Source: Candidatus Aenigmatarchaeota archaeon (GTDB lineage: Archaea; Aenigmatarchaeota; Aenigmatarchaeia; CG10238-14; SCSR01). Taken from it: a DNA stretch of 64,000 bases. The position numbers and the translations under genes are program-made. The notes beneath the pieces are model-generated. The model saw only the letters and a list, made by a program, of their open reading frames with translations, was not told the origin of the DNA and searched no databases. The stretch covers positions 80,181 through 144,180 of the forward strand of contig JACPAE010000004.1 of assembly GCA_016181005.1 (NCBI GenBank), read 5' to 3'. Numbering within the stretch: position 1 is the stretch's first letter; each line of letters starts with the position of its first letter. This document shows positions 1-64,000 of this stretch, in pieces.

Positions 1-1055
1 GAGGATGGTTTTGGACAAAATATTCAGCCGCCCCCTACATGGGTTGCCAATACGGCTGTACTTACTGTTTTCTCCGTGAAGATATGTATAGATTGAATGT
101 CAAAAATAAAATCACTAAAAATTTAGAAGATCCATTTTCCCAGTTTATCAGAGTAAGAATTAATGCACCTGAAATCTTAGACAAGGAATTGCCACTAGTA
201 CCTAAAGATATCATAGTAACTGGCGATTATCAGCCTATTGAAAATAAGTTTAAACTATCTAGAAAGATGCTTGAAGTTTGTCTGAAACATGAATTCCCAA
301 CTCTCATAATAGCAAAATCACCATTAATCCTAAGAGATCTGGATGTGATCAAAAGGATAAGCGAAAAGTCATGGGCTTGTGTTGTTTTCAGCATTTCTTC
401 TACGTCAAAAAGTCATCGAGAATCATTCGAACCTTTTGCGTCATCAATAGAAAGCAGATTCATGATTATGAAAAGATTTAGTGAAGCTGGAATTTATACA
501 GGAACAGCTCTTATGCCCATATTCCCATTTATTACAGATAGCGATGAAAATCTTGAGACAATCGTCGGAAAAACAAAAGAAAATGGAGGGAAATTCATTC
601 TAGCTGGTGGGTTGGTACTCAGCGATAGCCAGGCTGAAGCATTTTACATGTCTTTAGAAAAATATAATAAAAGTCTAGTTGAAAAGTATAAACTCATATA
701 TGGAAACCAATTTTCTCCCCAAGACAATTCCTGGGCTGTAATAGGACGAAAAGTCAGAGAATTATGCAAAAAATACGGTTTAGATTATAGAATTAAAAGA
801 TTTATTCCAGATACACCGTTACTTGTAAATAAAAGAATAGTGGAACAGTTATTTCTAAAAGTTTATGAAATGGAATTGAATGAGGAGAACGAAGAGAGTA
901 TTTTTAGATATAGAAAATTAGCTTGGTTTATTGATGAATTTAAAGAACCAATCTCAAATTTGGCAAGTGGGAAAATATTAATTGATAGGTTAAAAACAGA
1001 TAAAAATCTAAGTAAAATAGAAAAGATTCTTTCAGAGAGAAGGCTATTTAACTAG
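1..1055 (+). CDS. Radical SAM protein, 5' end outside the window
   Basis: The reading frame is already open at base 3, before the first ATG at 39, so the start lies upstream of the window. A CxxxCxxC iron-sulfur motif (CQYGCTYC) sits just after that internal ATG and is preceded by WTKYSAAPYMG, a context seen in SplB/COG1533-like radical SAM proteins. The family cleaves S-adenosylmethionine with a 4Fe-4S cluster to make a 5'-deoxyadenosyl radical. No substrate-specific domain is recognised in the remaining 300 or so residues, so the reaction is unknown. The family call is firm; the COG1533 assignment is moderate. Confidence 0.75.
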   Translation, partial: GWFWTKYSAAPYMGCQYGCTYCFLREDMYRLNVKNKITKNLEDPFSQFIRVRINAPEILDKELPLVPKDIIVTGDYQPIENKFKLSRKMLEVCLKHEFPTLIIAKSPLILRDLDVIKRISEKSWACVVFSISSTSKSHRESFEPFASSIESRFMIMKRFSEAGIYTGTALMPIFPFITDSDENLETIVGKTKENGGKFILAGGLVLSDSQAEAFYMSLEKYNKSLVEKYKLIYGNQFSPQDNSWAVIGRKVRELCKKYGLDYRIKRFIPDTPLLVNKRIVEQLFLKVYEMELNEENEESIFRYRKLAWFIDEFKEPISNLASGKILIDRLKTDKNLSKIEKILSERRLFN

Positions 1056-1087
1056 TAATTGAGTATTGTTCTTAGTCCCCGCAAAAT

Positions 1088-1369
1088 TCATCTTCGATAA
1101 AGTTTCCTAATACCTTTCACACCAAGATACAAAGGCAAGTAAACTGTATCCCAAAAGGCTCCAGCTGCAGTCAAAACTAATCCACCATCATTTGTTTTTT
1201 CGTATTTGGTGAAAGCATAAGGATGATCAAAATCATCGCCTGTTCCGGCAGTAATTATTTTCACAATCGGTGCGGCGTAAATTTCCATAAGCGGAACAGC
1301 TATAGCAAAAATTCCACTCGTTTCTGAATCAAATCTTAGTTTTCCTGGAAATATTTTCGGTATATTCAT
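1088..1369 (-). CDS. Hypothetical protein, 93 aa
   Basis: A small protein with no recognised family. The middle is mixed polar, and the C-terminal third has a hydrophobic or amphipathic stretch (AAGAFWDTVYLPLYLGVKG) followed by a basic tail (IRKLYRR), so a weak membrane association is possible. It is convergent with the radical SAM gene. The stretch upstream of its ATG (about 1370-1410) is A/T-rich and could hold a promoter. Confidence 0.45.
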   Translation of the reverse strand: MNIPKIFPGKLRFDSETSGIFAIAVPLMEIYAAPIVKIITAGTGDDFDHPYAFTKYEKTNDGGLVLTAAGAFWDTVYLPLYLGVKGIRKLYRR

Positions 1370-1476
1370 ATTTACCCTGAGATATAAATAATTAGTTTGT
1401 TGTAATCTTTAAATCCTTTCCCATACTGATGCTATTGCTGGATAAGTTTGCAGATGACAGTTTACAAGCAACTTAA

Positions 1477-3042
1477 TTAACTCAAAATTCTCGTTACAGT
1501 TCCTATACCCTTCGTCTTTCCTTCCCTGAAAACAAACCTGTCCCCCTCTTCCATGTAGTGCGGCGAATACTTGAAAGTGAACTTGACCTCCCCAGTCTCA
1601 CCAGCCTTGAGATACTCCCTGCTCATCGAGTCAATCTTCGCAGATTCGGCAACCGTTGCCAAATGTATCACAGGCTCGTAACCATTTGTTATCCTTGTAG
1701 GATGGGTTAAAACTAAAACATCTGCTTCAAAACTTTTTACAGTATGCGGTTTCAATTCTTCATCACAAATTATCATCCCACGGCCAACATCATCATAGTT
1801 CACTCCTCTTAATGCTGTGCCAACAACAAATCCAGTGTCAGCTTCTGCTATACGGTGATAATGCATTTCTATGCTAGCGGCTTTAACTTTTCTAAACTTG
1901 CCTGCTGAATCAGGGCCCAATAACAATTCTTTCCCTGTCTTCAATCTGCCTTGTTTAATAGTCCCCGAAACAACAGTACCGACACCAGTAACATTGTATA
2001 TCTTGTCGACAAACATCAGAAATGGTTTGTCCAAATTCCTTCTCCTTTCAGGCAATGCAAGCAATAATTTATTCAAAATATCATATCCTTCCAATGTAAC
2101 GGCAGATGTTTTTATTATCGGGACAATTGTATCCAGCTTGTCAATCACGACATTCAGATCATTCCCATCTTTTACCAGATAAGGAATCCTGCCGACATGC
2201 TTCAACAGTTCTTCTATCTGCAGTTCTGCATCCTCCATTTTTTTCTTGCCTACTTTATCAATTTTTGTCATGCACACTATTACCGGGAGATTGACTGCCA
2301 ACAACAATCCCAGATGTTCTTTTGTCATGTTCATCACACCGTCATCGACAGCTACAACAAGCAAGCCATAATCAATATCCTGACCTACAACTCCACGTAT
2401 AGCAGTCCTGAGAAAGCCCTCATGTCCAGGCGCGTCCACGAAACTAATTAGTTTATCTGATTGCTCAACAATTCTACTTCTCTCTTTCTTGTCTAAAGGA
2501 TTTTTGAGGTGCAGCGGTTTGTTATCCTTAAATCCTAATAATGCATAGTGCAAATCTGCCGACAAGTTTCTTTCTATTTCATGAGGCAATACATCCAGAA
2601 AGAGCCAGTTTTTTAATGCTGTGTCAGCTTTGCCTGTCATCAAGGTGCCGAGTAATGTCGACTTGCCATGGTTTACATGGCCGGATGAGGCAATGACAAT
2701 ATGTGATTTGAATCCATTTGCAAAAGCCTTGTTAATGACAATCTTTCCTAGCAAGTTTCCATTATCAGTGAATTTTTCTACTTTAACAATGTTAGCATTG
2801 TTTTCTGCTGTAACAACTTTCAAAACATTTAACGTCTCTTCAAATTCCAAGTCACTCAAACCTTTAGACCTACCGTCGTCATCAACGCCAATGACATAAA
2901 CAGCAGTACCTTTACCAATCTCAAGCAAATACTTCATCTGCGACGCAAGGTGCTGCTTCTTCACGTCCTTCAAATGAATGCTCGGCACCAGCTTCTCCTT
3001 AAACTCGATGTTCTTGTTTTCCCTGTTTGGAATCGATGGCAT
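1477..3042 (-). CDS. GTPBP1-like translational GTPase
   Basis: A 521-residue GTPase of the EF-1-alpha superfamily. A specific N-terminal domain of about 110 residues precedes the G domain: P-loop GHVNHGKST at 121-129, DAPGHE (G3) at 203-208 and TKID (G4) at 259-262. EF-Tu-like domains 2 and 3 follow. The long N-terminal extension and the Asn in the P-loop separate it from EF-1-alpha and aIF2-gamma and match the archaeal relatives of eukaryotic GTPBP1. Its role in archaea is not well defined; ribosome-associated action is inferred from the family. It appears to be transcribed alone. Confidence 0.8.
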   Translation of the reverse strand: MPSIPNRENKNIEFKEKLVPSIHLKDVKKQHLASQMKYLLEIGKGTAVYVIGVDDDGRSKGLSDLEFEETLNVLKVVTAENNANIVKVEKFTDNGNLLGKIVINKAFANGFKSHIVIASSGHVNHGKSTLLGTLMTGKADTALKNWLFLDVLPHEIERNLSADLHYALLGFKDNKPLHLKNPLDKKERSRIVEQSDKLISFVDAPGHEGFLRTAIRGVVGQDIDYGLLVVAVDDGVMNMTKEHLGLLLAVNLPVIVCMTKIDKVGKKKMEDAELQIEELLKHVGRIPYLVKDGNDLNVVIDKLDTIVPIIKTSAVTLEGYDILNKLLLALPERRRNLDKPFLMFVDKIYNVTGVGTVVSGTIKQGRLKTGKELLLGPDSAGKFRKVKAASIEMHYHRIAEADTGFVVGTALRGVNYDDVGRGMIICDEELKPHTVKSFEADVLVLTHPTRITNGYEPVIHLATVAESAKIDSMSREYLKAGETGEVKFTFKYSPHYMEEGDRFVFREGKTKGIGTVTRILS

Positions 3043-3077
3043 ACAGTTCTATTAAACACATCTTATTTTATAAACTT

Positions 3078-3851
3078 TCATTCCGGCACTAGAACGCCCA
3101 CATACCAGATTACCAATATACCCAAGATTAGCAAGGCAAACTGCATCGCTGACTTGGTGACTTTCTTTTCCCTATGGGTTTCTGGCAGCAAGTCAGTGCT
3201 TGCTATGTAAATAAACCCGCCTGCCGCCAATGAAATCAATATGGAAGTCATGTTTTCGAACAAAGGAAGGTAGTAGAATCCGACTATAAATCCCAGCACG
3301 GCAGTCATTTGCGCGAACAGGCTGTACAGAATTATCTTGGCCCGCCTGAACCTCGCATGGAGAAGAATCGCAAACTCTCCGATTTCCTGCGGAACTTCAT
3401 GGAACAGAACTGCAAGGGAAGTGGCAAGCCCGACTCTAAAGTCAATCAAAAATCCAGCAGCTATAATCAAACCGTCCATGAAATTGTGCAGGGCATCCCC
3501 GAATGTTATCAAGTATCCTACAGGATGCGCCTTCTCGTCCGGATGGTGTTTGTTACGGTGCCATATGTGCTCGACTGAATGATGATGGTACAAGAGCAGA
3601 GTCTTCTCAAGAAGGTAAAACAGCAAAATGCCTGCAAGAGTGTAGGTCAGGACTGTTTCCGCCTTGACAACTCCCAAAGCCTCAGGCAGCATATCCAGGA
3701 AAACAACGCCCAGCATCGCGCCTATAGCAAAGCTTATCATGTATTTTGAAACGAATTTCGCCCATTTCTGCTTGTATATCAGCAACAGCCCGCCGCTCAA
3801 GCCAAGAAGGCTTATGAGAAAAACGATGCCAAGTGCAAGGAGGAAAACCAT
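3078..3851 (-). CDS. ZIP family metal transporter
   Basis: A 257-residue polytopic membrane protein of about eight transmembrane segments. The two metal-site helices are intact: HNFMDG in the fourth helix and HEVPQEIGE in the fifth, the ZIP signature that binds zinc or iron in transit. A cytoplasmic loop before the first motif is rich in His (YHHHSVEHIWHRNKHHPDEKAH begins this loop's His cluster), as is common in ZIP proteins. It probably imports a divalent metal, zinc most likely. It is divergent from aIF2-alpha; the start codons are about 50 bases apart. Confidence 0.85.
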   Translation of the reverse strand: MVFLLALGIVFLISLLGLSGGLLLIYKQKWAKFVSKYMISFAIGAMLGVVFLDMLPEALGVVKAETVLTYTLAGILLFYLLEKTLLLYHHHSVEHIWHRNKHHPDEKAHPVGYLITFGDALHNFMDGLIIAAGFLIDFRVGLATSLAVLFHEVPQEIGEFAILLHARFRRAKIILYSLFAQMTAVLGFIVGFYYLPLFENMTSILISLAAGGFIYIASTDLLPETHREKKVTKSAMQFALLILGILVIWYVGVLVPE

Positions 3852-3901
3852 ACAAATACATTAAAAATTCCCTTTTAAATAATAACTATCCAAGTGATTG
3901 T

Positions 3902-4669
3902 ATGGCAGCGAAGGATGGAAGGCCGAGGAACGGGGAATTGGTTCTGTGCACTGTCAGGAAGGTCAGCCAGTTCGCCGCATGGTGCGACGTCGAGGAATAC
4001 CCCAACAGCGAAGGGATGATACACATCGCCGAAGTCGCGGGCAAATGGGTGCACGACATCAAAAAGTTCGTCAAGATGGGCAAGCAGTATGTGGTCAAGG
4101 TTGTCAGGGCAGACGGCAACACTATTCACTTGAGCCTGAAGAGGGTTTCAAAGAGCGAGGAAAGGGGCAAATGGAACGAGTTCAGGAAGGGGCAGAGGGC
4201 CGACAGCATCTTGAAAATTATTGGAAGAGAAATAAATTTGCCTATCGATCAAGTCTACGAGGATATAAAGGCTCCGCTCCAGGAGAATTTCGGCGACCTG
4301 TACGCCGCTTTCGAGGAGATAAAGAAATCCCCGGACATTCTGACAGAGTTGAACATCCCGAAAAAATGGCACGAGGGAATCGTTAAGGTTCTCAAAAAGG
4401 CGCTTGTTGACAAGGAGTATACTATAAAGGTGGAGATGGAGATGCAGAGCTACGACGGGGACGGGATAAAAAGGATTAAATCGATATTAGAGAGCCTGGA
4501 AAAAGGCGGGATACATGTCGCATACGTATCCGCCCCGAAATACATGCTCGACATCAAAACAAAGAATCCGAAGGCGGACAGGAGAAAGCTTGAGCAGCAG
4601 GTTGAAAAGGCCATGTCGGACGCTCAAAAGCTCCACCTTGATGCCAAATACAATTTTGTAGAAGGCTAG
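3902..4669 (+). CDS. Translation initiation factor aIF2 subunit alpha
   Basis: A 255-residue alpha subunit of the heterotrimeric initiation factor that brings Met-tRNAi to the small ribosomal subunit. An S1 domain fills the first 85 or so residues (GELVLCTVRKV..., GMIHIAEVAG, IHLSLKRVS), followed by the helical domain and the C-terminal alpha/beta domain. Length is typical for archaea. I chose the ATG at 3902 because it opens the S1 domain (MAAKDGRPRNGE) and lies about 28 bases after an A/T-rich box (cttttaaat); the longer open frame from 3833 would add non-conserved residues. It heads an operon with aNop10 and the PAC2-family gene. Confidence 0.93.
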   Translation: MAAKDGRPRNGELVLCTVRKVSQFAAWCDVEEYPNSEGMIHIAEVAGKWVHDIKKFVKMGKQYVVKVVRADGNTIHLSLKRVSKSEERGKWNEFRKGQRADSILKIIGREINLPIDQVYEDIKAPLQENFGDLYAAFEEIKKSPDILTELNIPKKWHEGIVKVLKKALVDKEYTIKVEMEMQSYDGDGIKRIKSILESLEKGGIHVAYVSAPKYMLDIKTKNPKADRRKLEQQVEKAMSDAQKLHLDAKYNFVEG

Positions 4670-4674
4670 ATTCG

Positions 4675-4845
4675 ATGAAACTGAGGAAATGCGCAAACTG
4701 CAATGCATACACTTTTAAGCAGACCTGCACAAAATGTAATAAAGAAACTATAAATCCTCACCCGCCCAAATATTCTCCTGAGGATGTTTACGGCGAATTT
4801 AGGAGAAGGATGAAGGCTGAATCAAATGTCGACAGAGATAATTGA
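4675..4845 (+). CDS. nop10: H/ACA ribonucleoprotein protein aNop10
   Basis: A 56-residue protein starting 5 bases after the aIF2-alpha stop. It has the Nop10 zinc ribbon (KCANCNAYTF, then CTKCN) and the linker-plus-helix tail (NPHPPKYSPEDVYGEFRR). Nop10 is a core part of the H/ACA guide complex that directs pseudouridylation of rRNA together with Cbf5, Gar1 and L7Ae. The 3' end overlaps the next gene by 20 bases. The order aIF2-alpha, Nop10, PAC2-family is a recurring archaeal operon, which supports this very short gene. Confidence 0.92.
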   Translation: MKLRKCANCNAYTFKQTCTKCNKETINPHPPKYSPEDVYGEFRRRMKAESNVDRDN

Positions 4846-5623
4846 ACTGGAAAAACCAAAGCTGAAGAACCCCATTTTCGTAGAAGGGTTGCCAGGAATA
4901 GGCCATGTGGGCAGGATTGCGGCAAGCTATCTGGTCGAGGAGCTGAAGGCGAAAAAGTTTGCAGAGCTAATTTCCTCGCATTTTATGCATTACGTGCTTT
5001 TGAAGCAGTCGTCTTCGGTGCATCTGCTGAAGAACGAGTTCTACTACCTGAAGGCGAAGGGAAGCGGAAGGGACTTGATAATACTTGTAGGCGATTCGCA
5101 GAGCGTGGATCCAGAAGGACATTACGAGATTGCGAACAAAATTCTCGAGTATCTGAAAAAATACGGTGTCAAGGAAATGATAACTCTAGGAGGCTTGGGT
5201 ATAGGCGAGGTAAAGGACAAGCCAAAAGTTGTTGGAGCTGTGAGCGACGAAGGGATGGGCAAAAAGTACAAGAGCTACGGGATCGATTTCAACACTGCAA
5301 GCAAAGTCGGAACGATTATAGGCGCATCAGGATTGTTGCTGGGTTTAGGCAAGTTGTACGGCATGAGAGGGTTGTGCTTGCTGGGCGAGACCACAGGATA
5401 CCCGCTTCTGCCAGATCCTAAAGCTGCAGAAGAAGTGCTAAAGGTCTTGGCAAAGGTTCTGGGTTTGAAGATGGATACTACAAAGCTTGACAAGAAGATA
5501 AAGGAAATGGAAGAGTTCATCAAGAAGATGGAGGACATGCAGAGGAAGGTTATGGGCCAGATGATGCAGCAGCAGATGCCGCAGAAAAAGGAAGGCAAGG
5601 AAGAACTGAGCTACATAGGATAA
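4826..5623 (+). CDS. PAC2-family (proteasome assembly chaperone-like) protein
   Basis: A 265-residue protein of the PAC2/COG2047-COG1938 family. It has the family's opening (LKNPIFVEGLPGIGHVGRIAASYLVEEL) and a conserved middle (TLGGLGIG, then GASGLLLGLGKLYGMRGLCLLGETTGYP). In eukaryotes relatives assist 20S proteasome assembly; the archaeal role is less clear. The last 65 residues form a charged, Met- and Gln-rich coiled coil (KKIKEMEEFIKKMEDMQRK). It overlaps aNop10 by 20 bases and is therefore probably translated from the same transcript. Confidence 0.85.
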   Translation: MSTEIIELEKPKLKNPIFVEGLPGIGHVGRIAASYLVEELKAKKFAELISSHFMHYVLLKQSSSVHLLKNEFYYLKAKGSGRDLIILVGDSQSVDPEGHYEIANKILEYLKKYGVKEMITLGGLGIGEVKDKPKVVGAVSDEGMGKKYKSYGIDFNTASKVGTIIGASGLLLGLGKLYGMRGLCLLGETTGYPLLPDPKAAEEVLKVLAKVLGLKMDTTKLDKKIKEMEEFIKKMEDMQRKVMGQMMQQQMPQKKEGKEELSYIG

Positions 5624-5658
5624 AATCTTTAAAAGCGTTTTCTGACAATAAGATATTC

Positions 5659-6267
5659 ATGACTACAAAGCTTTTGATGTCGCAGGAAGAATATCTGGCT
5701 TCAGGAGTTCACATAGGCATGAAGCAGAAGGCCGAGCAGATGAAGCCGTTCATCTACAAGGTAAGGGAAGACGGGCTTGCAGTAATGAACCTGGGAAAGA
5801 TTGACGAGAGGATAAAGACTGCGGCAAAGTTCCTGTCAAGCTTGGAAAAGATTCTTGTTGTCACAAGGAAATCAATTGCATTCAGTTCAATCAAGAAATT
5901 CGGCGAGGCTATAGGCGCAGAAGTTGTTACTGGAAGATTTATGCCAGGAACATTGACCAACCCGACTTACAAGAGCTTTTTCGAGGCTCAGGCTGTTGTC
6001 ATTGTCGATCCTGTAAGCGACCACCAGGCGATGGAGGAGGCTGTAAAAGCAAGAGTTCCTGTTGTCGCCATTTGCGATACTTTCAACGAGACGAAAGACA
6101 TCGACTTGATTATTCCTGCCAACAACAAGGGAAGAAAGTCAGTCGCGACAATTTTCTGGCTACTTGCAAGAGAAATCATGAAGGAACGGGGAGGTATCAA
6201 GTCTGACAAGGACTTCAAGTACGAGATTAAGGATTTTGAAGGGACGGAAGCGAGTCAGCTTGGATAA
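5659..6267 (+). CDS. rps2: 30S ribosomal protein uS2
   Basis: A 202-residue uS2. Diagnostic stretches are the start (YLASGVHIGMKQK), RWPGTL-type FMPGTLTNP and the VPVVAICDTFNETKDIDLIIPANNKGRKS segment near the C-terminus. The N-terminus is short, as in archaeal and not bacterial S2. It binds the back of the 30S head. A TATA-like box (ctttaaaagc) lies about 30 bases upstream. Its 3' end overlaps the convergent hypothetical gene by 13 bases. Confidence 0.95.
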   Translation: MTTKLLMSQEEYLASGVHIGMKQKAEQMKPFIYKVREDGLAVMNLGKIDERIKTAAKFLSSLEKILVVTRKSIAFSSIKKFGEAIGAEVVTGRFMPGTLTNPTYKSFFEAQAVVIVDPVSDHQAMEEAVKARVPVVAICDTFNETKDIDLIIPANNKGRKSVATIFWLLAREIMKERGGIKSDKDFKYEIKDFEGTEASQLG

Positions 6268-6677
6268 TAGGTTGGTTCTTCGCCCCTTTTTGGACGTTCT
6301 CTACGCCAACCATGTTGTGTGTACTCACTTCCTAAAATATGAGCCACTTCCCATGAAACTGCTATATCAGACGGCTTGACGTAACCTTGTGATATCATGA
6401 GCTCTTCAGCTTTATTTATTATGTAAGCTCTGCTAAGCGATCCGCTAGGAATATATACATTAGTCTTTCTCGGTCTTACAGTTCTATCATAGGCGGATAA
6501 AGTATCGGATACGACTCCTCTAAGCTCTTGAATAAATGCATCGGCATCTTCGAACATTTCAATATGTCCAGCGTCAGATAATACCCTTCCCTTTAGACTA
6601 TCTAGTCTTTCCAATTCTTTATTTACTCTTCCCATAAACTGTGTTTTAAGTCTTGAATAGTGCCCCCTGTTTGCCAT
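6255..6677 (-). CDS. Hypothetical protein, about 140 aa
   Basis: An unrecognised protein. The open frame reaches a TTG at 6728, but the ATG at 6677 (MANRGHYSRLKTQF) is preceded by an A/T-rich box (about 6695-6710, read on this strand as atatttaaaa) at leaderless spacing, so I prefer it. The protein is basic, probably soluble and mostly helical; it ends in a Trp/Arg/Pro-rich tail (QHGWRRERPKRGEEP). No catalytic motif is visible. Confidence 0.5.
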   Translation of the reverse strand: MANRGHYSRLKTQFMGRVNKELERLDSLKGRVLSDAGHIEMFEDADAFIQELRGVVSDTLSAYDRTVRPRKTNVYIPSGSLSRAYIINKAEELMISQGYVKPSDIAVSWEVAHILGSEYTQHGWRRERPKRGEEPTYYPS

Positions 6678-6829
6678 ACAAGGAATAACGGCAGTTAATT
6701 TTAAATATCTGATTAAATGCCGCAACAATTTTCAATAACTACACCAAAGTAATCCCACATCTTTGGAATATATTTTCATAAACAGAAAAGGGTATTTATA
6801 CTCAAGCTGAAACCTATATATTGGCCTCA

Positions 6830-6853
6830 AAAACCACAACATATTGTGGTTTT
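6830..6853. promoter_or_regulatory. NrdR-box-like operator
   Basis: A perfect 10-bp inverted repeat with a 4-base centre. Its core CCACAACATATTGTGG (6834-6849) agrees with the conserved positions of the known NrdR box (acaCwAtATaTwGtgt, from bacteria). It lies about 30 bases upstream of nrdR and just downstream of a TATA-like element (cctatatattgg, about 6813-6822), where a repressor would block the start of transcription. It predicts autoregulation of the nrdR-nrdJ operon. Confidence 0.65.
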
Positions 6854-6883
6854 ATAAGTATGCGAACACAATTATAGAAATAC

Positions 6884-7333
6884 ATGAAATGCCCGTATTG
6901 CGACAGCGAAGACACAAAGGTTATAGACAAGAGGGCGAGCGACGAAAGGTCGTTCAGAAGGCGTAGGCAGTGTGAAAAGTGCGAGAAAAGGTTCACAACA
7001 TACGAACGGGTTGAGATAGTCCCCCTAACCGTGATAAAGAAGGACGGAAGAAGGGAGAACTTTGACAGGAACAAGATGCGAGTCGGCATAATGCACGCGT
7101 GCGAAAGAAGACCGATAAACCAGGAAAAAATAGAGAAGATCGTGAACGAGATCGAGACTGAAATCAAAAACATGGACACGGTGGAGATAAAGTCGAAGAT
7201 TGTTGGTGACATGGCAATGGAAAAATTGAAAGAATTGGACGAAGTCGCTTATATCCGTTTTGCATCAGTCTATAAAAAGTTCAGGGACATAGAATCTTTT
7301 GAAAAGGAACTGAAGGAATTGAAAAAGGGATAG
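6884..7333 (+). CDS. nrdR: Transcriptional repressor NrdR
   Basis: A 149-residue NrdR of typical length. The N-terminus is the zinc ribbon (CPYCDSEDTKVIDKR..., CEKCEKRFTTYER) and the rest is an ATP-cone domain that senses dATP/ATP (VIKKDGRRENFDRNKMRVGI). In bacteria NrdR represses ribonucleotide reductase genes when dATP is high. It lies 2 bases upstream of the reductase it would control and behind a NrdR-box-like palindrome, so an autoregulated two-gene operon is the natural reading. NrdR is mainly a bacterial family, so this operon may have been acquired by transfer. Confidence 0.93.
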   Translation: MKCPYCDSEDTKVIDKRASDERSFRRRRQCEKCEKRFTTYERVEIVPLTVIKKDGRRENFDRNKMRVGIMHACERRPINQEKIEKIVNEIETEIKNMDTVEIKSKIVGDMAMEKLKELDEVAYIRFASVYKKFRDIESFEKELKELKKG

Positions 7334-7335
7334 AC

Positions 7336-10300
7336 ATGGAATCTGATATCAACCAGAGAGTTGTTCTTTCCGGAGAACAGAAAGGGTTGAAGGTTCCACG
7401 ATTTTTCACAAAGGACGGTGACAATGTCTATGAAACCATCGAGTGGGAAAAAAGGACATCGATGATAAAAAATCCTGATGGAACTATTGTTTTCAAGATG
7501 GACAATATAGAGATTCCGAAATTTTGGTCGCAAATAGCGACGGACATTCTGGCTCAGAAATATTTAAGAAAGCGTGGCGTTCCGCAAGTCGATGCGGACG
7601 GAAACCCAATTCTGGATGCCCATGGAAGGCAAGTACTTGGAAGCGAGACTTCGTTAAAGCAGGTTGTGCACAGGCTTGCCGGTTGCTGGGCATGGTGGGG
7701 AAGCAAGTTCAATTATTTTGCAACACAGGAAGATGCCAAGGCTTTCTATGACGAGATTGCTTTCATGCTTATGCATCAGCATTGCGCCCCGAATTCCCCA
7801 CAATGGTTCAATACAGGACTAAATTTCGCCTACGGGATTACAGGACCGTCGCAAGGACATTGGTATGTTGATCCAGAAACAAAAGAGTTGACGCAATCTA
7901 TAGATGCTTATTCACATCCGCAAGCGCATGCGTGCTTTATTCAGCCTGTAAAAGATGATTTAGTAAATGACGGAGGAATTTTGGATTTGGCAGTCAGGGA
8001 AGCAAGAATTTTCAAGTACGGCTCCGGGACAGGAACGAATTTTTCCAACCTGAGAGCTAAAGGCGAGCATCTTTCAGGTGGTGGAACTTCGAGCGGTGTA
8101 ATTTCATTTTTGAAGATCAACGACACAGTCGCAGGCTCTATCAAATCTGGCGGTACCACAAGACGCGCGGCAAAGATGGTGCTTCTGAACATCGACCATC
8201 CGGAGATAGAGGCTTTCATAAGATGGAAGGCTGATGAGGAGAAAAAGTTTGCAGCTCTAGTCGGCACAGGATTGGTCAAAGCCGATAGCGTCGAATCTGC
8301 AAGCGAGCATGTGTTCGGACAAAACTCGAACAATTCCGTACGCATTACAGATGATTTCATGAAGGCTGTTGTCGAAGACAAGGATTGGAATTTAACTTGG
8401 AGGACTGATGGAAGAACTGCAAAGACTTTAAAGTCTCGCTATCTATGGGATATGATTGCACAGGCCGCATGGGAATGTGCTGACCCAGGATTGCAGTTTG
8501 ACACGACATACAATGATTGGCACACGTCTCCAAAATCGGGCAGAATAAATGCAACTAATCCATGTAGCGAATTTGCTTATCTTGATAACTCGGCTTGTAA
8601 CTTGGCATCATTGAATTTGGGCAAGTTTATGGAAAATGGTACATTTGATGTTGAAGCATTCAACTATGCTACAAGACTGTGGACTATAGTTCTTGAAATC
8701 TCTGTTTTAATGGCTCAGCTTCCGAGTAAAGAAATAGCAGATGTGACGTATAAAACAAGAAGTCTGGGGTTAGGGTATACAAATCTTGGTTCCGTCTTGA
8801 TGAAGTCAGGAATTGCTTACGACTCCGATAAAGCCAGAGCAATCGCGGCTGCTATAACAGCAATAATGACAGGCGAGAGTTATGCTGCAAGTGCCGAGCT
8901 TGCAAGCATCCTTGGACCATTCGAAGAATTTGAAAAGAATAAAGAGGATATGTTGCGTGTCATTAGAAACCATAGAAGAGTGGCATACAATGCGCCGAAA
9001 GAGGAATACGAGGGCTTGCATGTCGTGCCCCCTGGAATTGACCATACAGAATGCCCTGATTATTTGCTCAAGGCAGCACTTGCGTCTTGGGACAATGCAC
9101 TGATGCTAGGCGAAAGATACGGATATAGAAATGCGCAGTCGACTTTGATCGCACCTACAGGTACGATAAGCTTTGTTATGGACGCTGACACAACTGGAAT
9201 CGAGCCTGATTTTGCTCTCGTGAAATTCAAGAAACTTGTCGGCGGCGGTTACTTTAAGATTATAAACAAGACAATCGAGCCTGCGTTGAAGAATCTTGGC
9301 TACAGCAAGGAGCAGATTAAAGACATTCTCAGGTATCTTGTAGGAAGCAACTCATTCGAAGGCACACCTTACATAAACACGTTCACATTGACAAGGAAAG
9401 GATTTACGGATGCTGAATTGGCAAAGATGGAGAAATTGTTGCATGGCATCCTGAACCTGTCGTTTGTTTTCAATGTCAATACTCTTGGAAAGGAATGCTT
9501 GGAAAGATTAGGATTCAAGGAATCGCAGTACAATTCACCCGAGTTTAATTTGTTGAGGGGGTTGGGTTTCAGGGACGATGAGATAGAAGCCGCTAACGAA
9601 TTCATCTGCGGGACACAGACAATTGAGGGCGCTCCACATTTGAAGTCTGAGCATTATCCGATTTTCGACTGCGCGAACAAGTGCGGTAAGAAGGGGCAGA
9701 GATACATTGACTATATGGCACATGTTCATATGATGGCGGCCGTACAACCATTTTTGTCCGGCAGCATAAGCAAGACAATCAACATGCCAAATCATGCAAC
9801 TGTGGAAGAAATAGAAAAAGTTTACACGGAGTCATGGAAGCTTGCTTTGAAGTCGCTTGCATTGTATCGCGACGGAAGCAAAGTTGTGCAGCCTTTGGCA
9901 GTCTTCAAGCAGAAGGAAGAAGCGGTGGCAACACCGGTAAGAAGAAAGCTGATGCAGGAAAGGAAAGCGATAGCGCACAAGTTCAGGATTGGGAATCAGG
10001 AGGGATACATTCATGTTGGATTGTTCGAGGATGGTGCTCCTGGAGAGTTATTTGTGACAATGGCAAAGCAGGGCAGCACTTTGTCAGGCTTGATGGACGC
10101 TTTTGCATTGACTGTGTCTATAGGTTTGCAGTACGGGGTTCCGCTGAATGTTTTGGTCAGCAAGTTCATCAACAGCAGGTTCGAGCCGATGGGATGGACG
10201 GACAATGAGGACATACCTGTGGCCAAGTCGATTATGGACTACATATTCAGATGGATGGCATTCAAGTTCCTTCCGAATGAAGACTTGAAGGAGCTTGGAC

Positions 10301-10521
10301 TGCTCAATGGGGAGAAGATAATTGTTGCTGGCGAGAAGGTGGAGGATGTTGAAAGCCAGAAGCATGATGTTGTTAGATTGACTCAGTTTGTGCATGAGAA
10401 ATCAAGCAAGTATGACATGTCTGGCGATGCGCCTGCTTGCCCAGAGTGCGGCTCGTTGATGGTCAGGAGCGGTTCTTGCTATGTCTGCACCGGTTGCGGG
10501 AGCACTAGCGGTTGTTCTTAG
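7336..10521 (+). CDS. nrdJ: Adenosylcobalamin-dependent (class II) ribonucleotide reductase
   Basis: A 1061-residue class II reductase that converts ribonucleotides to deoxyribonucleotides with a B12-derived thiyl radical and so works with or without oxygen. Visible family blocks are IFKYGSGTGTNFSNLR, SGGTTRRAAKMV, the active-site loop NPCSE, and LIAPTGTISFVMD. The C-terminus carries a zinc-ribbon-like Cys cluster (CPECGSLMVRSG, CYVCTGCGST, ending GCS) that in this long NrdJ type shuttles reducing equivalents. It starts 2 bases after nrdR. The thioredoxin and thioredoxin reductase genes at 26-28 kb could supply electrons. No B12 synthesis or uptake gene is in the window. Confidence 0.95.
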   Translation: MESDINQRVVLSGEQKGLKVPRFFTKDGDNVYETIEWEKRTSMIKNPDGTIVFKMDNIEIPKFWSQIATDILAQKYLRKRGVPQVDADGNPILDAHGRQVLGSETSLKQVVHRLAGCWAWWGSKFNYFATQEDAKAFYDEIAFMLMHQHCAPNSPQWFNTGLNFAYGITGPSQGHWYVDPETKELTQSIDAYSHPQAHACFIQPVKDDLVNDGGILDLAVREARIFKYGSGTGTNFSNLRAKGEHLSGGGTSSGVISFLKINDTVAGSIKSGGTTRRAAKMVLLNIDHPEIEAFIRWKADEEKKFAALVGTGLVKADSVESASEHVFGQNSNNSVRITDDFMKAVVEDKDWNLTWRTDGRTAKTLKSRYLWDMIAQAAWECADPGLQFDTTYNDWHTSPKSGRINATNPCSEFAYLDNSACNLASLNLGKFMENGTFDVEAFNYATRLWTIVLEISVLMAQLPSKEIADVTYKTRSLGLGYTNLGSVLMKSGIAYDSDKARAIAAAITAIMTGESYAASAELASILGPFEEFEKNKEDMLRVIRNHRRVAYNAPKEEYEGLHVVPPGIDHTECPDYLLKAALASWDNALMLGERYGYRNAQSTLIAPTGTISFVMDADTTGIEPDFALVKFKKLVGGGYFKIINKTIEPALKNLGYSKEQIKDILRYLVGSNSFEGTPYINTFTLTRKGFTDAELAKMEKLLHGILNLSFVFNVNTLGKECLERLGFKESQYNSPEFNLLRGLGFRDDEIEAANEFICGTQTIEGAPHLKSEHYPIFDCANKCGKKGQRYIDYMAHVHMMAAVQPFLSGSISKTINMPNHATVEEIEKVYTESWKLALKSLALYRDGSKVVQPLAVFKQKEEAVATPVRRKLMQERKAIAHKFRIGNQEGYIHVGLFEDGAPGELFVTMAKQGSTLSGLMDAFALTVSIGLQYGVPLNVLVSKFINSRFEPMGWTDNEDIPVAKSIMDYIFRWMAFKFLPNEDLKELGLLNGEKIIVAGEKVEDVESQKHDVVRLTQFVHEKSSKYDMSGDAPACPECGSLMVRSGSCYVCTGCGSTSGCS

Positions 10522-10593
10522 ATAAAATATCATGAGTACAGAAATGTTCTGGAGGAAATTCGCTGGAAATTCTCATAAAATTTCTATATTAAT

Positions 10594-11307
10594 TTATCCG
10601 ACACCAACCACATTAGTCCCAAACAATGCGCCCAATCCAATTCCGATAAAGTACCCGCTTATGGCAGCCAAAGTTCCTATCAATGCCAGCTCCAAACCGC
10701 TTCCGAGCCAGTTGCCCACGGTCAACTTCGCCTTAACAACACCTACAGCAAACAGCACTGCAACGGCAATAATCACCGAAGCTATCATCGCGTTTGAAAT
10801 AGGCAAGAAAACAAATGGGACAAGCGGCACTATGGAACCTACTAAAGTTGCAACAAAAACAATCAACCCATTCTTTATCGGCGATTTACCAAATTTTGGA
10901 GAAAGGTTAAGCTCTTCTGACATCATTGTGTCAACCCAAACCTTTTCGTTCGACGTGATAATTTTAACTATATCATTCAAAAGCCTGCCTTTGAAACCTT
11001 TCTTGGCGTATATTTCACGTATTTCTTTTATTTCGTCTTTTGGATTCTCTTTAATTGCATTTTCCTCTAAAGCTCTTTCAGCTTTGTAGTAGTCCCAATC
11101 AGCCTTGGTCGAAGTGTAAGCTACTGCAGCCATTGAAATAGTTTCGGCAAATGTCGCAGCCAATCCTGCGACGAGAACAATAAAAACATCGTTTGTGGCG
11201 CTAGCAACACCCAAAACAACTGCAAGGACGTTAACTAAACCATCCTGGCCCCCGAGAATTATATTGCCTATTTGTTCACCTCGAAAGTGTTTTTCATATT
11301 CAGGCAT
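10594..11307 (-). CDS. VIT1/CCC1-family iron or manganese transporter
   Basis: A membrane protein of the CCC1/VIT1 family, with the N-terminal signature GGQDGLVNVLAVVLGVASA followed by AGLAATFAETISMAAVAYTSTKAD. A charged cytoplasmic segment (about residues 75-140) precedes three C-terminal helices. These proteins export ferrous iron or manganese to a store or out of the cell. The frame reaches a GTG at 11319, but the ATG at 11307 is preceded by a ggagaa ribosome site within the end of the upstream gene, which I take as the start. It is the last gene of a run of small membrane proteins. Confidence 0.85.
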   Translation of the reverse strand: MPEYEKHFRGEQIGNIILGGQDGLVNVLAVVLGVASATNDVFIVLVAGLAATFAETISMAAVAYTSTKADWDYYKAERALEENAIKENPKDEIKEIREIYAKKGFKGRLLNDIVKIITSNEKVWVDTMMSEELNLSPKFGKSPIKNGLIVFVATLVGSIVPLVPFVFLPISNAMIASVIIAVAVLFAVGVVKAKLTVGNWLGSGLELALIGTLAAISGYFIGIGLGALFGTNVVGVG

Positions 11308-11557
11308 GCTTTTCTCCACCCTTTTCCCAATTACCTATCCTAACTTTATCACTATTGTTTTTCAGCTTGATAAAATAATCAATCAGGCACGCAGCCGTAT
11401 AGCTGGCAACAACAAGTATCGAAACTTTGGCAATGACACTCGTTTCAAAATATGAAAATATATTAAATGCAAAATCTGCTATCAATAAAGGTATGCCGAA
11501 AACTTTAGCGATAACAATTTTATTTAATGTAATCTTGAAAAATTCCTTAAATCCCAT
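11300..11557 (-). CDS. Small membrane protein, 85 aa
   Basis: An unrecognised membrane protein with two hydrophobic segments (IAKVFGIPLLIADFAFNIF and VIAKVSILVVASYTAACLI) and a charged C-terminal tail. The frame can begin at TTG 11569, but the ATG at 11557 follows directly on the upstream gene's stop and is preferred. Its end overlaps the start of the VIT1-like gene, so the two are likely co-translated and may act together at the membrane. Confidence 0.5.
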   Translation of the reverse strand: MGFKEFFKITLNKIVIAKVFGIPLLIADFAFNIFSYFETSVIAKVSILVVASYTAACLIDYFIKLKNNSDKVRIGNWEKGGEKHA

Positions 11558-11558
11558 G

Positions 11559-11867
11559 TCAACCAGCAACCATCCTGAATAGGAAATCGAATAAAATGAA
11601 GACTATCTTCTGCCCCAGCCAAACCGCAGTTATCACAGTCAAGATATTGTTTGAAAAGATGTTGAACGAAATCAAAACCATATAGATGCCTGCAAGAATG
11701 TCTATCCTGCTCGGCCAGTCATTGATCGCAAATATCAGCCCCTTCAGTATCAGGTAGAATGCATTGTAGAGAATTGTCTCAGTCGAGAACCAGCCTAATG
11801 TTGCATGCAGCACTAGAACAAAGGCTGCTACCAAGTCAAGTACAGTGAGAAGTATGTGGATGACCAT
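11559..11867 (-). CDS. Small membrane protein, paralogue of 11902-12198
   Basis: A 102-residue, very hydrophobic protein with three or four membrane segments. The piece RIDILAGIYMVLISF matches GIDILSGLLLIFTFF in the neighbouring gene at the same relative place, so the two look like tandem paralogues. Function unknown. It is in the same run as the VIT1-like transporter. Confidence 0.55.
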   Translation of the reverse strand: MVIHILLTVLDLVAAFVLVLHATLGWFSTETILYNAFYLILKGLIFAINDWPSRIDILAGIYMVLISFNIFSNNILTVITAVWLGQKIVFILFDFLFRMVAG

Positions 11868-11901
11868 TTCATAAATTTACTAGTATAGCTTTAATTCTTT
11901 G

Positions 11902-12198
11902 CTAAAGCGCGAAGAGGAACGACCAGATGCCCTTGGACAGCAGAAGGACTCCAAATATCCAGACAAAGCCTGCAGGCAAGCCGAAGAATGTGAAAATTAA
12001 AAGCAGGCCTGAGAGAATGTCAATCCCGCCAAGAAAATCCAAGTAAAACCTTTTCTCAAGCCCGTAAAGTACAGACATGATTCCCTTGAATAGAATAGTA
12101 ATGCCTAGGTACAAAAGAAAGATGTGAAGAAAGGAAACGAAGTTGAAGAATATCAATAGGCCTCCGAAAATGTCAATCAAGGACACTACCAATAGCAA
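11902..12198 (-). CDS. Small membrane protein, paralogue of 11559-11867
   Basis: A 98-residue hydrophobic protein (about four segments) with few charged residues. The only start in this frame is TTG at 12198, so the N-terminus is uncertain. It shares the IDI-L-G core segment and layout with the next gene downstream. No function can be assigned. Confidence 0.5.
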   Translation of the reverse strand: MLLVVSLIDIFGGLLIFFNFVSFLHIFLLYLGITILFKGIMSVLYGLEKRFYLDFLGGIDILSGLLLIFTFFGLPAGFVWIFGVLLLSKGIWSFLFAL

Positions 12199-12247
12199 TG
12201 TCGAAAATGGAATTGTTACCGCCTAATTATGAAGACAATAGCAAGAG

Positions 12248-13504
12248 TTATAAGCTTATGTCTGGTTCCTGCAAATGCTTTATCAGAGAATTCATAAATC
12301 TTGTGGCGTAAGCCCCGTCGACAATCCTGTGGTCAAACACCAGCGACAACGGCAGCACTTTCCTAATCTCTACTTTCCCAGCGATTGCGAGAGGCTTGTC
12401 GTACATCCTTCCCACGCCAAGAATTGCGGCCTCCGGATAGTTGATTATGGGTGTGGCGAATGTCGCACCCAAGCTTCCGTAGTTGGTTATAGTGAAAGTG
12501 CCCCCCTTCAAGTCCTGCAAATCAATCTTCCTCTGTTTAGCCTTTTCTCCAAGCTCCTGAACCTCCTTTGCTATATCAAAAACATTCTTTATGTCAACGC
12601 CTTTAATGACAGGCACAAGAAGCCCCTCACCATCGACATCAACAGCGAATCCGAAGTTGTAATATTTCTTTACGACAATCTCCTCCTCTTCTTCTAGGAG
12701 GCTGGAATTTAGCAGCGGAAACTCCTTCATTGCCGCCAGGCACGCCTTCATAATAAAAGGCATGTAAGTAAGGTGAATTCCCTGCTCCTTTGATTTAACC
12801 TTTTCTTTCTCTCTTAATTCAAACAGCTTGCTGACATCAGCTTCGTCCATGGCTGTCACATGCGGTATGTGCTTTACTGACTCTACCATGTGGGTTGCGA
12901 TAACTTTCCTCAAGCCCCTCAGCGGAATTCTGTCGACATAGCCCCACATGTCGTATTTCTTCTTCACAACCAGAGCCTTCTCTTCTTTAACCTCTTTTGT
13001 TCCCACAGCGCTTTTGACGTCTTCCTCTGTTATTCTTCCTTCTGGTCCTGTACCAGTGACTTTCGTTAGATCAACTCCCAATTCCTTAGCCAGATTTCTG
13101 ACAGCAGGTGCGGCAAGCACTTTTTCACCGACTGCTTTAGGCGGAATTACAGGTCTTGGCTTAACTTCCTCCTCATCAGGCGCCTCTTCAAGATAACCAA
13201 CAGCGCCAGCAGCCTTCATGACAGGCCCTTTAATTTCCTGCCTGGATTCTGGGATATATTTTTCTCCCACTTCACCTATAACAAACAGAACCTGGCCGAC
13301 TTTGACAGTTTCGCCCTCCTTGAAGTTAATCTTCAGCACAGCACCTGAATAAGGAGAAGGAATCTCTGCAACAGCCTTGTCAGTCTCGACCTCTCCGACA
13401 ACTTGGTGCTCCTCTACCCTGTCGCCCTCCTTGATGAGCCATTTTACTATCTCCCCTTCTTCTATGCCTTCGCCAATGTCGGGAAACTTGAACTCTTTCG
13501 GCAT
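12248..13504 (-). CDS. 2-oxo acid dehydrogenase E2 (dihydrolipoyl acyltransferase)
   Basis: A 418-residue E2 chain, the core of the pyruvate or branched-chain 2-oxo acid dehydrogenase complex. Domains in order: one lipoyl domain (lipoylated Lys in EVETDKAVAEIPSP), a linker, the peripheral-subunit binding domain (APAVRNLAKELGVDLTKVTG), and the catalytic domain ending with the HxxxDG site in FDHRIVDGAYATRF. It moves the acyl group from E1 to CoA. Ancestrally it would follow E1-beta directly; a toxin-antitoxin pair now separates them. No E3 (dihydrolipoyl dehydrogenase) is in the window. Confidence 0.93.
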   Translation of the reverse strand: MPKEFKFPDIGEGIEEGEIVKWLIKEGDRVEEHQVVGEVETDKAVAEIPSPYSGAVLKINFKEGETVKVGQVLFVIGEVGEKYIPESRQEIKGPVMKAAGAVGYLEEAPDEEEVKPRPVIPPKAVGEKVLAAPAVRNLAKELGVDLTKVTGTGPEGRITEEDVKSAVGTKEVKEEKALVVKKKYDMWGYVDRIPLRGLRKVIATHMVESVKHIPHVTAMDEADVSKLFELREKEKVKSKEQGIHLTYMPFIMKACLAAMKEFPLLNSSLLEEEEEIVVKKYYNFGFAVDVDGEGLLVPVIKGVDIKNVFDIAKEVQELGEKAKQRKIDLQDLKGGTFTITNYGSLGATFATPIINYPEAAILGVGRMYDKPLAIAGKVEIRKVLPLSLVFDHRIVDGAYATRFMNSLIKHLQEPDISL

Positions 13505-13505
13505 T
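13457..13505. repeat. 49-bp direct repeat, copy 1 (start of E2 gene)
   Basis: This is the start codon and first 15 or so codons of the E2 gene. The same 49 bases, with a single G/C difference, occur 543 bp away at 14000-14048. The two copies flank the toxin-antitoxin pair exactly, as expected if the pair was inserted with a duplication of the E2 start. Confidence 0.9.
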
Positions 13506-13513
13506 ATATCACA

Positions 13514-13765
13514 TCAATAATGAATTCTCCCCCTTACATCTAACTTAACAACTTCAATTACCCCTTTATCAAAATAAACATCTATTATAATTCTAAAATC
13601 ACCCGTCCTAATCCTATAGGTTATTTCCCCAATCTTCTTTACATCCAAACTCTTAGGAAAGCCAGTTAAAGAATCTAGCTTATTCATTAACTTGTTTTGT
13701 AAATCTGAAGGATATTTAGTTATTTTTTTCTTAATTTTTTTAGGAATCACAACCAAAAAGGTCAT
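13514..13765 (-). CDS. RelE/ParE-type toxin
   Basis: An 83-residue basic protein with the RelE/ParE fold pattern: a Lys-rich helical half (KKIKKKITKYPSDLQNKLMNKLDSL) and a strand-rich half (DVKKIGEITYRIRTGDFRIIIDV, ending VRGRIHY). Such toxins cut mRNA on the ribosome or poison gyrase. Its start overlaps the antitoxin's stop by 4 bases, the standard antitoxin-toxin arrangement. It belongs to the same group as the protein at 44527-44778. Confidence 0.75.
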   Translation of the reverse strand: MTFLVVIPKKIKKKITKYPSDLQNKLMNKLDSLTGFPKSLDVKKIGEITYRIRTGDFRIIIDVYFDKGVIEVVKLDVRGRIHY

Positions 13766-13968
13766 TTTCGCAACTCTTTCTTTAGTTGTTCCAGTGTGAC
13801 ATATTGACCTTTCCTTATTTCTTCCCTTGACCTCCTTATTCCCTTCCAGTCTTTGTGTGTCAACTGATCTTCCGCTAGCATAGACTCGACCCTTATCAAA
13901 TGCCTTTTAACATCCCTCAGTTCACTCAAAAACTGCTTCATTATGCCGAATTCTTTACCAAGCTTCAT
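13762..13968 (-). CDS. Antitoxin partner of the RelE-type toxin
   Basis: A 68-residue protein: an N-terminal helix (possible dimerisation coiled coil, MKQFLSELRDVKRHLIRVE) followed by a charged tail ending YVTLEQLKKELRK, like tails that wrap RelE toxins. It precedes and overlaps the toxin gene. A TATA-like box (ttaaataata, read on the minus strand about 13985-13997) lies between the gene and the repeat copy. Size and layout match the other antitoxins at 44779-44985 and 49836-50042. Confidence 0.65.
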   Translation of the reverse strand: MKLGKEFGIMKQFLSELRDVKRHLIRVESMLAEDQLTHKDWKGIRRSREEIRKGQYVTLEQLKKELRK

Positions 13969-13999
13969 AATTAACTATTAGGCATATTATTTAAATAAT

Positions 14000-14048
14000 T
14001 TCTTCTATGCCTTCGCCAATGTCCGGAAACTTGAACTCTTTCGGCATT
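14000..14048. repeat. 49-bp direct repeat, copy 2 (orphan start of E2)
   Basis: A second copy of the first codons of E2 (48 of 49 bases identical to 13457-13505). Read on the minus strand it encodes MPKEFKFPDIGEGIEE and then runs into a stop. It lies directly after the E1-beta stop codon, which is where the real E2 start would have been before the toxin-antitoxin pair arrived. Confidence 0.9.
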
Positions 14049-15014
14049 TTAAAAACTCATCACATTTTCTATAGCTTTATTTATTCTTGTTGCATCAGGA
14101 ATGTAATAGTTCTCCAGCTTTGGCAGCGGTACAGGAACATCATAACCAGTAACTCTCTGCACAGGCGCCTCTAAATTTAGTAAAGCTTTTTCATTTATCG
14201 TCGCAACCAATTCTGCACCATAACCACATGTCCTTGGCGCTTCCTGCACAACAACACACCTGCCAGTCTTCTTAACAGAGTCGATAAGAGTTTTCCTATC
14301 AACAGGATACAGTGTCAGCAAGTCAACAATCTCCACAGAATACTTTGACTGGGCAACAGCCTCACGAACAACCTTCTGCATCGCACCCCAAGCAATAACA
14401 GTGATGTCACTCCCCTCCTGCACAACTTCGGCCTTGTTTAGCGGAATTGTATACTCTTCTTCAGGAACCTCTTCCTTGATTGCGCGGTAGACTCTTTTGG
14501 GTTCTAGGAAAACGACTGGATCAGGATCACGGATTGATGAAATCAACAATCCTTTTGCATTGTAAGGCCCCGATGGTGTAACAACTTTAATCCCGGGCAT
14601 GTGCGTGAAGAATGCTTCCAATGATTCCGAATGATGTTCCAGTGCTCTGATTCCTCCACCGTGGGGAACTCGAAAAACTAGAGGCACGTGCCATTTTCCT
14701 TGAGACCTCTTCCTCATCCTGCCTGCATGATTGTAAAGCTGGTCGAGCATTGACATTGAAAAGCCGTCGAACTGAACTTCCGCTATAGGTTTCATTCCCG
14801 CAATAGCTAATCCAATCGAAGTGCCAATAATTCCAACTTCTGCCAGTGGAGTGTCAATAACCCTATCATCGCCAAACTGTTGCCACAAGCCTTCTGTGAC
14901 TCTGAAAACACCACCGTCTTTGCCGATGTCTTCTCCTAAAAGGATAACTGAGGGATATTTCTCCATCTCCTGCTTTAGTGCAAGATTAATTGCTTGAACT
15001 AGGTTCATCTTCAT
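14049..15014 (-). CDS. 2-oxo acid dehydrogenase E1 component, beta subunit
   Basis: A 321-residue E1-beta chain, the partner of the E1-alpha chain in the thiamine-diphosphate-dependent decarboxylase. Family blocks: ILLGEDIGKDGGVFRVTEGL, ETP-type VIDTPLAEVGIIGTSIG, and the C-terminal half KTGRCVVVQEAPRTCGYGAEL and TGYDVPVPLPKLENYYIPD. The frame can begin at TTG 15026, but ATG 15014, just after the E1-alpha stop, is preferred. The orphan E2 start lies immediately after its stop codon. Confidence 0.92.
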   Translation of the reverse strand: MKMNLVQAINLALKQEMEKYPSVILLGEDIGKDGGVFRVTEGLWQQFGDDRVIDTPLAEVGIIGTSIGLAIAGMKPIAEVQFDGFSMSMLDQLYNHAGRMRKRSQGKWHVPLVFRVPHGGGIRALEHHSESLEAFFTHMPGIKVVTPSGPYNAKGLLISSIRDPDPVVFLEPKRVYRAIKEEVPEEEYTIPLNKAEVVQEGSDITVIAWGAMQKVVREAVAQSKYSVEIVDLLTLYPVDRKTLIDSVKKTGRCVVVQEAPRTCGYGAELVATINEKALLNLEAPVQRVTGYDVPVPLPKLENYYIPDATRINKAIENVMSF

Positions 15015-15018
15015 AACA

Positions 15019-16056
15019 TCACTCAAAATCTTTCTTCTGTTCTTCTAATTCTTCGGGCAACTCGGCATAAACGTCTTCAAACATGTCCGTAGGCTTTGGC
15101 GGTTCAACAGCTTCAAACTTTTTCACAGCTTCAGCAACTTTTACCTTCGCCTTTTCCCAAACTCCCTTTTCATAATTTTCATTCCAAATTCCTTCACTCT
15201 CCATATACTTTCTCAGTCTTTCGACAGGGTCCTTCCTCTTCCACATTTCGACTTCAGCAGGGTCCCGATACTTCTTCCAGTCATCAGCAGTCGTGTGATT
15301 TTCCATCCTGTAGGTATAGCACTCGATGAACGTAGGACCCTTGCCTGCTCTTGCCTTGTCAGCGGCGTCCTTCGTAACTTTGTAAACTGCAAAAACGTCA
15401 TTGCCGTCAACAAGAACGCCTTCAAAACCATATGAAAATGCCTTTTCAGCCAATGTATCGCTCGCGCTCTGTCTCTTGCGGGGGACTGAAATCGCCCACT
15501 GGTTGTTCTGGCAAATAAAAATACATGGAATCTTGAAAACACCGGCGAAATTCATCCCTTCGTGGAAGTCACCCTTGCTTGTCGCACCGTCGCCAAAATA
15601 AACAACAGCAACAGATTTTTTCCCCTGAAGCTTGCTGGCCCATGCAAGCCCGACAGCATGCGGTATTTGCGTCCCTACAGGAACCGCGACAGGCAGCGCA
15701 TTCATATCCTCAGGAATTGTCATTCCCCTCTCGTCGCCGGCCCAATACTGGTAAAGGGCGTCCATCGGGAAGCCGAGGGTTATGAATACTCCATTTTCCC
15801 TGAATGACGGGGCAAACCAGTCCTCCTTGTGCATAGCAAGCGCAGAACCAATCTGGGAAGCTTCTTGTCCTAGCAGCGAAGCATATGTAAGCATTCTCCC
15901 TTCTCTCTGCAGCTTCAATGCAACATCGTCAAACGCGCGCGACAAAACCATGTATTCGTACATTGCCTTAATTTCATCGTTCGTGAGCTTCGGCATGTCC
16001 CTTGTGTTTACTATCTTGCCTTCTTCGTTGAGAATCTGGAACATTTCCATTTTCAT
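15019..16056 (-). CDS. 2-oxo acid dehydrogenase E1 component, alpha subunit
   Basis: The alpha chain of the E1 decarboxylase. The thiamine-diphosphate binding motif is intact (GDGATSKGDFHEGMNFA ... CQNNQWAIS). The segment ENHTTADDWKKYRDP matches the phosphorylation-loop region of the family. The frame runs to a TTG at 16077; the ATG at 16056 (MKMEMFQILNEEG) is the more likely start. A pyruvate substrate is likely given the acetyl-CoA synthetase nearby, but the branched-chain enzyme cannot be excluded from sequence. Confidence 0.92.
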   Translation of the reverse strand: MKMEMFQILNEEGKIVNTRDMPKLTNDEIKAMYEYMVLSRAFDDVALKLQREGRMLTYASLLGQEASQIGSALAMHKEDWFAPSFRENGVFITLGFPMDALYQYWAGDERGMTIPEDMNALPVAVPVGTQIPHAVGLAWASKLQGKKSVAVVYFGDGATSKGDFHEGMNFAGVFKIPCIFICQNNQWAISVPRKRQSASDTLAEKAFSYGFEGVLVDGNDVFAVYKVTKDAADKARAGKGPTFIECYTYRMENHTTADDWKKYRDPAEVEMWKRKDPVERLRKYMESEGIWNENYEKGVWEKAKVKVAEAVKKFEAVEPPKPTDMFEDVYAELPEELEEQKKDFE

Positions 16057-16088
16057 ATACTTGAATTTTACATCCAACTTTAATAAGG

Positions 16089-17012
16089 TTAAACCTGCGG
16101 TCCCGCCATTTTCTTAAAGTCCTTGTCCGGGACTTGCAGGAACAAACAGTAGCCAAGATTCCTCTTCAAAGGACCGCTCAAATCCTCCCCAGGAATTTCT
16201 TCGACTTCTCTCCTTGTGAATGTCGGTTGGTGCCTGTTTATCCAGCGCGGCACGCCATATCGCTGTTTTAACAATTCCATAGAACGGTCTATGACAGCGT
16301 CATTTATAACCCGGCTTTCATAATTACCGCCAGTAACCTCTTTCAATATGGCTTCAGCGACAAGCCCTCTGAGAGCATAAGGGCTTGTTTGTGGAGGGGC
16401 GTTGCCGTCCAGTTCTGTAGAGACAGTTGGGAGATTTCTAAGCGCATCGTATTCTGAATAAACAGAGTTGCCTATCTTGCGTCGTTGCAACAAAACTCGT
16501 GAAGCAATCTTGTCAACATCGTATGGCGTAAGATGAACTAGGCCATGCAATAGAGCACTTTTAACACCCCACCAGATTGCGTGACTTGCTATTACCCTCC
16601 CGTTAACATTTATCGTCGATGCCTTGTTGTCTACGTCTACAGCATCTACGCCAATATTAGAAAGTGCATTTGCAACTTGCGTAGCAAAATACGCACGCAT
16701 GTCTTCATAATCTCTAAAACTTCCATCGCGAGGCACTACAAAAGAATACGCAATTATGTTAGGGCCAGTTTGGACATGAGAACCTCCAGTTACCCTCCTA
16801 GTAAGATCTACTGACGGGTCCAACTTCTTTAAAACATCCGTGGCTTGGGCATATCCGAGAACTATAGAATCTTTTGCAAAACTATAAAATCTCACTGTTG
16901 CCAAATGCTTATCTTTTGTTTCTTCTGCAATACGCCTTATTAAAAACTCTTCAAGAGCCATATTTATTTGGCTGGGGAATACACCTCTGCCCCAATACTC
17001 GTAGTTGAACAT
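16089..17012 (-). CDS. lplA: Lipoate-protein ligase A family protein
   Basis: A protein of the biotin/lipoate ligase fold of about 307 residues. The lipoyl-AMP binding motif is visible as RRVTGGSHVQTGPNIIAYSFV, with the conserved Lys region NGRVIASHAIWWG later. It attaches free lipoate to E2-type lipoyl domains. Starts with ATG 17012, 7 bases after the lipA stop; a TTG at 17036 would overlap lipA. Having a scavenging ligase beside lipA and lipB suggests that both routes of lipoylation are available, or that this member transfers between proteins. Confidence 0.82.
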   Translation of the reverse strand: MFNYEYWGRGVFPSQINMALEEFLIRRIAEETKDKHLATVRFYSFAKDSIVLGYAQATDVLKKLDPSVDLTRRVTGGSHVQTGPNIIAYSFVVPRDGSFRDYEDMRAYFATQVANALSNIGVDAVDVDNKASTINVNGRVIASHAIWWGVKSALLHGLVHLTPYDVDKIASRVLLQRRKIGNSVYSEYDALRNLPTVSTELDGNAPPQTSPYALRGLVAEAILKEVTGGNYESRVINDAVIDRSMELLKQRYGVPRWINRHQPTFTRREVEEIPGEDLSGPLKRNLGYCLFLQVPDKDFKKMAGPQV

Positions 17013-17019
17013 TTCAATC

Positions 17020-17907
17020 TTACTGGTTTTGGACAATAGATTTTATAAAGAATTCTCCTGCACGGTAAGAGCTCCTGACAAAGGGCCCAGAGGCCACATA
17101 CTTGAATCCCAGCTCCTCACCTTTCTTTTTATAAAATTCAAATTTTTCTGGCGGTACATAAGCTGTCACTTCTATGTGCTTCAAACTCGGCCTTAGATAT
17201 TGCCCAACCGTTAGAAAGTCAACGTCGATATCCTTCAAAGCCTCCATGGCCTCTATGACTTCCTCTTGGTTTTCACCGAAGCCAACTATTATAGAAGATT
17301 TTGTGAATATTCTCGGATTCATTTTCTTGACATTCTTCAAAACACCCAACGACTGCTCATAACCAGCTCTTCTATCACGAACCTTTCCCTGCAATCTTTT
17401 TACCGTCTCAACGTTATGTGCAATAACCTGAGGCCCGGCGTCAACAATCTTTTTCAAACATTCTTCATCGCCTTGGAAGTCAGGTATGAGAACTTCCACT
17501 AGGACATTAGGGTCCTGTTCTTTTACAGATCGTATACATTCGGCAAAATGCCCGGATCCTTGGTCAGGCAAGTCGTCCCGGTCGACTGATGTTATCACGA
17601 CATAATCCAGTTTCAGCTCTTTAACAGCCATCGCCAGCATCTTCGGTTCCCAAGGATTCAAAGGCAGAGGATTACGCCCCTTGTCAACATTGCAGAATCT
17701 GCAGCCCCTTGTGCAAGTGTCTCCAAGCACCATGAAGGTGGCAGTCCCACCATCCCAACATTCAGGAATATTCGGGCAGTGAGATTCTTCACATACAGTA
17801 ACTAGTCCATGCCTTCTAAGAATTTCACGCAATTCCAGTATTCGTTGATTCTTTTCAGGTAGCTTGATTTTTAACCAAGAAGGTTTTCCTCTGCTGGCTA
17901 ACGTCAT
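17020..17907 (-). CDS. lipA: Lipoyl synthase LipA
   Basis: A radical SAM enzyme that inserts two sulfurs into protein-bound octanoate. It has both clusters of the family: the auxiliary CxxxxCxxxxxC set (CEESHCPNIPEC) and the radical SAM CxxxCxxC set (CTRGCRFC), and the C-terminal RSSY motif (PFVRSSYRAGEFF). The frame reaches a TTG at 17931; ATG 17907 (MTLASRGKPSWLK) matches the usual start and leaves room for the divergent lipB promoter. It is upstream of lplA, E1-alpha, E1-beta and E2 on the same strand, so one operon makes and lipoylates the complex. Confidence 0.95.
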   Translation of the reverse strand: MTLASRGKPSWLKIKLPEKNQRILELREILRRHGLVTVCEESHCPNIPECWDGGTATFMVLGDTCTRGCRFCNVDKGRNPLPLNPWEPKMLAMAVKELKLDYVVITSVDRDDLPDQGSGHFAECIRSVKEQDPNVLVEVLIPDFQGDEECLKKIVDAGPQVIAHNVETVKRLQGKVRDRRAGYEQSLGVLKNVKKMNPRIFTKSSIIVGFGENQEEVIEAMEALKDIDVDFLTVGQYLRPSLKHIEVTAYVPPEKFEFYKKKGEELGFKYVASGPFVRSSYRAGEFFIKSIVQNQ

Positions 17908-17943
17908 AACATCTTTTAATAAATAAAACAATAGCAGATAAAT

Positions 17944-18720
17944 ATGAAAACAGCTTATTTGCTGAATCTAGGGATTGTAGATTACCGAGAAAGCCTGGAT
18001 ATTCAGGAGCAACTAGCTTATCTAAGGCAGGCCGGAAGAATTGAAGATACTTTGATTCTGTTAGAACATCCATCTTGCGTAACGTTTGGCAGACGAGCAC
18101 ATCCTAAGAATAAGAAATCTGAGATGGTTAAAATTCCACTTGAAGAGTTGGAAAGAAGGATTCCTGTATATGATGTTGGCAGAGGCGGGTTTGTTACTTA
18201 TCATGAACCTGGTCAGCTAGTCGCATACCCAATTCTAAACTTTTCTAATCTGTCGAATGGTGTACACGTTCCTTTTGTAGATACCCTAAGAACTTTAGTT
18301 AGATACGTGAATGGACTAGAAGAAGTTATGATACGGGTTGCAAGATCGTATGGAATAGATTTGGTACGAAAAAAGGCATTGGATACAAGAAGTTTGTTTA
18401 GGCATGTTGGTGTCTGGAACGATGATTCTATTAAGATGAGGAAAGTGGGGTCTATAGGCGTAGAGACAAGATCATATCCTAACATGAAGGTAACTATGCA
18501 TGGATTCGCCTTTAATGTAAATAATTCTTTGGAACTGAGCAATCTGATTTACCCTTGTGGTTTGGATGTGGAAGAGCTTTCGCTTGAAAGAATAGCAGGT
18601 TATGCATTGCCTATCGAAGATGTACGGAGAAATGTAGTCGAAAATTTTGCCGACCTGTTTGAATATGATATTAAAGAAGTTAAACTAGAAGATATTCTTT
18701 TAGAACCTGCTACAGTCTGA
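17944..18720 (+). CDS. lipB: Octanoyl-[acyl carrier protein]:protein transferase LipB
   Basis: A 258-residue LipB. The motifs RGGFVTYHEPGQLVAYPILNF (RGGxxTxHxPGQ) and GFAFNVNNSLELSNLIYPCGL are diagnostic; in the latter the catalytic Cys is in PCG. The catalytic Lys is expected in the KVGSIGV segment, which is present. It transfers octanoate to lipoyl domains for LipA to convert. It diverges from lipA; an A/T-rich box (ttttaataaata) about 25 bases upstream fits a leaderless start at 17944. Confidence 0.92.
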   Translation: MKTAYLLNLGIVDYRESLDIQEQLAYLRQAGRIEDTLILLEHPSCVTFGRRAHPKNKKSEMVKIPLEELERRIPVYDVGRGGFVTYHEPGQLVAYPILNFSNLSNGVHVPFVDTLRTLVRYVNGLEEVMIRVARSYGIDLVRKKALDTRSLFRHVGVWNDDSIKMRKVGSIGVETRSYPNMKVTMHGFAFNVNNSLELSNLIYPCGLDVEELSLERIAGYALPIEDVRRNVVENFADLFEYDIKEVKLEDILLEPATV

Positions 18721-18987
18721 CTATTTCCCTAAAGCCCATTTCTTCAAAACCTCATAGTCAACAGCGCCGCAAATCTTCTTCCCTGTTTTTGTGTTGTAAA
18801 AGAATGGGACGCCTCCACAGAAGCCTTTGTCAATGCCTTCCATGAATCTAGCATTGGCAGCATTGTGCCAGACTTCTATTCTCTTAACTTTAACACCTTC
18901 CTCCTTTTCCAGCCTCTCAACCAAAGGCCTCATCTCGTGGCAATGTACGCACTCTACACCGTAAAACTCCAACAGGTCGTCAGCCAT
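18721..18987 (-). CDS. Thioredoxin-fold protein with CVHC site
   Basis: A protein of 88 residues with a redox-type CxxC (CVHC) near the N-terminus (EFYGVECVHCHEMRPLVERL) and the cis-Pro segment GGVPFFYNTKTGKKICG. It resembles small thioredoxin/glutaredoxin proteins. The frame starts at 18996, but ATG 18987 (MADDLLEFYG) is closer to the fold. It directly abuts the lipB stop on the opposite strand. Its substrate is unknown. Confidence 0.7.
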   Translation of the reverse strand: MADDLLEFYGVECVHCHEMRPLVERLEKEEGVKVKRIEVWHNAANARFMEGIDKGFCGGVPFFYNTKTGKKICGAVDYEVLKKWALGK

Positions 18988-19048
18988 TATTCTCAAAATA
19001 GTTTTTGTATTAAACCCATAAATATCTTCCTTTTAACAAATCATTGTT

Positions 19049-20164
19049 ATGCGCGTTATAATGCATGTTGATATAGATTCCTTTTATGCTTCGATAGAAC
19101 AGAGAGACAACCTTAGGCTAAGAGGATTGCCGATAGCAGTAAGACTCGGTAAGAGTGAGGTAATAGCATCGGCAAGCTATGAAGCGAAATCATTTGGTGT
19201 GAGGTCAGAAATGGACATTTCTGATGCTGCCTTGTTGTGTCCCGAGTTGCAACTTATAGAAGCTGATCTTGAGAAATATGCCGAGGCATCAAGAATATTT
19301 CAACAGACTTGTATAGCTAGATGCAGAGAATTCGAGCCCTATTCTGTTTCGGGTATTCCAGAGGAAGGCTGGTTTGATTATACAGATAAAATAGAGAGTT
19401 GGGAAGAAGGGGAGGAAGAAGCAAAATCTCTGAAAACAGATATTAGAAATAATACTGGCTTGACATCGTCTGCTGGTGTAGCGTATGCAAAAATACCTGC
19501 AAAGATGGCGTCTGATTACGATAAACCTGACGGTCTGACCATTGTTAGAAACAGGGAAGAATTTGCTTCTTTGTTCCACGATAAAGGCGCAAGGGACTTG
19601 TTTGGTGTTGGGCATGCTATAGAGAAAAGATTGAAAGCGTTAGGTATACAAACTATAGGCGATATAGCGAAACAAAGTCCGGATTATCTTGTTGAGCATT
19701 TCAAAACCGTCAGAGGCACCTATCTATATCTTATTTCTCGGGGTATAGACGAATGGGAAGTTAACCCATCCTATAGTCTTGCTCATATTCCAAAATCAAT
19801 TGGCAGAGGAAAAACAGTAAGAAGAAGAGGCACGAAGAATTTCGATATGATCGCCGATGTTTTGAGAGAGTTAAGCCGGCAAGTTGGTGCCAGCCTTCGA
19901 GGAAATGGCTATTACTTCAAAACAGCTACTGTTGAAATCAGTGGATTTAATTCATATGGGAAAAGAATAAGATTATCTAGAAATAGAACTTTCGATTATC
20001 ATACAAATGATTGGAGAGACCTTTACGATGCAGCTGTGAGAATGCTTTATAATGAATCGAACCAGCAACAGATAAGTGTGATAAAAATAGGCGTGAGAGC
20101 TGGGAAAATTACGCAAGAACAGCAACTTACGCTTTTCAATCTAAGAGATTACAAAGTATTGTAA
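19049..20164 (+). CDS. Y-family DNA polymerase (DinB-like) with an altered active-site motif
   Basis: A 371-residue Y-family polymerase. Motif I is intact (HVDIDSFYASIEQ, Asp8 and Asp10), the nucleotide-gripping VIASASYEAKSFGVRSEM is present, and the helix-hairpin-helix (GVGHAIEKRLKALGIQTIGDIA) and little-finger regions follow. The second catalytic motif, normally YSxDExxLD, reads PYSV-SGIPEEGWFD (97-110): four residues appear inserted and the first catalytic Asp is a Glu. Translesion synthesis is expected from the family, but activity here is open. It ends overlapping the convergent acdA gene by 16 bases. Confidence 0.85.
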   Translation: MRVIMHVDIDSFYASIEQRDNLRLRGLPIAVRLGKSEVIASASYEAKSFGVRSEMDISDAALLCPELQLIEADLEKYAEASRIFQQTCIARCREFEPYSVSGIPEEGWFDYTDKIESWEEGEEEAKSLKTDIRNNTGLTSSAGVAYAKIPAKMASDYDKPDGLTIVRNREEFASLFHDKGARDLFGVGHAIEKRLKALGIQTIGDIAKQSPDYLVEHFKTVRGTYLYLISRGIDEWEVNPSYSLAHIPKSIGRGKTVRRRGTKNFDMIADVLRELSRQVGASLRGNGYYFKTATVEISGFNSYGKRIRLSRNRTFDYHTNDWRDLYDAAVRMLYNESNQQQISVIKIGVRAGKITQEQQLTLFNLRDYKVL

Positions 20165-21510
20165 TATTCAACCAGATGCTTGACAGCCTTCACAGCATCC
20201 TCTGGAAAGGTGTAAGTCGGAATACCGTTTGCCTCCAGATTCTTCCTCATAACCTCTGTAAACTCGCCTCCGGCGGAGACAACAACCAGAGGCTTTTTCT
20301 TCAGGTCGTTCGCCTCGACCAGCACGTCAATGATATCAGTAGCTATAAGCGGAGTCTGAACAAGCACAATTACAAGGAGGACGTCGACATTCTTGTCTTT
20401 CATGAATGCATCTATACAGGTCTTGTACATGCCCGAAGTGGCGTCGCCGGCCAAGTCCAGCGGATTCCCGACATTGATTATCGGCGACAGCTGCTTCCTC
20501 AGCCCTTTCACAGTCTCTCTGCCCAGCTGTGCCATTTCCACGCCATCTTTTGCCGCCTCGTCCACCGCAAGGATGCCGTACCCACCGCCGTTGGTTATTA
20601 CCTGCAGCCTCCCGCCTTTCGGTTTAATACACTTCTCCAACATCTTGGCATAATCAAACATGTCCTCCAGAGTCTCAGCACGGATGACTCCCGCCTGCTT
20701 GAAAGCGCCGAAATAGACATCTGCACTGCCTGCAAGGGAGCCTGTGTGCGATAAAGCAGCTTTTGCACCAGCCTCAGTCACACCGCCTTTGATAGCTATT
20801 ATCGGCTTTTTCCTCGAGACCTTCCTGCACGCTTCAAGAAACTTCCTGCCATTCTTGACAGCTTCGATGTAAAGGCATATGATCTTTGTCTTCTCGTCAT
20901 TGCCAAGGTACTCGATCAAGTCCGACTCATCAACATCAATGTCGTTGCCGTAGCTGATGAACTTTGCAAAGCCGTGTCCCTCGCTTGTAGCCAAGTCGAC
21001 TATGGACGAGCCAACAGCTCCTGACTGGCAGACGAACGAAATCACACCTTCTTTTGGCCTAGTCATCCTGTAGCGGGGCAAGAATAAAGAATCTATCTTT
21101 GAATATGCGTCAAAAACCCCCAGCGCATTGGGCCCAATAACGCTCAACTTGTGTTTCTTAATTACAGCCTCCAATTTCCTCTGCAATCTCATATTTCCGA
21201 CTTCCTTAAAGCCGGCACTTACAATTATGATGTTATGAATTTTTTTCCTGCCACATTCTTCCAAGACCCTGGGAACAAGCTCTGCAGGCACAGCAACAAT
21301 TGCCAACTCAATACTTTCTTCTATGTCAAGCACTGAAGGATAAGAGTGATAATTCAAAATGCTCTCTATATTAGGGTTGATAACAAACAATCTCCCGCTG
21401 TAACCGCCGTCGATAAAGTTCCTAAATATAACATGACCTACTTTGTTCGGATCCCGTGAGACACCTATGATTGCTATGCTATTGGCGTTGAAGAACTTGT
21501 CCAGGGTCAT
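20149..21510 (-). CDS. acdA: ADP-forming acetyl-CoA synthetase, alpha subunit
   Basis: A 453-residue alpha chain. The CoA-binding Rossmann domain opens the protein (SIAIIGVSRDPNKVGHVIFRN), followed by the succinyl-CoA-synthetase-like domains with CQSGAVGSS and ALSHTGSLAG; His255 in the latter is the phosphorylated residue. It turns acetyl-CoA, ADP and phosphate into acetate, CoA and ATP. The beta chain is encoded divergently at 22545-23168. With the pyruvate dehydrogenase genes this forms a substrate-level ATP route. A TATA-like box (tttaaataattaa) lies about 25 bases upstream. Confidence 0.92.
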   Translation of the reverse strand: MTLDKFFNANSIAIIGVSRDPNKVGHVIFRNFIDGGYSGRLFVINPNIESILNYHSYPSVLDIEESIELAIVAVPAELVPRVLEECGRKKIHNIIIVSAGFKEVGNMRLQRKLEAVIKKHKLSVIGPNALGVFDAYSKIDSLFLPRYRMTRPKEGVISFVCQSGAVGSSIVDLATSEGHGFAKFISYGNDIDVDESDLIEYLGNDEKTKIICLYIEAVKNGRKFLEACRKVSRKKPIIAIKGGVTEAGAKAALSHTGSLAGSADVYFGAFKQAGVIRAETLEDMFDYAKMLEKCIKPKGGRLQVITNGGGYGILAVDEAAKDGVEMAQLGRETVKGLRKQLSPIINVGNPLDLAGDATSGMYKTCIDAFMKDKNVDVLLVIVLVQTPLIATDIIDVLVEANDLKKKPLVVVSAGGEFTEVMRKNLEANGIPTYTFPEDAVKAVKHLVEYYNTL

Positions 21511-21595
21511 TATACCACTAAAGTAATTTGAACTTTTTTAAATAATTAATTCCACTGGTCTGTGACCAGTGGTTAAACTGTCATATAAAGTACTT

Positions 21596-21931
21596 TTACG
21601 CTTTCAGCGGTATCATCAACACATCCTTTTCTATTTCAGGTTTCTTTACTTTTCCTGTTCTTACCAAACTCAACAAGCCGTAATTCTCAAGAAGGCCCAA
21701 ATCTCTCGAGACCGACTCTATAGGGCGTTTAACGAGTCTGGCCAATTCACCAACTGATTTAGGTTTCTTTTCTCTTATTTCTCTTACTAACTCCATTCTG
21801 CTTGGTGTAAGAACTTTCTCTAGAGTGCCCTTGCTTAAATTGATGACTAGGACCCTGCTTGGGGATAGTTCAGGCTTTTCCAAAGCAAAGTCTATCATTC
21901 TACTCACCATTCTATCGGTTCTATCCATCAT
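21596..21931 (-). CDS. Winged-helix regulator, putative antitoxin (HVO_A0114-like)
   Basis: A 111-residue protein with a winged helix-turn-helix at about residues 45-95 (VREIREKKPKSVGELARLVKRPIESVSRDLGLLENYGLL). The pattern resembles the HVO_A0114/COG4190 group, often paired with small DUF6516/TumE-like proteins. Its start overlaps the stop of the upstream gene by 4 bases, so the two are co-translated. Either a simple regulator or the antitoxin of a pair. Confidence 0.6.
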   Translation of the reverse strand: MMDRTDRMVSRMIDFALEKPELSPSRVLVINLSKGTLEKVLTPSRMELVREIREKKPKSVGELARLVKRPIESVSRDLGLLENYGLLSLVRTGKVKKPEIEKDVLMIPLKA

Positions 21932-22257
21932 ATATCACCTCTTTTTCTCGCTTCTTTGAAAAGTTTAATCCATCTTTCATAGTTTTCAAACACCTCTTTC
22001 TTCTTTTCTACGAATGCTGAGTTATAGTCCGTCTCTAGTGCTTTCGGCTTGGGTGATATCCAGAATCTTTGCTCATGCAGATATTCGTGCTTTGTATCTA
22101 CTCGGAATACGTCAGTAGACCTCCCGCCTTCCAAAAGGCTGACGTTGATCGCAAAGTCTGTTATCTTCCCTCTTTTTATCACCCACCTGAAATCAAGTCT
22201 CGCCGCATCGCCTTCGGGTATATCTTTTATTTCAGTTATATGGAATTCCTGTTCCAT
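21928..22257 (-). CDS. Small protein paired with the regulator; possible TumE-like toxin
   Basis: A 109-residue protein with a predicted strand-rich core (EGDAARLDFRWVIKRGKITDFAINVSLLEG, then VFRVDTKHEYLHEQRFW) and a helical C-terminus. The combination of an Arg-rich strand, an RVDT-K-H-Y-H segment and a winged-helix partner recalls the DUF6516/TumE and DUF7718 families. The match is by pattern only. It leads a two-gene operon; a TATA-like box (ttaagtatttaaac, about 22290-22305) lies upstream. Confidence 0.4.
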   Translation of the reverse strand: MEQEFHITEIKDIPEGDAARLDFRWVIKRGKITDFAINVSLLEGGRSTDVFRVDTKHEYLHEQRFWISPKPKALETDYNSAFVEKKKEVFENYERWIKLFKEARKRGDI

Positions 22258-22544
22258 TATATAACCTCATATATCAATTAACATGTAGAGTTAAGTATTT
22301 AAACTTGATGCCAACCGACTTGTCAAAATTTCAACCTCTCCTGCAACAGAACCCTAAAGTGAACGTAAACAAAAATAAATGCCGAACTAAAATCCTAAAA
22401 ATTAGTTTGACACAGAGACGTACATATTCGTATCACCAGATCTTCCAATACGTGTTATTTGTCGTTCAGCGCCTTTAAAGGTTGCGATGAACACTGTCAT
22501 CAGAAACCCTAAATAATAAACAGTTCAAAACCAAAATCATCTAT
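22258..22544. other. Intergenic region between divergent operons
   Basis: 287 bases without a supported gene. It should hold the divergent promoters of the possible toxin-antitoxin pair (TATA-like about 22290-22305 on the minus strand) and of acdB (cctaaataataaac about 22509-22522 on the plus strand). I looked for a tRNA or box C/D RNA and saw none. The remaining 200 bases show nothing I can name. Confidence 0.5.
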
Positions 22545-23168
22545 ATGAAAGTTCTCCTAGGCAAGGACGCCGAAAAATTCCTTAAAGGGCTTCCGCTTGC
22601 CAAGAGCTTCCTTGTAAAAGACAGCAAGGAACTGGACAAGAACAGGCGATATCCCGTCGTCATGAAGATAATCTCGCCGCAGGCCATCCACAAAACCGAA
22701 ATAAAGGGCGTCCAAACAGCCGACACCAAACGAGAAGCGCAAGACATTATCAACAATTTCATGAAAACAATCAAATCGAAAAGAATTAAGCTGACAGGGA
22801 TTTTGGTCCAAGAACATGTTAAAGGAAGGGAGTTCATCGTAGGAGTCAAGAAGGACCCGACTTTTGGCCATGTTATAATGTTCGGTGCCGGCGGAATTTT
22901 TGTCGAATCTCTGAAGGACGTAACATTCAGAGTATGTCCTATAAGTGACAGTGATGCAGATTCGATGTTAGCAGATTTAAAAAATCAATGGCTAATCTCC
23001 GGTGCAAGAGGCCAAAAACCTATTAAAGCTAAATTATTAAAACAGGTTCTCGTTAAAGTTTCAAAATTACCGCAAAAAAACAAAAGAATACAAGAGCTTG
23101 ATATAAACCCTTTGATTGCGAATGAGAAAGAGGCTAAGATAGCAGATGTTAGAATTGTGCTTAGCTAA
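22545..23168 (+). CDS. acdB: ADP-forming acetyl-CoA synthetase, beta subunit
   Basis: A 207-residue ATP-grasp domain of the acetyl-CoA synthetase beta chain. Features are YPVVMKIISPQAIHKTEIKGV, VQEHVKGREFIVGVKKDPTFGHVIMFGAGGIFVE, and ELDINPLIANEK, which carry the ATP-grasp Lys, Glu and Asn ligands. It pairs with acdA (20149-21510) across two small genes on the other strand. The start codon follows a TATA-like box at about 25-35 bases. Confidence 0.92.
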   Translation: MKVLLGKDAEKFLKGLPLAKSFLVKDSKELDKNRRYPVVMKIISPQAIHKTEIKGVQTADTKREAQDIINNFMKTIKSKRIKLTGILVQEHVKGREFIVGVKKDPTFGHVIMFGAGGIFVESLKDVTFRVCPISDSDADSMLADLKNQWLISGARGQKPIKAKLLKQVLVKVSKLPQKNKRIQELDINPLIANEKEAKIADVRIVLS

Positions 23169-23178
23169 ACTGATGCCG

Positions 23179-23499
23179 TCACAACCTCTGTTCTTGAAGT
23201 TCGGCATATTTCACCACTTTTACGCCAGTCATGGCACGCCAATTATCAAATACAGCCCTAGTCACACCAAAACGAGAGTAAACAGGTTGAAAGCCTTCTC
23301 TTCCATAATGATTAATTACGACTGCAAGAACTCTTCCCAAAACGCTCGTCTTTTCGCCATCATAAAGATCGAAATTATAACCTAAATCACCTGGTAGCTC
23401 ATTTAGGACAGACGACTCTTCTAACTCCCGTCTGAGGTCACCATCCATAGCAGCTTGTATAACAAATTTTCTCTGTTGGTCAGTAAGTCCTAATGTCAT
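23179..23499 (-). CDS. Hypothetical protein, 106 aa
   Basis: An unrecognised soluble, acidic protein. It opens with LTDQQRKFVIQAAMDGDLRRELEES, a helical start, and has GRVLAVVINHYGREGFQPVYSRFGVTRAVFDNWRAMTG in the second half, which could form a helix-turn-helix-like unit, though not a clear one. It stands alone between acdB and gdhA. Confidence 0.45.
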   Translation of the reverse strand: MTLGLTDQQRKFVIQAAMDGDLRRELEESSVLNELPGDLGYNFDLYDGEKTSVLGRVLAVVINHYGREGFQPVYSRFGVTRAVFDNWRAMTGVKVVKYAELQEQRL

Positions 23500-23533
23500 A
23501 TTATATGCATGGTAATAAGGGATTTAAAGCCTT

Positions 23534-24664
23534 TTATTTCCTAACTCTTTCCTGCGCTATCCTTAAAGCAGCATCTCTCGGCTTCACATCCTCTTTCCCA
23601 GCTCTGTCCAAAACCAACTTAACATTCTTCTTAATCTTCTTTTCCACGAGTTCAAACATCCTCTTAGGGTTCTGCCCTCGGTATTCGGCATAGGAAGAAA
23701 TCACGCCGCCGGCATTTGCAACAAAATCAGGAACTACAAGAACACCTCTTTTATGTAAAATAGCCTCAATTTCAGGTGTTGTTGGAATATTCCCAGCCTC
23801 AACCACAATCCTAGCTTTAATTTTATCCATGTTCTCCTTAGTAATAACATCAGGCAGTGCCGCCGGGATTAAAACGTCAACAGGCAGTTCGAAGATTTCC
23901 TTGTTGCGCAATAATTTTGCAGATTTGTAATTGACCACGCTGCCTGCCCTTTCCTTAACTTTGACCAACTTCTTAACATCCAAACCCTTCTCATTGTAAG
24001 CAACACCTCTACTGTCACTAACAGCTACAATCTTTGCCCCAAAATCATCTAGGTAACTCGACGCAAAAGTGCCGACATTCCCGAATCCTTCTATCGCAAC
24101 TGTCGCACCGTTAATATCCAAACCTATATGCTTCGCAGCTACAACAGTAGCATGCGCGACTCCGAATCCGGTAGAGCCATATTCATGCGGTATGCCGCAC
24201 TTCTCGCCTTTCTTTCCAAATAAATTCATGCAAACATTTGCAGGTTTTCCGGTACATGCCCTCCAGTCACCATTAGCTTCAAAGAACCACTGCATTTCTT
24301 GCTCGCCTGTATTAACATCAGGTCCTGCTATGTAAAGCTTGGGTACAAGAGGCTTCAATGCTCTAGAAAATGCTTGTATCAGAACCTTCTTTCTTACCTT
24401 GTTTTTAATGTCCTCAGGCGAGGCTTTAATCCCAGCTTTCGCCCCACCAAACGGCAGTTCAGCTAAGGCACATTTCCATGTCATTGTTCGTGCAAGCCGA
24501 AAGACTTCAGCAACATCTACAGTAGGAGTCATCCTAATCCCGCCTTTTCCCGGACCTAGGGAGGTCGAGTCTATAATTAAGATTCCATTCAGGCCGATTT
24601 TCTTGTCGTAAACCTCAACAACATACTCAGGGCCAAACTCATCAGCAAACTCTTCAAGTTCCAT
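23534..24664 (-). CDS. gdhA: Glutamate (or leucine) dehydrogenase
   Basis: A 376-residue Glu/Leu/Phe/Val dehydrogenase. The substrate and catalytic Lys region is ALAELPFGGAKAGI, preceded by GPGKGGIRM; the NAD(P)-binding domain has ATVAIEGFGNVGTFASSYL; the end has VPDFVANAGGVISSY. It interconverts glutamate with 2-oxoglutarate and ammonia. At 376 residues it is shorter than the usual 410-420; the shortening is at the N-terminus. It is divergent from the M48 protease gene with only about 50 bases between start codons. Confidence 0.88.
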   Translation of the reverse strand: MELEEFADEFGPEYVVEVYDKKIGLNGILIIDSTSLGPGKGGIRMTPTVDVAEVFRLARTMTWKCALAELPFGGAKAGIKASPEDIKNKVRKKVLIQAFSRALKPLVPKLYIAGPDVNTGEQEMQWFFEANGDWRACTGKPANVCMNLFGKKGEKCGIPHEYGSTGFGVAHATVVAAKHIGLDINGATVAIEGFGNVGTFASSYLDDFGAKIVAVSDSRGVAYNEKGLDVKKLVKVKERAGSVVNYKSAKLLRNKEIFELPVDVLIPAALPDVITKENMDKIKARIVVEAGNIPTTPEIEAILHKRGVLVVPDFVANAGGVISSYAEYRGQNPKRMFELVEKKIKKNVKLVLDRAGKEDVKPRDAALRIAQERVRK

Positions 24665-24716
24665 GACATAACTATATATTGCCAGAATAAAAACTTTGTA
24701 TTTAAACGGCGATTTA

Positions 24717-25856
24717 ATGCCTCGATTAAAATATCCGTATGAATTTGATCCGGAAAAAAGGAGAATAGCAAAAACCTACAGGAGAGGCCGGCTGCTGATT
24801 TTCCTTTTCAGCATCCTGCTTTCAACCAGCCTTATTCTGTTCATTCTTTCAACTGGCTATCACATCACACTCAAGCAACTGGTTGCACAGTATCCATCGC
24901 AAACAATTTTCTACGCACTTACATTCCTATTTATCATAACCATCTTCAAATTTCCACTCACATTCTATTCGTCATACATCTACGAGCATAAGTTCAAACT
25001 CTCCCGGTATTCAATCCTGTCATGGCTCAAGGACTTTGTTAAGATGACTCTGCTAGGGTACGTCATTTCACTAATCCTCATCTACTTCCTCTACACGACA
25101 ATCAGAACTTTCTCCGCTTGGTGGCTGTTTGCAGGCATGCTATATGCAATCTTCATGACCGTCATGAATTACATTTATCCTCTAGTCATCCTGCCGTTCA
25201 TGTGGAAAGTGGAGCCCTACAAGGACAGTAGAATGAAGCAGAAGATTCTCAAGCTCTGCAGAAGACTTGGGGTTACCAGCATCAAGAACATAGTCGTGAT
25301 AAAGGAGAGCGAGAAATCTGTCCGGCCGAATGCGGTATTTATGGGCTTTGGCAACTCTAGGAAGATAGGGTTGTACGACACGCTTTTAGGCAGCTTTACC
25401 AAAGACGAGACGGAGACTGTTGTAGGACACGAGCTTGGGCATTACGTGAACAGGGACGTCTGGAAAGGGTTTGCAATCGAAGCGATTCTGATATTCCCGA
25501 TGCTTTTTGCAGTAGATTATGTCGTCGATGTTTCCGGGCCTGCTTTTGGAATCTATTCCATAGCAGATATTTCTTCATTGCCGTTGATTGTTCTAACGTT
25601 CGGCATCTTGGACTTTTTGCTTGCGCCCATTGTCAATGCTTACTCCCGCCATAGGGAAGCTATGGCTGACGAGTTTGCGTTGGAGCATGTTAGGAAGCCT
25701 TTTGCCCAAGTCTCTACGGAGAAAAGATTGGCTGATATGGGCTTGTCTGACTCGAAGCCACACTGGCTTGTGGAGTTCTGGCTGTTCAATCATCCTGCAA
25801 CGTTCAGGAGGATTAAGATGGCTGAGAGATGGAGGAAGAAGCTGAAAAATAGCTAA
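24717..25856 (+). CDS. M48-family membrane metalloprotease
   Basis: A 379-residue zinc peptidase related to Ste24/HtpX. Four or five transmembrane segments lie in the first half; the zinc site HELGH is in ETVVGHELGHYVNRDVW, and the third ligand Glu is in SRHREAMADEFALEHV. Such proteases cleave membrane or misfolded proteins at the cytoplasmic face. The frame starts earlier (24696), but the ATG at 24717 (MPRLKYPYEFDPEKRR) gives a family-like N-terminus. Its stop overlaps the next start by one base. Confidence 0.85.
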   Translation: MPRLKYPYEFDPEKRRIAKTYRRGRLLIFLFSILLSTSLILFILSTGYHITLKQLVAQYPSQTIFYALTFLFIITIFKFPLTFYSSYIYEHKFKLSRYSILSWLKDFVKMTLLGYVISLILIYFLYTTIRTFSAWWLFAGMLYAIFMTVMNYIYPLVILPFMWKVEPYKDSRMKQKILKLCRRLGVTSIKNIVVIKESEKSVRPNAVFMGFGNSRKIGLYDTLLGSFTKDETETVVGHELGHYVNRDVWKGFAIEAILIFPMLFAVDYVVDVSGPAFGIYSIADISSLPLIVLTFGILDFLLAPIVNAYSRHREAMADEFALEHVRKPFAQVSTEKRLADMGLSDSKPHWLVEFWLFNHPATFRRIKMAERWRKKLKNS

Positions 25857-26260
25857 TGAATCTAAACTTTACCAACAACTATAAACTATGGTCAATTTAC
25901 TTGGTTTGTTTGAACCTCGTCGAAAAGGCTGGAATTCAGCCGTTGATTTGTGATTTGGAAGATATAATATTTTACTTAAGACACGAAACTAAGGGAAGCG
26001 AATCAGTTAGATGTAGAACACCGGGTAGAGTGCCGTTCAGTTATTCCACTTCTTTTTATAATCCTTCTGATAAAGATGATTTAGAAAATCTTGTTGATTA
26101 TTTAGCCAGAGACTTTAGTGGATATGTTCCCTCAAATGGGTACGGAATAGGGACATATGAATCTTGGATAATGCCCAGAAAAAGACTAGAGAGACATAAG
26201 ATATATTTAAGATCTGGAAGCAAGTCTGCAACTATTGAATGGGAAACCAAGGTTGAGTAA
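25856..26260 (+). CDS. Hypothetical protein, 134 aa
   Basis: An unrecognised soluble protein, probably mixed alpha/beta, translationally linked to the protease gene by a TAATG overlap. Visible features are an N-terminal helical part (LWSIYLVCLNLVEKAGIQPL) and a Gly/Tyr-rich centre (SGYVPSNGYGIGTYESW). There is no signal peptide or cysteine pair. Confidence 0.5.
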   Translation: MNLNFTNNYKLWSIYLVCLNLVEKAGIQPLICDLEDIIFYLRHETKGSESVRCRTPGRVPFSYSTSFYNPSDKDDLENLVDYLARDFSGYVPSNGYGIGTYESWIMPRKRLERHKIYLRSGSKSATIEWETKVE

Positions 26261-26261
26261 T

Positions 26262-27269
26262 TCACTTCTTTTTCTTCGCAACCCAGTCAGCTACAAACGT
26301 AGGCTGCTGCCCAGCAAGATAGTTGTAAGCCTGAAGCGCGGCTTTGCATCCTTCCCCTGCAGAAACTACAATCTGCTTGAATGGTGTTTGTGTTATATCA
26401 CCTGCAGCAAAAATACCAGGTCTAACCTTGTCGCTATCAGGATAATATGTTTCTGCATTATTTGTAGCTAACACTTGTCCCATTTGATCCAGTTTAACCA
26501 AGTGCTTAATGAACTCAGTCTTGGTCACAGATCCAATCTCAACAAAAACTCCAGAAACAGGTATTTCCTTAGTTTCATTAGTCACAACATTCTGCAGGAC
26601 AATTGAATGCACAGTCTGCTCACCTTTAATTTCCTTTACAATACTATTAAACAAAATTTCAATATTCTCTCTTTTTTTGACCTCTTCAACTAAATACTCA
26701 AAACCTCTGAACTGATCTCTTCTGTGTATCAGGTAAACTTTAGGGCATATCTTACTAAGATACTCTGCACCTTCCAAAGCAGAATTGCCGCCACCAACTA
26801 CAGCAACCTTCTTCCCTTTAAATAAGGGTCCGTCGCATACAGTGCAGTAAGATACACCCTTAGCTCCAAACTCACCTTCACCAGGTACATCCAATGTCCT
26901 AGGTGTTTTCCCATATGAAAGAATAACTGTTTTAGTTTTGTAAATATTTCCACTAGTCTTTACAGCAAACATCGGTTTACCATTGTTAGCATTAGGAATT
27001 TCTTCTATAACAGTCACCTCTTCATAAATAACTTCAGCCCCAGCTTTGATGGCTTGCTTTAGCATCTTATTCATCAAAGGAATCCCGCCAACTGACATAA
27101 ATCCAGGATAGTTCTCTATAACATCAGTCATCGCAGCCTGCCCACCAATGCTTTTGGCTATAACTAAAGTCTTCATCGCCCTTCTTGCAGCGTATATCGC
27201 GGCAGTCAAGGAAGCAGCCGCACCGCCGATAATGACAGAATCGTAGACAGTGTCAGTAATGTCATCCAC
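26262..27269 (-). CDS. trxB: Thioredoxin reductase (FAD-dependent)
   Basis: A 335-residue flavoprotein. FAD binding: SVIIGGAAASLTAAIYAARRAMKTLVI (the usual GGGPAG reads GGAAAS). Redox-active disulfide: CTVCDG. NAD(P)H binding: VAVVGGGNSALEGAEYL. C-terminal FAD block: GIFAAGDITQTPFKQIVVSAGEG. It reduces thioredoxin, probably the trxA product upstream. The start is GTG 27269, overlapping the end of the small zinc protein gene. It closes a redox operon 28578-26262. Confidence 0.92.
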   Translation of the reverse strand: MDDITDTVYDSVIIGGAAASLTAAIYAARRAMKTLVIAKSIGGQAAMTDVIENYPGFMSVGGIPLMNKMLKQAIKAGAEVIYEEVTVIEEIPNANNGKPMFAVKTSGNIYKTKTVILSYGKTPRTLDVPGEGEFGAKGVSYCTVCDGPLFKGKKVAVVGGGNSALEGAEYLSKICPKVYLIHRRDQFRGFEYLVEEVKKRENIEILFNSIVKEIKGEQTVHSIVLQNVVTNETKEIPVSGVFVEIGSVTKTEFIKHLVKLDQMGQVLATNNAETYYPDSDKVRPGIFAAGDITQTPFKQIVVSAGEGCKAALQAYNYLAGQQPTFVADWVAKKKK

Positions 27270-27405
27270 CCTTTGCCTTCAAGATAACATCACACTGGTT
27301 GCACACGCCCGGCTTTTTGTAAAGCTTTTTGCATACGGTGCACTCGAAAACAAGCTGAGTATACGCTCCTACAAGATCATTTTCGTCATCATTTTTTCTC
27401 GGCAT
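27262..27405 (-). CDS. Small zinc-ribbon or rubredoxin-like protein, 47 aa
   Basis: Starts at ATG 27405 (MPRKNDDENDLVG) and carries two CxxC knuckles, FECTVCKKLYKK and GVCNQCD, the arrangement of a zinc ribbon or rubredoxin-like site. It overlaps the trxB start by 8 bases and sits inside the thioredoxin operon, so an electron-transfer or regulatory role there is likely but unproven. Confidence 0.65.
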   Translation of the reverse strand: MPRKNDDENDLVGAYTQLVFECTVCKKLYKKPGVCNQCDVILKAKGG

Positions 27406-27406
27406 C

Positions 27407-27655
27407 TTATTTACCTGTAACGGCGGCAATTGCTTTGTCCTTTGCTGGAATTCCAGTAAACTTGACCTTACCATCTACAATTATTGTAGGCACGGACATT
27501 ATCGAATATTTTGCAACCAGTTTCTGCCCCTCTTGGGACATCGCATCTATCTCCTCATAGTCAAATTTGTGGTTCTTCTTCAATTCTTTAAACAGCGCCT
27601 TTGAAGCCGGGCAATATATGCAGGTCTTGGTATATACCAACTGAACTTTAACCAT
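27407..27655 (-). CDS. Glutaredoxin/thioredoxin-like protein with CIYC site
   Basis: An 82-residue thioredoxin-fold protein: VQLVYTKTCIYCPASKALFKEL carries the active site and SIMSVPTIIVDGKVKFTG the cis-Pro strand, as in the archaeal 'thioredoxin/glutaredoxin' small family. ATG 27655 is preferred because a gaggg ribosome site lies about 9 bases upstream. It is one base from the next gene. Confidence 0.78.
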   Translation of the reverse strand: MVKVQLVYTKTCIYCPASKALFKELKKNHKFDYEEIDAMSQEGQKLVAKYSIMSVPTIIVDGKVKFTGIPAKDKAIAAVTGK

Positions 27656-27710
27656 TTCAACATCCCTCTTCATAAGCAAAATATTAATTGTCTTTGGTTA
27701 TTTAAACATT

Positions 27711-27881
27711 TTAACTTGTTTTCGGGAAATGAATAGCATTCTTTGTTATCTGCAGATTACAGCTTTTATGTTTAGAGCACCAATCTTGGCAGGCTTTGGC
27801 TGTAGACTCATCTTTGTAACCAAAACCGCAAATTTCGCATTTGTAAATATTCCTTCCTTTGATTGTGGTTTTTTCCACCAT
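27711..27881 (-). CDS. Small zinc-finger-like protein, 56 aa
   Basis: Starts at ATG 27881, sharing one base with the trxA stop. Cys and His residues are spaced as YKCEICGFGYKDESTAKACQDWCSKHKSCN, a likely metal site with a zinc-finger-like first knuckle. Function unknown; membership of the thioredoxin operon suggests a redox or metal role. Confidence 0.6.
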   Translation of the reverse strand: MVEKTTIKGRNIYKCEICGFGYKDESTAKACQDWCSKHKSCNLQITKNAIHFPKTS

Positions 27882-28258
27882 TATTTTGCACTTCCTTTTG
27901 ATAATTTTGTACTTTGGGCTAAGCAAGCTTCGCTCCTTTCCAAAATTCTATCTATCTCATCTTTCAATTTTTCTTTTGGCATATATCCTATAGCTTCACC
28001 AATAACTTGACCTTTGCAAAACACCTTAATTGTTGGCGTACTCATAATGCCATATTTTTCTGCTAGATTGGAATTCTCATGGGATTCCAAGATATTTAGT
28101 TTAACGAATTTTGCTTTATTTTTATACTCCTTTGAAAGCGTTTCATATAACGGTGCTAATGCTTTACACCAAACACATTGATTATGCCAAAAATCAACTA
28201 CTACAGGGAGTTCTGCTGCAAGCACTTCTTTATTCCAATTTTTTCCATTCACATCCAT
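27881..28258 (-). CDS. trxA: Thioredoxin
   Basis: A 125-residue thioredoxin. The active site reads CVWC (not CGPC) in DFWHNQCVWCKALAPLYETLSKEY, and the cis-Pro is in YGIMSTPTIKVF. The start at ATG 28258 shares one base with the stop of the ArsR-type regulator and has a strong ribosome site (ggaggtga) 5 bases upstream. The WC substitution may change its redox potential. Reduced by TrxB it could serve the ribonucleotide reductase. Confidence 0.88.
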   Translation of the reverse strand: MDVNGKNWNKEVLAAELPVVVDFWHNQCVWCKALAPLYETLSKEYKNKAKFVKLNILESHENSNLAEKYGIMSTPTIKVFCKGQVIGEAIGYMPKEKLKDEIDRILERSEACLAQSTKLSKGSAK

Positions 28259-28578
28259 TATTTCACCTCCTTTTCTATTACACCGCATTTAACAAGATGA
28301 TCGTGATATTTTTCAACATGCCTGTTTATCGCTTCCAATATAGGCGAAACAGTAGATTTATTTATCGAATACATCCGTTTCTTACCTAATTTTTTAGATG
28401 TTACAAACCCACAATCTATAAGGCATTTTAGATTATGCGAAACTCTACTCTGTTCAAGATCAAGCTTTCTATGTATTTCCGATACAGACAAAGACCGCTT
28501 TCTAAGAAGTTCTATTATATCCAGCCTTGTCTCTGAACCAAAAGCTTTAACAAACAACTTATATGAATTACCTTTCAT
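28258..28578 (-). CDS. ArsR-family regulator of the thioredoxin operon
   Basis: A 106-residue winged-helix protein: FGSETRLDIIELLRKRSLSVSEIHRKLDLEQSRVSHNLKCLIDCGFVTSKKLGKKRMYSI is the standard ArsR DNA-binding unit. Cys in the recognition region (LIDCGF) and near the end (LVKCGV) could sense metals or oxidation. It leads the operon trxA, zinc protein, glutaredoxin-like, zinc ribbon and trxB. Its start codon lies in a palindrome (28577-28596) like that in front of the second ArsR gene at 56 kb, so autorepression is likely. Confidence 0.82.
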   Translation of the reverse strand: MKGNSYKLFVKAFGSETRLDIIELLRKRSLSVSEIHRKLDLEQSRVSHNLKCLIDCGFVTSKKLGKKRMYSINKSTVSPILEAINRHVEKYHDHLVKCGVIEKEVK

Positions 28579-28596
28579 ATGAATTATATATCATAT
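28577..28596. promoter_or_regulatory. ArsR-type operator, ATATGA-N8-TCATAT
   Basis: Perfect 6-base arms (atatga and tcatat) separated by 8 A/T bases, lying between the start codon of the regulator and a TATA box (ttaaatac on the minus strand, about 28599-28608). A nearly identical site with the same spacing to the same kind of TATA box lies at 56174-56193 before the other ArsR gene. Confidence 0.6.
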
Positions 28597-28625
28597 TAAG
28601 TATTTAAAGCTTACTTCTCAGCAAT

Positions 28626-29939
28626 CTAAGCACAGACTTCTTTAATCGAATCTTCTAAAATATCCAAACCTAAATCAGCTTGCTCTTTCGTCAAAATCAA
28701 TGGCGGGCATATCCTGATTGTGCTGACTCCTGCAGGAAGCATCAAAAGACCCTTTTCACTTGATTTGCACAGGATATCACTTCTCTCCTCGATGCCATAT
28801 TCTTTCGTCGACTTGCTTTTCACAATTTCCACACCAATCATCATCCCAATACCTCTCACATCGCCTATAATCTCATACTCATCTTTCATCTCCTCCAGCC
28901 TACTAATCATATAACTCCCAACCTTCTTTGCATTCTCACCAAGCTTCTTCTGCCTCATAAATTTCAAAGTCGCAAGTCCAGCCGCACATGCCAACAAATT
29001 CCCTCCGAAGGTGTTCGCGTGGCTTCCTGCAATCCAGTCCATTGTCTTCTCGTTGGCCACTGTTGCCCCAAGAGGGACGCCTCCACCAATGGCTTTGCTT
29101 AATGCAACGATGTCTGCCTTGACGTCAAAGTTTTCAATGGCCAAAAACTTCCCAGTCCTGTAGCAACCAGCCTGAACCTCATCATCGCATAGTAGTACAC
29201 CATGATCGTCACAAAGCTCTCTGACGCCCTTGACGAAATCTTTCGGCGGCACTAGGTATCCGCCTTCACCGGAAACAGGCTCGAGAAAAACAGCAGCTAC
29301 ATCTTTATCACACTCGCCCATTTTCTCTTCAAGAACCTCAAGGTAAAGATTGACACAGCCATCGTGCTCTTTGTTCTTGAAAGGGCAGCGGTAACAGTAT
29401 GGGTACAAAGCATGCTTTACCGGTAGAAAAGGCCAAAACCTCTCTCTCTGAACCGGCCTAGAATTTGTCAATGATAAACTACCCATCGTCCGCCCGTGAA
29501 AAGACGGCTTGAATGCAATGGCCCATTTTTTGTTCGTATGCCATCGAGCAAGTTTGTAAGCGGCTTCTACGGCCTCGGTTCCAGAATTGGATAAAAATGC
29601 TTTATTCAAGTGCTTAGGGAGGAATGTCAACAAATATTCAACAAACTTTACTGGCAGTTCGGCATAAAAATCGGAAAACCCGACATGTACAGCATTCCTT
29701 ATCTGCCGGCGGACAGCCTTCTCTATTACAGGATTCGTATGTCCTATATTCATCACAGCCACACCAGCTGCAAAATCCAGATACTTCCTGTTGTCAACAT
29801 CCCATAAATAGCAACCCTTGCCTTTTTTGAGTACAAACGAGTACTCCCGCGTTAAAGAAGGCGATATGACTTTATTGTCGCGCCCTACAACCTTGAGAGA
29901 CTTTGGTCCAGGCTTTCTGCACACGAACTTGGGTTTCAT
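28626..29939 (-). CDS. Class III aminotransferase (acetylornithine/4-aminobutyrate type)
   Basis: A 437-residue PLP enzyme of aminotransferase class III. The PLP Lys is in DIVALSKAIGGGVPLGA; FLSNSGTEAVEAAYKLAR binds the cofactor phosphate; LLCDDEVQAGCYRTG carries the Asp that contacts the ring. Candidates are ornithine, acetylornithine or 4-aminobutyrate aminotransferase, or a related amino-acid racemase; sequence alone does not decide. It is divergent from the M42 peptidase gene. Confidence 0.85.
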   Translation of the reverse strand: MKPKFVCRKPGPKSLKVVGRDNKVISPSLTREYSFVLKKGKGCYLWDVDNRKYLDFAAGVAVMNIGHTNPVIEKAVRRQIRNAVHVGFSDFYAELPVKFVEYLLTFLPKHLNKAFLSNSGTEAVEAAYKLARWHTNKKWAIAFKPSFHGRTMGSLSLTNSRPVQRERFWPFLPVKHALYPYCYRCPFKNKEHDGCVNLYLEVLEEKMGECDKDVAAVFLEPVSGEGGYLVPPKDFVKGVRELCDDHGVLLCDDEVQAGCYRTGKFLAIENFDVKADIVALSKAIGGGVPLGATVANEKTMDWIAGSHANTFGGNLLACAAGLATLKFMRQKKLGENAKKVGSYMISRLEEMKDEYEIIGDVRGIGMMIGVEIVKSKSTKEYGIEERSDILCKSSEKGLLMLPAGVSTIRICPPLILTKEQADLGLDILEDSIKEVCA

Positions 29940-29977
29940 ATAATTTAATTACTGGTTTACAAATAATTATAGTGGAT

Positions 29978-30997
29978 ATGGAACTGCTCAAGAAGCTGGT
30001 AGAGGCCTACGGCGTCAGCGGCAACGAAGGCGAGGTCAGGGAGCTGATCAAAAATGAAATTTCAAAGTGCGTCGATGAGGTGCATACGGACAAGCTAGGC
30101 AATTTAGTTGCACATAAAAAAGGAAAATTGCCACGGGTCATGCTTGCAGCCCACATGGACGAAATAGGGCTTATCATTAAAAGAATAAATGAGAGGGGCA
30201 AGATTGTTTTCTCCACCGTAGGCGGGATTGAAGTCTCTGCTTTGATCGGGCAGAAAGTTTCCATTCAAACAAACAAAAAAAACCAGCTTTTAGGAGTTAT
30301 AACATTGGACCAAATGTCATCCGGAGATTCGATTAAGGAGCTGCCAAGAGTCACTGATTTGTACATAGATACTGGATTGGACAGGGAGCAGCTGGCAGAA
30401 CTGGGAGTCGAGATTGGGAACTATGTCTACTTTTATGACTCGAGATATAGTCTTGCAACAAATGAATTTATAATTGGCAAATCCTTGGACAACAGGATAG
30501 GATGCTATGTCCTCATCGAGCTCGCCAAGCTTCTGAAAGAGAACAAGAACGAAATTTTTTACGTATTCACCGTGCAGGAAGAGATAGGGATGTACGGCGC
30601 AAGGACTTCGGCATATACAATAGACCCCTCCTGGGCTATTGCTGTTGACGCGACAACCACGGACGACGTCTACGCCACGCCTACAAGATCGCTGAAGGGC
30701 GGACCATGCATAACTGTGAAGGACGCCGGCATGCTCGGAAACAAGTGCATAAACGACTGGCTGAGGGAAATCGCAAAGAAGAGCAACATACCGATTCAGT
30801 ATGACGTGAGCGAATACGGCGCAACAGACGCCTTGACAATTTCCCTTGCGCGCGGAGGCATACCCTCGACTACAGTCTCCATACCAGTAAGGAACATCCA
30901 TACGGCTGTAGGAATGGCGCATGTCAGCGACATAAAGAACACGATAAAGCTTTTGGAATTGCTTTTGAGAAAGCCGCCGCTGGTTTGCGTAGTTTAA
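29978..30997 (+). CDS. M42-family aminopeptidase (TET-like)
   Basis: A 339-residue dinuclear metallo-aminopeptidase. Metal ligands are visible in AAHMDEIGLIIK (His and Asp), KSLDNRIGCY (Asp), VQEEIGMYGA (catalytic Glu and ligand Glu), and RNIHTAVGMAH (His). M42 enzymes form tetrahedral 12-mers that trim peptides from the proteasome. ATG 29978 (MELLKKLVEAYGVSGNE) is the conserved start; the earlier frame is not conserved. Its end overlaps the convergent permease gene by 4 bases. Confidence 0.92.
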   Translation: MELLKKLVEAYGVSGNEGEVRELIKNEISKCVDEVHTDKLGNLVAHKKGKLPRVMLAAHMDEIGLIIKRINERGKIVFSTVGGIEVSALIGQKVSIQTNKKNQLLGVITLDQMSSGDSIKELPRVTDLYIDTGLDREQLAELGVEIGNYVYFYDSRYSLATNEFIIGKSLDNRIGCYVLIELAKLLKENKNEIFYVFTVQEEIGMYGARTSAYTIDPSWAIAVDATTTDDVYATPTRSLKGGPCITVKDAGMLGNKCINDWLREIAKKSNIPIQYDVSEYGATDALTISLARGGIPSTTVSIPVRNIHTAVGMAHVSDIKNTIKLLELLLRKPPLVCVV

Positions 30998-32259
30998 AAT
31001 TTCTTGAAATAAACCCAGTAAAATACCAATCCTGCCAGCAGCAGTGCAATGCCATATAAGGCAATTTCAAACGTGATACTCATCAGCAAAATCGCCGAAG
31101 TTATAACACCCAGCAATGGTAAAACTGGGAACTTGCCTATGCTGATAGGAACTTTGAATTCGCGCTTCATCTTAGGTTTGGTATACCTCAGCTTAATTAC
31201 AGTAAGGTTGACAATTACGAAAGCTATGAAGATAAGGAAATCTGTAAGGTAGCCTACAGTTTCTATACCACCAAGAAAGATAAAAGCAACAGAAATTAAA
31301 CCCACAATGGCAATTGAAAAGCCTGGTGTTCTTGTTTTATAATTGACATTTGCCAAAAGTCTTGGCAGCGAACCTTCTGCAGCCATGCCGTATGCAATTC
31401 TAGACGCAGACAGAAGAACCAGCAGCACAGTATTGAAAGTTGCAAATAATGCCACTATCGAAAGCACGAAGGAGCTCTCCTTTCCAAGAGCACTTCCCAT
31501 GACATCGGCCAATGGAGAGTTCGATTGTGCAAGCTTGTCAGCACCAATGACGCTGATTGCAGAAATTGAAACCAGAACATAAATTACAGTGCTGATAATA
31601 ATCGCCAAAAGCAGTGCCTTCGGCATAATCTTCTTGGTTCCTTTTGTCTCCTCGGAGAGCCTGACCATTTCTTCAAAGCCGATGAATGCAAAGAAGATCA
31701 ACGCGGCTGCACTAAAGACGCTTGGAAGTGAGTTCACCTCAAAATAATCCACCGATCCGAAGTAAGGCAGCCCTATAATAATTATCATTAGCAGCCCCAA
31801 TGACTCGATGATGCTGAAAATTATGGCTAATGTGACCGACTGTTTTATCCCCCAAAAGTTTATTGCGGAAACCGCGAGAATTACAAAAACTGCAGTCAAT
31901 GCGATAGGAGTTTTCACTAAAGCATTGAGATAGCCTGCAAACCCCAGCGCAACTGTTGAACCAGCAATTATTGCGGCGAAAATAAGTATCCAGCCCGTGA
32001 ACCAAGCAATTTTTTTGCCAAAGCTTGCTCTAGTGTAGACATATTCGGCACCTGCTTTGGGAAACATGCATGACAGTTCGGCATAGCTTAGCCCTGTGAA
32101 TGCAGCGACAACAGCGGCAAGAAAGAATGAAAGCCACACGGCATTCCCAGCTATCCCGGCAGCTTTACCAATAAGGACGTAAATTCCGGCACCTAATATG
32201 ATGCCTATGCCAACTAGCGTCAGCTCAAACAAACCAAGTACCCTTCTAAGTTTGGCCAT
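30994..32259 (-). CDS. APC-superfamily amino-acid permease
   Basis: A 421-residue membrane protein with about 12 hydrophobic segments. The first helix carries the APC substrate-binding motif (GIGIILGAGIYVLIGKAAG), and IFFAFIGFEEMVRLSEETK in helix 6 and its loop is also typical. It imports or exchanges amino acids, driven by protons or antiport; the substrate is not readable. A link with the carbamate kinase route (for example an arginine/ornithine exchange) is speculative. Confidence 0.87.
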   Translation of the reverse strand: MAKLRRVLGLFELTLVGIGIILGAGIYVLIGKAAGIAGNAVWLSFFLAAVVAAFTGLSYAELSCMFPKAGAEYVYTRASFGKKIAWFTGWILIFAAIIAGSTVALGFAGYLNALVKTPIALTAVFVILAVSAINFWGIKQSVTLAIIFSIIESLGLLMIIIIGLPYFGSVDYFEVNSLPSVFSAAALIFFAFIGFEEMVRLSEETKGTKKIMPKALLLAIIISTVIYVLVSISAISVIGADKLAQSNSPLADVMGSALGKESSFVLSIVALFATFNTVLLVLLSASRIAYGMAAEGSLPRLLANVNYKTRTPGFSIAIVGLISVAFIFLGGIETVGYLTDFLIFIAFVIVNLTVIKLRYTKPKMKREFKVPISIGKFPVLPLLGVITSAILLMSITFEIALYGIALLLAGLVFYWVYFKKF

Positions 32260-32298
32260 CCATTATAGATTAATTCAAGAAAAGATAAAGTTTGATTA

Positions 32299-33615
32299 AT
32301 GAAACCTATTAGAACACTCATCATGGGAGCAGCTGGCAGGGACTTCCATAACTTCAACATGGTTTTCAGAGATAATCCAAAGTACAAAGTTGTTGCTTTC
32401 ACTGCCACACAAATTCCTGATATTGCGAACAGAAGTTATCCAAATGAATTATCCGGAAAGTTGTATCCCAAAGGAATCCCAATATATCCGGAAATAGTTT
32501 TAGCCGATTTAATTAAGAAATTAAAGGTCGATTTAGTCGTTTTCGCTTACAGCGATGTTAACCATGAGTATGTGATGCACAAGGCTTCGATTGCTTTAGC
32601 AAACGGCGCTGATTTTGTTTTACTTGGGCCAAATTCAACAATGCTGAACTCTTCCAAGCCTGTAATTTCCGTCACTGCAGTAAGAACTGGTGCTGGCAAA
32701 AGTCAGACGTCTAGAGCGATAGCAGAAATTCTTAGAAAACATGGTAAGAAAGTTGTAGCCATTAGGCACGGGATGCCTTACGGAAATCTCTTAAAACAAA
32801 AATGTCAATGGTTTGCAAGTGCGGAAGACTTTAAAAAACATGACACAACAATAGAAGAAGAAGAGGAGTATCAGCCTTGGATTGATCATGGATTTGTTGT
32901 GTATGCTGGTGTGGATTATGGAGAGATATTAAGAGAAGCAGAAAATGAGTCGGATGTCATCATTTTCGATGGTGGAAATAACGACTGGGGATTTATCAAA
33001 TCTGATTTGTACATAGTGGTTGCCGATCCACATAGACCGGGTCATGAATTAACTTATTATCCAGGATTTGTTAATTTCTTGTCAGCAGATGTAATTGTTA
33101 TTAATAAAATCGACAGTGCCAAGAAAGAAAATATAGAAATTGTTAGACAACATGCAAAGCAATACAATCCGAAAGCAAAGATTATTTTGGCAAAATCACC
33201 AGTAACAGTTGACAAACCTGAACTGATTAGAAATAAGCGTGTAATTTTAACTGAAGATGGGCCTTCTCTTACCCATGGTGGTATGCCTTATGGCGCAGGA
33301 TCCATTGTTGCAAAGAGATATAAATGTAAAGTGGTTAATGCCCAAAAATATGCTGTCGGCTCTATCAAAAAAGTTTACAAAAAATATCCGCATTTAAAGA
33401 ACGAACTGCCGGCTATGGGATACAGTAGCAAACAAATCAAAGAGTTGGAAAAAACAATAAATTCAGCAAAATGTGACGCTGTTATCGATGCTACTCCTGC
33501 TAATCTTTCACGAATCTTAAAAATCAATAAACCAATCGCCAATGTAACCTACGAAATGGGAAAAGAAGCTGTTAAAAGTTTGGAAGCAATATTGAAAAAA
33601 ACAAAGTTTATTTAA
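32299..33615 (+). CDS. COG2403-like P-loop GTPase (cyclic 2,3-diphosphoglycerate synthetase-related)
   Basis: A 438-residue protein: an N-terminal Rossmann-like domain (KPIRTLIMGAAGRDFHNFN), a P-loop TGAGKS at 130-135 (TAVRTGAGKSQTSRAIAEIL), DGGNNDW and NKID (GTPase-type specificity), and a C-terminal domain with a possible second ligand site (MPYGAGSIVAKRYKCKVV). It resembles COG2403 predicted GTPases, some of which are annotated as cyclic 2,3-diphosphoglycerate synthetase. It may have belonged with arcC and the carbamoyltransferase now 3.5 kb downstream. Confidence 0.75.
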   Translation: MKPIRTLIMGAAGRDFHNFNMVFRDNPKYKVVAFTATQIPDIANRSYPNELSGKLYPKGIPIYPEIVLADLIKKLKVDLVVFAYSDVNHEYVMHKASIALANGADFVLLGPNSTMLNSSKPVISVTAVRTGAGKSQTSRAIAEILRKHGKKVVAIRHGMPYGNLLKQKCQWFASAEDFKKHDTTIEEEEEYQPWIDHGFVVYAGVDYGEILREAENESDVIIFDGGNNDWGFIKSDLYIVVADPHRPGHELTYYPGFVNFLSADVIVINKIDSAKKENIEIVRQHAKQYNPKAKIILAKSPVTVDKPELIRNKRVILTEDGPSLTHGGMPYGAGSIVAKRYKCKVVNAQKYAVGSIKKVYKKYPHLKNELPAMGYSSKQIKELEKTINSAKCDAVIDATPANLSRILKINKPIANVTYEMGKEAVKSLEAILKKTKFI

Positions 33616-34805
33616 TTATTGAATTTTCTGAATAAATGATTTATCGAATTTGGTGTCACACCTATTTTAAAATTATCAAACACGTATTCACTAACATTAC
33701 CACCAGACACGCCCCTTTTCTTTAAATACATAATCATTTCTTTCACTTTCATATCAATCTCCTCTATGCTTTTATAATTTTCGATCATACTAACTAACTT
33801 TTTGAGTTTGTTTTTTCTTCCTTTTGCGTATTTGAAAATAGATATTTTTTCGGCAGTCAAAATACTTTTCCTATTATGGATGCTAACAGCATCACCATCT
33901 AAATAAGCATCTATATTCAATTTTCTCAGAAGCTTGATAATAAACTGTTGGTTTGGTTCACATGATAGTTCTATTCTCCAAAAATTATGTGTGCTACCAT
34001 CCCCATCATAAAGTCCTTGTAAAAACGGTATAATAAAACTTTTTGGACATGAGAAAATCCATTTCATTTTAACTTTATCGTATGTGGTTCTTTCATTAAT
34101 ATCAAGACCCAATAGAGATTGAAGTAAATAGCGAATAAAGGGTGATTTTTCGGTTATCCATCTATATTCACCATAAGGAGCTCTTTCTCTATAGTCAACA
34201 TGATCTTTGATTCTATGAGCAGTTATTCCTAGTGTAATGAAATATTTACATACATTATCACCAATATCCAAATCCCAATCATATCTTCTTGTCAGCGAAA
34301 TTAAACATTGATTAGAAAATCTATATCCAAGAGGTTTCGAAGTATCACTGACCATCATACCCAAAATATACGCCAATGCCTTTTCTTTTAGACCCACGTT
34401 TTTATTACGGTTTCCTAACTGTTTTAGTATGAAAATGATTTCATCGTAAAACTTTATTTCCATCGGTACTTTAATAAAATCAAAGTACGCATGGCCTCCC
34501 TTTTTAGAATGAAGGGGCAATAGCTTGTGTCTTATGTTTAGTCTACAGTTAGGTATTGAAGAAGCAAGAACATACAGATAAGGTTTAGACTTATTGAGAT
34601 ATCTATTAACACAATTTCTAGGTAGTTTGAGCCTTTTTTCTATTGAGATATAAGTGAATCCTTTCTTTCGTAGTTTATTTACTAGGAAATAATTTTTACA
34701 TCTTTTCATATGAATTGCATAAAACTCCCCAGAGGTAAGATCACTGTAAAAATAAAGATTCTTCAATCTTCTTTCGACATCTTCCCACGAGTTAAACTTG
34801 TTCAT
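33612..34805 (-). CDS. LAGLIDADG-type homing endonuclease-like protein, free-standing
   Basis: A protein of 397 residues with two LAGLIDADG helices: ALAYILGMMVSDTSK at about 143-157 and IPFLQGLYDGDGS at about 259-271. A helix-turn-helix-like N-terminus (KKGFTYISIEKRLKLPRNCVNRYLNK) and C-terminus (KKRGVSGGNVSEYVFDNF) could aid DNA binding. The acidic residue of the first motif is D in VSD, of the second D in YDGDG. The frame reaches TTG 34838, but ATG 34805 is preferred. It is not in an intron or intein; it overlaps the convergent GTPase stop by 4 bases and lies beside the DGR. Confidence 0.78.
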   Translation of the reverse strand: MNKFNSWEDVERRLKNLYFYSDLTSGEFYAIHMKRCKNYFLVNKLRKKGFTYISIEKRLKLPRNCVNRYLNKSKPYLYVLASSIPNCRLNIRHKLLPLHSKKGGHAYFDFIKVPMEIKFYDEIIFILKQLGNRNKNVGLKEKALAYILGMMVSDTSKPLGYRFSNQCLISLTRRYDWDLDIGDNVCKYFITLGITAHRIKDHVDYRERAPYGEYRWITEKSPFIRYLLQSLLGLDINERTTYDKVKMKWIFSCPKSFIIPFLQGLYDGDGSTHNFWRIELSCEPNQQFIIKLLRKLNIDAYLDGDAVSIHNRKSILTAEKISIFKYAKGRKNKLKKLVSMIENYKSIEEIDMKVKEMIMYLKKRGVSGGNVSEYVFDNFKIGVTPNSINHLFRKFNN

Positions 34806-34896
34806 ATGAAACACCTTATAACTTCTATCGTATATCAATTAGTTACGTTACTATATAAAGCTTTCGGAGGGGTTCATTTCCCACATCATTAACAAC

Positions 34897-34904
34897 ATTT
34901 AAAT
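34897..34904 (+). promoter_or_regulatory. TATA box of DGR target gene 1
   Basis: The element atttaaat followed by cctttgct lies 31 bases before ATG 34928. The same string (atttaaatcctttc) precedes the DGR-related gene at 45 kb (45087-45094), and tatttaaatt precedes the gene at 41529. The shared promoter suggests common origin and expression. Confidence 0.55.
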
Positions 34905-34927
34905 CCTTTGCTATGCTCTATTTAACT

Positions 34928-35617
34928 ATGACAACAACCAGCCAGCTATACCTGCCAATAAAAGGCATGCAATACTCAGTTATACCGGAAGTGTCTCTTC
35001 TTGGAAAAGACTTGTGGGAAGCGCAATTATACGCCCAGGATAATGGACTGGTAGTCTTGTCTTCTCCTGACATAAACAGGCTGGCAAGAGCCGTAAAGGG
35101 CGACAATCCAGACAGGCAATTCCTAAGATACGCAAGGGAACAGGCTGAAAAGCAAGGAACTTCATTAAACGACAACGACGCAAAAGACGGATATAAACGG
35201 CTTCATGACGGATTATGGAAACAATACGTTGCTATAGCAAGGGAAATTCTTGTATGGACAAGAGACGCACAACCTATTAATCACCCCATGATTGTTTTGA
35301 AAGATATGCCTGTAACGTCCCATCTAATAACGGACTATAGAGTTGAAAAGCAGGGCGACGGCTATAGAATAGTCGAAGCTGTTGTAACGTCAGCCAACTG
35401 GATGAAAGAGGACGGGGCAATAACTCCTGAAATGGCACAATTGTTAGGCGCCGAACCCAATACACATGTCTGGACAAATCCAAATCCTGATTATGAAAAT
35501 GGACTGAGGGCTCTCGGGTGGGACTTCAGGGGCCGTGAGAGGCCGTACCTGGTCTCGGACTGGGAGCCTTGGGACAGGAACTCCTATGGGGGTTCGCTTT
35601 TGGGTAGAAGGCTGTAA
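34928..35617 (+). CDS. DGR target protein 1 (variable C-terminus)
   Basis: About 229 residues, not recognised by family. No signal peptide or membrane segment is visible. The N-terminal 190 residues are conserved sequence of unknown function; the last 35 (GWDFRGRERPYL..., ending GSLLGRRL) are encoded by a variable repeat that matches the template repeat at 35852-35981 except at adenines. Diversified residues are thus surface loop positions, as in C-type-lectin-like DGR targets, though that fold is not proven here. The frame begins at ATG 34913; ATG 34928 (MTTTSQLYLP) is preferred because it aligns with the start of the 45-kb gene and fits the TATA spacing. Confidence 0.8.
   Translation: MTTTSQLYLPIKGMQYSVIPEVSLLGKDLWEAQLYAQDNGLVVLSSPDINRLARAVKGDNPDRQFLRYAREQAEKQGTSLNDNDAKDGYKRLHDGLWKQYVAIAREILVWTRDAQPINHPMIVLKDMPVTSHLITDYRVEKQGDGYRIVEAVVTSANWMKEDGAITPEMAQLLGAEPNTHVWTNPNPDYENGLRALGWDFRGRERPYLVSDWEPWDRNSYGGSLLGRRL
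35508..35607 (+). repeat. DGR variable repeat (VR1)
   Basis: Aligned with the template repeat, VR1 differs at 16 positions and every one is an adenine in the template: 12 A to G and 4 A to T, with no change at C, G or T. Two in-frame 15-base blocks of the template (35884-35898 and 35940-35954) are absent. Adenine-specific change is the hallmark of mutagenic retrohoming. Confidence 0.93.
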
Positions 35618-35851
35618 GCTGTAAATGAAACATTAACAATTAGATTTATTCTATAAATCATAATTCTATATTCCTGGGCTATTGCTGGACAATGATGAAG
35701 GCAATGTCTGGGCTACACGCCTGTCCATAGCGCATTAGGGCTTTTTCCGTTTGGCCATGAAATACAGAGGCGACAGATAGTAGCTATGACGGATGACATG
35801 ACTAGTGCGAAACCTGAAGCTTCAGTGAAAACTTGGTGGATGGGCTAAGAT
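35618..35851 (+). ncRNA. DGR spacer/leader upstream of the template repeat
   Basis: 234 bases without a supported open frame between target 1 and the template repeat. In DGRs the template is transcribed as an RNA with flanking spacer needed for priming, so this is the likely 5' part of that RNA. It contains the 99-base segment (35709-35807) repeated at 45812-45909, with three ATGAC strings near its end. Boundaries of the RNA cannot be read from sequence. Confidence 0.5.
35709..35807 (+). repeat. DGR leader repeat, copy 1
   Basis: This stretch (tgggctacacgcctgtcc to gacatgactagtg) matches 45812-45909 with three substitutions and one single-base gap. It lies 92 bases after target 1 and ends 45 bases before the template repeat. 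A weak imperfect hairpin (tagctatg / catgacta) sits at its 3' end. Confidence 0.9.
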
Positions 35852-35981
35852 AAGCTCTCAGGTGGAACTTCAGGGACCGTGAGAATATGTATCACGAAAG
35901 GCCGAACCTGAACTCGAACAGGGAGCCTTGGAACAGGAAATCCAACGACCTGATCTCCAATAGGGGTTCGCTTTTGAATAA
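35852..35981 (+). repeat. DGR template repeat (TR)
   Basis: Non-coding copy of the end of target 1, rich in AAC/AAT codons in the target's frame (RWNFRDRENMYHERPN..., NLNSNREPWNR), the codons that reach most amino acids when adenines are randomised. It ends 21 bases before the reverse transcriptase start. The 3' end of similarity (ggggttcgcttttg) is the probable initiation-of-homing stretch shared by TR and VR. Confidence 0.92.
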
Positions 35982-36002
35982 CCCAGACCGCCCAGGATTT
36001 TT

Positions 36003-37082
36003 ATGAAGACGTACAATAAAATCTTTAACAAACTATGCTCCTTAGAGAATCTTAAACTGGCATTCAAAAAAGCCAAGAAAGGCAAAAGCAAGAAATGGTA
36101 CGTAAAGGAATTTGAATGCAATTTGGATAATGAATTGACGAAATTAAAAATGGAACTGGATAATCAAACCTACAGACCACAGACATTAAAGAGATTCATA
36201 GTAAGAGATCCGAAAACAAGGGTCGTTCACGCATCAGCTTTCAGAGACAGAGTAGTTCATCATGCTATATGCAACATAATAGAACCTGTATTCGAGAAGA
36301 TTTTCATTAATGACAGCTATGCCAACAGGAAGAAAAAAGGAACTCTTTCGGGATTAAATAGATTCGACAAATTCAAACATAAAGTTACTAGAAATCGTGA
36401 GTTATTAAGGAGTGCTAAAGACGGCAATATGACTGTAGGTTATGCCCTAAAAGCAGATATAAGGCATTATTTTGATACTGTTGATTTGGAAATCCTAATG
36501 GAAATCATCCAAAAGAAGATAATCGACAGCAAAGTCCTGCGGTTAATAAAAGCAATTCTGGACAACCATGATTTCAAAACTAAAGGAAAGGGAATGCCTC
36601 TTGGAAATTTAACGAGCCAGTTTTTCGCTAATGTCTATCTTAATGAGTTGGATTATTACGTGAAGCACAAACTCAAGGTAAAATATTATATTCGATATGT
36701 GGATGATTTTGTTATTCTGCACAGGTCTAAAGAAAAACTAGCGCTGTACAGGTGGATGATAGACAACTTTCTAAAGCAGAGACTTAAGCTCGAATTGCAT
36801 CCTGAGAAATCGAAAATCGTCCCCTTACATTATGGCGTAAAGTTACTAGGTTTTCGTGTGTTCTACTACTATAAGCTACCACGGAAAAGCAATCTAAGGA
36901 TTTTTGAAAAGAAATTAAGTATCTATACATTGACACCCAGAGAGAGAGAGAGCATATTGAAAAACTGAATAAAATACTTGAAGGGGTGGTTTGGTTACGC
37001 TGCACAAGGAAATACTTACAAATTGAGAAAGAGAATTGTTAAAAGAACCAATAATATGATTCGAAATCAAATAAAATTATGA
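36003..37082 (+). pseudogene. DGR reverse transcriptase, interrupted by an in-frame TGA
   Basis: A retroelement reverse transcriptase that would copy the TR RNA with adenine errors. Palm motifs: KADIRHYFD (Asp152), the DGR-typical GMPLGNLTSQ at 197-206, and YVDD at 232-235. The open frame stops at TGA 36966-36968 after 321 residues, but the same frame continues GWFGYAAQGNTYKLRKR to a TGA at 37080-37082, and this tail resembles the usual C-terminus of DGR enzymes. Alternatively two compensating indels occurred, in the GA run (36939-36951) and the GGGG run (36983-36986): the intervening other frame reads REREHIEKLNKILEG. The final stop overlaps the arcC start. No accessory protein gene (Avd) is seen. 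Confidence 0.85.
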
Positions 37083-37924
37083 AGTTAGCTGTTGTTGCTT
37101 TAGGCGGTAATTCTTTGATTCACCCCAAAGAACGAGGAACTGCCGAAAAACAGATCAAACGTGTTAATAAGACAATTAGCCATCTTAAACCTCTTGCAAG
37201 AAAATTTACCCTAGTTTTAACACACGGCTCGGGACCTCAAGTGGGCAATCTATTGTTTCAGCAAAAGCTTTCTAAGAAAACTTTGCCAGAAATGCCTTTA
37301 GACACCTTAGATTCTATGGTGCAGGGCCAGCTCGGTTATTGGATACAGCAAGCTGTTGAAAATGTTCTGCATAAGAATGCCGTCACTATCATTACACGTG
37401 TGCTAGTTGACAAAAGCGACAATGCATTCAAACATCCTACCAAGCCAATAGGTCAGAAGAGCTGGAAAAAAATGGTAGCATCCCCCATACCAATTCAAAT
37501 AATTGATGTGGAAAAAATCAAAGCTCTAGTAAAAAATAATTTTGTTGTTATCGCTTGTGGCGGCGGCGGCATCCCGGTAATTAAAAAGGTTGGAAAGTTC
37601 AGCGGTGTAGAAGCCGTGGTGGACAAAGATCATGCCACACAAAAACTTGCATCGCAATTGAAAGCCGATACAATAATCTTCCTTACTGATGTGCAATATG
37701 TTTTTTACAATTATGGGAAATCAAGCCAAAAGCCTCTTAGGAAGTTGTCAATTGAAAATGCTATAAAATATCTCAAGGATAACCAGTTCGAGGAAGGGTC
37801 TATGAAGCCTAAAATTGAGGCAAGTGTGGAATTCCTGAAGAAAGGCGGAAAGAAAGTCTTGATTACTTCTCCTGAGAAATTAAATTTAGCACTAAAGGGA
37901 AAGGCAGGAACAGTGGTTGAATGA
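37079..37924 (+). CDS. arcC: Carbamate kinase
   Basis: A 281-residue amino-acid-kinase-fold enzyme. Diagnostic parts: VVALGGNSLIHP at the start, LTHGSGPQVGNLLFQ, VVIACGGGGIPVIK, GVEAVVDKDHATQKLASQL, and GSMKPKIEASVEFL. It makes ATP from carbamoyl phosphate and ADP in arginine or ureide breakdown, or the reverse. It is about 25 residues shorter than common members. It overlaps the next gene by 4 bases (ATGA), so kinase and carbamoyltransferase are coupled. Confidence 0.92.
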   Translation: MKLAVVALGGNSLIHPKERGTAEKQIKRVNKTISHLKPLARKFTLVLTHGSGPQVGNLLFQQKLSKKTLPEMPLDTLDSMVQGQLGYWIQQAVENVLHKNAVTIITRVLVDKSDNAFKHPTKPIGQKSWKKMVASPIPIQIIDVEKIKALVKNNFVVIACGGGGIPVIKKVGKFSGVEAVVDKDHATQKLASQLKADTIIFLTDVQYVFYNYGKSSQKPLRKLSIENAIKYLKDNQFEEGSMKPKIEASVEFLKKGGKKVLITSPEKLNLALKGKAGTVVE

Positions 37925-38790
37925 AGAAGGATTTGTTGTCGATCAATGATCTGTCTAAAGCCGATGTAGAAAAGATTTTTAAATTGGCTGATAAATTGAG
38001 AAATAAAAGGACGAATTATCTGAAAGGGAAAAATGTCGCATTAATATTCCAAAAACCATCCACTCGGACAAAAGTTTCTTTTGAAGTTGCTATTAATCAC
38101 TTGGGTGGCAATGCAATAAGTTTGAATTGGAACGAACTTCAACTTGGCAGAGGAGAAACAATCGAAGACACTGCTAAAGTTTTAGAAAGGTATGTCGACG
38201 CCATAGTCATAAGGGACTTTTACCATGACCATATAGTTAATATGGCCAAGATTGCAAAGATACCTGTAATTAACGCCTTATCCCATCTGGAGCATCCTTG
38301 CCAGGCTTTAGCTGACTTGTACACTATAAGACAAAAGAAGAAAAGCTTGAAAGGCAAAAAAATAGTTCTTCTAGGGGACGGCTCAAACAATACTTTTCAT
38401 TCATTGGTTTTATCATCCGAAAAATTCGGCATGGAGGTAGTTGTATCATGTTCAAAGAATTACAAACCTAAAGTTAAAGCAAATTATAAAATCGTAGAAA
38501 ATCCGAAGGAAGCAGTTAAAGGCGCTGATGTTCTTTATGTGGACAGTTTTGTTAGCATGGGAGAGGAGGCTGAACAAGAGAAAAGATTAAGGGAATTGAG
38601 GAATTACCAATTAAACTCAGATTTGGTCAAGTTAGCAAAAAAGGATGTTATTGTGCTTCATCCGTTACCAGCCCATCGTGGACAGGAAATATCTTCTAAA
38701 GTCATTGATGGTAAGAGTTCTGTTGTGTTTGACCAATCTGAGAATAGATTACATACGGAAAAAGCCATTTTGCAATTGCTAGTAAGATGA
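37921..38790 (+). CDS. Ornithine carbamoyltransferase-family enzyme with HPLP motif
   Basis: A 289-residue carbamoyltransferase. Carbamoyl-phosphate site STRT at 47-50; HPCQALADLYT at 125-135 as in ornithine enzymes; SMG loop at 212-214. The ornithine-side motif HCLP reads HPLP (247-250), so the usual catalytic-site Cys is missing; HPLP is the aspartate-carbamoyltransferase form. The substrate is thus not certain: ornithine is most likely from the rest of the protein, but another amine is possible. Together with arcC it would cleave citrulline or a related carbamoyl compound for ATP. Confidence 0.82.
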   Translation: MKKDLLSINDLSKADVEKIFKLADKLRNKRTNYLKGKNVALIFQKPSTRTKVSFEVAINHLGGNAISLNWNELQLGRGETIEDTAKVLERYVDAIVIRDFYHDHIVNMAKIAKIPVINALSHLEHPCQALADLYTIRQKKKSLKGKKIVLLGDGSNNTFHSLVLSSEKFGMEVVVSCSKNYKPKVKANYKIVENPKEAVKGADVLYVDSFVSMGEEAEQEKRLRELRNYQLNSDLVKLAKKDVIVLHPLPAHRGQEISSKVIDGKSSVVFDQSENRLHTEKAILQLLVR

Positions 38791-38819
38791 ATTTAATAAA
38801 GTAAAAGAATTATTTATTA

Positions 38820-40295
38820 ATGGCTGTTGCAACCTACAAAATGTATATAGATGGCAAATGGGGTTCAAGCAATTCTGGTGAGACCTATACACGTGTCAAC
38901 CCGGCCAACTACAACCAAGTTCTTGGCAGATTCCAGCAAGGCAATAAAGAGGACGTTAACAAAGCTGTAGATGCTGCTGAAGATGCTTTTGAAAAATGGA
39001 GGAATGTACCACCGCCAAAAAGAGGAGAGATTCTTTTGCGAGTTGCACAATTGCTTAAAGAGCATAAAGAAGAGTTGGCACGAACAATGACTCGGGAGAT
39101 GGGAAAAGTTCTTATGGAAACTCGCGGGGATGTTCAAGAGGCAATAGATACATGCGAGTTGATGGCTGGAGAAGGTAGGAGATTGTTCGGAAGAACTACA
39201 ACAAGCGAATTGCGAGACAAATTTGCAATGACTGTTCGTTTGCCTTTAGGTGTTGTCGCATGCATAACACCGTGGAACTTTCCTATTGCTATACCTGCAT
39301 GGAAAATTACAGCGGCACTGATTTGTGGAAATACAGTAGTCTTCAAACCTTCCAGTGACACTCCGATTTGCGCAACTAAATTCATTGAAATTCTAGAGAA
39401 AGCCGGTGTGCCAAAAGGTGTAGTTAATATGGTAACTGGTCCTGGTGGAACTGTAGGCACTCACTTGGTCAAGCATAAGAAAGTCAGAGCAGTGTCGTTC
39501 ACCGGCCACAAGGATACAGGTGCACAAATCTTGAAAGATGCCGGAATAGGGAAGAAAATTGGCTTGGAGATGGGAAGCAAGAATCCAATAATTATTATGG
39601 ACGACGCTGACTTGGAGCTGGCGTTGGACGGAGTTGTTTGGGGTGCGTTCGGCACATGCGGGCAAAGATGCACCGCAGCCAGCCGTGTTATTGTCCACAA
39701 GAAAGTTAAGGAAAAGTTTCAGAGAATGTTAATAGAACGTGCAAAAAAGCTGAGAATGGGAGACGGTTTGCATCCGAAAACAGATGTTGGGCCGCTGGTA
39801 AACAAGGCAGCGCAAGAGAAAGTTGCAAAATACATTGAGCTAGGAAAGAATGAAGGCGCCAAATTATCTTATGGAGGTAAAGTTCCAAAATTGAAGGGGT
39901 GGTTTGTAGAGCCGACAATATTCACAGGCGCATCACCAGACATGAAAATTTTCCAGGACGAGATATTCGGTCCTGTTACAAGCTTGACAGAAGCCAGAAA
40001 TTTGGACCATGCAATCGAGCTTGCCAATGCTGTAGAATACGGGCTCAGTTCGTCCATTTACACTAGCAATATACAGAATGCAATGAAGGCGATAAAATAT
40101 CTTGAATATGGACTCACCTACGTCAATTCATCGACGATAGGTTCAGAGGTTCATTTACCATTCGGAGGGACGAAAGCTTCAGGCTCAGGGCATAAAGAAG
40201 TTGGTTGGACTGGCATAGAGTTCTTTACTGATGAAAAGACTGTGTACATCGACTATTCCGGCAAATTGCAAAGGGCGCAAATCGATATAGAATAA
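38820..40295 (+). CDS. NAD(P)-dependent aldehyde dehydrogenase
   Basis: A 491-residue ALDH. Cofactor part: TPWNFPIAIPAWK and VSFTGHKDTGAQI; catalytic Glu in LEMGSKNP; catalytic Cys in GTCGQRCTAASR; C-terminal EIFGPV and LPFGGTKASGSG. The substrate is not readable; succinate semialdehyde, glutamate semialdehyde or a glycolytic aldehyde are possible. It follows the carbamoyltransferase by 29 bases on the same strand with its own A/T-rich box (ttaataaagtaaaag), so a shared or separate transcript is possible. Confidence 0.88.
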   Translation: MAVATYKMYIDGKWGSSNSGETYTRVNPANYNQVLGRFQQGNKEDVNKAVDAAEDAFEKWRNVPPPKRGEILLRVAQLLKEHKEELARTMTREMGKVLMETRGDVQEAIDTCELMAGEGRRLFGRTTTSELRDKFAMTVRLPLGVVACITPWNFPIAIPAWKITAALICGNTVVFKPSSDTPICATKFIEILEKAGVPKGVVNMVTGPGGTVGTHLVKHKKVRAVSFTGHKDTGAQILKDAGIGKKIGLEMGSKNPIIIMDDADLELALDGVVWGAFGTCGQRCTAASRVIVHKKVKEKFQRMLIERAKKLRMGDGLHPKTDVGPLVNKAAQEKVAKYIELGKNEGAKLSYGGKVPKLKGWFVEPTIFTGASPDMKIFQDEIFGPVTSLTEARNLDHAIELANAVEYGLSSSIYTSNIQNAMKAIKYLEYGLTYVNSSTIGSEVHLPFGGTKASGSGHKEVGWTGIEFFTDEKTVYIDYSGKLQRAQIDIE

Positions 40296-40358
40296 CTAGC
40301 AGCAGTCTTTCCCGCATGCGCACATCTGTTCCTTGCTTTCCTTTTTCCTCGATTTCAT
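40296..40358 (-). CDS. Possible 20-residue Cys-rich peptide
   Basis: A minute open frame, MKSRKKESKEQMCACGKDCC, ending directly at the end of the aldehyde dehydrogenase gene on the other strand. The basic head and CACGKDCC tail are unusual for chance sequence in an A/T-rich gap, and a TATA-like box (about 40372-40390 on the minus strand) lies upstream. It may equally be noise. Confidence 0.25.
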   Translation of the reverse strand: MKSRKKESKEQMCACGKDCC

Positions 40359-40509
40359 AACATCAATTCAGGGTCTATACTTAAATCTTTAACAGCATCT
40401 CTTATTATTCGAGTGCCATGGAACCTGTTGAAGCATTGAGGTATGAATAACAAGTCCGATAACAACACAGATTAATTTTTATCGTCACCTAATGTTACAT
40501 AGCGGTATA

Positions 40510-41503
40510 ATGTACAATCTCGGAGCAATAGGCTTGGGTCATTGGGTAAAGAGATTGCATCATGTGCTTGAAAAAGGAAACAAGATGAAGCTTCTCAAGG
40601 CTGTTGCACTCAAAACTTACGAAGAAAGGAAGGACGAATTGGAATCTTACGGGATAGCAAAAGACAGATATTTTAATGTGAACTCAGACGGTAAAATTCC
40701 AACCGGGTTTTTCAGAGATATCGACGTCGTGCAGATAGCAAGCCACAATAAGTTCCATTTCAACCAACTGCTCCAGTGCCTCTCAAATAGAAAACTCACT
40801 ATAGTAGAAAAGACTTTAGCTGTTAATAGAGACGAGTTCAACCAAGTCATGGAGAATAACAAATTTTGACACAGTTTTTCTTGAGAAAGCCGATGAGGAA
40901 GACACTAGAAGAGGATGGGTTTTTTCGCCTGAACACGGCGGCATATTCATGGACTTGATACATCCGGTAGAGATTCTAGTCCAGATATTGAAAGCGGATT
41001 TGGACGAACTGACTGACGCCAGGACATATATAGTGAAACCTGAATACGACAGCAAGAATCCGAGCGCAGTGCAAGTCATCTATAAAGTTAGTGGTAGTAA
41101 ATTTGCAAAGGACGCAGTCGCAACAATAAAGCTCGGCAAAGGCTTTGATATGGCTTCAGACAAGAAAATCATGCGACTGTATTTTGAAGACGGCACGTTT
41201 ATCGAGTTCGAATATCTAAACACAGAAGAAGAGCTTGCGACAGGCAAAAGAGGAAGTTGGAAGCTGTTCAAGAGCGAAGAAGGCGGTGCCAAATTGTTGG
41301 AAAGCAAGGAGGTGCAAGGCCTTTTGTCCTACGAGACTCTGATAAACGAGGTTGTAAAAATTCTTCAAGGCGGAGAGATGCCTCTGACGTTGGACGAGAT
41401 AAAACGCATGTACGAGTCCGAGTGGCAGTTCCAGGAAATCTCAAAAGATTTGAAGCCGATTACAGACAAGGAAGAGATTAAAAAACTCACTGAGGGTATT
41501 TAA
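40510..41503 (+). pseudogene. Gfo/Idh/MocA-family oxidoreductase, frameshifted
   Basis: The first part (40510-40869) encodes the NAD-binding start NLGAIGLGHWVKRLH and the VEKTLAVNRDEF region of a Gfo/Idh dehydrogenase. It stops at TGA 40867-40869. The rest is in another frame: removing one T from the run 40864-40867 joins it to FDTVFLEKADEED...GWVFSPEHGGIFMDLIHPVE and on to 41503. Even joined, it looks shorter than family members in the middle, so a deletion is likely too. Either a decayed gene or, less likely, a sequencing error in a T run. Confidence 0.7.
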
Positions 41504-41528
41504 ATTCTTAATCGACTCTTAATAAAAT

Positions 41529-42239
41529 ATGCCAACTATAGTTGTAGCCACCTCTATCGAGGAAGCTTTACACGAATTAGCAAACTATCTAGTCCCTATA
41601 GAGCAATCCAAATTTTCCCAATTAGGGTGTTACGGAGAGCCGTTAAGATCCAACAGGCAAGTTGAACTTAAAGGCAGGGGATCTCTTGTAGGAGACGATG
41701 GTACAATTAGACTTAACCTGCCGGAACAGATACTATTTTTCAACTTACTAGACTCAAAATACGGTCCTCTAGAGCACGGCAATCTGGAACGGCAATTAAG
41801 AGCAGCCTATTCTCCAGAAGGGCAATCCTACAAAGACAATGTTCTGGCTCTTTTCTGGGTGTATACAGGCGAGGTTGGAATAAAATTAGAAAATGGTCAT
41901 GTGTTTGGAAGAGCTGTTAAAGTTGAGCCTATACCAACAGGTATATCAACAGGTACTGTTGTTTTTGAAGACGAATCACAAGCTCAGCCCAGCCCAGGGG
42001 ACTACAAATTTACTCTAAACAGATCGGGAGTTTATGTGCCTACTGACATAGGTCGATTTGATCAAATAGGAGAAGCAGAAGGCAATGGTTATTGGCATGG
42101 TGTTTATCCAGACAGCCAAGGCAGGTCTGTTGTCAGGTGCGGCTGGGACTCTGGCGATGGGGGGTTTGGCGCGGATGCGTACGGGCTGTTGGTCAGGGCC
42201 GTCGCTACCACTCTGGGTACGTGGAGAAAGGCAGCTTAA
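41529..42239 (+). CDS. Candidate DGR target protein 2
   Basis: A 236-residue protein of unknown family without signal peptide. The last 45 residues (CGWDSGDGGFGADAYGLLVRAVA...) are Gly-, Asp- and Trp-rich and unlike the Asn/Gln/Glu-rich body. They are encoded by an adenine-poor, G-rich tract (42132-42221, 9 A in 90 bases), which is what adenine mutagenesis leaves. No template for it is in the window. A TATA box tatttaaa lies 32 bases upstream as in the other two DGR-type genes. Unlike them it is not followed by the leader repeat. Confidence 0.55.
   Translation: MPTIVVATSIEEALHELANYLVPIEQSKFSQLGCYGEPLRSNRQVELKGRGSLVGDDGTIRLNLPEQILFFNLLDSKYGPLEHGNLERQLRAAYSPEGQSYKDNVLALFWVYTGEVGIKLENGHVFGRAVKVEPIPTGISTGTVVFEDESQAQPSPGDYKFTLNRSGVYVPTDIGRFDQIGEAEGNGYWHGVYPDSQGRSVVRCGWDSGDGGFGADAYGLLVRAVATTLGTWRKAA
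42132..42221 (+). other. Adenine-poor 3' tract, candidate variable repeat 2
   Basis: 9 adenines in 90 bases by my count, in a gene whose body is A-rich. The tract does not align with the template at 35852-35981, so it would need a different template. Confidence 0.45.
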
Positions 42240-42293
42240 TCACTCTTTTGTTTATTTGAAATATCTTTTTGACAATGTACGAGATTGATTATT

Positions 42294-43241
42294 ATGAAAG
42301 TTGGACTTGTAGGCTTGGGAAGAATGGGAACAGACATAGCCAAACGGCTTGTTAATGGCGGTCATGAAGTTTTTGTCTGGGGAAGAAGTGATAAAGTTTT
42401 CAAGAATGCCGAAGAAGTAGGAGCTAGGGGAACAACAGACATGCAAGAATTCTTTAACCAGTTGCCCTCACCCAGAATTATATGGTTGATGGTTACTTCT
42501 GACGCGGTCGATGAAGTGTTGCAAAAGACAATGCCATATTTGAGCAAAGGCGATATAGTTGTTGACGGCGGCAACTCTTTTTTCAAAGACTCCATAAGGC
42601 GTGCAAGCGAATTGAAAGACAAGGGAATTAATTTTCTTGATGTGGGCACGAGCGGCGGAATCGAGGGCGAGGAAATCGGCTATTGCATCATGGTCGGCGG
42701 CGAAAAAGAAATATTCCATAAAATCGAGCCGATACTGCAGAAGATTGCTACCAAAGACGGCTATGGCTATGTCGGCAAGTCCGGCGCCGGCCATTTCGCC
42801 AAGATGGTGCACAACGGAATCGAATACGGCATGATGGAATCGATAGGCGAAGGGGCGGCTATGCTGAAAAATTCCCAGTTTGATTTTGACCTCCGCGAAG
42901 TTTTCAGAATATACAGCGCGAAATCAATCATCGACTCGAGGCTTGTGAGCTGGACTTTGAATGAATTAAGGGAAAATCCGGATCTTTCCGGCATCTCCTC
43001 GATAATAGGCTCTGGAGGAAGCGGAGAAAAAATTGTTGGCGAAGGCCACTGGACTGTTCAGACAGCTAAAGAGATGGGCATAGACGTGCCGGCCATAGAG
43101 GCTGCAGTCAGGGTAAGGGATTCGTCCGACAAGGATTCTGAAAGCTCGCCGTCCGGCTTTAGAAACAAGGTAGTTGCTGCTATGCGCTGGCAATTCGGCC
43201 AGCATCCTGTTAAAAAGGATAAGCCGAAGGAAAACGAATGA
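42294..43241 (+). CDS. gnd: 6-phosphogluconate dehydrogenase (decarboxylating), short type
   Basis: A 315-residue enzyme of the short, NAD-preferring GndA/YqeC type. Nucleotide site: KVGLVGLGRMGTDIAKRLVNGGHEVFVWGR. Substrate region: FLDVGTSGGIEGEEIGYCIMVGG, and the catalytic Lys in GKSGAGHFAKMVHNGIEYGMM. It oxidises 6-phosphogluconate to ribulose 5-phosphate. The frame starts at TTG 42285, but ATG 42294 is clearly the start. It is followed 7 bases later by the antiporter gene. Confidence 0.9.
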   Translation: MKVGLVGLGRMGTDIAKRLVNGGHEVFVWGRSDKVFKNAEEVGARGTTDMQEFFNQLPSPRIIWLMVTSDAVDEVLQKTMPYLSKGDIVVDGGNSFFKDSIRRASELKDKGINFLDVGTSGGIEGEEIGYCIMVGGEKEIFHKIEPILQKIATKDGYGYVGKSGAGHFAKMVHNGIEYGMMESIGEGAAMLKNSQFDFDLREVFRIYSAKSIIDSRLVSWTLNELRENPDLSGISSIIGSGGSGEKIVGEGHWTVQTAKEMGIDVPAIEAAVRVRDSSDKDSESSPSGFRNKVVAAMRWQFGQHPVKKDKPKENE

Positions 43242-43248
43242 ATAAAGC

Positions 43249-44487
43249 ATGGTAGCGCTTGACCCAATCGTGCCTGTGATAGCAATCTTTACGCTAGTTG
43301 TTCTTGTGCTCGGCGTGATACTGCGGTATCTCGGCCAGCCTTATGTCATAGCATACATAGTCGCAGGCCTGCTGCTTGGAGCCAACGGCCTTGGGTTGAG
43401 CAATGATTTCATACTTTCCCAGCTAGGCACAGTAGGAATAATTCTCCTCCTCTTTTTTATCGGGATGGAAGTGTCGTTGCCCCGGCTGGTCTCGAACTGG
43501 AGGGTGGCGATAGTCGGCACGACCCTGCAAATAATACTCAGCGTCATACTCATTGTGATTCTTGGCACGCTACTTAGCTGGCCTTTGGAGCGCAGCATTC
43601 TCTTCGGCTTTGTAATCAGCCTAAGCAGCACCGCAGTGGTGCTCAAGATACTGGAGGACAGGAATGAGCTGAACACAAAAGTCGGCCAGAACATGCTCGG
43701 AGTCCTTCTGGTTCAGGATCTGGCCGTTATTCCCATGCTGATAATTCTCAGCATGTTCGGTGGCAAGTCCCTTTCGGGCGGCGAACTTGCACTGCCATTG
43801 ATAGGAACTATCCTGATAATAGGCACTGTTTCTTGGATAGTCAAGCGCGGAGGGATATCTCTTCCGTTCGGCGAGGCAATAAGACAGGATCATGAGACGC
43901 AAGTGTTTGTCGCGCTTGTCATAGCATTCGGCTTTGCGTTGGTGACCGCGTTGTTCGGCCTTTCTTCAGCATTCGGCGCTTTCGTCGCAGGAATTCTTGT
44001 AGCAGCCACGCGGGAGACCCACTGGATACACATGAACCTTAATCCTTTCAGAATAGTCTTCGTCGCGCTTTTCTTCGTCTACATCGGCATGCTGATAAGC
44101 ATAGATTTCCTGCTTGAGAACCTGCTCATGATAGGCGTCTTAACCGTCGCAGTATTTGTGGTTAACACGGTGGCAAATGCCGTGATATTTAGGTTCTTGG
44201 GAGACGGCTGGAAGGAGAGCTTCTATTCCGGCGCACTGCTTTCGCAGATAGGTGAGTTCAGTTTCGTTCTTGTTTCCGTAGGCTTGCACCAAGGACTTGT
44301 CGCCGAGTTCGGCTACAACATCACAATCTCAATTATAGCTCTGACACTGCTCCTTAGCCCGTTCTGGATTTACTTCATGAAGAGGGTAACCCAGGCAGAC
44401 TTTAAGAAGTATACGATACCTGTAATAACTCTGCCGGATTTTCCCGGTAGGGGGAAGTCCAAGTACAGCTACAAGCCGAAGAAATGA
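43249..44487 (+). CDS. CPA2-family cation/proton antiporter (KefB-like)
   Basis: A 412-residue membrane protein with about 12 segments. Typical blocks are RYLGQPYVIAYIVAGLLLG, FFIGMEVSLPRL, SLSSTAVVLKILEDRNELNTKVGQNMLGVLLVQDLAVIPML (the ion-binding QDxxxxP helix), and GAFVAGILVAAT. It exchanges potassium or sodium for protons. There is no C-terminal TrkA-N domain; the chain ends in a short basic tail (GRGKSKYSYKPKK). Confidence 0.88.
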   Translation: MVALDPIVPVIAIFTLVVLVLGVILRYLGQPYVIAYIVAGLLLGANGLGLSNDFILSQLGTVGIILLLFFIGMEVSLPRLVSNWRVAIVGTTLQIILSVILIVILGTLLSWPLERSILFGFVISLSSTAVVLKILEDRNELNTKVGQNMLGVLLVQDLAVIPMLIILSMFGGKSLSGGELALPLIGTILIIGTVSWIVKRGGISLPFGEAIRQDHETQVFVALVIAFGFALVTALFGLSSAFGAFVAGILVAATRETHWIHMNLNPFRIVFVALFFVYIGMLISIDFLLENLLMIGVLTVAVFVVNTVANAVIFRFLGDGWKESFYSGALLSQIGEFSFVLVSVGLHQGLVAEFGYNITISIIALTLLLSPFWIYFMKRVTQADFKKYTIPVITLPDFPGRGKSKYSYKPKK

Positions 44488-44526
44488 GCATAGAGCAATT
44501 GCTATTTCACCTTTAGTAAAAACTTC

Positions 44527-44778
44527 TCATTCGTAAATGCTCTCTCTTTGCCCGATTTTGTAAACAATTATATCCTTACCTTCCAAATAAAACAGTATCC
44601 TAAGCTTCCCCACTCTTAATCTATAATGGTTCTGATAACCTTTCAATTTCCTAATGTCTAAAGCATAGGAAAAGCCCCCTTCCAAAATCTTCAATTTACC
44701 GGTTATGCTTTCTTTCAACTTTTTGGGTAATTTCTCCAATTCCTTAGAAACCTTTTTCTCAAGAAGTATATTAAACAT
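44527..44778 (-). CDS. RelE/ParE-type toxin (second copy)
   Basis: An 83-residue toxin of the same length as that at 13514-13765: a Lys-rich helical N-terminus (EKKVSKELEKLPKKLKESITGKLKIL) and the strand half RKLKGYQNHYRLRVGKLRILFYLEGKDIIVYKIGQRESIYE. This one has the more typical RelE ending (basic residues in YRLRVGKLRI and GQRESIY). It abuts its antitoxin and lies between the antiporter and the DGR-related gene at 45 kb. Confidence 0.82.
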   Translation of the reverse strand: MFNILLEKKVSKELEKLPKKLKESITGKLKILEGGFSYALDIRKLKGYQNHYRLRVGKLRILFYLEGKDIIVYKIGQRESIYE

Positions 44779-44985
44779 TTACTTCAGCTTGCTTAAAGGA
44801 ACCAGTTTTAGTTTTCCTTCCCTTCTTTTGTTTTCAAAGCCTCTTATTGCAACAATATCTTCTCTGGTAGGCGCTTCAACACCAACGACCCTGCTTTCAA
44901 CCAGCATAGACACCTTTCTCAATTCATTTCTTATTTCTTTCAGCTCATCCATCAAGTATCTTGGTTTCAATTTTTCATGTCTCAT
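44779..44985 (-). CDS. Antitoxin partner of the second RelE-type toxin
   Basis: A 68-residue protein from ATG 44985 (MRHEKLKPRYLMDELKEIRNELRKV), the same length as the antitoxin at 13762-13968. N-terminal coiled-coil helix, then a tail ending LKLVPLSKLK. The frame extends to GTG 45045, but the ATG start gives family-like length. It directly precedes the toxin gene. Confidence 0.65.
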   Translation of the reverse strand: MRHEKLKPRYLMDELKEIRNELRKVSMLVESRVVGVEAPTREDIVAIRGFENKRREGKLKLVPLSKLK

Positions 44986-45152
44986 GTTAACTAATTGTTT
45001 CTCTTGTTTTATAAATATTCGCCCGACGATTTTCCATCGCTTCACGCACTGGCTTTCTATAAGCTATACTTACATGAATTAATAATATTTAAATCCTTTC
45101 CTGTCACTATTAAATTAGATTATAATGACCACGGCCAGACAGCTTAGTTTCA

Positions 45153-45764
45153 GTGCCGGAAGAGCAAGAATTGTATACTGTAAAGGTCCGAACGGGTATG
45201 AACGCAGGAGTATGGCGAGTTGGCAGACAACTTGTCAGAACACCAAATGGCATCTTTATACCATATAATGAAGGATTGACTGTAGTACAAGCTTATGACG
45301 CAGTACAAAATGATCCGGCCTTGCTTGAAGCATGTCTTGAACTTGTTCCAGTAACAGTTTTGTTATACGGCATACAGCATGATGGAGATTTTTATAAAAT
45401 GCTGAGAGGAACTTACCAGTTGACTGGAAGCGGCGTTGTTGACTCCCGCCTTTTGGGAACGCCAAATGTGACCAGAGGCGATCTGCAATACCATGGATTA
45501 AGAAATGACCGCCCTATTGCCAGAATCGAACCCCAAAATGGACGTGTAGAAAAACTCGATAAAACTGCTTTATGGGGCGTTGGAAAAGGCTCTAAGGTAG
45601 AATCTGAAAATCCAACACATCCAACATACATGTATAATGCTGATGGTAATAGATTTGTTGGCTTGGGCTTCGGGTACGGCGACGCCGTCGGCGTGAACGC
45701 GGACTGGAATCCGTTGAGTCGGGCCTTCGATTGGGGCGCCCGGTTGGCAAAGAAGGCAGAATAA
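45153..45764 (+). CDS. Candidate DGR target protein 3, N-terminus possibly frameshifted
   Basis: The frame opens with GTG 45153 (203 residues). Upstream, ATG 45125 opens a different frame, MTTARQLSF, which matches the start of DGR target 1 (MTTTSQLYL), and the promoter string atttaaatcctttc is shared. Just after the frame change VPEEQELYTVKV resembles LPIKGMQYSVIP of target 1. So the gene is a relative whose start has probably been shifted by one base near the TTT at 45148-45150. The C-terminus (GFGYGDAVGVNADWNPLSRAFDWG) is encoded by an adenine-poor tract and is likely a variable region. Confidence 0.65.
   Translation: MPEEQELYTVKVRTGMNAGVWRVGRQLVRTPNGIFIPYNEGLTVVQAYDAVQNDPALLEACLELVPVTVLLYGIQHDGDFYKMLRGTYQLTGSGVVDSRLLGTPNVTRGDLQYHGLRNDRPIARIEPQNGRVEKLDKTALWGVGKGSKVESENPTHPTYMYNADGNRFVGLGFGYGDAVGVNADWNPLSRAFDWGARLAKKAE
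45660..45748 (+). other. Adenine-poor 3' tract, candidate variable repeat 3
   Basis: 9 adenines in 89 bases by my count, against an A-rich gene body. The tract does not align to the template at 35852-35981. It lies about 65 bases upstream of the second leader repeat. Confidence 0.5.
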
Positions 45765-45811
45765 AAACTTATCCTTGAAAATCAAATTTTTTATTTGTCC
45801 TGGCGAAAGCA

Positions 45812-45909
45812 TGGGATACACGCCTGTCCATAGTGCATTAGGGCTTTTCCGTTTGGCCATGAAATACAGGGGCGACAGATAGTAGCTATGACGGATGACA
45901 TGACTAGTG
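45812..45909 (+). repeat. DGR leader repeat, copy 2
   Basis: A near-copy of 35709-35807 (three substitutions, one single-base gap), starting 48 bases after the stop of candidate target 3. The similarity ends exactly at gactagtg, and no template repeat or reverse transcriptase follows. Its last 6 bases supply the stop codon and last codon of the isomerase gene on the other strand. Confidence 0.9.
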
Positions 45910-46851
45910 AGTCGCGAGATAATCCTTGATGTGGTCAATCATGCTCGTCCCGTAAGGGTCTATGCTGTTCTTCTCGGCCATGTAGTAGGAGACAAAATCG
46001 CCTAAAATTATCATGTGCAGAATCCTTTCCAGCCTAGTCTCGCCCTCCCCAAACACTTCATGAACACCCGTCCTCTTGCTCAGCAGTTTCTTGTCCACGT
46101 CAAAGCTGTTCTTCACGTCCCTGTCCTCGTGCGATTCCCGCAGGAAAATCACCGAGAAGTTGCTGTCAAGCCTATGCCATGACTCGACGTCATTGTGGTG
46201 TATCTCCGGCAGTATCTCGTCCTTTGCCAGCAACTTGGAGTTCTCATTCAACTGCGTCTTGAACCTGAGTGCCGGGGACGGATAGTGGGACACTATAATC
46301 GGCATGGTTCCGTTGATTTTATCCACCAGCTGCTTGGCCTCGTTCTCTATCCTGTTCATGTTCTTCGACAAAGTCCTGAACTCCGGCACCTTTACAAGCT
46401 TCAGGCTTTCGAAAACCGACAAGGATGCGGCAAGCAGGTAAGGGAATGCGACCCTGGGCATCAGGCCCTCGTTGAGCTTGACGCAAGGCAGCTTCTTCTT
46501 CACTGCCAACTCCCTCATCTTTCCCCCTGACGTTATGCAGACTGTCTTGCACTTTCTCTTTACAGCCTGCTCCAGCTGCGCCAGAGTCTCCCATGTGTTG
46601 CCCGAATAACTGGCAGCTATCACAAGAGTGTTCGAGCCGGCATAACCCGGCAATTTGTGGTTCCTGGAGACCTCGATTGGCACGTGCAATGCGTCCTTGA
46701 AAGAATCCTTTATGACATCCCCGGATATGGCCGAGCCCCCCATGCCGCAAATGACTATGTTGCTGAACTGCCTATAGTCGGCAGGAAGCTTTACGTCAGA
46801 ACTAAGAACGTCCTTGACATACTTGAGAGAATTTCTTATGTCCGCAAGCAT
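45904..46851 (-). CDS. Bifunctional phosphoglucose/phosphomannose isomerase
   Basis: A 315-residue SIS-domain protein. Blocks: NIVICGMGGSAISGDVIKDSF, IAASYSGNTWETLAQLEQA, and the C-terminal part HNDVESWHRL with the catalytic Glu/His region. It interconverts glucose 6-phosphate, fructose 6-phosphate and mannose 6-phosphate in archaea. Its last residue and TAG stop fall inside the DGR leader repeat. It is divergent from the acylphosphatase gene. Confidence 0.88.
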   Translation of the reverse strand: MLADIRNSLKYVKDVLSSDVKLPADYRQFSNIVICGMGGSAISGDVIKDSFKDALHVPIEVSRNHKLPGYAGSNTLVIAASYSGNTWETLAQLEQAVKRKCKTVCITSGGKMRELAVKKKLPCVKLNEGLMPRVAFPYLLAASLSVFESLKLVKVPEFRTLSKNMNRIENEAKQLVDKINGTMPIIVSHYPSPALRFKTQLNENSKLLAKDEILPEIHHNDVESWHRLDSNFSVIFLRESHEDRDVKNSFDVDKKLLSKRTGVHEVFGEGETRLERILHMIILGDFVSYYMAEKNSIDPYGTSMIDHIKDYLATH

Positions 46852-46900
46852 TAAATCTAATTACAAACGTATATTTTTAAAGAAAATGAGGTATAGTCTT

Positions 46901-47173
46901 ATGAAAAGAGTTTTTGCCAAGATTCATGGCATTGTCCAGCACGTTGGATTCAGGAATTTTGTCCGGGGAAATGCCAGAAAGCTCGGGATAACAGGCTGGG
47001 TCAAGAACAGCCTTGACGGAACCGTGGAGGCAGTCTTTGAAGGGGAGGAGCAGGCAGTATCCGAGCTGGTGGAGAAGTGCAAGCAGGGGCCTATGCTGGC
47101 CATGGTCGAGAAGGTCGAGGTAAGGGAGCACGAGCCCGTAAAAGAGTTCGAGGAATTCCTCGTACTTAAATAA
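46901..47173 (+). CDS. acyP: Acylphosphatase
   Basis: A 90-residue acylphosphatase of standard length. The phosphate-binding loop and catalytic Arg are in GIVQHVGFRNFVRGNARKLGITGWVKNSLDGTVEA, with the catalytic Asn in VKNS. It hydrolyses acyl phosphates. The open frame begins earlier, but ATG 46901 (MKRVFAKIHG) is the family start. A TATA-like box (atttttaaag) lies about 27 bases upstream. Confidence 0.93.
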   Translation: MKRVFAKIHGIVQHVGFRNFVRGNARKLGITGWVKNSLDGTVEAVFEGEEQAVSELVEKCKQGPMLAMVEKVEVREHEPVKEFEEFLVLK

Positions 47174-47236
47174 AAGCTTTTCCCTCCTCCTTTACACAGG
47201 TGTAACCTTTAAAAGCAGGCTTTCTTAAGTTATTTT

Positions 47237-47608
47237 ATGGCACAATCAAAGGGAAGATCCCTGGCCGGCCCAAAAGTCGGTGAGTGGTCGTTCCTTGTTG
47301 GAGTATTGCTAGCAATAGTTCTTGGGTTGTTCCCACAACCTGGATGGCAGTCTACGGTAACATTGGTCCTAGTGGTCCTAGGTATCATAGTTGCCCTGGT
47401 CAATGTCACGTCCAAGGAGACATCCACATTCCTTGTCGCTGCAATAGCATTGTTGGTGGCGGCATCGGCAGGTGGGGCTGGAGGCTTTGGAAGTCTGCCA
47501 GTTGTAGGAGCATACTTGATAAACATCTTCGACAACTTGGTGGTGTTCGTCGCGCCTGCAGCTGTAATAGTAGGGCTCAAGGCGATCTATGCGCTAGCAA
47601 AGGACTAG
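47237..47608 (+). CDS. Small archaeal membrane protein, 123 aa
   Basis: A hydrophobic protein with four predicted helices (WSFLVGVLLAIVLGLF, VTLVLVVLGIIVALV, FLVAAIALLVAA, LVVFVAPAAVIVGL) and a Gly-rich turn (SAGGAGGFGSLP). The N-terminus is basic and soluble. I recall similar short proteins in archaea but cannot name a family. A TATA-like box (cctttaaaag) lies about 30 bases upstream. Confidence 0.6.
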   Translation: MAQSKGRSLAGPKVGEWSFLVGVLLAIVLGLFPQPGWQSTVTLVLVVLGIIVALVNVTSKETSTFLVAAIALLVAASAGGAGGFGSLPVVGAYLINIFDNLVVFVAPAAVIVGLKAIYALAKD

Positions 47609-47730
47609 GCAAAGAATTAAACTTGTCTTTTCTTTGATTTTTTCTTTGCCCTTTCTTTTTTATACAGCTTCTTGAGGGAATGTGTACCATTACAAATTTA
47701 CATCAAAAGCTAAAATTCAAATAGTCTGTA

Positions 47731-48600
47731 ATGGTAAATAAAGATATGAGAATAATTAAAAGAAGGAAAGGCCGGATTGAATATTTCTACTTGCAGCACT
47801 CGTTCAGAGACAATGGAAAAGTCATCACGAAGGAGAAATATCTGGGAAAAGACATACCCAAAAACATCGAAGCCGTTAAAGAGAAATTTCAGCTAGAAGC
47901 CCAAAAAAATCTTTATGGAAAATTAGAAAGAGTAAAGGAGAACTTTCAGAAAGAATGGAGGAAATACCCCGAGTCTGCAAAAGAAAAAGAGCTGGAAGAA
48001 ATAGCTATAGCCTTTACTTATAATACAAATGCGATAGAAGGTTCAACAATAACCCTTGAAGAGGCAAGAGAAATCATACACAACAAAGTCGCTCCAAACA
48101 AATCTTTGAAGGATATAAGGGAAACAGAGTCCCACGCCAAGGTTTTCTTTGACATGCTGAACAAGAAAGAGAAGATATCCAACGGGCTTCTATTGAGATG
48201 GCATAAAGAGATATTCGGTGAAACAAAGCCCGACATTGCAGGAAAATTTCGAAACTATCTTGTTAGAGTGGGAAATTACATAGCTCCAGACTGGCAAGAT
48301 GTTGTGAAGCTAATGAATGAGCTTGTTAAGTTTGCCGAAGTCAAATTGAACCCAGTTGAACTTGCTGCAAGAGCACATTACAGGTTTGAAAAAATACATC
48401 CTTTTGGCGATGGGAATGGAAGAATTGGCAGATTGATAATGAACCGTATTTTATGGCACAGCGGTTATCCTATGATAATTATAGAATACAAAAAAAGGAA
48501 GTTCTACTATAAAGCTTTGCAAAAAGGAGAAGAAGGATTTTTAAATTATTTCATAAAAAAATATATTCGTATTCATAAAAGACATCTTTATGGTGCATAA
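47731..48600 (+). CDS. Fic-domain protein
   Basis: A 289-residue Fic protein that would transfer AMP or another nucleotide group to target proteins. The catalytic motif HPFGDGNGRIGR (223-234) is intact. An inhibitory motif, TNAIEG (99-104), fits the (S/T)xxxE(G/N) rule and precedes the catalytic core, so it belongs to the self-inhibited class with an N-terminal inhibitory helix. The N-terminal 80 residues have a charged helical part with a possible DNA- or protein-binding role. No antitoxin partner is seen. Confidence 0.88.
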   Translation: MVNKDMRIIKRRKGRIEYFYLQHSFRDNGKVITKEKYLGKDIPKNIEAVKEKFQLEAQKNLYGKLERVKENFQKEWRKYPESAKEKELEEIAIAFTYNTNAIEGSTITLEEAREIIHNKVAPNKSLKDIRETESHAKVFFDMLNKKEKISNGLLLRWHKEIFGETKPDIAGKFRNYLVRVGNYIAPDWQDVVKLMNELVKFAEVKLNPVELAARAHYRFEKIHPFGDGNGRIGRLIMNRILWHSGYPMIIIEYKKRKFYYKALQKGEEGFLNYFIKKYIRIHKRHLYGA

Positions 48601-48632
48601 AGGTTTCTGACAATAAGCCAGTTTATCAGAAA

Positions 48633-49205
48633 TTACTTCTTACGCTTCTTCCCACCCTTCTTATACAGCTTCTTGTAGCCTATCCAGACCACTATCAAAA
48701 GCTCAGCCAGAACTATAATGACTCTTAGGAGCTTGTCGGCGTCGCTAAAGTACCTGACAGTGGCGTAGAACAAGAGAAGTATCCCGCCGAACATCAGGCC
48801 TGTGCCAAGGAATTCAATGCCCCATAAGGTGCCGGCAAAGATGGCAATTACACCGATAGCGCCTGTTATTAGGAAAACATTTCTATTGTACTCCTTCGTT
48901 GCCTGGTCGAAATCCTTGTTGCAGGTGCTGCAGCTTTCGTAAATCGGGCAGCCGGATGAATAGTTGAAAACAGGCGTGGCACCTTCATTAATGCATTGCT
49001 GGTAGTCGGAGCTGTTCTGGTATTCGTATCCGCATTTATCGACAGGTTCTGGAAAAAGTGGAAAAGGACGAGCCTTGTTAAAGATGTCCTCGCAGAAATC
49101 GTTATAGTTTGGTTGCGGATATACCAACTCTGTCAACAGAGCTATGAAAACTGCGAAGAGAATGGCTACTGCAGCAGCGACTGCTATCTGCTTGAGGTCG
49201 ACCAT
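48633..49205 (-). CDS. Membrane protein with a Cys-rich external loop
   Basis: A 190-residue protein. One N-terminal helix (AVAAAVAILFAVFIALLTELV) is followed by an extracytoplasmic loop with several cysteines (DFCEDIF, DKCGYEYQ, QQCINEG, SGCPIYESCSTCNKDF), probably disulfide-bonded, then three C-terminal helices and a very basic tail (KKLYKKGGKKRKK). Function unknown. The Cys pattern suggests dependence on the oxidative folding machinery encoded at 50-60 kb. Confidence 0.55.
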   Translation of the reverse strand: MVDLKQIAVAAAVAILFAVFIALLTELVYPQPNYNDFCEDIFNKARPFPLFPEPVDKCGYEYQNSSDYQQCINEGATPVFNYSSGCPIYESCSTCNKDFDQATKEYNRNVFLITGAIGVIAIFAGTLWGIEFLGTGLMFGGILLLFYATVRYFSDADKLLRVIIVLAELLIVVWIGYKKLYKKGGKKRKK

Positions 49206-49289
49206 TAGAATAATTTGTTAGGAAGGATTAAAAGGATTTGGGTCTAGTAAACTCAAATTAACATTCTAAAAAGCAAATAACTAATTGGT

Positions 49290-49499
49290 TCACGTTCTTA
49301 GAGCATGTTTAACATCATCGCAAACACTATTAGGGACATTTGTGAAATGAGGCCTATAACCTTGATAATGCGTAAGCCTTCTTAGAAGCCTACTTCCACT
49401 TAAAGGACCTTCACTATGGGTGCCAACTCTATAATAATATTCCATCGAACCTTTTTCCCTCGACCCTCTGATATAAACTATCTTTTCTGCAGTTTCCAT
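49290..49499 (-). CDS. Hypothetical protein, 69 aa
   Basis: A small basic protein (METAEKIVYIRGSREKGSM..., HYQGYRPHFTN) with no recognised motif. A TATA-like box (tttaaatac on the minus strand, about 49519-49527) lies upstream, which supports expression. Function unknown. Confidence 0.4.
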   Translation of the reverse strand: METAEKIVYIRGSREKGSMEYYYRVGTHSEGPLSGSRLLRRLTHYQGYRPHFTNVPNSVCDDVKHALRT

Positions 49500-49530
49500 A
49501 TCTAAAAATAGCTCAAAAAAGTATTTAAAT

Positions 49531-49815
49531 TTACTTGTTGACTTCCCTGTTCAGCTCCGCAGAAATATAATGCCCACTCATGTTCAATTTGACCGACTTT
49601 ACTCCAGGAATCTGCAGTACAACGCCCTTGATGTCATAAGCCATCTTTAATGCCAGCATAGGGGGGCAGTAGGGCGCTGTTAGATGAAAATCGATAGAAA
49701 CTTCCCCGTCTTTAATCTCTACCTTGTCCACAAGCTCCATTTCAGTTATTGGTACACCTAACTCTGGATCCATTACTTTCTCCAACTCCTTCATGATAGT
49801 TTTTTTGTCTAGCAT
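49531..49815 (-). CDS. MIP18/DUF59-family iron-sulfur assembly protein
   Basis: A 94-residue protein with the DUF59 start (KTIMKELEKVMDPELGVPITEMELVDKVEI) and the core DFHLTAPYCPPMLALKMAYDIKGVVLQIPGVKSVKLNM; the conserved Cys is in PYCPP. This family (SufT/PaaD/MIP18) helps place iron-sulfur clusters in proteins. It would serve the LipA and radical SAM enzymes here among others. Confidence 0.82.
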   Translation of the reverse strand: MLDKKTIMKELEKVMDPELGVPITEMELVDKVEIKDGEVSIDFHLTAPYCPPMLALKMAYDIKGVVLQIPGVKSVKLNMSGHYISAELNREVNK

Positions 49816-49835
49816 CAGAAGTACCTCTTTTTATT

Positions 49836-50042
49836 TTACTCTAGCTTCCGTTCAAATTCTTCTCTAGAAAAATGTCTTCCTTTCTCAATCTTTTTTATTT
49901 TTCTGATGTAATCTGGTCTGACTTCGTAGATTTCAACATCAAGCGAAGTTAGGTTTTTTAACTGAGACTTCACTTCTTGCAAATCACTTCTGAGCAGGCC
50001 TATTTCTTTGGTGATCTGTTTAAATCTATCTCCAGCACTCAT
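49836..50042 (-). CDS. Solitary antitoxin-like protein, 68 aa
   Basis: A 68-residue protein with an N-terminal coiled coil (FKQITKEIGLLRSDLQEVKSQLKNL) and a charged tail (HFSREEFERKLE), the same size and layout as the two RelE antitoxins in this window. No toxin gene follows: the next gene on the strand is the DUF59 gene. It may be an orphan antitoxin or an unrelated coiled-coil protein. Confidence 0.45.
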   Translation of the reverse strand: MSAGDRFKQITKEIGLLRSDLQEVKSQLKNLTSLDVEIYEVRPDYIRKIKKIEKGRHFSREEFERKLE

Positions 50043-50175
50043 TTTATCACTAAAATCATTTAGTTGTTTTTGAACTTAAGTTGCACATTTGCTAGGATAA
50101 TATAACCCTTACCACTACATCACAATTTTCTTAAGCACGACTTCTTATTTATACAGTCGGGACAAAATATTTATA

Positions 50176-50358
50176 ATGGCGAAAGTCCTGTCCTGGAAGG
50201 AGACAAAGCTCGAGAAATGCTATGAATGCGGCAAAGTTCTTCATCCGAAAAAGCAGGTCCATCTGCACAAGAGGCTGTTCTGTTGCGCAAAGTGTGCGGA
50301 GCACTACAAGAAGCACAAGGGAAAGAAAAAGAAAGCCGAGGTATGCGAGTTTTGTTGA
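50176..50358 (+). CDS. Small Cys-rich zinc-ribbon-like protein, 60 aa
   Basis: Two CxxC knuckles, EKCYECGKVL and FCCAKCAEHYKKHKG, and a third at the very end (VCEFC). The central HLHKRLFCCAKC segment resembles the YHS/TRASH-type metal domains found beside copper genes. It precedes the His-x-His protein gene by only 5 bases, so it is likely part of that metal operon. A TATA-like box (ttatttataca) lies about 27 bases upstream. Confidence 0.6.
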   Translation: MAKVLSWKETKLEKCYECGKVLHPKKQVHLHKRLFCCAKCAEHYKKHKGKKKKAEVCEFC

Positions 50359-50363
50359 GAGCC

Positions 50364-51053
50364 ATGAAAGCTGCAATGATTTTGCTAGTTCTTCTGCTGT
50401 TGCCAGCAGCTGTCCTTGGGCACGAAGAAGTAGCTCATGAAGAATCAAACGACAGGATAGCCGAAGAAATAGTACATTTCTTGAACGTGCCGAAATACTG
50501 GCTTCTGGCGCCAATTGCCATAATCTCAGCATGCATCGCGGCGATAATATACGGGGAGACGCTGAGCGAAAACAAGCGAATAATAATTTTTTCTGTCATA
50601 GCAATATCGACTGTTTCGGCGACCGCATTTCTCGTTGGACAGACAATCTACATGAGCATGACGTCATGGAGCAATGGGATAGTGCATTGGCATGCCGATT
50701 TTGAGCTTTGGATTTGCGGCGAGAAGCAAACATTGCCAGATCCTGCAGGGCTTGCAAACAGGGTGGGAACACAAGACGTGCACCATCACGGCGATTACAG
50801 GATTCACATAGAAGGCGTGATTGTTGACATGGAAGAGGCAACCTTGGGGCACTTTTTCGACGTTATAGAAGTGCCGTTCAGCAACAGCCAGTTAATGGAA
50901 AAGAAGAACGGAGACTTTTGCCCGGACGGAAATCCGGGAATTGTCAGGATGTACGTTAACGGCAAGGACTATATCGGGGATTATCGAGACTATGTGATAG
51001 CGCCTTATTCAAATGTGCCGCCAGGGGATTTCATAAAAATAGTTTTCGGTTGA
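50364..51053 (+). CDS. Membrane-anchored HxH-domain protein, paralogue 1
   Basis: About 229 residues. A signal-peptide-like start (MKAAMILLVLLLLPAAVLG) is followed by two more hydrophobic helices and an extracytoplasmic domain: HWHADFELWICGE, then VHHHGDYRIHIEG, then GHFFDVIEVPF, DFCPDGNPGIVRMYVNGKDYIGDY and GDFIKIVFG. This domain recurs in the proteins at 56213 and 59458. The frame starts earlier; ATG 50364 after the zinc gene is preferred (50343 is possible). The two His clusters plus Cys suggest copper or another soft metal; this is inference. Confidence 0.65.
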   Translation: MKAAMILLVLLLLPAAVLGHEEVAHEESNDRIAEEIVHFLNVPKYWLLAPIAIISACIAAIIYGETLSENKRIIIFSVIAISTVSATAFLVGQTIYMSMTSWSNGIVHWHADFELWICGEKQTLPDPAGLANRVGTQDVHHHGDYRIHIEGVIVDMEEATLGHFFDVIEVPFSNSQLMEKKNGDFCPDGNPGIVRMYVNGKDYIGDYRDYVIAPYSNVPPGDFIKIVFG

Positions 51054-51057
51054 TTTT

Positions 51058-51768
51058 ATGGCAGTTGAGACAGCATTACCGACACTGGGAATCGTGGTGA
51101 CAACGGCTATTGTGGACTCTATCAATCCATGCGCCATAGGTGTCTTAATCGTCCTATTATCAGCTTTGCTGGTGCTCAGGGAAAGCAAGAAGAGGATGAT
51201 TATTTTCGGCATTACTTACATAGCAGCAGTGTTCGTAGCCTACCTGCTTGCCGGGCTCGGCCTGATATTCTTCCTACAGAGGATACCTCTTGCAATTGCC
51301 GAATACATATCAATAGCGGTCGCGTCCCTGCTGATGGTCGCTGGCCTGCTGGAGATAAAGGACTTTTTCTGGTACGGCCGGTGGTTTTCGCTCAGCATTT
51401 CCGGCGCCAATGCAAAAAGAATCGAGAGGTACGCGAAAAGAATTTCCCTCCCCAGCCTGATTTTCCTTGGATTTTTCGTGGCTGCAGTCGAGCTTCCGTG
51501 CACAGGCGGGCCCTATCTTGCAATCACGCTCCTGCTTTCCCAAAGCTTCAATGCCACGGCGTTCGCAATGCTAGTGTTATACAACATAATCTTCATTATT
51601 CCTCTAGTTGCAATTCTTGCGGTAGTAATGCTGGGCGCAAGGGTTGATGTTGTCAAAAAGTGGAAGCAAAGGACCAAGGCTTACATGCGGCTTGCAACAG
51701 GTCTGATATTAATCGTCCTTAGCTGGCTTTTGATACTGATTGCCAATGGCACGATAAACTTTGGATAA
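51058..51768 (+). CDS. CcdA/DsbD-type transmembrane thiol transporter 1
   Basis: A 236-residue protein of six or so helices. The two redox cysteines are in DSINPCAIG and VELPCTGGPYLA, the CcdA pattern, which carries electrons from cytoplasmic thioredoxin across the membrane. It begins 4 bases after the HxH-domain gene, so the two are probably one functional unit (reductant supply for a metal or disulfide protein). Confidence 0.85.
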   Translation: MAVETALPTLGIVVTTAIVDSINPCAIGVLIVLLSALLVLRESKKRMIIFGITYIAAVFVAYLLAGLGLIFFLQRIPLAIAEYISIAVASLLMVAGLLEIKDFFWYGRWFSLSISGANAKRIERYAKRISLPSLIFLGFFVAAVELPCTGGPYLAITLLLSQSFNATAFAMLVLYNIIFIIPLVAILAVVMLGARVDVVKKWKQRTKAYMRLATGLILIVLSWLLILIANGTINFG

Positions 51769-51785
51769 CCCTGCAAGAAAGTTGT

Positions 51786-52286
51786 CTACCTTTTTCTTTT
51801 CTGCCTTGTCAGGTACAAGACAAGTGTGATTATGAAAAGAACCCAGCCGAGAGCACCGACCAAAAACAAAGTATTGTAATCGGCAAAATAACCCGGGTAG
51901 TAGTTTCCCATCATCCTCATCATCATAGGCATCATATTCACATTCATCATTCCAGATACAGTTCCGCACCCTAGCCAGTTCTTGCCCATAATAATGTGCA
52001 TCTGTTTCAAGCTTTCAGACCCTTCGCCGCCCATCATTGCGTCCATCTGCTCATGAAGCTCATGGTCGCCAGCCATCTTCTCCATCACGGAATCACCAAG
52101 CCCTTCAAGTTCTTGGCCGGATACGTTATTGCAGCTCAGCTCTCCCACAGTGCTGACGCCCTGTTCCGCCATCATGCTTGCCATAATGTCGTTAACGTCG
52201 GCAGAGCTAGACGTCATGTGTGCATAAGAAAATGGTGCGATAACGCTGACTGCAAATATAAACAAAACTATCGTTTGCAGTTTCAT
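51786..52286 (-). CDS. Secreted, membrane-anchored Met/His-rich protein
   Basis: About 166 residues: a signal peptide (KLQTIVLFIFAVSVIAPFSYAH), a helical domain with Met-rich stretches (MASMMAEQG, MEKMAGDHELHEQMDAMMGG, and MMNVNMMPMMMRMMGNYY), two Cys, and a C-terminal anchor helix (LVGALGWVLFIITLVLYL) with a basic end. Met-rich motifs commonly bind copper(I). The neighbouring copper ATPase gene starts in the same direction upstream, so it may pass copper on or store it outside the cell. ATG 52286 is preferred over TTG 52295. Confidence 0.65.
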   Translation of the reverse strand: MKLQTIVLFIFAVSVIAPFSYAHMTSSSADVNDIMASMMAEQGVSTVGELSCNNVSGQELEGLGDSVMEKMAGDHELHEQMDAMMGGEGSESLKQMHIIMGKNWLGCGTVSGMMNVNMMPMMMRMMGNYYPGYFADYNTLFLVGALGWVLFIITLVLYLTRQKRKR

Positions 52287-52316
52287 ATTTGACAATTCAA
52301 ACTCATAGCTTAAATA

Positions 52317-54383
52317 CTATTTTATCCTAGGTTTATAGCCCCTCATCAACAGAGAATTCCCGACAACAGAAAATGAGCTGAACGCCATCGCAGCCCCCGC
52401 GATGATGGGCGACAGCAGCAAGCCGAAGAAAGGATATAACAACCCGGCGGCTATCGGTATTCCGACTGTGTTGTATGCAAATGCCCAAAATAAGTTCTGC
52501 TTTATCTTCCGAACAGTATACCTGCTCAAATCTATGGACGTAATTACATCTCTTATATCACTTTTGATAAGAACAATCTTTCCTGTCTCAAGTGCAACAT
52601 CTGTACCGGAACCTATTGCAATTCCTAGATGCGCCTGAGCCAGCATGGGCGCGTCATTAATGCCGTCCCCTACGGTTGCAACTACTTTTTTCTTCCTCTG
52701 GAGTTCTTTCACTTTCTCCGCCTTCTCTTCCGGCAAAACTTGAGCCATAACGTTTTCGATTCCAAGTTGTTTGGCAATAGTTTTAGCAGTTCTTTCGTTA
52801 TCCCCCGTAATCATCCAAACTTCTATTCCCATTCTCTTCAGCTGTTCAATTGCTTCTTTGGAAAATTCCTTCAAAGTATCAGCGACCGCAATTAAACCAA
52901 TGGCCTCCCCACCATATGCAACTGCAACTGCAGTTTTGCCCTCGTTTTCTAATTTCTGAAGTTCAGACTCAAACTTTGTCACGTCAACCTTGTTTTCTTT
53001 CAAGAAAGTTCTGGTTCCCACAAGAATTTGTTTTTTCAGGTATGTTGCCTTAATTCCTTTACCTGAAACCGCTTCGTATTTTTCCGCGCTTGGTATCCTA
53101 GTCTTCATTTCCCTAGCCTTTTGTACAATCGCCTGCCCTATTGGATGTTCAGAGCCAGCTTCAGCGACAGACGCCAGCCTGAGAACCTCGTCTTCCTTAA
53201 CATTAGACAAACGAACTATATCCGTGACAACTGGCTGACCTTTTGTCAACGTCCCAGTTTTATCAAGAACAATGGTATCAATTTTGTGTGCAACCTCTAA
53301 AGCTTCTCCGCCCTTTATTAAAATTCCATTCTTGGCTCCCAAGCCTGTGCCAACTAAAATTGCTGTTGGTGTCGCAATTCCCAAGGCGCATGGACATGCA
53401 ATTATCAGAACTGTGATGAAGATTGTTAAAGCAAAAATGAAACTTTGCCCCAGAATATACCATAAAATACCGGATAATATCGCAACGGCGATGACGCTAG
53501 GCGTGAAAATAGCCGAGACTTTATCAGCCAGCCTCTGGATAGGCGCCCTTCCTGTCTGAGCTTCTTGCACAACCTTGATTATCTGTTGCAATACAGTGTC
53601 GCTACCTATTTTTGTGGCCTTGAATTTGACCAGTCCCGTCTTGTTGATAGTAGAGCCTATGACTTCGTCGCCGACCCTTTTTGTAACAGGCAATGACTCT
53701 CCCGTAATCATGCTCTCATCAACAGACGATTCTCCTTCAACAACCACACCGTCAACAGGAAACTTTTCACCCGGCCTAACAGCGATTATGTCACCAATCT
53801 GAAGCTCCTCTATAGGAATCTCGACCTCTCTCTTGTTCTTGATAACCATTGCAGTTTTAGGCTGCAGTCCCATCAGCGCCTTGATGGATTCGGAAGCCTT
53901 GGCTTTTGCAGATTCCTCCAAGAACTTTCCCAACAATATTAGAGCTATTATGATCACAGAAGCGTCAAAATAAGTCTCGCCAATAAATGTTTCTGGAAAG
54001 AATGTTACAAGAGTGCTGTATAGCCAGGCCGCAGAAGTGCCTGTTGCAATCAGCGTGTCCATGTTGGCGATTCTGGCTCTCAAACCGTCCCATGCGCCTT
54101 TGTAGAATCTCCAGCCTGCATAGAACTGGACTGGCGTAGCCAGAAGTAACAAAATCAAATTGTTGTTCGGCAGCTTGTAAAAGAAAGAAAGGACAACGAC
54201 CGGTATAGCTATCAAGCCGCTGAATATGGCAAGGAACCGCAGTTTCTTAAGCTCGACCTCAGGAGATTCATAAGTTTTCAGGCAGACTTCGCTGCAAAAG
54301 TAGATTGTTTTGCCGTCGACTTGCTTCTTGTAGACTGCATTCTTCTCATCCACGTGCATGCCACAGACAGTGTCTATCGCCAT
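52317..54383 (-). CDS. copA: Copper-type P1B ATPase with N-terminal YHS domain
   Basis: A 688-residue P1B ATPase. Residues 1-40 form a YHS-type metal site ([10 protein letters not shown]..., IYFCSEVC) in place of the usual heavy-metal-associated domain. Then TGES (228-231), CPC at 330-332 in the metal channel, DKTGT at 374-378 with the phosphorylated Asp, SEHPIGQA and [13 protein letters not shown] follow. It exports copper or silver from the cytoplasm. A separate YHS protein is encoded just upstream. Confidence 0.93.
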
Positions 54384-54398
54384 AATTAATTATAAATT

Positions 54399-54536
54399 TT
54401 ATTTAACAAATTTATTAGGATCTATCATGAATTCAGCTTGACAATTGCTACTGCAGAAATAATAGGTTTTGCCTTTATGTTGAGCTTTAATTTTACCTTC
54501 ATTAATTTCCATTTTGCAAATAGGGTCCATGGCCAT
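54399..54536 (-). CDS. Stand-alone YHS-domain protein, 45 aa
   Basis: Starts at ATG 54536 (MAMDPICKMEINEGK) and consists of one YHS domain: DPICKM and TYYFCSSNCQAEF are the two metal-binding knuckles. It closely resembles the first 40 residues of the ATPase encoded 16 bases downstream and may deliver copper to it. The longer frame to 54653 is unlikely, since it would overlap the neighbouring gene widely. Confidence 0.8.
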   Translation of the reverse strand: MAMDPICKMEINEGKIKAQHKGKTYYFCSSNCQAEFMIDPNKFVK

Positions 54537-54559
54537 AACAATCCATTGAAGTTTAAAGT

Positions 54560-55402
54560 TCATTTTGGGAAAAGCAAGATCACAAATTCCTTTACGAATA
54601 TTGACGAAAGAAACAAATAAAGACCAACTAAAATCAAAATTACTGCACTCCATTTCCTTATCTTTGGTGTAATATTAGTCAACTTTTCTATAGTTTCCCT
54701 CTTTACTAAACCAACAAGGAAAGATAATACTATCATTAGAAAAGCCATTGTTAGTGAAAAAACAATGAAAGCGGTTAATGCAGATATAAAACCACCTGTA
54801 CTGAAAGCAAATAGTATTAGCCCAGCAAGTATAGGACCTACACATCCAATTCCAATTATATTATAAGCAAAACCATAGGTGAATGCTTTAGCTGATGAAT
54901 TCTGTCGAATAATCAGTCTATTGCTATACTCAGCTATTCTGTGAAAGAATCCTAATCCAGTGAAATATTGTGAGAATCCAAATAAGATTAAAACAGAACC
55001 TACAACTCCTCTGAAGATTCTAACATACAAGTTTGGCTGGTCTGTTGATAATGCAAACGATTTAGCAAAGTTTTCGCCTAAAATTCCGATCAAACTCCCG
55101 AAGATAATGTTAAAAACAATTATACCTAACGCTGTTAGTACACCATAATAAACTATTTTGGATATACCCTTTCTTCTTGCACCATAAAAGCTAGTTAAAT
55201 AAGCCGGTAATACAGGAAATGAACAGGGATTAAAAAATGTAGCAATTCCAGCAACAATAGCTAAAAATAACAAGCTGTATACCTCAAAAGTTTTGGTAAC
55301 AGTAATAACAAAATATCTGAATGTTAAATAACCAAATAAAATAACAAAAGCTAGCAAAATTAAACTTATCAGTAAACTAAAATTTTGAGTTCTATTTTTC
55401 AT
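54560..55402 (-). CDS. CcdA/DsbD-type transmembrane thiol transporter 2
   Basis: A 280-residue membrane protein with an extra N-terminal helix and the CcdA core: FFNPCSFPVLPAYLTSFYG with the first Cys and IGIGCVGPILAGLIL with the second. It would carry electrons across the membrane to the Trx-like proteins in this island. It overlaps the upstream gene by 4 bases. Confidence 0.85.
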   Translation of the reverse strand: MKNRTQNFSLLISLILLAFVILFGYLTFRYFVITVTKTFEVYSLLFLAIVAGIATFFNPCSFPVLPAYLTSFYGARRKGISKIVYYGVLTALGIIVFNIIFGSLIGILGENFAKSFALSTDQPNLYVRIFRGVVGSVLILFGFSQYFTGLGFFHRIAEYSNRLIIRQNSSAKAFTYGFAYNIIGIGCVGPILAGLILFAFSTGGFISALTAFIVFSLTMAFLMIVLSFLVGLVKRETIEKLTNITPKIRKWSAVILILVGLYLFLSSIFVKEFVILLFPK

Positions 55403-55836
55403 CTTATCACAATTCGGATTTTATTTAATAACAAACCATAAGACAACAAAATTGTTGCAAAAGAAATTGCTATTACTCCTAAAGAATTTATAACATACAT
55501 TCCCAAATAAAAGAGACTTCCGCCTATTATCATTAACAAAAAAGAAAGTTTATTTCTATAAGCACCAATTGCTGCTAAAATTATTGATAATATCAAAATT
55601 ATTGGACCATAAGGAGGAGTACCTAGTGTTATCCAAAAGTTTAACAAGTATCCTAAAGGTGAATTATCAACAACTCCTAAAGTTTGACTCGACGCCATAA
55701 TACCTGTATGAGAAAGTGTTTGTGATCCTATAAGAATTGTTATCGGAAGGAGAGGAACTATAACCATACCCGAGCAACTTACAAACCCTACTCCACCTAA
55801 TGCACTAAAATATTTTCTTAGATTTTTTACCATCAT
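55399..55836 (-). CDS. Small membrane protein coupled to CcdA 2
   Basis: A 145-residue protein of four helices with a Cys in GVGFVSCSGMVIVPLLP. The start resembles transporters of the mercury/copper type only loosely, so no family is assigned. A 4-base overlap with the CcdA-like gene shows co-translation; it may be a partner in thiol or metal transfer. Confidence 0.55.
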   Translation of the reverse strand: MMVKNLRKYFSALGGVGFVSCSGMVIVPLLPITILIGSQTLSHTGIMASSQTLGVVDNSPLGYLLNFWITLGTPPYGPIILILSIILAAIGAYRNKLSFLLMIIGGSLFYLGMYVINSLGVIAISFATILLSYGLLLNKIRIVIR

Positions 55837-55878
55837 TTTACTCGCAACCGAATTAATTTTACATATCCCCAGTTTTCA

Positions 55879-56175
55879 TTATCTACCACACAAATATTTA
55901 CAGTATTTGTTAGTGTGTTTATCGATTAATTTCAATAGAGGCAATATAGTTTCTTTGTTTAGGGAATAGATACTGTGTTTACCTTTTCTAGTATTATGGA
56001 CAAATCTACATGTTGTTAGGCGTTTCAGACTTTTAGAAATAGTTGTCTGATCATAACCTAGTTCATTAGTTAGTTGCGTAACATTCTTAGGTTTCTTCAT
56101 TAAGGCATGCAGTATTTCTAGTCTAATTTCGTTGCTCAATGTACCAAAGAATAGTGCATATGGCATTTTAGTCAT
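55879..56175 (-). CDS. ArsR-family regulator of the copper/thiol island
   Basis: A 98-residue winged-helix protein: FGTLSNEIRLEILHALMKKPKNVTQLTNELGYDQTTISKSLKRLTTCRFVHNTRKGKHSIYSL. Its Cys (TTCRF, NKYCKYLCGR) could sense metal. It precedes the membrane protein, CcdA, YHS and CopA genes on the same strand, so it probably controls them. Its start lies in an operator like that of the ArsR gene at 28.5 kb. Confidence 0.82.
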   Translation of the reverse strand: MTKMPYALFFGTLSNEIRLEILHALMKKPKNVTQLTNELGYDQTTISKSLKRLTTCRFVHNTRKGKHSIYSLNKETILPLLKLIDKHTNKYCKYLCGR

Positions 56176-56193
56176 ATGATATATTTGCCATAT
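56174..56193. promoter_or_regulatory. ArsR-type operator, ATATGA-N8-CCATAT
   Basis: An imperfect palindrome overlapping the regulator's start codon and followed (towards the promoter) by tttagtatttaag, which holds the TATA box on the minus strand. The order and spacing match 28577-28608. Confidence 0.55.
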
Positions 56194-56212
56194 TTAGTAT
56201 TTAAGTTTAACT

Positions 56213-56713
56213 TCATTCGAAGATTATCACTATTTCATCCCCATCTCTAATAACATATTTTTCAAAGTCGTTATTTAATTTGTTATTTACAAACATTTTC
56301 ACGCTTCCTTCAGGACCATTGCAAAATTCGAAAATACAGTTCTTGTTAAAAGTCTTTCCCCAAACTTGGAAGAAATTACCCAGATACATATCCTGTGATG
56401 TTGGTGCATGCATCATAACTTCCCAATGTAGCGTGCCAGTAGCATCGTGAGTATGCATATTCGTCATGTCCATCATACTGTCATAAAAGGGGCTGCTTGC
56501 ATATTCGCTACCTATCCCTATATTGGCGGGTATAGCAACTTTCTCACCTTTTATTATTATTTCAAGATTAGGATGCCAGTGTATAGGTTTATTGGGTAAA
56601 ACAACATTGTCGGTTATTTTTGAAAAAGAAAACAAAGAGTATAGGCCCATCAATAAGCCAATAGAACCCAAAACAACGACAAAAATTACTATTATGTTTT
56701 CATTTCTTTTCAT
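56213..56713 (-). CDS. Membrane-anchored HxH-domain protein, paralogue 2
   Basis: About 166 residues: one N-terminal helix (NIIVIFVVVLGSIGLLMGLYSLF), then an external domain with IHWHPNLEIIIKGEK, a Met/His-rich part (MMDMTNMHTHDATGTLHWEVMMHAP), LGNFFQVWGKTF, a Cys pair (NKNCIFEFCNGPEG) and the ending YVIRDGDEIVIIFE. Same domain as 50364 and 59458. ATG 56713 follows the upstream stop by one base; 56728 is possible. Probably binds a metal outside the cell. Confidence 0.65.
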   Translation of the reverse strand: MKRNENIIVIFVVVLGSIGLLMGLYSLFSFSKITDNVVLPNKPIHWHPNLEIIIKGEKVAIPANIGIGSEYASSPFYDSMMDMTNMHTHDATGTLHWEVMMHAPTSQDMYLGNFFQVWGKTFNKNCIFEFCNGPEGSVKMFVNNKLNNDFEKYVIRDGDEIVIIFE

Positions 56714-56714
56714 A

Positions 56715-57518
56715 CTATCTCGTTGCATTGACTACCTTATTCTGATCGAGATCCTTATAAGTTCCCATCAGTTCCGTGCTCCTGAAAACATACCAGCCGT
56801 CATCCTCGACAGTTCCGACATCATTCCAAATGCCAACTAAAGACGGATATACGGAAGCATCAGGGGAAAGAATTATCGTAGGCACTTTTGTTATGCTGTA
56901 CTTTTGCAGCAGTTCTTTCCCTGCAGTCGACGATACATCATAAGTCAGAGACTTGTCTACATAAATGCCGAAGTTTGGAAGTACCTGCATATGGTTCTCC
57001 ACATCATAGCACTCCAGACAAGAGTTATCCGTGAGCCTTATCACTTCAACGAGGCCGACAACACGCTCTGTGTCCAGCCTGTAATATGGCGGGATGTGGT
57101 CGATAACAACAACATTGTCAACAGCCTCCACACCAATCCTCGCCCACAAATGGGCAATATTTGCCTGTGAAACCTCTCCGGTGATGACTAGAGCCGGGAG
57201 ACTTGCTATACCGTTCTTCGCAATTATGTCCTGCGCTTCATCGCCCTTATAATCCAAATTCTTTTCCTGGACAACATTAACATTCTGGTCCTTGATGAAC
57301 TCAGCAACTCGCGACATGTCATAACAGTTTTCGCAATCGGCAGCCGTTATCAAGGCGAAATGCAAGTTTGCAGGCCTCTCCTGCTGGAGCTTCGACCTGA
57401 TCGGCTCAAGCGCACTATTTGTAAGGAAAATGTTTATGCCATAAATAATAACCAAGGCTATTGCAAGCCCTACGAATGCATTGCGCACCAGTTCATTGTG
57501 CCTCTTGCGTTTTCTCAA
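56715..57518 (-). CDS. Membrane-anchored protein with two CxxC Trx-like repeats
   Basis: A 267-residue protein with an N-terminal anchor (FVGLAIALVIIYGINIF) and two thioredoxin-like halves: ALITAADCENCYDMSRVAEF with SLPALVITGE, and RLTDNSCLECYDVENHMQV with ITKVPTIILS. This is an external double-Trx protein, likely a reductant or disulfide carrier. The only start is TTG 57518, but a ggag site lies about 8 bases before it, so TTG is credible. The next gene begins one base after its stop. Confidence 0.75.
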   Translation of the reverse strand: MRKRKRHNELVRNAFVGLAIALVIIYGINIFLTNSALEPIRSKLQQERPANLHFALITAADCENCYDMSRVAEFIKDQNVNVVQEKNLDYKGDEAQDIIAKNGIASLPALVITGEVSQANIAHLWARIGVEAVDNVVVIDHIPPYYRLDTERVVGLVEVIRLTDNSCLECYDVENHMQVLPNFGIYVDKSLTYDVSSTAGKELLQKYSITKVPTIILSPDASVYPSLVGIWNDVGTVEDDGWYVFRSTELMGTYKDLDQNKVVNATR

Positions 57519-57554
57519 CTAGACAACTCCTTTAAAAATGAAGAAAAGGAAAGC

Positions 57555-57743
57555 TTACCCGCAACCGCCAACTTGCGAAGCCTGCGACAACTGGGAAAGC
57601 ACGCCAGACTGAGAACTTACGGCAGCCGTTCCTACCACACCGCTGGATATGGCCTGGGTCAATGTAACAAGCTGTATCGCCTGCACACCTGCCATTAGCA
57701 CCAATATTCCCATCAGCGCAAGCAGCACCATGTTCGTGTTCAT
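57555..57743 (-). CDS. Small single-helix membrane protein ending in GGCG
   Basis: A 62-residue protein: one hydrophobic helix (MVLLALMGILVLMAGVQAIQLV), a Ser/Gln/Val-rich external part, and a Cys as the next-to-last residue (SQVGGCG). A strong ribosome site (ggagg) lies about 8 bases upstream of ATG 57743. A free terminal Cys in a membrane-anchored peptide between two Trx-like proteins suggests a redox-cycled thiol. Function is inferred only from place. Confidence 0.6.
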   Translation of the reverse strand: MNTNMVLLALMGILVLMAGVQAIQLVTLTQAISSGVVGTAAVSSQSGVLSQLSQASQVGGCG

Positions 57744-57764
57744 CTAACAACCTCCTTAATTAAT

Positions 57765-58040
57765 TTAATCATTATCTAATAAATGCCCTTTGCAGCCATG
57801 CTCTATGCTGCATTGCACCAATTCCCCGAACTTTGGAACGCCTTCAAACATCTTCCTGCCGTTTCCAACTATTGTCGGAATTGTTCTGACATTGTATTTT
57901 TTTGCCTCTTTCATGCCCTGGCTTTTGGCAAGATCGTATATCCGCAGAGAGCATTTCGCGCCCATAACTTTTCTTACCATGTCCTCTGTTTTTGTGCAAA
58001 GATGGCAACCGCTTACGAATAACTCAATATCCATTGGCAT
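57765..58040 (-). CDS. Thioredoxin-fold protein with CHLC site
   Basis: A 91-residue cytoplasmic Trx-like protein: ELFVSGCHLCTKTEDMVRKVMG with the CxxC site and VRTIPTIVGNGRKMFEG with the cis-Pro. Two more Cys lie near the C-terminus (VQCSIEHGCKG). The His in the site (CHLC) is as in CPHC-type oxidases only in part. It lies between the small membrane protein and the polytopic CPVC protein genes. Confidence 0.72.
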   Translation of the reverse strand: MPMDIELFVSGCHLCTKTEDMVRKVMGAKCSLRIYDLAKSQGMKEAKKYNVRTIPTIVGNGRKMFEGVPKFGELVQCSIEHGCKGHLLDND

Positions 58041-58044
58041 TTAC

Positions 58045-59439
58045 TCACAACCCCAGGCCCTGCAGATACTGCTTAACGGCATAAGAGCCTGATAAGGATG
58101 AATATTGCTTTCCGGCAACCAGTTCTCTATCCACATCGTTCCAATCTTTGTTTTCCGCCAATTTAAAGTACAGTGCGTCCTGTATGTATGTTGCGGGGAA
58201 CCAGTATGAGTTGAACTTGACGAATGCATCAAACATCTCCTCCTCACTGTAGCCTTGATGAGCCATGAGCTCAACCAATCCAAGTGCAGAGAACCCGTGC
58301 GAGCAGTCTGGCGCAGACGTAGGATTGCCGCAGCACGGCCTGTACGAGTTCTTCGCGACCTTCTCGGCTTTAGCCTGCTGTTCAGGCGTCAGCTCAATGA
58401 GACTTGTGTCGCCGTAGCCTGCCTTGCCTACGCCTATATCATAATCGCCAAAATACTGCGCAAACGGGCTGTCGTGCAGAATCTGGTTGTCGTTGTGCTT
58501 GCCCAGCGTCCAGAGTACGTACATCATAAAGACGCCATTGTCTGAATTGATCGTAAGCTTTTCGTCCGAATAGTCCGATGTCAGCAATGTTTTTTGTTCA
58601 GTTGTCAGGGGCTTGCCATACCTTTTCGTCATTATATCGTCCAGCTTGTCCACGTCAAGAACGCCCGCCTTGACCATCTTGCTCACAGAATCTCCCCATT
58701 TAGCGTCTATTGTGAAACCTTTCTCCGGCAGAACCTCCAGGGCAACCGAGTCTACATCAACCTTTCCATCTGTGCTTGTAGCAGAGCCCGTTGTGCTGAC
58801 TGCGTTCCCTGTGACGATTGGCATTAACTGATAGCCGAAAATCAGCAAGGCCGCGACAGTAATGCCGATGAAGGCGTATGTCTGCAAAGGAGTTAGTTCA
58901 TCGCTGAAAGAATGCCTGGATCTCTTTAAAGCAGCTTCTGTTGTGGTGCATGCTATGCAAATGTTGTCGTATGAAAATCTTACCGTAAGCAAAACTCCAA
59001 CGGCCAGCAGGGCAAGTCCGGCAATCTGTATCCAAATCAGGTATGGTATAACTGAGACAAGCGGAATGGTTATGAAACTGCCAAGGACAAGAAAGTTCAC
59101 GCCAAGGCACACCGGGCACACTGCAGCGAACGCTCCTGCGGCCATTCCCAAGAACGACGTGCCTCTTGAAATAGCCTTGTTCTGAATGGAGTATCTAGTC
59201 AGCGTGACAATCAGCGAGGCCATTAAAGACGCTGCTGCAATGTAGAAATAATCAAACAGCCCTGGTTTCACATCCTTGAAAAATCCCAGCTCGATAATAG
59301 GGATTACAAAAATCCCATAGAAGAAAGAGTACAGCAACAAAAATCCAACTAGGGCAGCGAGAAAAAACTTTAGGTTCTTTTTTGCGACCACGGTTAAAGT
59401 GTTTGAAAAGACTTGTTTAATAGAAGATTTTTTCCTCAT
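58045..59439 (-). CDS. Polytopic membrane protein with CPVC helix and external Cys-rich domain
   Basis: A 464-residue protein. The N-terminal 230 residues form five or six helices with paired Cys (AAVCPVCLGVNFL and DNICIACTTTEAAL). An external domain follows, with a helical Lys/Asp-rich part and the cluster YRPCCGNPTSAPDCSHGFSALGLVELMAHQGYSEEEMFDAFVKFNSYWFP, which recalls PCYCGC-type domains. No family fits the whole chain. Membrane Cys pairs plus an external Cys cluster suggest a quinone- or metal-linked thiol oxidoreductase. Confidence 0.6.
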   Translation of the reverse strand: MRKKSSIKQVFSNTLTVVAKKNLKFFLAALVGFLLLYSFFYGIFVIPIIELGFFKDVKPGLFDYFYIAAASLMASLIVTLTRYSIQNKAISRGTSFLGMAAGAFAAVCPVCLGVNFLVLGSFITIPLVSVIPYLIWIQIAGLALLAVGVLLTVRFSYDNICIACTTTEAALKRSRHSFSDELTPLQTYAFIGITVAALLIFGYQLMPIVTGNAVSTTGSATSTDGKVDVDSVALEVLPEKGFTIDAKWGDSVSKMVKAGVLDVDKLDDIMTKRYGKPLTTEQKTLLTSDYSDEKLTINSDNGVFMMYVLWTLGKHNDNQILHDSPFAQYFGDYDIGVGKAGYGDTSLIELTPEQQAKAEKVAKNSYRPCCGNPTSAPDCSHGFSALGLVELMAHQGYSEEEMFDAFVKFNSYWFPATYIQDALYFKLAENKDWNDVDRELVAGKQYSSLSGSYAVKQYLQGLGL

Positions 59440-59457
59440 AATACCATTATTCTGTCG

Positions 59458-60132
59458 TTACCTATTTAATACCATTGTCCTTCCGGAGTTGTCCTTGGAA
59501 AAGTCTGTGACATTGTTTTGCTGCAATGCAATCTCCTCGTCAGTTTCATCGCCGTAAGTAATAAGAATCTTGTCCAAGTCCTTGAAGACATACTTTTCAT
59601 ATTCAGAGTTCTGTTCCCACGCGCCGTCAGCATGCTTGATGTACATCTTCAAAGTCGCGGAGCCAGAGTTGCAGTATTTTTTGGCGCCAGTGACTTCGAA
59701 GCATTCCAAATTAAACCTCATCCCCAAGCTGTCGAAGAACATCTTTAGCGGTACTCCTGTGGAGTGTATGTGTGTGACAGTGCCTGCTCCAGGACCTTCT
59801 TCTATATGCACGTAAGAACTCCTGACATAGAATTGCGGGGGCAGAGGCGTTATTTCTTCACCGTTCAAGTGTATTCCAATGTCCGCATGGATGTGAGTTG
59901 AGCCTACGGGTCCTATATTCGGGGAATTCGATAACGACCAGTAAATTCCGTATCCGACAGCGCCCACAACAAGCAAAGGTATCAGGATTAGCAGAATCTT
60001 GCCCTTAGTTATTTTGCTTTTCCTCTGATGATGGTGGACAGGCTGCTCCTTATGCGCGTCATTCCTATGCTGGCTAAGGGCTTCGTTGGTTTTGAATTTC
60101 CTGCCGCATACGTCGCACGAAACCTTTTCCAT
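59458..60132 (-). CDS. C2H2 zinc finger fused to a membrane helix and HxH domain, paralogue 3
   Basis: A 224-residue protein: a cytoplasmic C2H2 finger at the N-terminus (SCDVCGRKFKTNEALSQHRNDAH), a His-rich linker, one helix (ILLILIPLLVVGAVGYGIYWSL) and the external HxH domain (THIHADIGIHLNGEE, VTHIHSTGVPLKMFFDSLGMRF, ECFEV, YCNSGSATLKMYI, LDKILITYGDE). Same domain as 50364 and 56213. The finger inside and the metal-type domain outside would suit a membrane-bound sensor; that is inference. Confidence 0.7.
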   Translation of the reverse strand: MEKVSCDVCGRKFKTNEALSQHRNDAHKEQPVHHHQRKSKITKGKILLILIPLLVVGAVGYGIYWSLSNSPNIGPVGSTHIHADIGIHLNGEEITPLPPQFYVRSSYVHIEEGPGAGTVTHIHSTGVPLKMFFDSLGMRFNLECFEVTGAKKYCNSGSATLKMYIKHADGAWEQNSEYEKYVFKDLDKILITYGDETDEEIALQQNNVTDFSKDNSGRTMVLNR

Positions 60133-60173
60133 GAACCTTATTGTTTAAATCTGCTTTAAATAAATATCGTTTA

Positions 60174-60632
60174 ATGGCAAAGAAAAAATTTGTCTGGCAC
60201 GAGCCTAAGAGTGTGCCAAAGCCTGTTATCGACATGATAATAGAAAAGGGCGGCAAGATGCTGCTGTACAAGCGCGACATATACCCGTTCAAGGGGAAGT
60301 ATTGCGTCATCGGCGGCTTTGTGGAAGATGGCGAGGCTGTTGAAGAGACTGCCTTGAGGGAAGTAAAGGAAGAGACAGGCCTGAAAGTAAAGCTCACTCA
60401 CATACTCGGAGTTTATTCGGACAAGAAGCGGGATCCAAGGTTCCACACTATAAGCACGGTCTTTATCGGGAAAGTTGTTGGTGGTAGGCTGAGAAGCAGC
60501 TACGAGGGCAAAGTTGAATGGGTGGAAATAGGCAAAATAGATGTTAACAATATGGGATTTGACCATGGCACGATGGTAAGAGATTATATTAGATGGAAAA
60601 GGAAGAAGGGGACTTACTGGAGCACGAAATAA
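60174..60632 (+). CDS. Nudix hydrolase
   Basis: A 152-residue Nudix protein with a complete box in GGFVEDGEAVEETALREVKEETGLKV (Gx5Ex7REUxEExGU). It hydrolyses a nucleoside diphosphate linked to another group, such as an oxidised nucleotide or ADP-ribose; the substrate is not clear. ATG 60174 follows a TATA-like box (ctttaaataaat) at about 20 bases and opens MAKKKFVWHEPK. Confidence 0.88.
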   Translation: MAKKKFVWHEPKSVPKPVIDMIIEKGGKMLLYKRDIYPFKGKYCVIGGFVEDGEAVEETALREVKEETGLKVKLTHILGVYSDKKRDPRFHTISTVFIGKVVGGRLRSSYEGKVEWVEIGKIDVNNMGFDHGTMVRDYIRWKRKKGTYWSTK

Positions 60633-61265
60633 CTAGAATCTTTTGTCAATCTCTTTCTGGATTCTTTTGGCGCACCTTGTGGCGATTTCGTCTGGGCTGT
60701 CATTGGCATCTATGTATTCGACGTTGAACTCATTGGCAAAATCCTTAGGCAGGTTGTAGTAAACCTTCAGCTCTTCCTCTAGATGCTCCTTCGTCTCAAA
60801 CCTGTCGAACTCCTTCTTGCCAAGCTGGCTCCTTTTATGGACTTCATTTCCAAGAACTCTCAATATAAGCGTCAGGTCAGGCACATTCTTGTTGAACTTG
60901 TTTATCTGCCTCATCCAGGCCAAGTCAGACTTTCCTATAAGGCTCTGGTAGATGTAGGTGGAAAGAAGAGACCTCTCCTGGATGACCACAAAGTTATCCT
61001 TCGACTCTTTCAAAGGCTTTATAACGCTCTCATAATGGTGAAGGTGGTCTGCGGCGAATGCAAGAGAAAACACATTGGAAGAGACTTGATCGGCAGAGTT
61101 GGCAAGAATTCTCGTGAAAAATCCCGTTGAAGAATTGCTGGGGAGCTGGGTTCTCTTGAAAATTATCTTCTTGTTCTCATTTCTGAGTATTTCTACAATC
61201 AGGTTTGATACAGTTGACTTGCCTGAAAAGTCAGGTCCGTCTATGCTGATTACAAGCGCTGGCAT
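60633..61265 (-). CDS. tmk: Thymidylate kinase-like protein
   Basis: A 210-residue nucleotide kinase: P-loop GPDFSGKST near the N-terminus, VVIQERSLLSTYIYQSLIG (DR-like region reads ERS), and LILRVLGNEVHKRSQLGKKEFDRFE for the lid. It would phosphorylate dTMP to dTDP. The DRY/DR motif is altered (ERS), so another deoxynucleoside or deoxynucleotide substrate is possible. The gene abuts the Nudix gene stop. Confidence 0.75.
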   Translation of the reverse strand: MPALVISIDGPDFSGKSTVSNLIVEILRNENKKIIFKRTQLPSNSSTGFFTRILANSADQVSSNVFSLAFAADHLHHYESVIKPLKESKDNFVVIQERSLLSTYIYQSLIGKSDLAWMRQINKFNKNVPDLTLILRVLGNEVHKRSQLGKKEFDRFETKEHLEEELKVYYNLPKDFANEFNVEYIDANDSPDEIATRCAKRIQKEIDKRF

Positions 61266-61296
61266 AATTGATTATTGAAAGTTTTGTTTTAAATCT

Positions 61297-64000
61297 TCAA
61301 ACAGCCCAAAACCTTTTCGTCCTTGCGAACTGTTTCTCAGCTTCGAGAATGTCCTTCATGAAAGCATCCTCATCCTTGTGATACTTCGCCAAAATCCTTT
61401 TTGCAGTAGTAGCGCCCACGCCTTTTCCTGCAAGGGCCTTGACAGCCTTGGCACGATAATACATAAACAAATCAGCCCTACTCTTCATGTTTTCATACCT
61501 CTTCTTCTCCTCTTCCGTCAGTCCGCTCTTCCTCAAAGCCTTCTTCACAATCTTCCCTCCACCGATCCACTGCTTGTTCAATGCCGCTAAAAGCTTTGAA
61601 TCGCACTTGCCACACTTCAACCTATCCCCAACTTCCTTCACATAATAGATCTGGTCCCAATTGCCACAATTGATGCAAACCAATCTAAGCTGAGTATTCA
61701 ACAGCCTCTGCTTGAACAATTCAAAAATCTCCATCTCCGGCTTGGCAGGCCCGACAATTTCCGCATACTTGTGCTTAATCCCAATCTTCCCCAAGTGCGA
61801 CAAGCCGTTCTTGAAGACAACATTAATCTCCTTCTTCTGTATCTTCTTCAGAATATCCACAGCCTTCTCAACATCAAACTTTTCAGTCAGCAACTCCTTT
61901 ATGGTCTCCTTGTAAATCGGCGTGCCTGCAAAATCCTCAATCACCTTCTTCATCCTCACCTTTCCAAAGTCGGCATCCCTAGTTATCGCTCCAAACCTCT
62001 TCGCCACATGCACAAACTTCCACGCAAACAACTCGCTATTGCTCAACGACAATTCTAGATAGCTCTGCAAGTGCTCCGGATTCGTGCCGAAAAGAATCTC
62101 CTTAACAAGCTCTACATTCTTCTTCTGGAACTCTATCATTATCCTGTACGGATCTGTCTTGAATCCGACAGAGCCAATCCTGCTGGTGAGCAATGCAACA
62201 ATGAACCTGCCCAAAGTCTCGTTAACAGTGTTTCCAGCACATGTATGAATAATAACCAAGTTCTCAAAATCCTCCACCAGAATAGTCTTGTCGTCAGGAA
62301 CGATTCCGAACTGCTTCTGCTTCTTGATGACGTCAATCATTTCTTTTGCACAGTTGTCGTCAACAGGGTACTTGTTCTGTATTTCTTTCACAAGACTCGA
62401 TTTCTTCTCCAACTCTTGTTTAATAAATCTCCTAAGCTGTCCGACCTCCCGCGTCACATCATGCAAGACTGGAATCAATTCCCCCTCCCACCCTGGCACT
62501 GCAGCTTCCACGTCCTCGACAGGCTCAACCATAATCTTGTTCCCGTCGACAGTCACAATCCTCCACGACTGCCCCTTGACTATGAAAGTCGTATTAGGCT
62601 CGCCGTGCACAGCGACGAATTCTTCGTCCAAAGTCCCGACGAAGGAGTTGTCGAACATGTTGAAAATCCTGTACTGCTTTATGTTCGGTATCGTGCTGAG
62701 GTTCTCGAAATAATATTTGAATCCCCTTATCCTCTTCTTTATATGGCCGTTCAAAAACACCAAGCCAAGCCTTTCCAGCTGCTTGCATACATCGAGAAAC
62801 TCCTGATGGCTCAAGTTCTTGTAAGGATAGGCGCGCTTCACGATATTGAAAGCTTTGTCCAATTCAATTTTTCCGGCATCGAATGTGAGCCCGATTAATT
62901 GGTGCGCAAGCACGTCATAAGAGCTTTCGTGGAATTCTGATTTCTCCACCTCGCCGTTCAGTGCCTTTCTTGCTATTACGGCCGATTCGAATACGTCGTC
63001 CTCATCAGTAGCGATGACAATTCCCTTGCTGACCTTCGAAAGCTCATGGCCGCTTCTCCCAACCCTCTGTATGAGCTGGCTAACTTGCCGCGGCGACATG
63101 TACTGGACAACCAAGTCAACAGACCCTATGTCAATCCCCAACTGCAAGCTGCTCGTAGAAATCAAAGACTTGATTTTCTGTTCCTTGAACTCCTTCTCAG
63201 CCTTTATCCTTACCTCCTTGCTCAAAGAGCCGTGATGAATGGCAACAGGGAAATCCTTGTCGATTATCCTTATTCTTGACGACAATATCTCCGCAAAATC
63301 TCTTGTGTTCGTGAAAGTCAAAGTAGAACTGGATTTCCTGATAAGATCCATAATAATCCTCAATCTGGCGGCTGTGTCTTTTGACGAAAAGATTTTTCCG
63401 GCAGTCCTTTCATCCTGCGCAAGCGATTGTGGATACACAACCTTGATCTCAAATTTCTTCTCTATGTCCGCCTTGACTATTGTCGTCATCTTGCCGCCCG
63501 CAAAAAATTCAGCGACATGCTCTGGATTAGACACAGTAGCCGACAGCATGATTAACTGAAAGTCGCCGCAAAATTCCTTCAATCTCTCCAGCGCCAGCGA
63601 AAGCTGCACACCGCGCTTGGAATCAACAACTTCATGCACCTCATCGATAACAACATGCTTTACATTCCTCAACAGCTCTCTAAGGTTCTTCCCAGTCAAC
63701 ATTGGTTGCAGTTGCTCCAAAGTAGTTACCATTATATCAGGCGGAAACTCGACCTGTGCTCTCCTTTCTGTTGCAGGAGTGTCTCCATGCCTGACCGCAA
63801 CCTCCAATCCTAGTTCTTTTCCCCACCACATTATACGATCGGTAAGATCCCGGTTCAATGACTTCATCGGAGTTATGTACAAAGTATTAATCTGCTTCGG
63901 TGCATCGTTTACGATTCTGTCGAAAATTTTAAGCAAAGCGCCCTCAGTCTTTCCGCTGCCAGTAGGGGCAATAATCATGACGTTTAGGCCGGATGCTATG
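61297..64000 (-). CDS. Lhr-like superfamily 2 helicase, N-terminus outside the window
   Basis: More than 893 residues; the frame runs off the window edge, so the true start lies beyond 64000. Walker A is APTGSGKT, Walker B box DEVHEV, motif III SATVS, motif VI QRVGRSG. These are followed by the winged-helix and Lhr-core regions, a Cys4 zinc site (VCINCGNWD ... LKCGKCDSKL) and a helix-hairpin-helix-like end (KALAGKGVGATTAKRILAKYH). Lhr proteins are 3'-5' DNA helicases in repair or recombination. Confidence 0.9.
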   Translation of the reverse strand, partial: IASGLNVMIIAPTGSGKTEGALLKIFDRIVNDAPKQINTLYITPMKSLNRDLTDRIMWWGKELGLEVAVRHGDTPATERRAQVEFPPDIMVTTLEQLQPMLTGKNLRELLRNVKHVVIDEVHEVVDSKRGVQLSLALERLKEFCGDFQLIMLSATVSNPEHVAEFFAGGKMTTIVKADIEKKFEIKVVYPQSLAQDERTAGKIFSSKDTAARLRIIMDLIRKSSSTLTFTNTRDFAEILSSRIRIIDKDFPVAIHHGSLSKEVRIKAEKEFKEQKIKSLISTSSLQLGIDIGSVDLVVQYMSPRQVSQLIQRVGRSGHELSKVSKGIVIATDEDDVFESAVIARKALNGEVEKSEFHESSYDVLAHQLIGLTFDAGKIELDKAFNIVKRAYPYKNLSHQEFLDVCKQLERLGLVFLNGHIKKRIRGFKYYFENLSTIPNIKQYRIFNMFDNSFVGTLDEEFVAVHGEPNTTFIVKGQSWRIVTVDGNKIMVEPVEDVEAAVPGWEGELIPVLHDVTREVGQLRRFIKQELEKKSSLVKEIQNKYPVDDNCAKEMIDVIKKQKQFGIVPDDKTILVEDFENLVIIHTCAGNTVNETLGRFIVALLTSRIGSVGFKTDPYRIMIEFQKKNVELVKEILFGTNPEHLQSYLELSLSNSELFAWKFVHVAKRFGAITRDADFGKVRMKKVIEDFAGTPIYKETIKELLTEKFDVEKAVDILKKIQKKEINVVFKNGLSHLGKIGIKHKYAEIVGPAKPEMEIFELFKQRLLNTQLRLVCINCGNWDQIYYVKEVGDRLKCGKCDSKLLAALNKQWIGGGKIVKKALRKSGLTEEEKKRYENMKSRADLFMYYRAKAVKALAGKGVGATTAKRILAKYHKDEDAFMKDILEAEKQFARTKRFWAV

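Follow-up and report, generated by a model that had tools for sequence, protein, structure and literature searches.

Segments with bulge–helix–bulge geometry interrupt the template repeats of archaeal diversity-generating retroelements and are probably spliced out before mutagenic reverse transcription

We found that the template repeat (TR) of an archaeal diversity-generating retroelement (DGR), located in the 64,000-nucleotide stretch of DNA analysed here (the window), contains two 15-nt segments that are missing from the variable repeat (VR). Similar segments occur in other DPANN DGRs, and most have the geometry of a bulge–helix–bulge (BHB) splice site. On this evidence it is very probable that the template RNA carries BHB introns, that these are spliced by EndA and RtcB before mutagenic reverse transcription, and that the reverse transcriptase (RT) copies the spliced RNA.

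Results

A diversity-generating retroelement with a gapped repeat pair

The target ORF, leader RNA, TR and RT ORF lie in this order on the + strand (34913–36968; Table 1), and ORFs and alignments confirmed this arrangement, which an earlier note had read from the same DNA. The source genome (740 kb in 5 contigs, 92% complete) contains a single TR and a single VR. It belongs to the same class as an Aenigmatarchaeota MAG (G039), in agreement with the DPANN-type archaeal host that had been proposed. TR and VR were aligned with a scheme that tolerated changes at adenines, heavily penalised other changes and permitted deletions from the TR. The results revealed that 13 of the 26 aligned template adenines were substituted (9 A to G, 4 A to T) compared to none of the 71 aligned C, G or T positions (Fisher p = 2e-9), so the many changes at C, G or T that the earlier note would have counted against a DGR did not appear. 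When all 73 loci with a TR/VR pair were pooled, 1,090 of 2,003 template adenines were changed, compared to 44 of 4,809 other bases. The earlier note had thus named a real pair and rightly confined its differences to adenines, but its count of 16 (12 A to G, 4 A to T) was too high, probably through gap placement and a ragged 3′ end, and the pair is not gapless: the TR given there (130 nt) was 30 nt longer than the VR (100 nt) because the two 15-nt segments are absent from the VR.

The RT carries the motifs LGNLTSQ and YVDD. Among solved structures it matched PDB 8ub7 ('Reverse transcriptase') best, well above group II RTs; we take this structure to be the Bordetella DGR enzyme. By motifs and best solved match the RT is therefore of the DGR type, as its GxPLGNLTSQ-type motif had suggested. 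Collectively, these data confirmed that the locus is a DGR in an archaeon. The first reading was correct but incomplete, having passed over the intron-like TR segments, the family of the leader RNA and a lesion at the RT C-terminus. There was no Avd-sized ORF between TR and RT in the window's ORF listing, the locus had no DNA match in phage records, and one distant RT was the sole match among viral contigs.

Table 1. Features of the retroelement in the window, with the evidence for each
Feature	Position	Strand	Description and evidence
DGR target (variable protein)	34913..35617	+	234 aa; predicted C-type-lectin-like fold; VR at C-terminus; ORF, AlphaFold2, VIA-align
Variable repeat (VR)	35510..35606	+	97 nt; aligned to TR, 13 A-only substitutions
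Leader RNA, Rfam RT-16 (RF03019)	35673..35853	+	cmscan 89.5 bits, E 9e-15
Template repeat (TR)	35854..35980	+	127 nt; contains two segments absent from VR
Putative TR intron 1, AATATGTATCACGAA	35884..35898	+	absent from VR; BHB CGTG[AG^A]...CACG[AA^A]; helix 35878-35881 with 35893-35896
Putative TR intron 2, ATCCAACGACCTGAT	35940..35954	+	absent from VR; BHB CAGG[AA^A]...CCTG[AT^C]; helix 35934-35937 with 35949-35952
DGR reverse transcriptase	36003..36968	+	321 aa to in-frame TGA; RVT_1 E 1e-22, phrog_1423 E 1e-104, PDB 8ub7 E 5e-43
RT frame lesion: GA run 36939-36952 and G4 36983-36986	36939..36986	+	C-terminal comparison with relatives

Leader RNA, target protein and RT C-terminus

The leader was identified as a full-length RT-16 RNA, matching model positions 1–158 of 158 with a score far above the cut-off of 50 bits, and it ends at the base immediately before the TR. 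The same family precedes the TR in 16 of 17 related loci.

The target was modelled with AlphaFold2 at good confidence (pLDDT 84.8, pTM 0.86), and a C-type-lectin-like fold was predicted. The nearest solved structures were TaqVP, a DGR protein of Thermus aquaticus (5vf4, Z 9.0), and a C-type lectin variable protein from Nanoarchaeota (5ioo, Z 8.7), and since a VIA-align Z near 8 is the usual background and is also reached by ordinary C-type lectins, the comparison supports the fold class, not the function. By analogy with other DGRs, the target may bind a partner or a host surface. A genome of the same genus, G002, encodes three targets on three contigs (L032:8871-9713 on the − strand, L033:5829-6575 and L034:5975-6712 on the − strand), whose two non-VR domains are swapped around the VR relative to the window target, an apparent circular permutation. 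Relatives of the target protein were also seen on L042, L043, L040, L039 and L041 (G003, G004, G011, G046 and G071), genomes in which no RT match was found.

The RT ORF ends at an in-frame TGA (36966–36968) about 38 codons short of the end of its relatives, which have about 350 aa and whose end corresponds to 37082 here. Two small length differences, one in the GA run and one in the G4, displace the reading frame of the C-terminus over about 12 codons, creating the TGA; frame 3 reads EHIEKLNKILEG, matching KILDGWFGY (G012) and KMLEGWFGY (G002). The full-length frame was probably the original one because the start of the next gene overlaps the distant stop (37079–37082). The break may be an assembly or sequencing error or else a recent inactivation. 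A BHB intron at the TGA was considered and rejected, as nothing but a shift of frame within the GA run, combined with one G fewer downstream, brought back the KILEGWFGY-like motif seen in relatives.

Template-only segments across DPANN loci

The RT was found in 27 of 156 genomes of the window's phylum and in 90 of 279 genomes of the phylum of a Nanoarchaeota MAG (L004). TR segments missing from the VR, 50 in all, were present in 28 of the 73 DPANN loci with a TR/VR pair (19 of 22, 6 of 24 and 3 of 27 loci in the three sets). At the window's two sites, G002 has segments of 15 and 18 nt and G012, from the same family, has segments of 15 and 21 nt; the TR of G039 contains three. Segments were 15–58 nt long, and their lengths were frequently not multiples of three (17, 20, 22, 23, 28, 32 and 58 nt). 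Several unspliced TRs contain in-frame stops, and once the segments are removed the TRs read as Asn-rich C-type-lectin variable-region sequence. Together, the lengths and the stops imply that the segments must be removed. Every assembled local VR lacked every segment with no scatter in length, and a remote target of G002 (C9) also lacked the segment at the aligned first site. Optional retention by the VR, an idea raised by multiples of three in the first four genomes, was abandoned after segments of 17, 22, 23, 28 and 32 nt turned up and all VRs proved to be free of segments.

Three alignments (L165, 11 nt; L174; L046) were judged unreliable and do not enter the intron counts, whereas L183 was counted despite its relaxed form. 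Also excluded were gaps of 3–6 nt in L189, L190, L193 and L194, where the VR is shorter than the TR at sites with no BHB motif.

BHB structure and covariation

BHB RNA is known to be cleaved after the second bulge base (reportedly described by Marck and Grosjean 2003 and Xue 2006), and the junctions deduced from the VRs agree with such cutting. A BHB consists of a 4-nt helix and two 3-nt bulges (PMC7714728). Without regard to structure, we collected for each segment every junction that the VR permits when mutation is confined to adenines, and a 4-bp helix ending two positions before each cut was then sought. Among the first 47 segments, 35 had an exact 4/4 helix with two 3-nt bulges at a VR-allowed junction; 3,000 random re-placements gave 5.2 on average and never more than 14. 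At least three of the four helix pairs were present in all 47, with 12 having only three. With Watson–Crick pairs alone, a 4-bp helix was found in 24 of the first 40 segments, and both window introns have a 4/4 Watson–Crick helix. The relative register peaked at 0 (35 segments) and reached at most 10 elsewhere; shifting one helix arm by one base left three helices. Furthermore, 29 of these 35 segments had an inner helix of at least 3 bp that began directly after a first bulge of 3 nt, compared to 0–2 for any other bulge length. The two window introns have an inner helix of just 2–3 nominal bp, and both are minimal, at 15 nt, and of the bulge–helix–loop type. The outer duplex averaged −6.3, compared to −5.0 when re-paired (sd 0.3), and the local minimum-energy fold retained the helix in only 25 of the 47 segments.

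The helices vary in sequence (CAGG/CCTG, TGCG/CGCA, CTCG/CGAG, CGTG/CACG, CACG/CGTG, AACG/CGTT, GACG/CGTC, GCGA/TCGC and others). At window intron 1, both sides of the helix are changed in G012 (CACG/CGTG), and G002 has a wobble (CGTG/CGCG). In shuffle tests on 45 distinct cores, which are inflated by relatedness and in which choosing among allowed junctions slightly favours pairing, 92.7% of cells were paired compared to 47.2% after shuffling, double-change cells numbered 136 compared to 42.6, and the covariation score was 1.06 compared to 0.21, with slid structures reaching at most 0.19. The effect is large enough, and the slid controls low enough, to leave kinship and junction choice little room as explanations of the covariation. 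The evidence that the BHB helix is maintained by compensatory change is overwhelming. G-U cells outnumbered A-C cells in these cores (24 compared to 8), which favours the TR-sense (+ strand) RNA as the molecule that folds. The first base of the intron was A in 45 of 45 cores. In addition, introns tend to sit within AAC or AAT codons, and the AA of these codons contributes to the bulge; 31 of 46 junctions lay inside such a codon, and these codons make up 23% of TR codons.

Held-out prediction

A BHB scan whose predictor had been set beforehand, and in which AAA was the only first bulge accepted, was applied to 40 newly retrieved loci. It predicted two introns wholly within TRs, in L176 at 2929 (21 nt) and in L177 at 2967 (18 nt), and both matched a VR gap exactly in position and length. 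Three further matches fell outside the TR or crossed its edge. A VR was present in 25 other fresh loci: 24 of these showed no gap above 6 nt, and in L183, the exception, the 34-nt segment is of a relaxed form that the scan missed. Canonical BHB motifs were also present in four TRs without a reachable VR (L068, L149, L150 and L158).

Splicing machinery of the host

EndA (PF01974) is encoded in the source genome, scoring above the cut-off there and in 12 of 13 relatives, and RtcB (PF01139) is encoded in all 14 genomes. Since, moreover, the tRNA-Trp of the source genome carries a BHB intron, the splicing pathway exists in the organism. Its EndA has a single domain in a frame of 199 aa, which suggests an alpha4 enzyme; EndAs of this type are described as strict (PMC4090602).

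The RtcB gene of the source genome is split, on the − strand, by two frame-breaking hairpin insertions of 32 nt (L096:2780-2811) and 31 nt (L096:2660-2690), both absent from the same-genus genomes G001 and G003. The 31-nt insertion is an exact BHB (CGAT[AT^T]...GTCG[TT^T]), and when it is taken out, GFDINCG is recovered. The 32-nt insertion, read by eye, has three of four helix pairs and an inner helix. The insertions are likely a pair of BHB-spliced mRNA introns in the splicing ligase's own gene; alternatively, the interrupted gene may be a pseudogene. A general flood of BHB introns in the mRNAs of this genome was considered and rejected, since an ORF-joining scan gave 183 matches compared to 170–224 at shifted junctions, with no enrichment.

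Intron evolution

In a tree built from the RTs of 41 loci, labelling by intron presence required 5 changes compared to 13.9 when shuffled, and 19 of 21 intron-bearing rows clustered in a single group of 22 rows, which was moderately supported (91/88). L153 groups beside the intron-bearing L147, L148 and L157. Its TR reads TTCGAATGC, where the other three have an intron after CTCGAA (TTCGAA in L148). This looks like an exact intron loss, as expected of spliced cDNA returning to the TR.

Discussion

We infer splicing of the template RNA from DNA: from the junctions, the motif and the gene content. The RT-16 leader, TR and RT would be co-transcribed, or the leader and TR alone. EndA would cut the short hairpins from the TR RNA at the BHB motif and RtcB would join the TR exons, after which the RT would copy the spliced RNA and misread adenines. 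With splicing preceding reverse transcription, the VR of the C-type-lectin-like target would be replaced by spliced cDNA, consistent with the A-only substitutions and the intron-free VRs, while the TR DNA retains the segments, which occur in no VR examined. Several observations speak against splicing, namely the 12 of 47 partial helices, the loss of the helix from many local minimum-energy folds (retained in 25 of 47), the minimal window introns facing an EndA that would be of the strict alpha4 type, the interrupted RtcB and an RT that, as assembled, has no C-terminus.

Splicing may also take place without having a role of its own. The hairpins might bind the RT or an accessory protein, protect adenines, or be neutral passengers removed by the host, a reading compatible with splicing that we consider a serious possibility while leaning somewhat against it. 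DGR RNAs need structure and the hairpins sit among mutable codons; however, sister loci with a similar TR have no introns (L153 compared to L157), indicating that the hairpins are not required for homing, so that it is the neutral-passenger form that remains.

Explanations without splicing fare worse. If the polymerase jumped on the template at each stem, aided by the short AA match between the bulges, the RT itself would skip the hairpins. Every segment can indeed fold, and most junctions offer a 2-nt match between the bulges, but a jump over the stem base would lose both arms, whereas the 5′ arm of the helix is retained here, and a 4-bp helix lies between the two 3-nt bulges that hold the staggered cuts, an arrangement that is the EndA substrate. 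Skipping is made improbable, too, by loops as short as a few nt and as long as about 50 nt and by the uniform absence of the segments from local VRs. Hardly credible is a gain of segments by the non-coding, and hence free, TR after the last homing, or their loss from the VR by ordinary deletion and selection, since the VRs of 28 loci from two phyla carry A-only mutations around the sites of the missing segments, an independent exact loss at the BHB site would be needed every time, and the remote G002 target lacks the segment as well.

Returning to splicing of the template RNA, we offer a tentative and rather doubtful proposal for what the introns might do. They could act as a one-way lock and a licence, such that the target is rewritten only by RNA that has passed through the host tRNA-splicing machinery. 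Intron-bearing TR DNA could then neither be overwritten tracelessly by spliced cDNA nor spoil the target via plain DNA gene conversion, and DGR activity would be coupled to tRNA-splicing capacity.

If splicing is confirmed, the archaeal tRNA-splicing enzyme would, as far as we found, have its first known retroelement template here, and the segments would form a large new class of EndA substrates beyond tRNA and rRNA. Testable splice sites are available in many uncultivated DPANN genomes. The findings also suggest that TR–VR search tools that look for gapless pairs may miss intron-bearing DGRs.

DGRs and BHB introns are each known, and we found no record of their combination. In the open-access literature (subscription papers lie outside it), no paper was found to contain both 'diversity-generating retroelement' and 'bulge-helix-bulge', and the searchable papers on archaeal and global DGRs do not mention such TR introns. 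BHB introns of archaeal tRNA, rRNA and cbf5 mRNA share with the window the 4-bp helix, the two 3-nt bulges, the cutting geometry and the presence of EndA (PMC7714728). Beyond tRNA and rRNA, only cbf5 and one 5′ UTR have been described as hosts (PMC7714728), whereas the host RNA here is a retroelement template, and its presumed spliced product is seen via a DNA copy. The DGRs of Nanoarchaeota and of virus ANMV-1 (Paul et al. 2015, PMC4372165) have in common with the window a DGR-type RT, A-only transfer, a C-type-lectin-like target and DPANN hosts; the text of that paper on archaeal DGRs describes no splicing, insertion, deletion or gap between TR and VR and uses 'intron' only for group II introns.

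The window leader is a member of the Rfam RT-16 family that here directly adjoins a DGR TR. With the DGR of Bordetella phage BPP-1, which we take to be the source of the best solved RT match, the window shares a TR RNA intermediate, adenine mutagenesis and replacement of the VR. We know of no natural intron in the BPP-1 TR. A td group I intron engineered into that TR was reportedly spliced before homing. That intron was placed by hand, whereas the putative introns of the window TR are natural. TR introns that are absent from the VR amount to nature's own counterpart of the classic experiment in which an intron reveals an RNA intermediate, and they provide direct evolutionary evidence that archaeal DGRs home via processed RNA.
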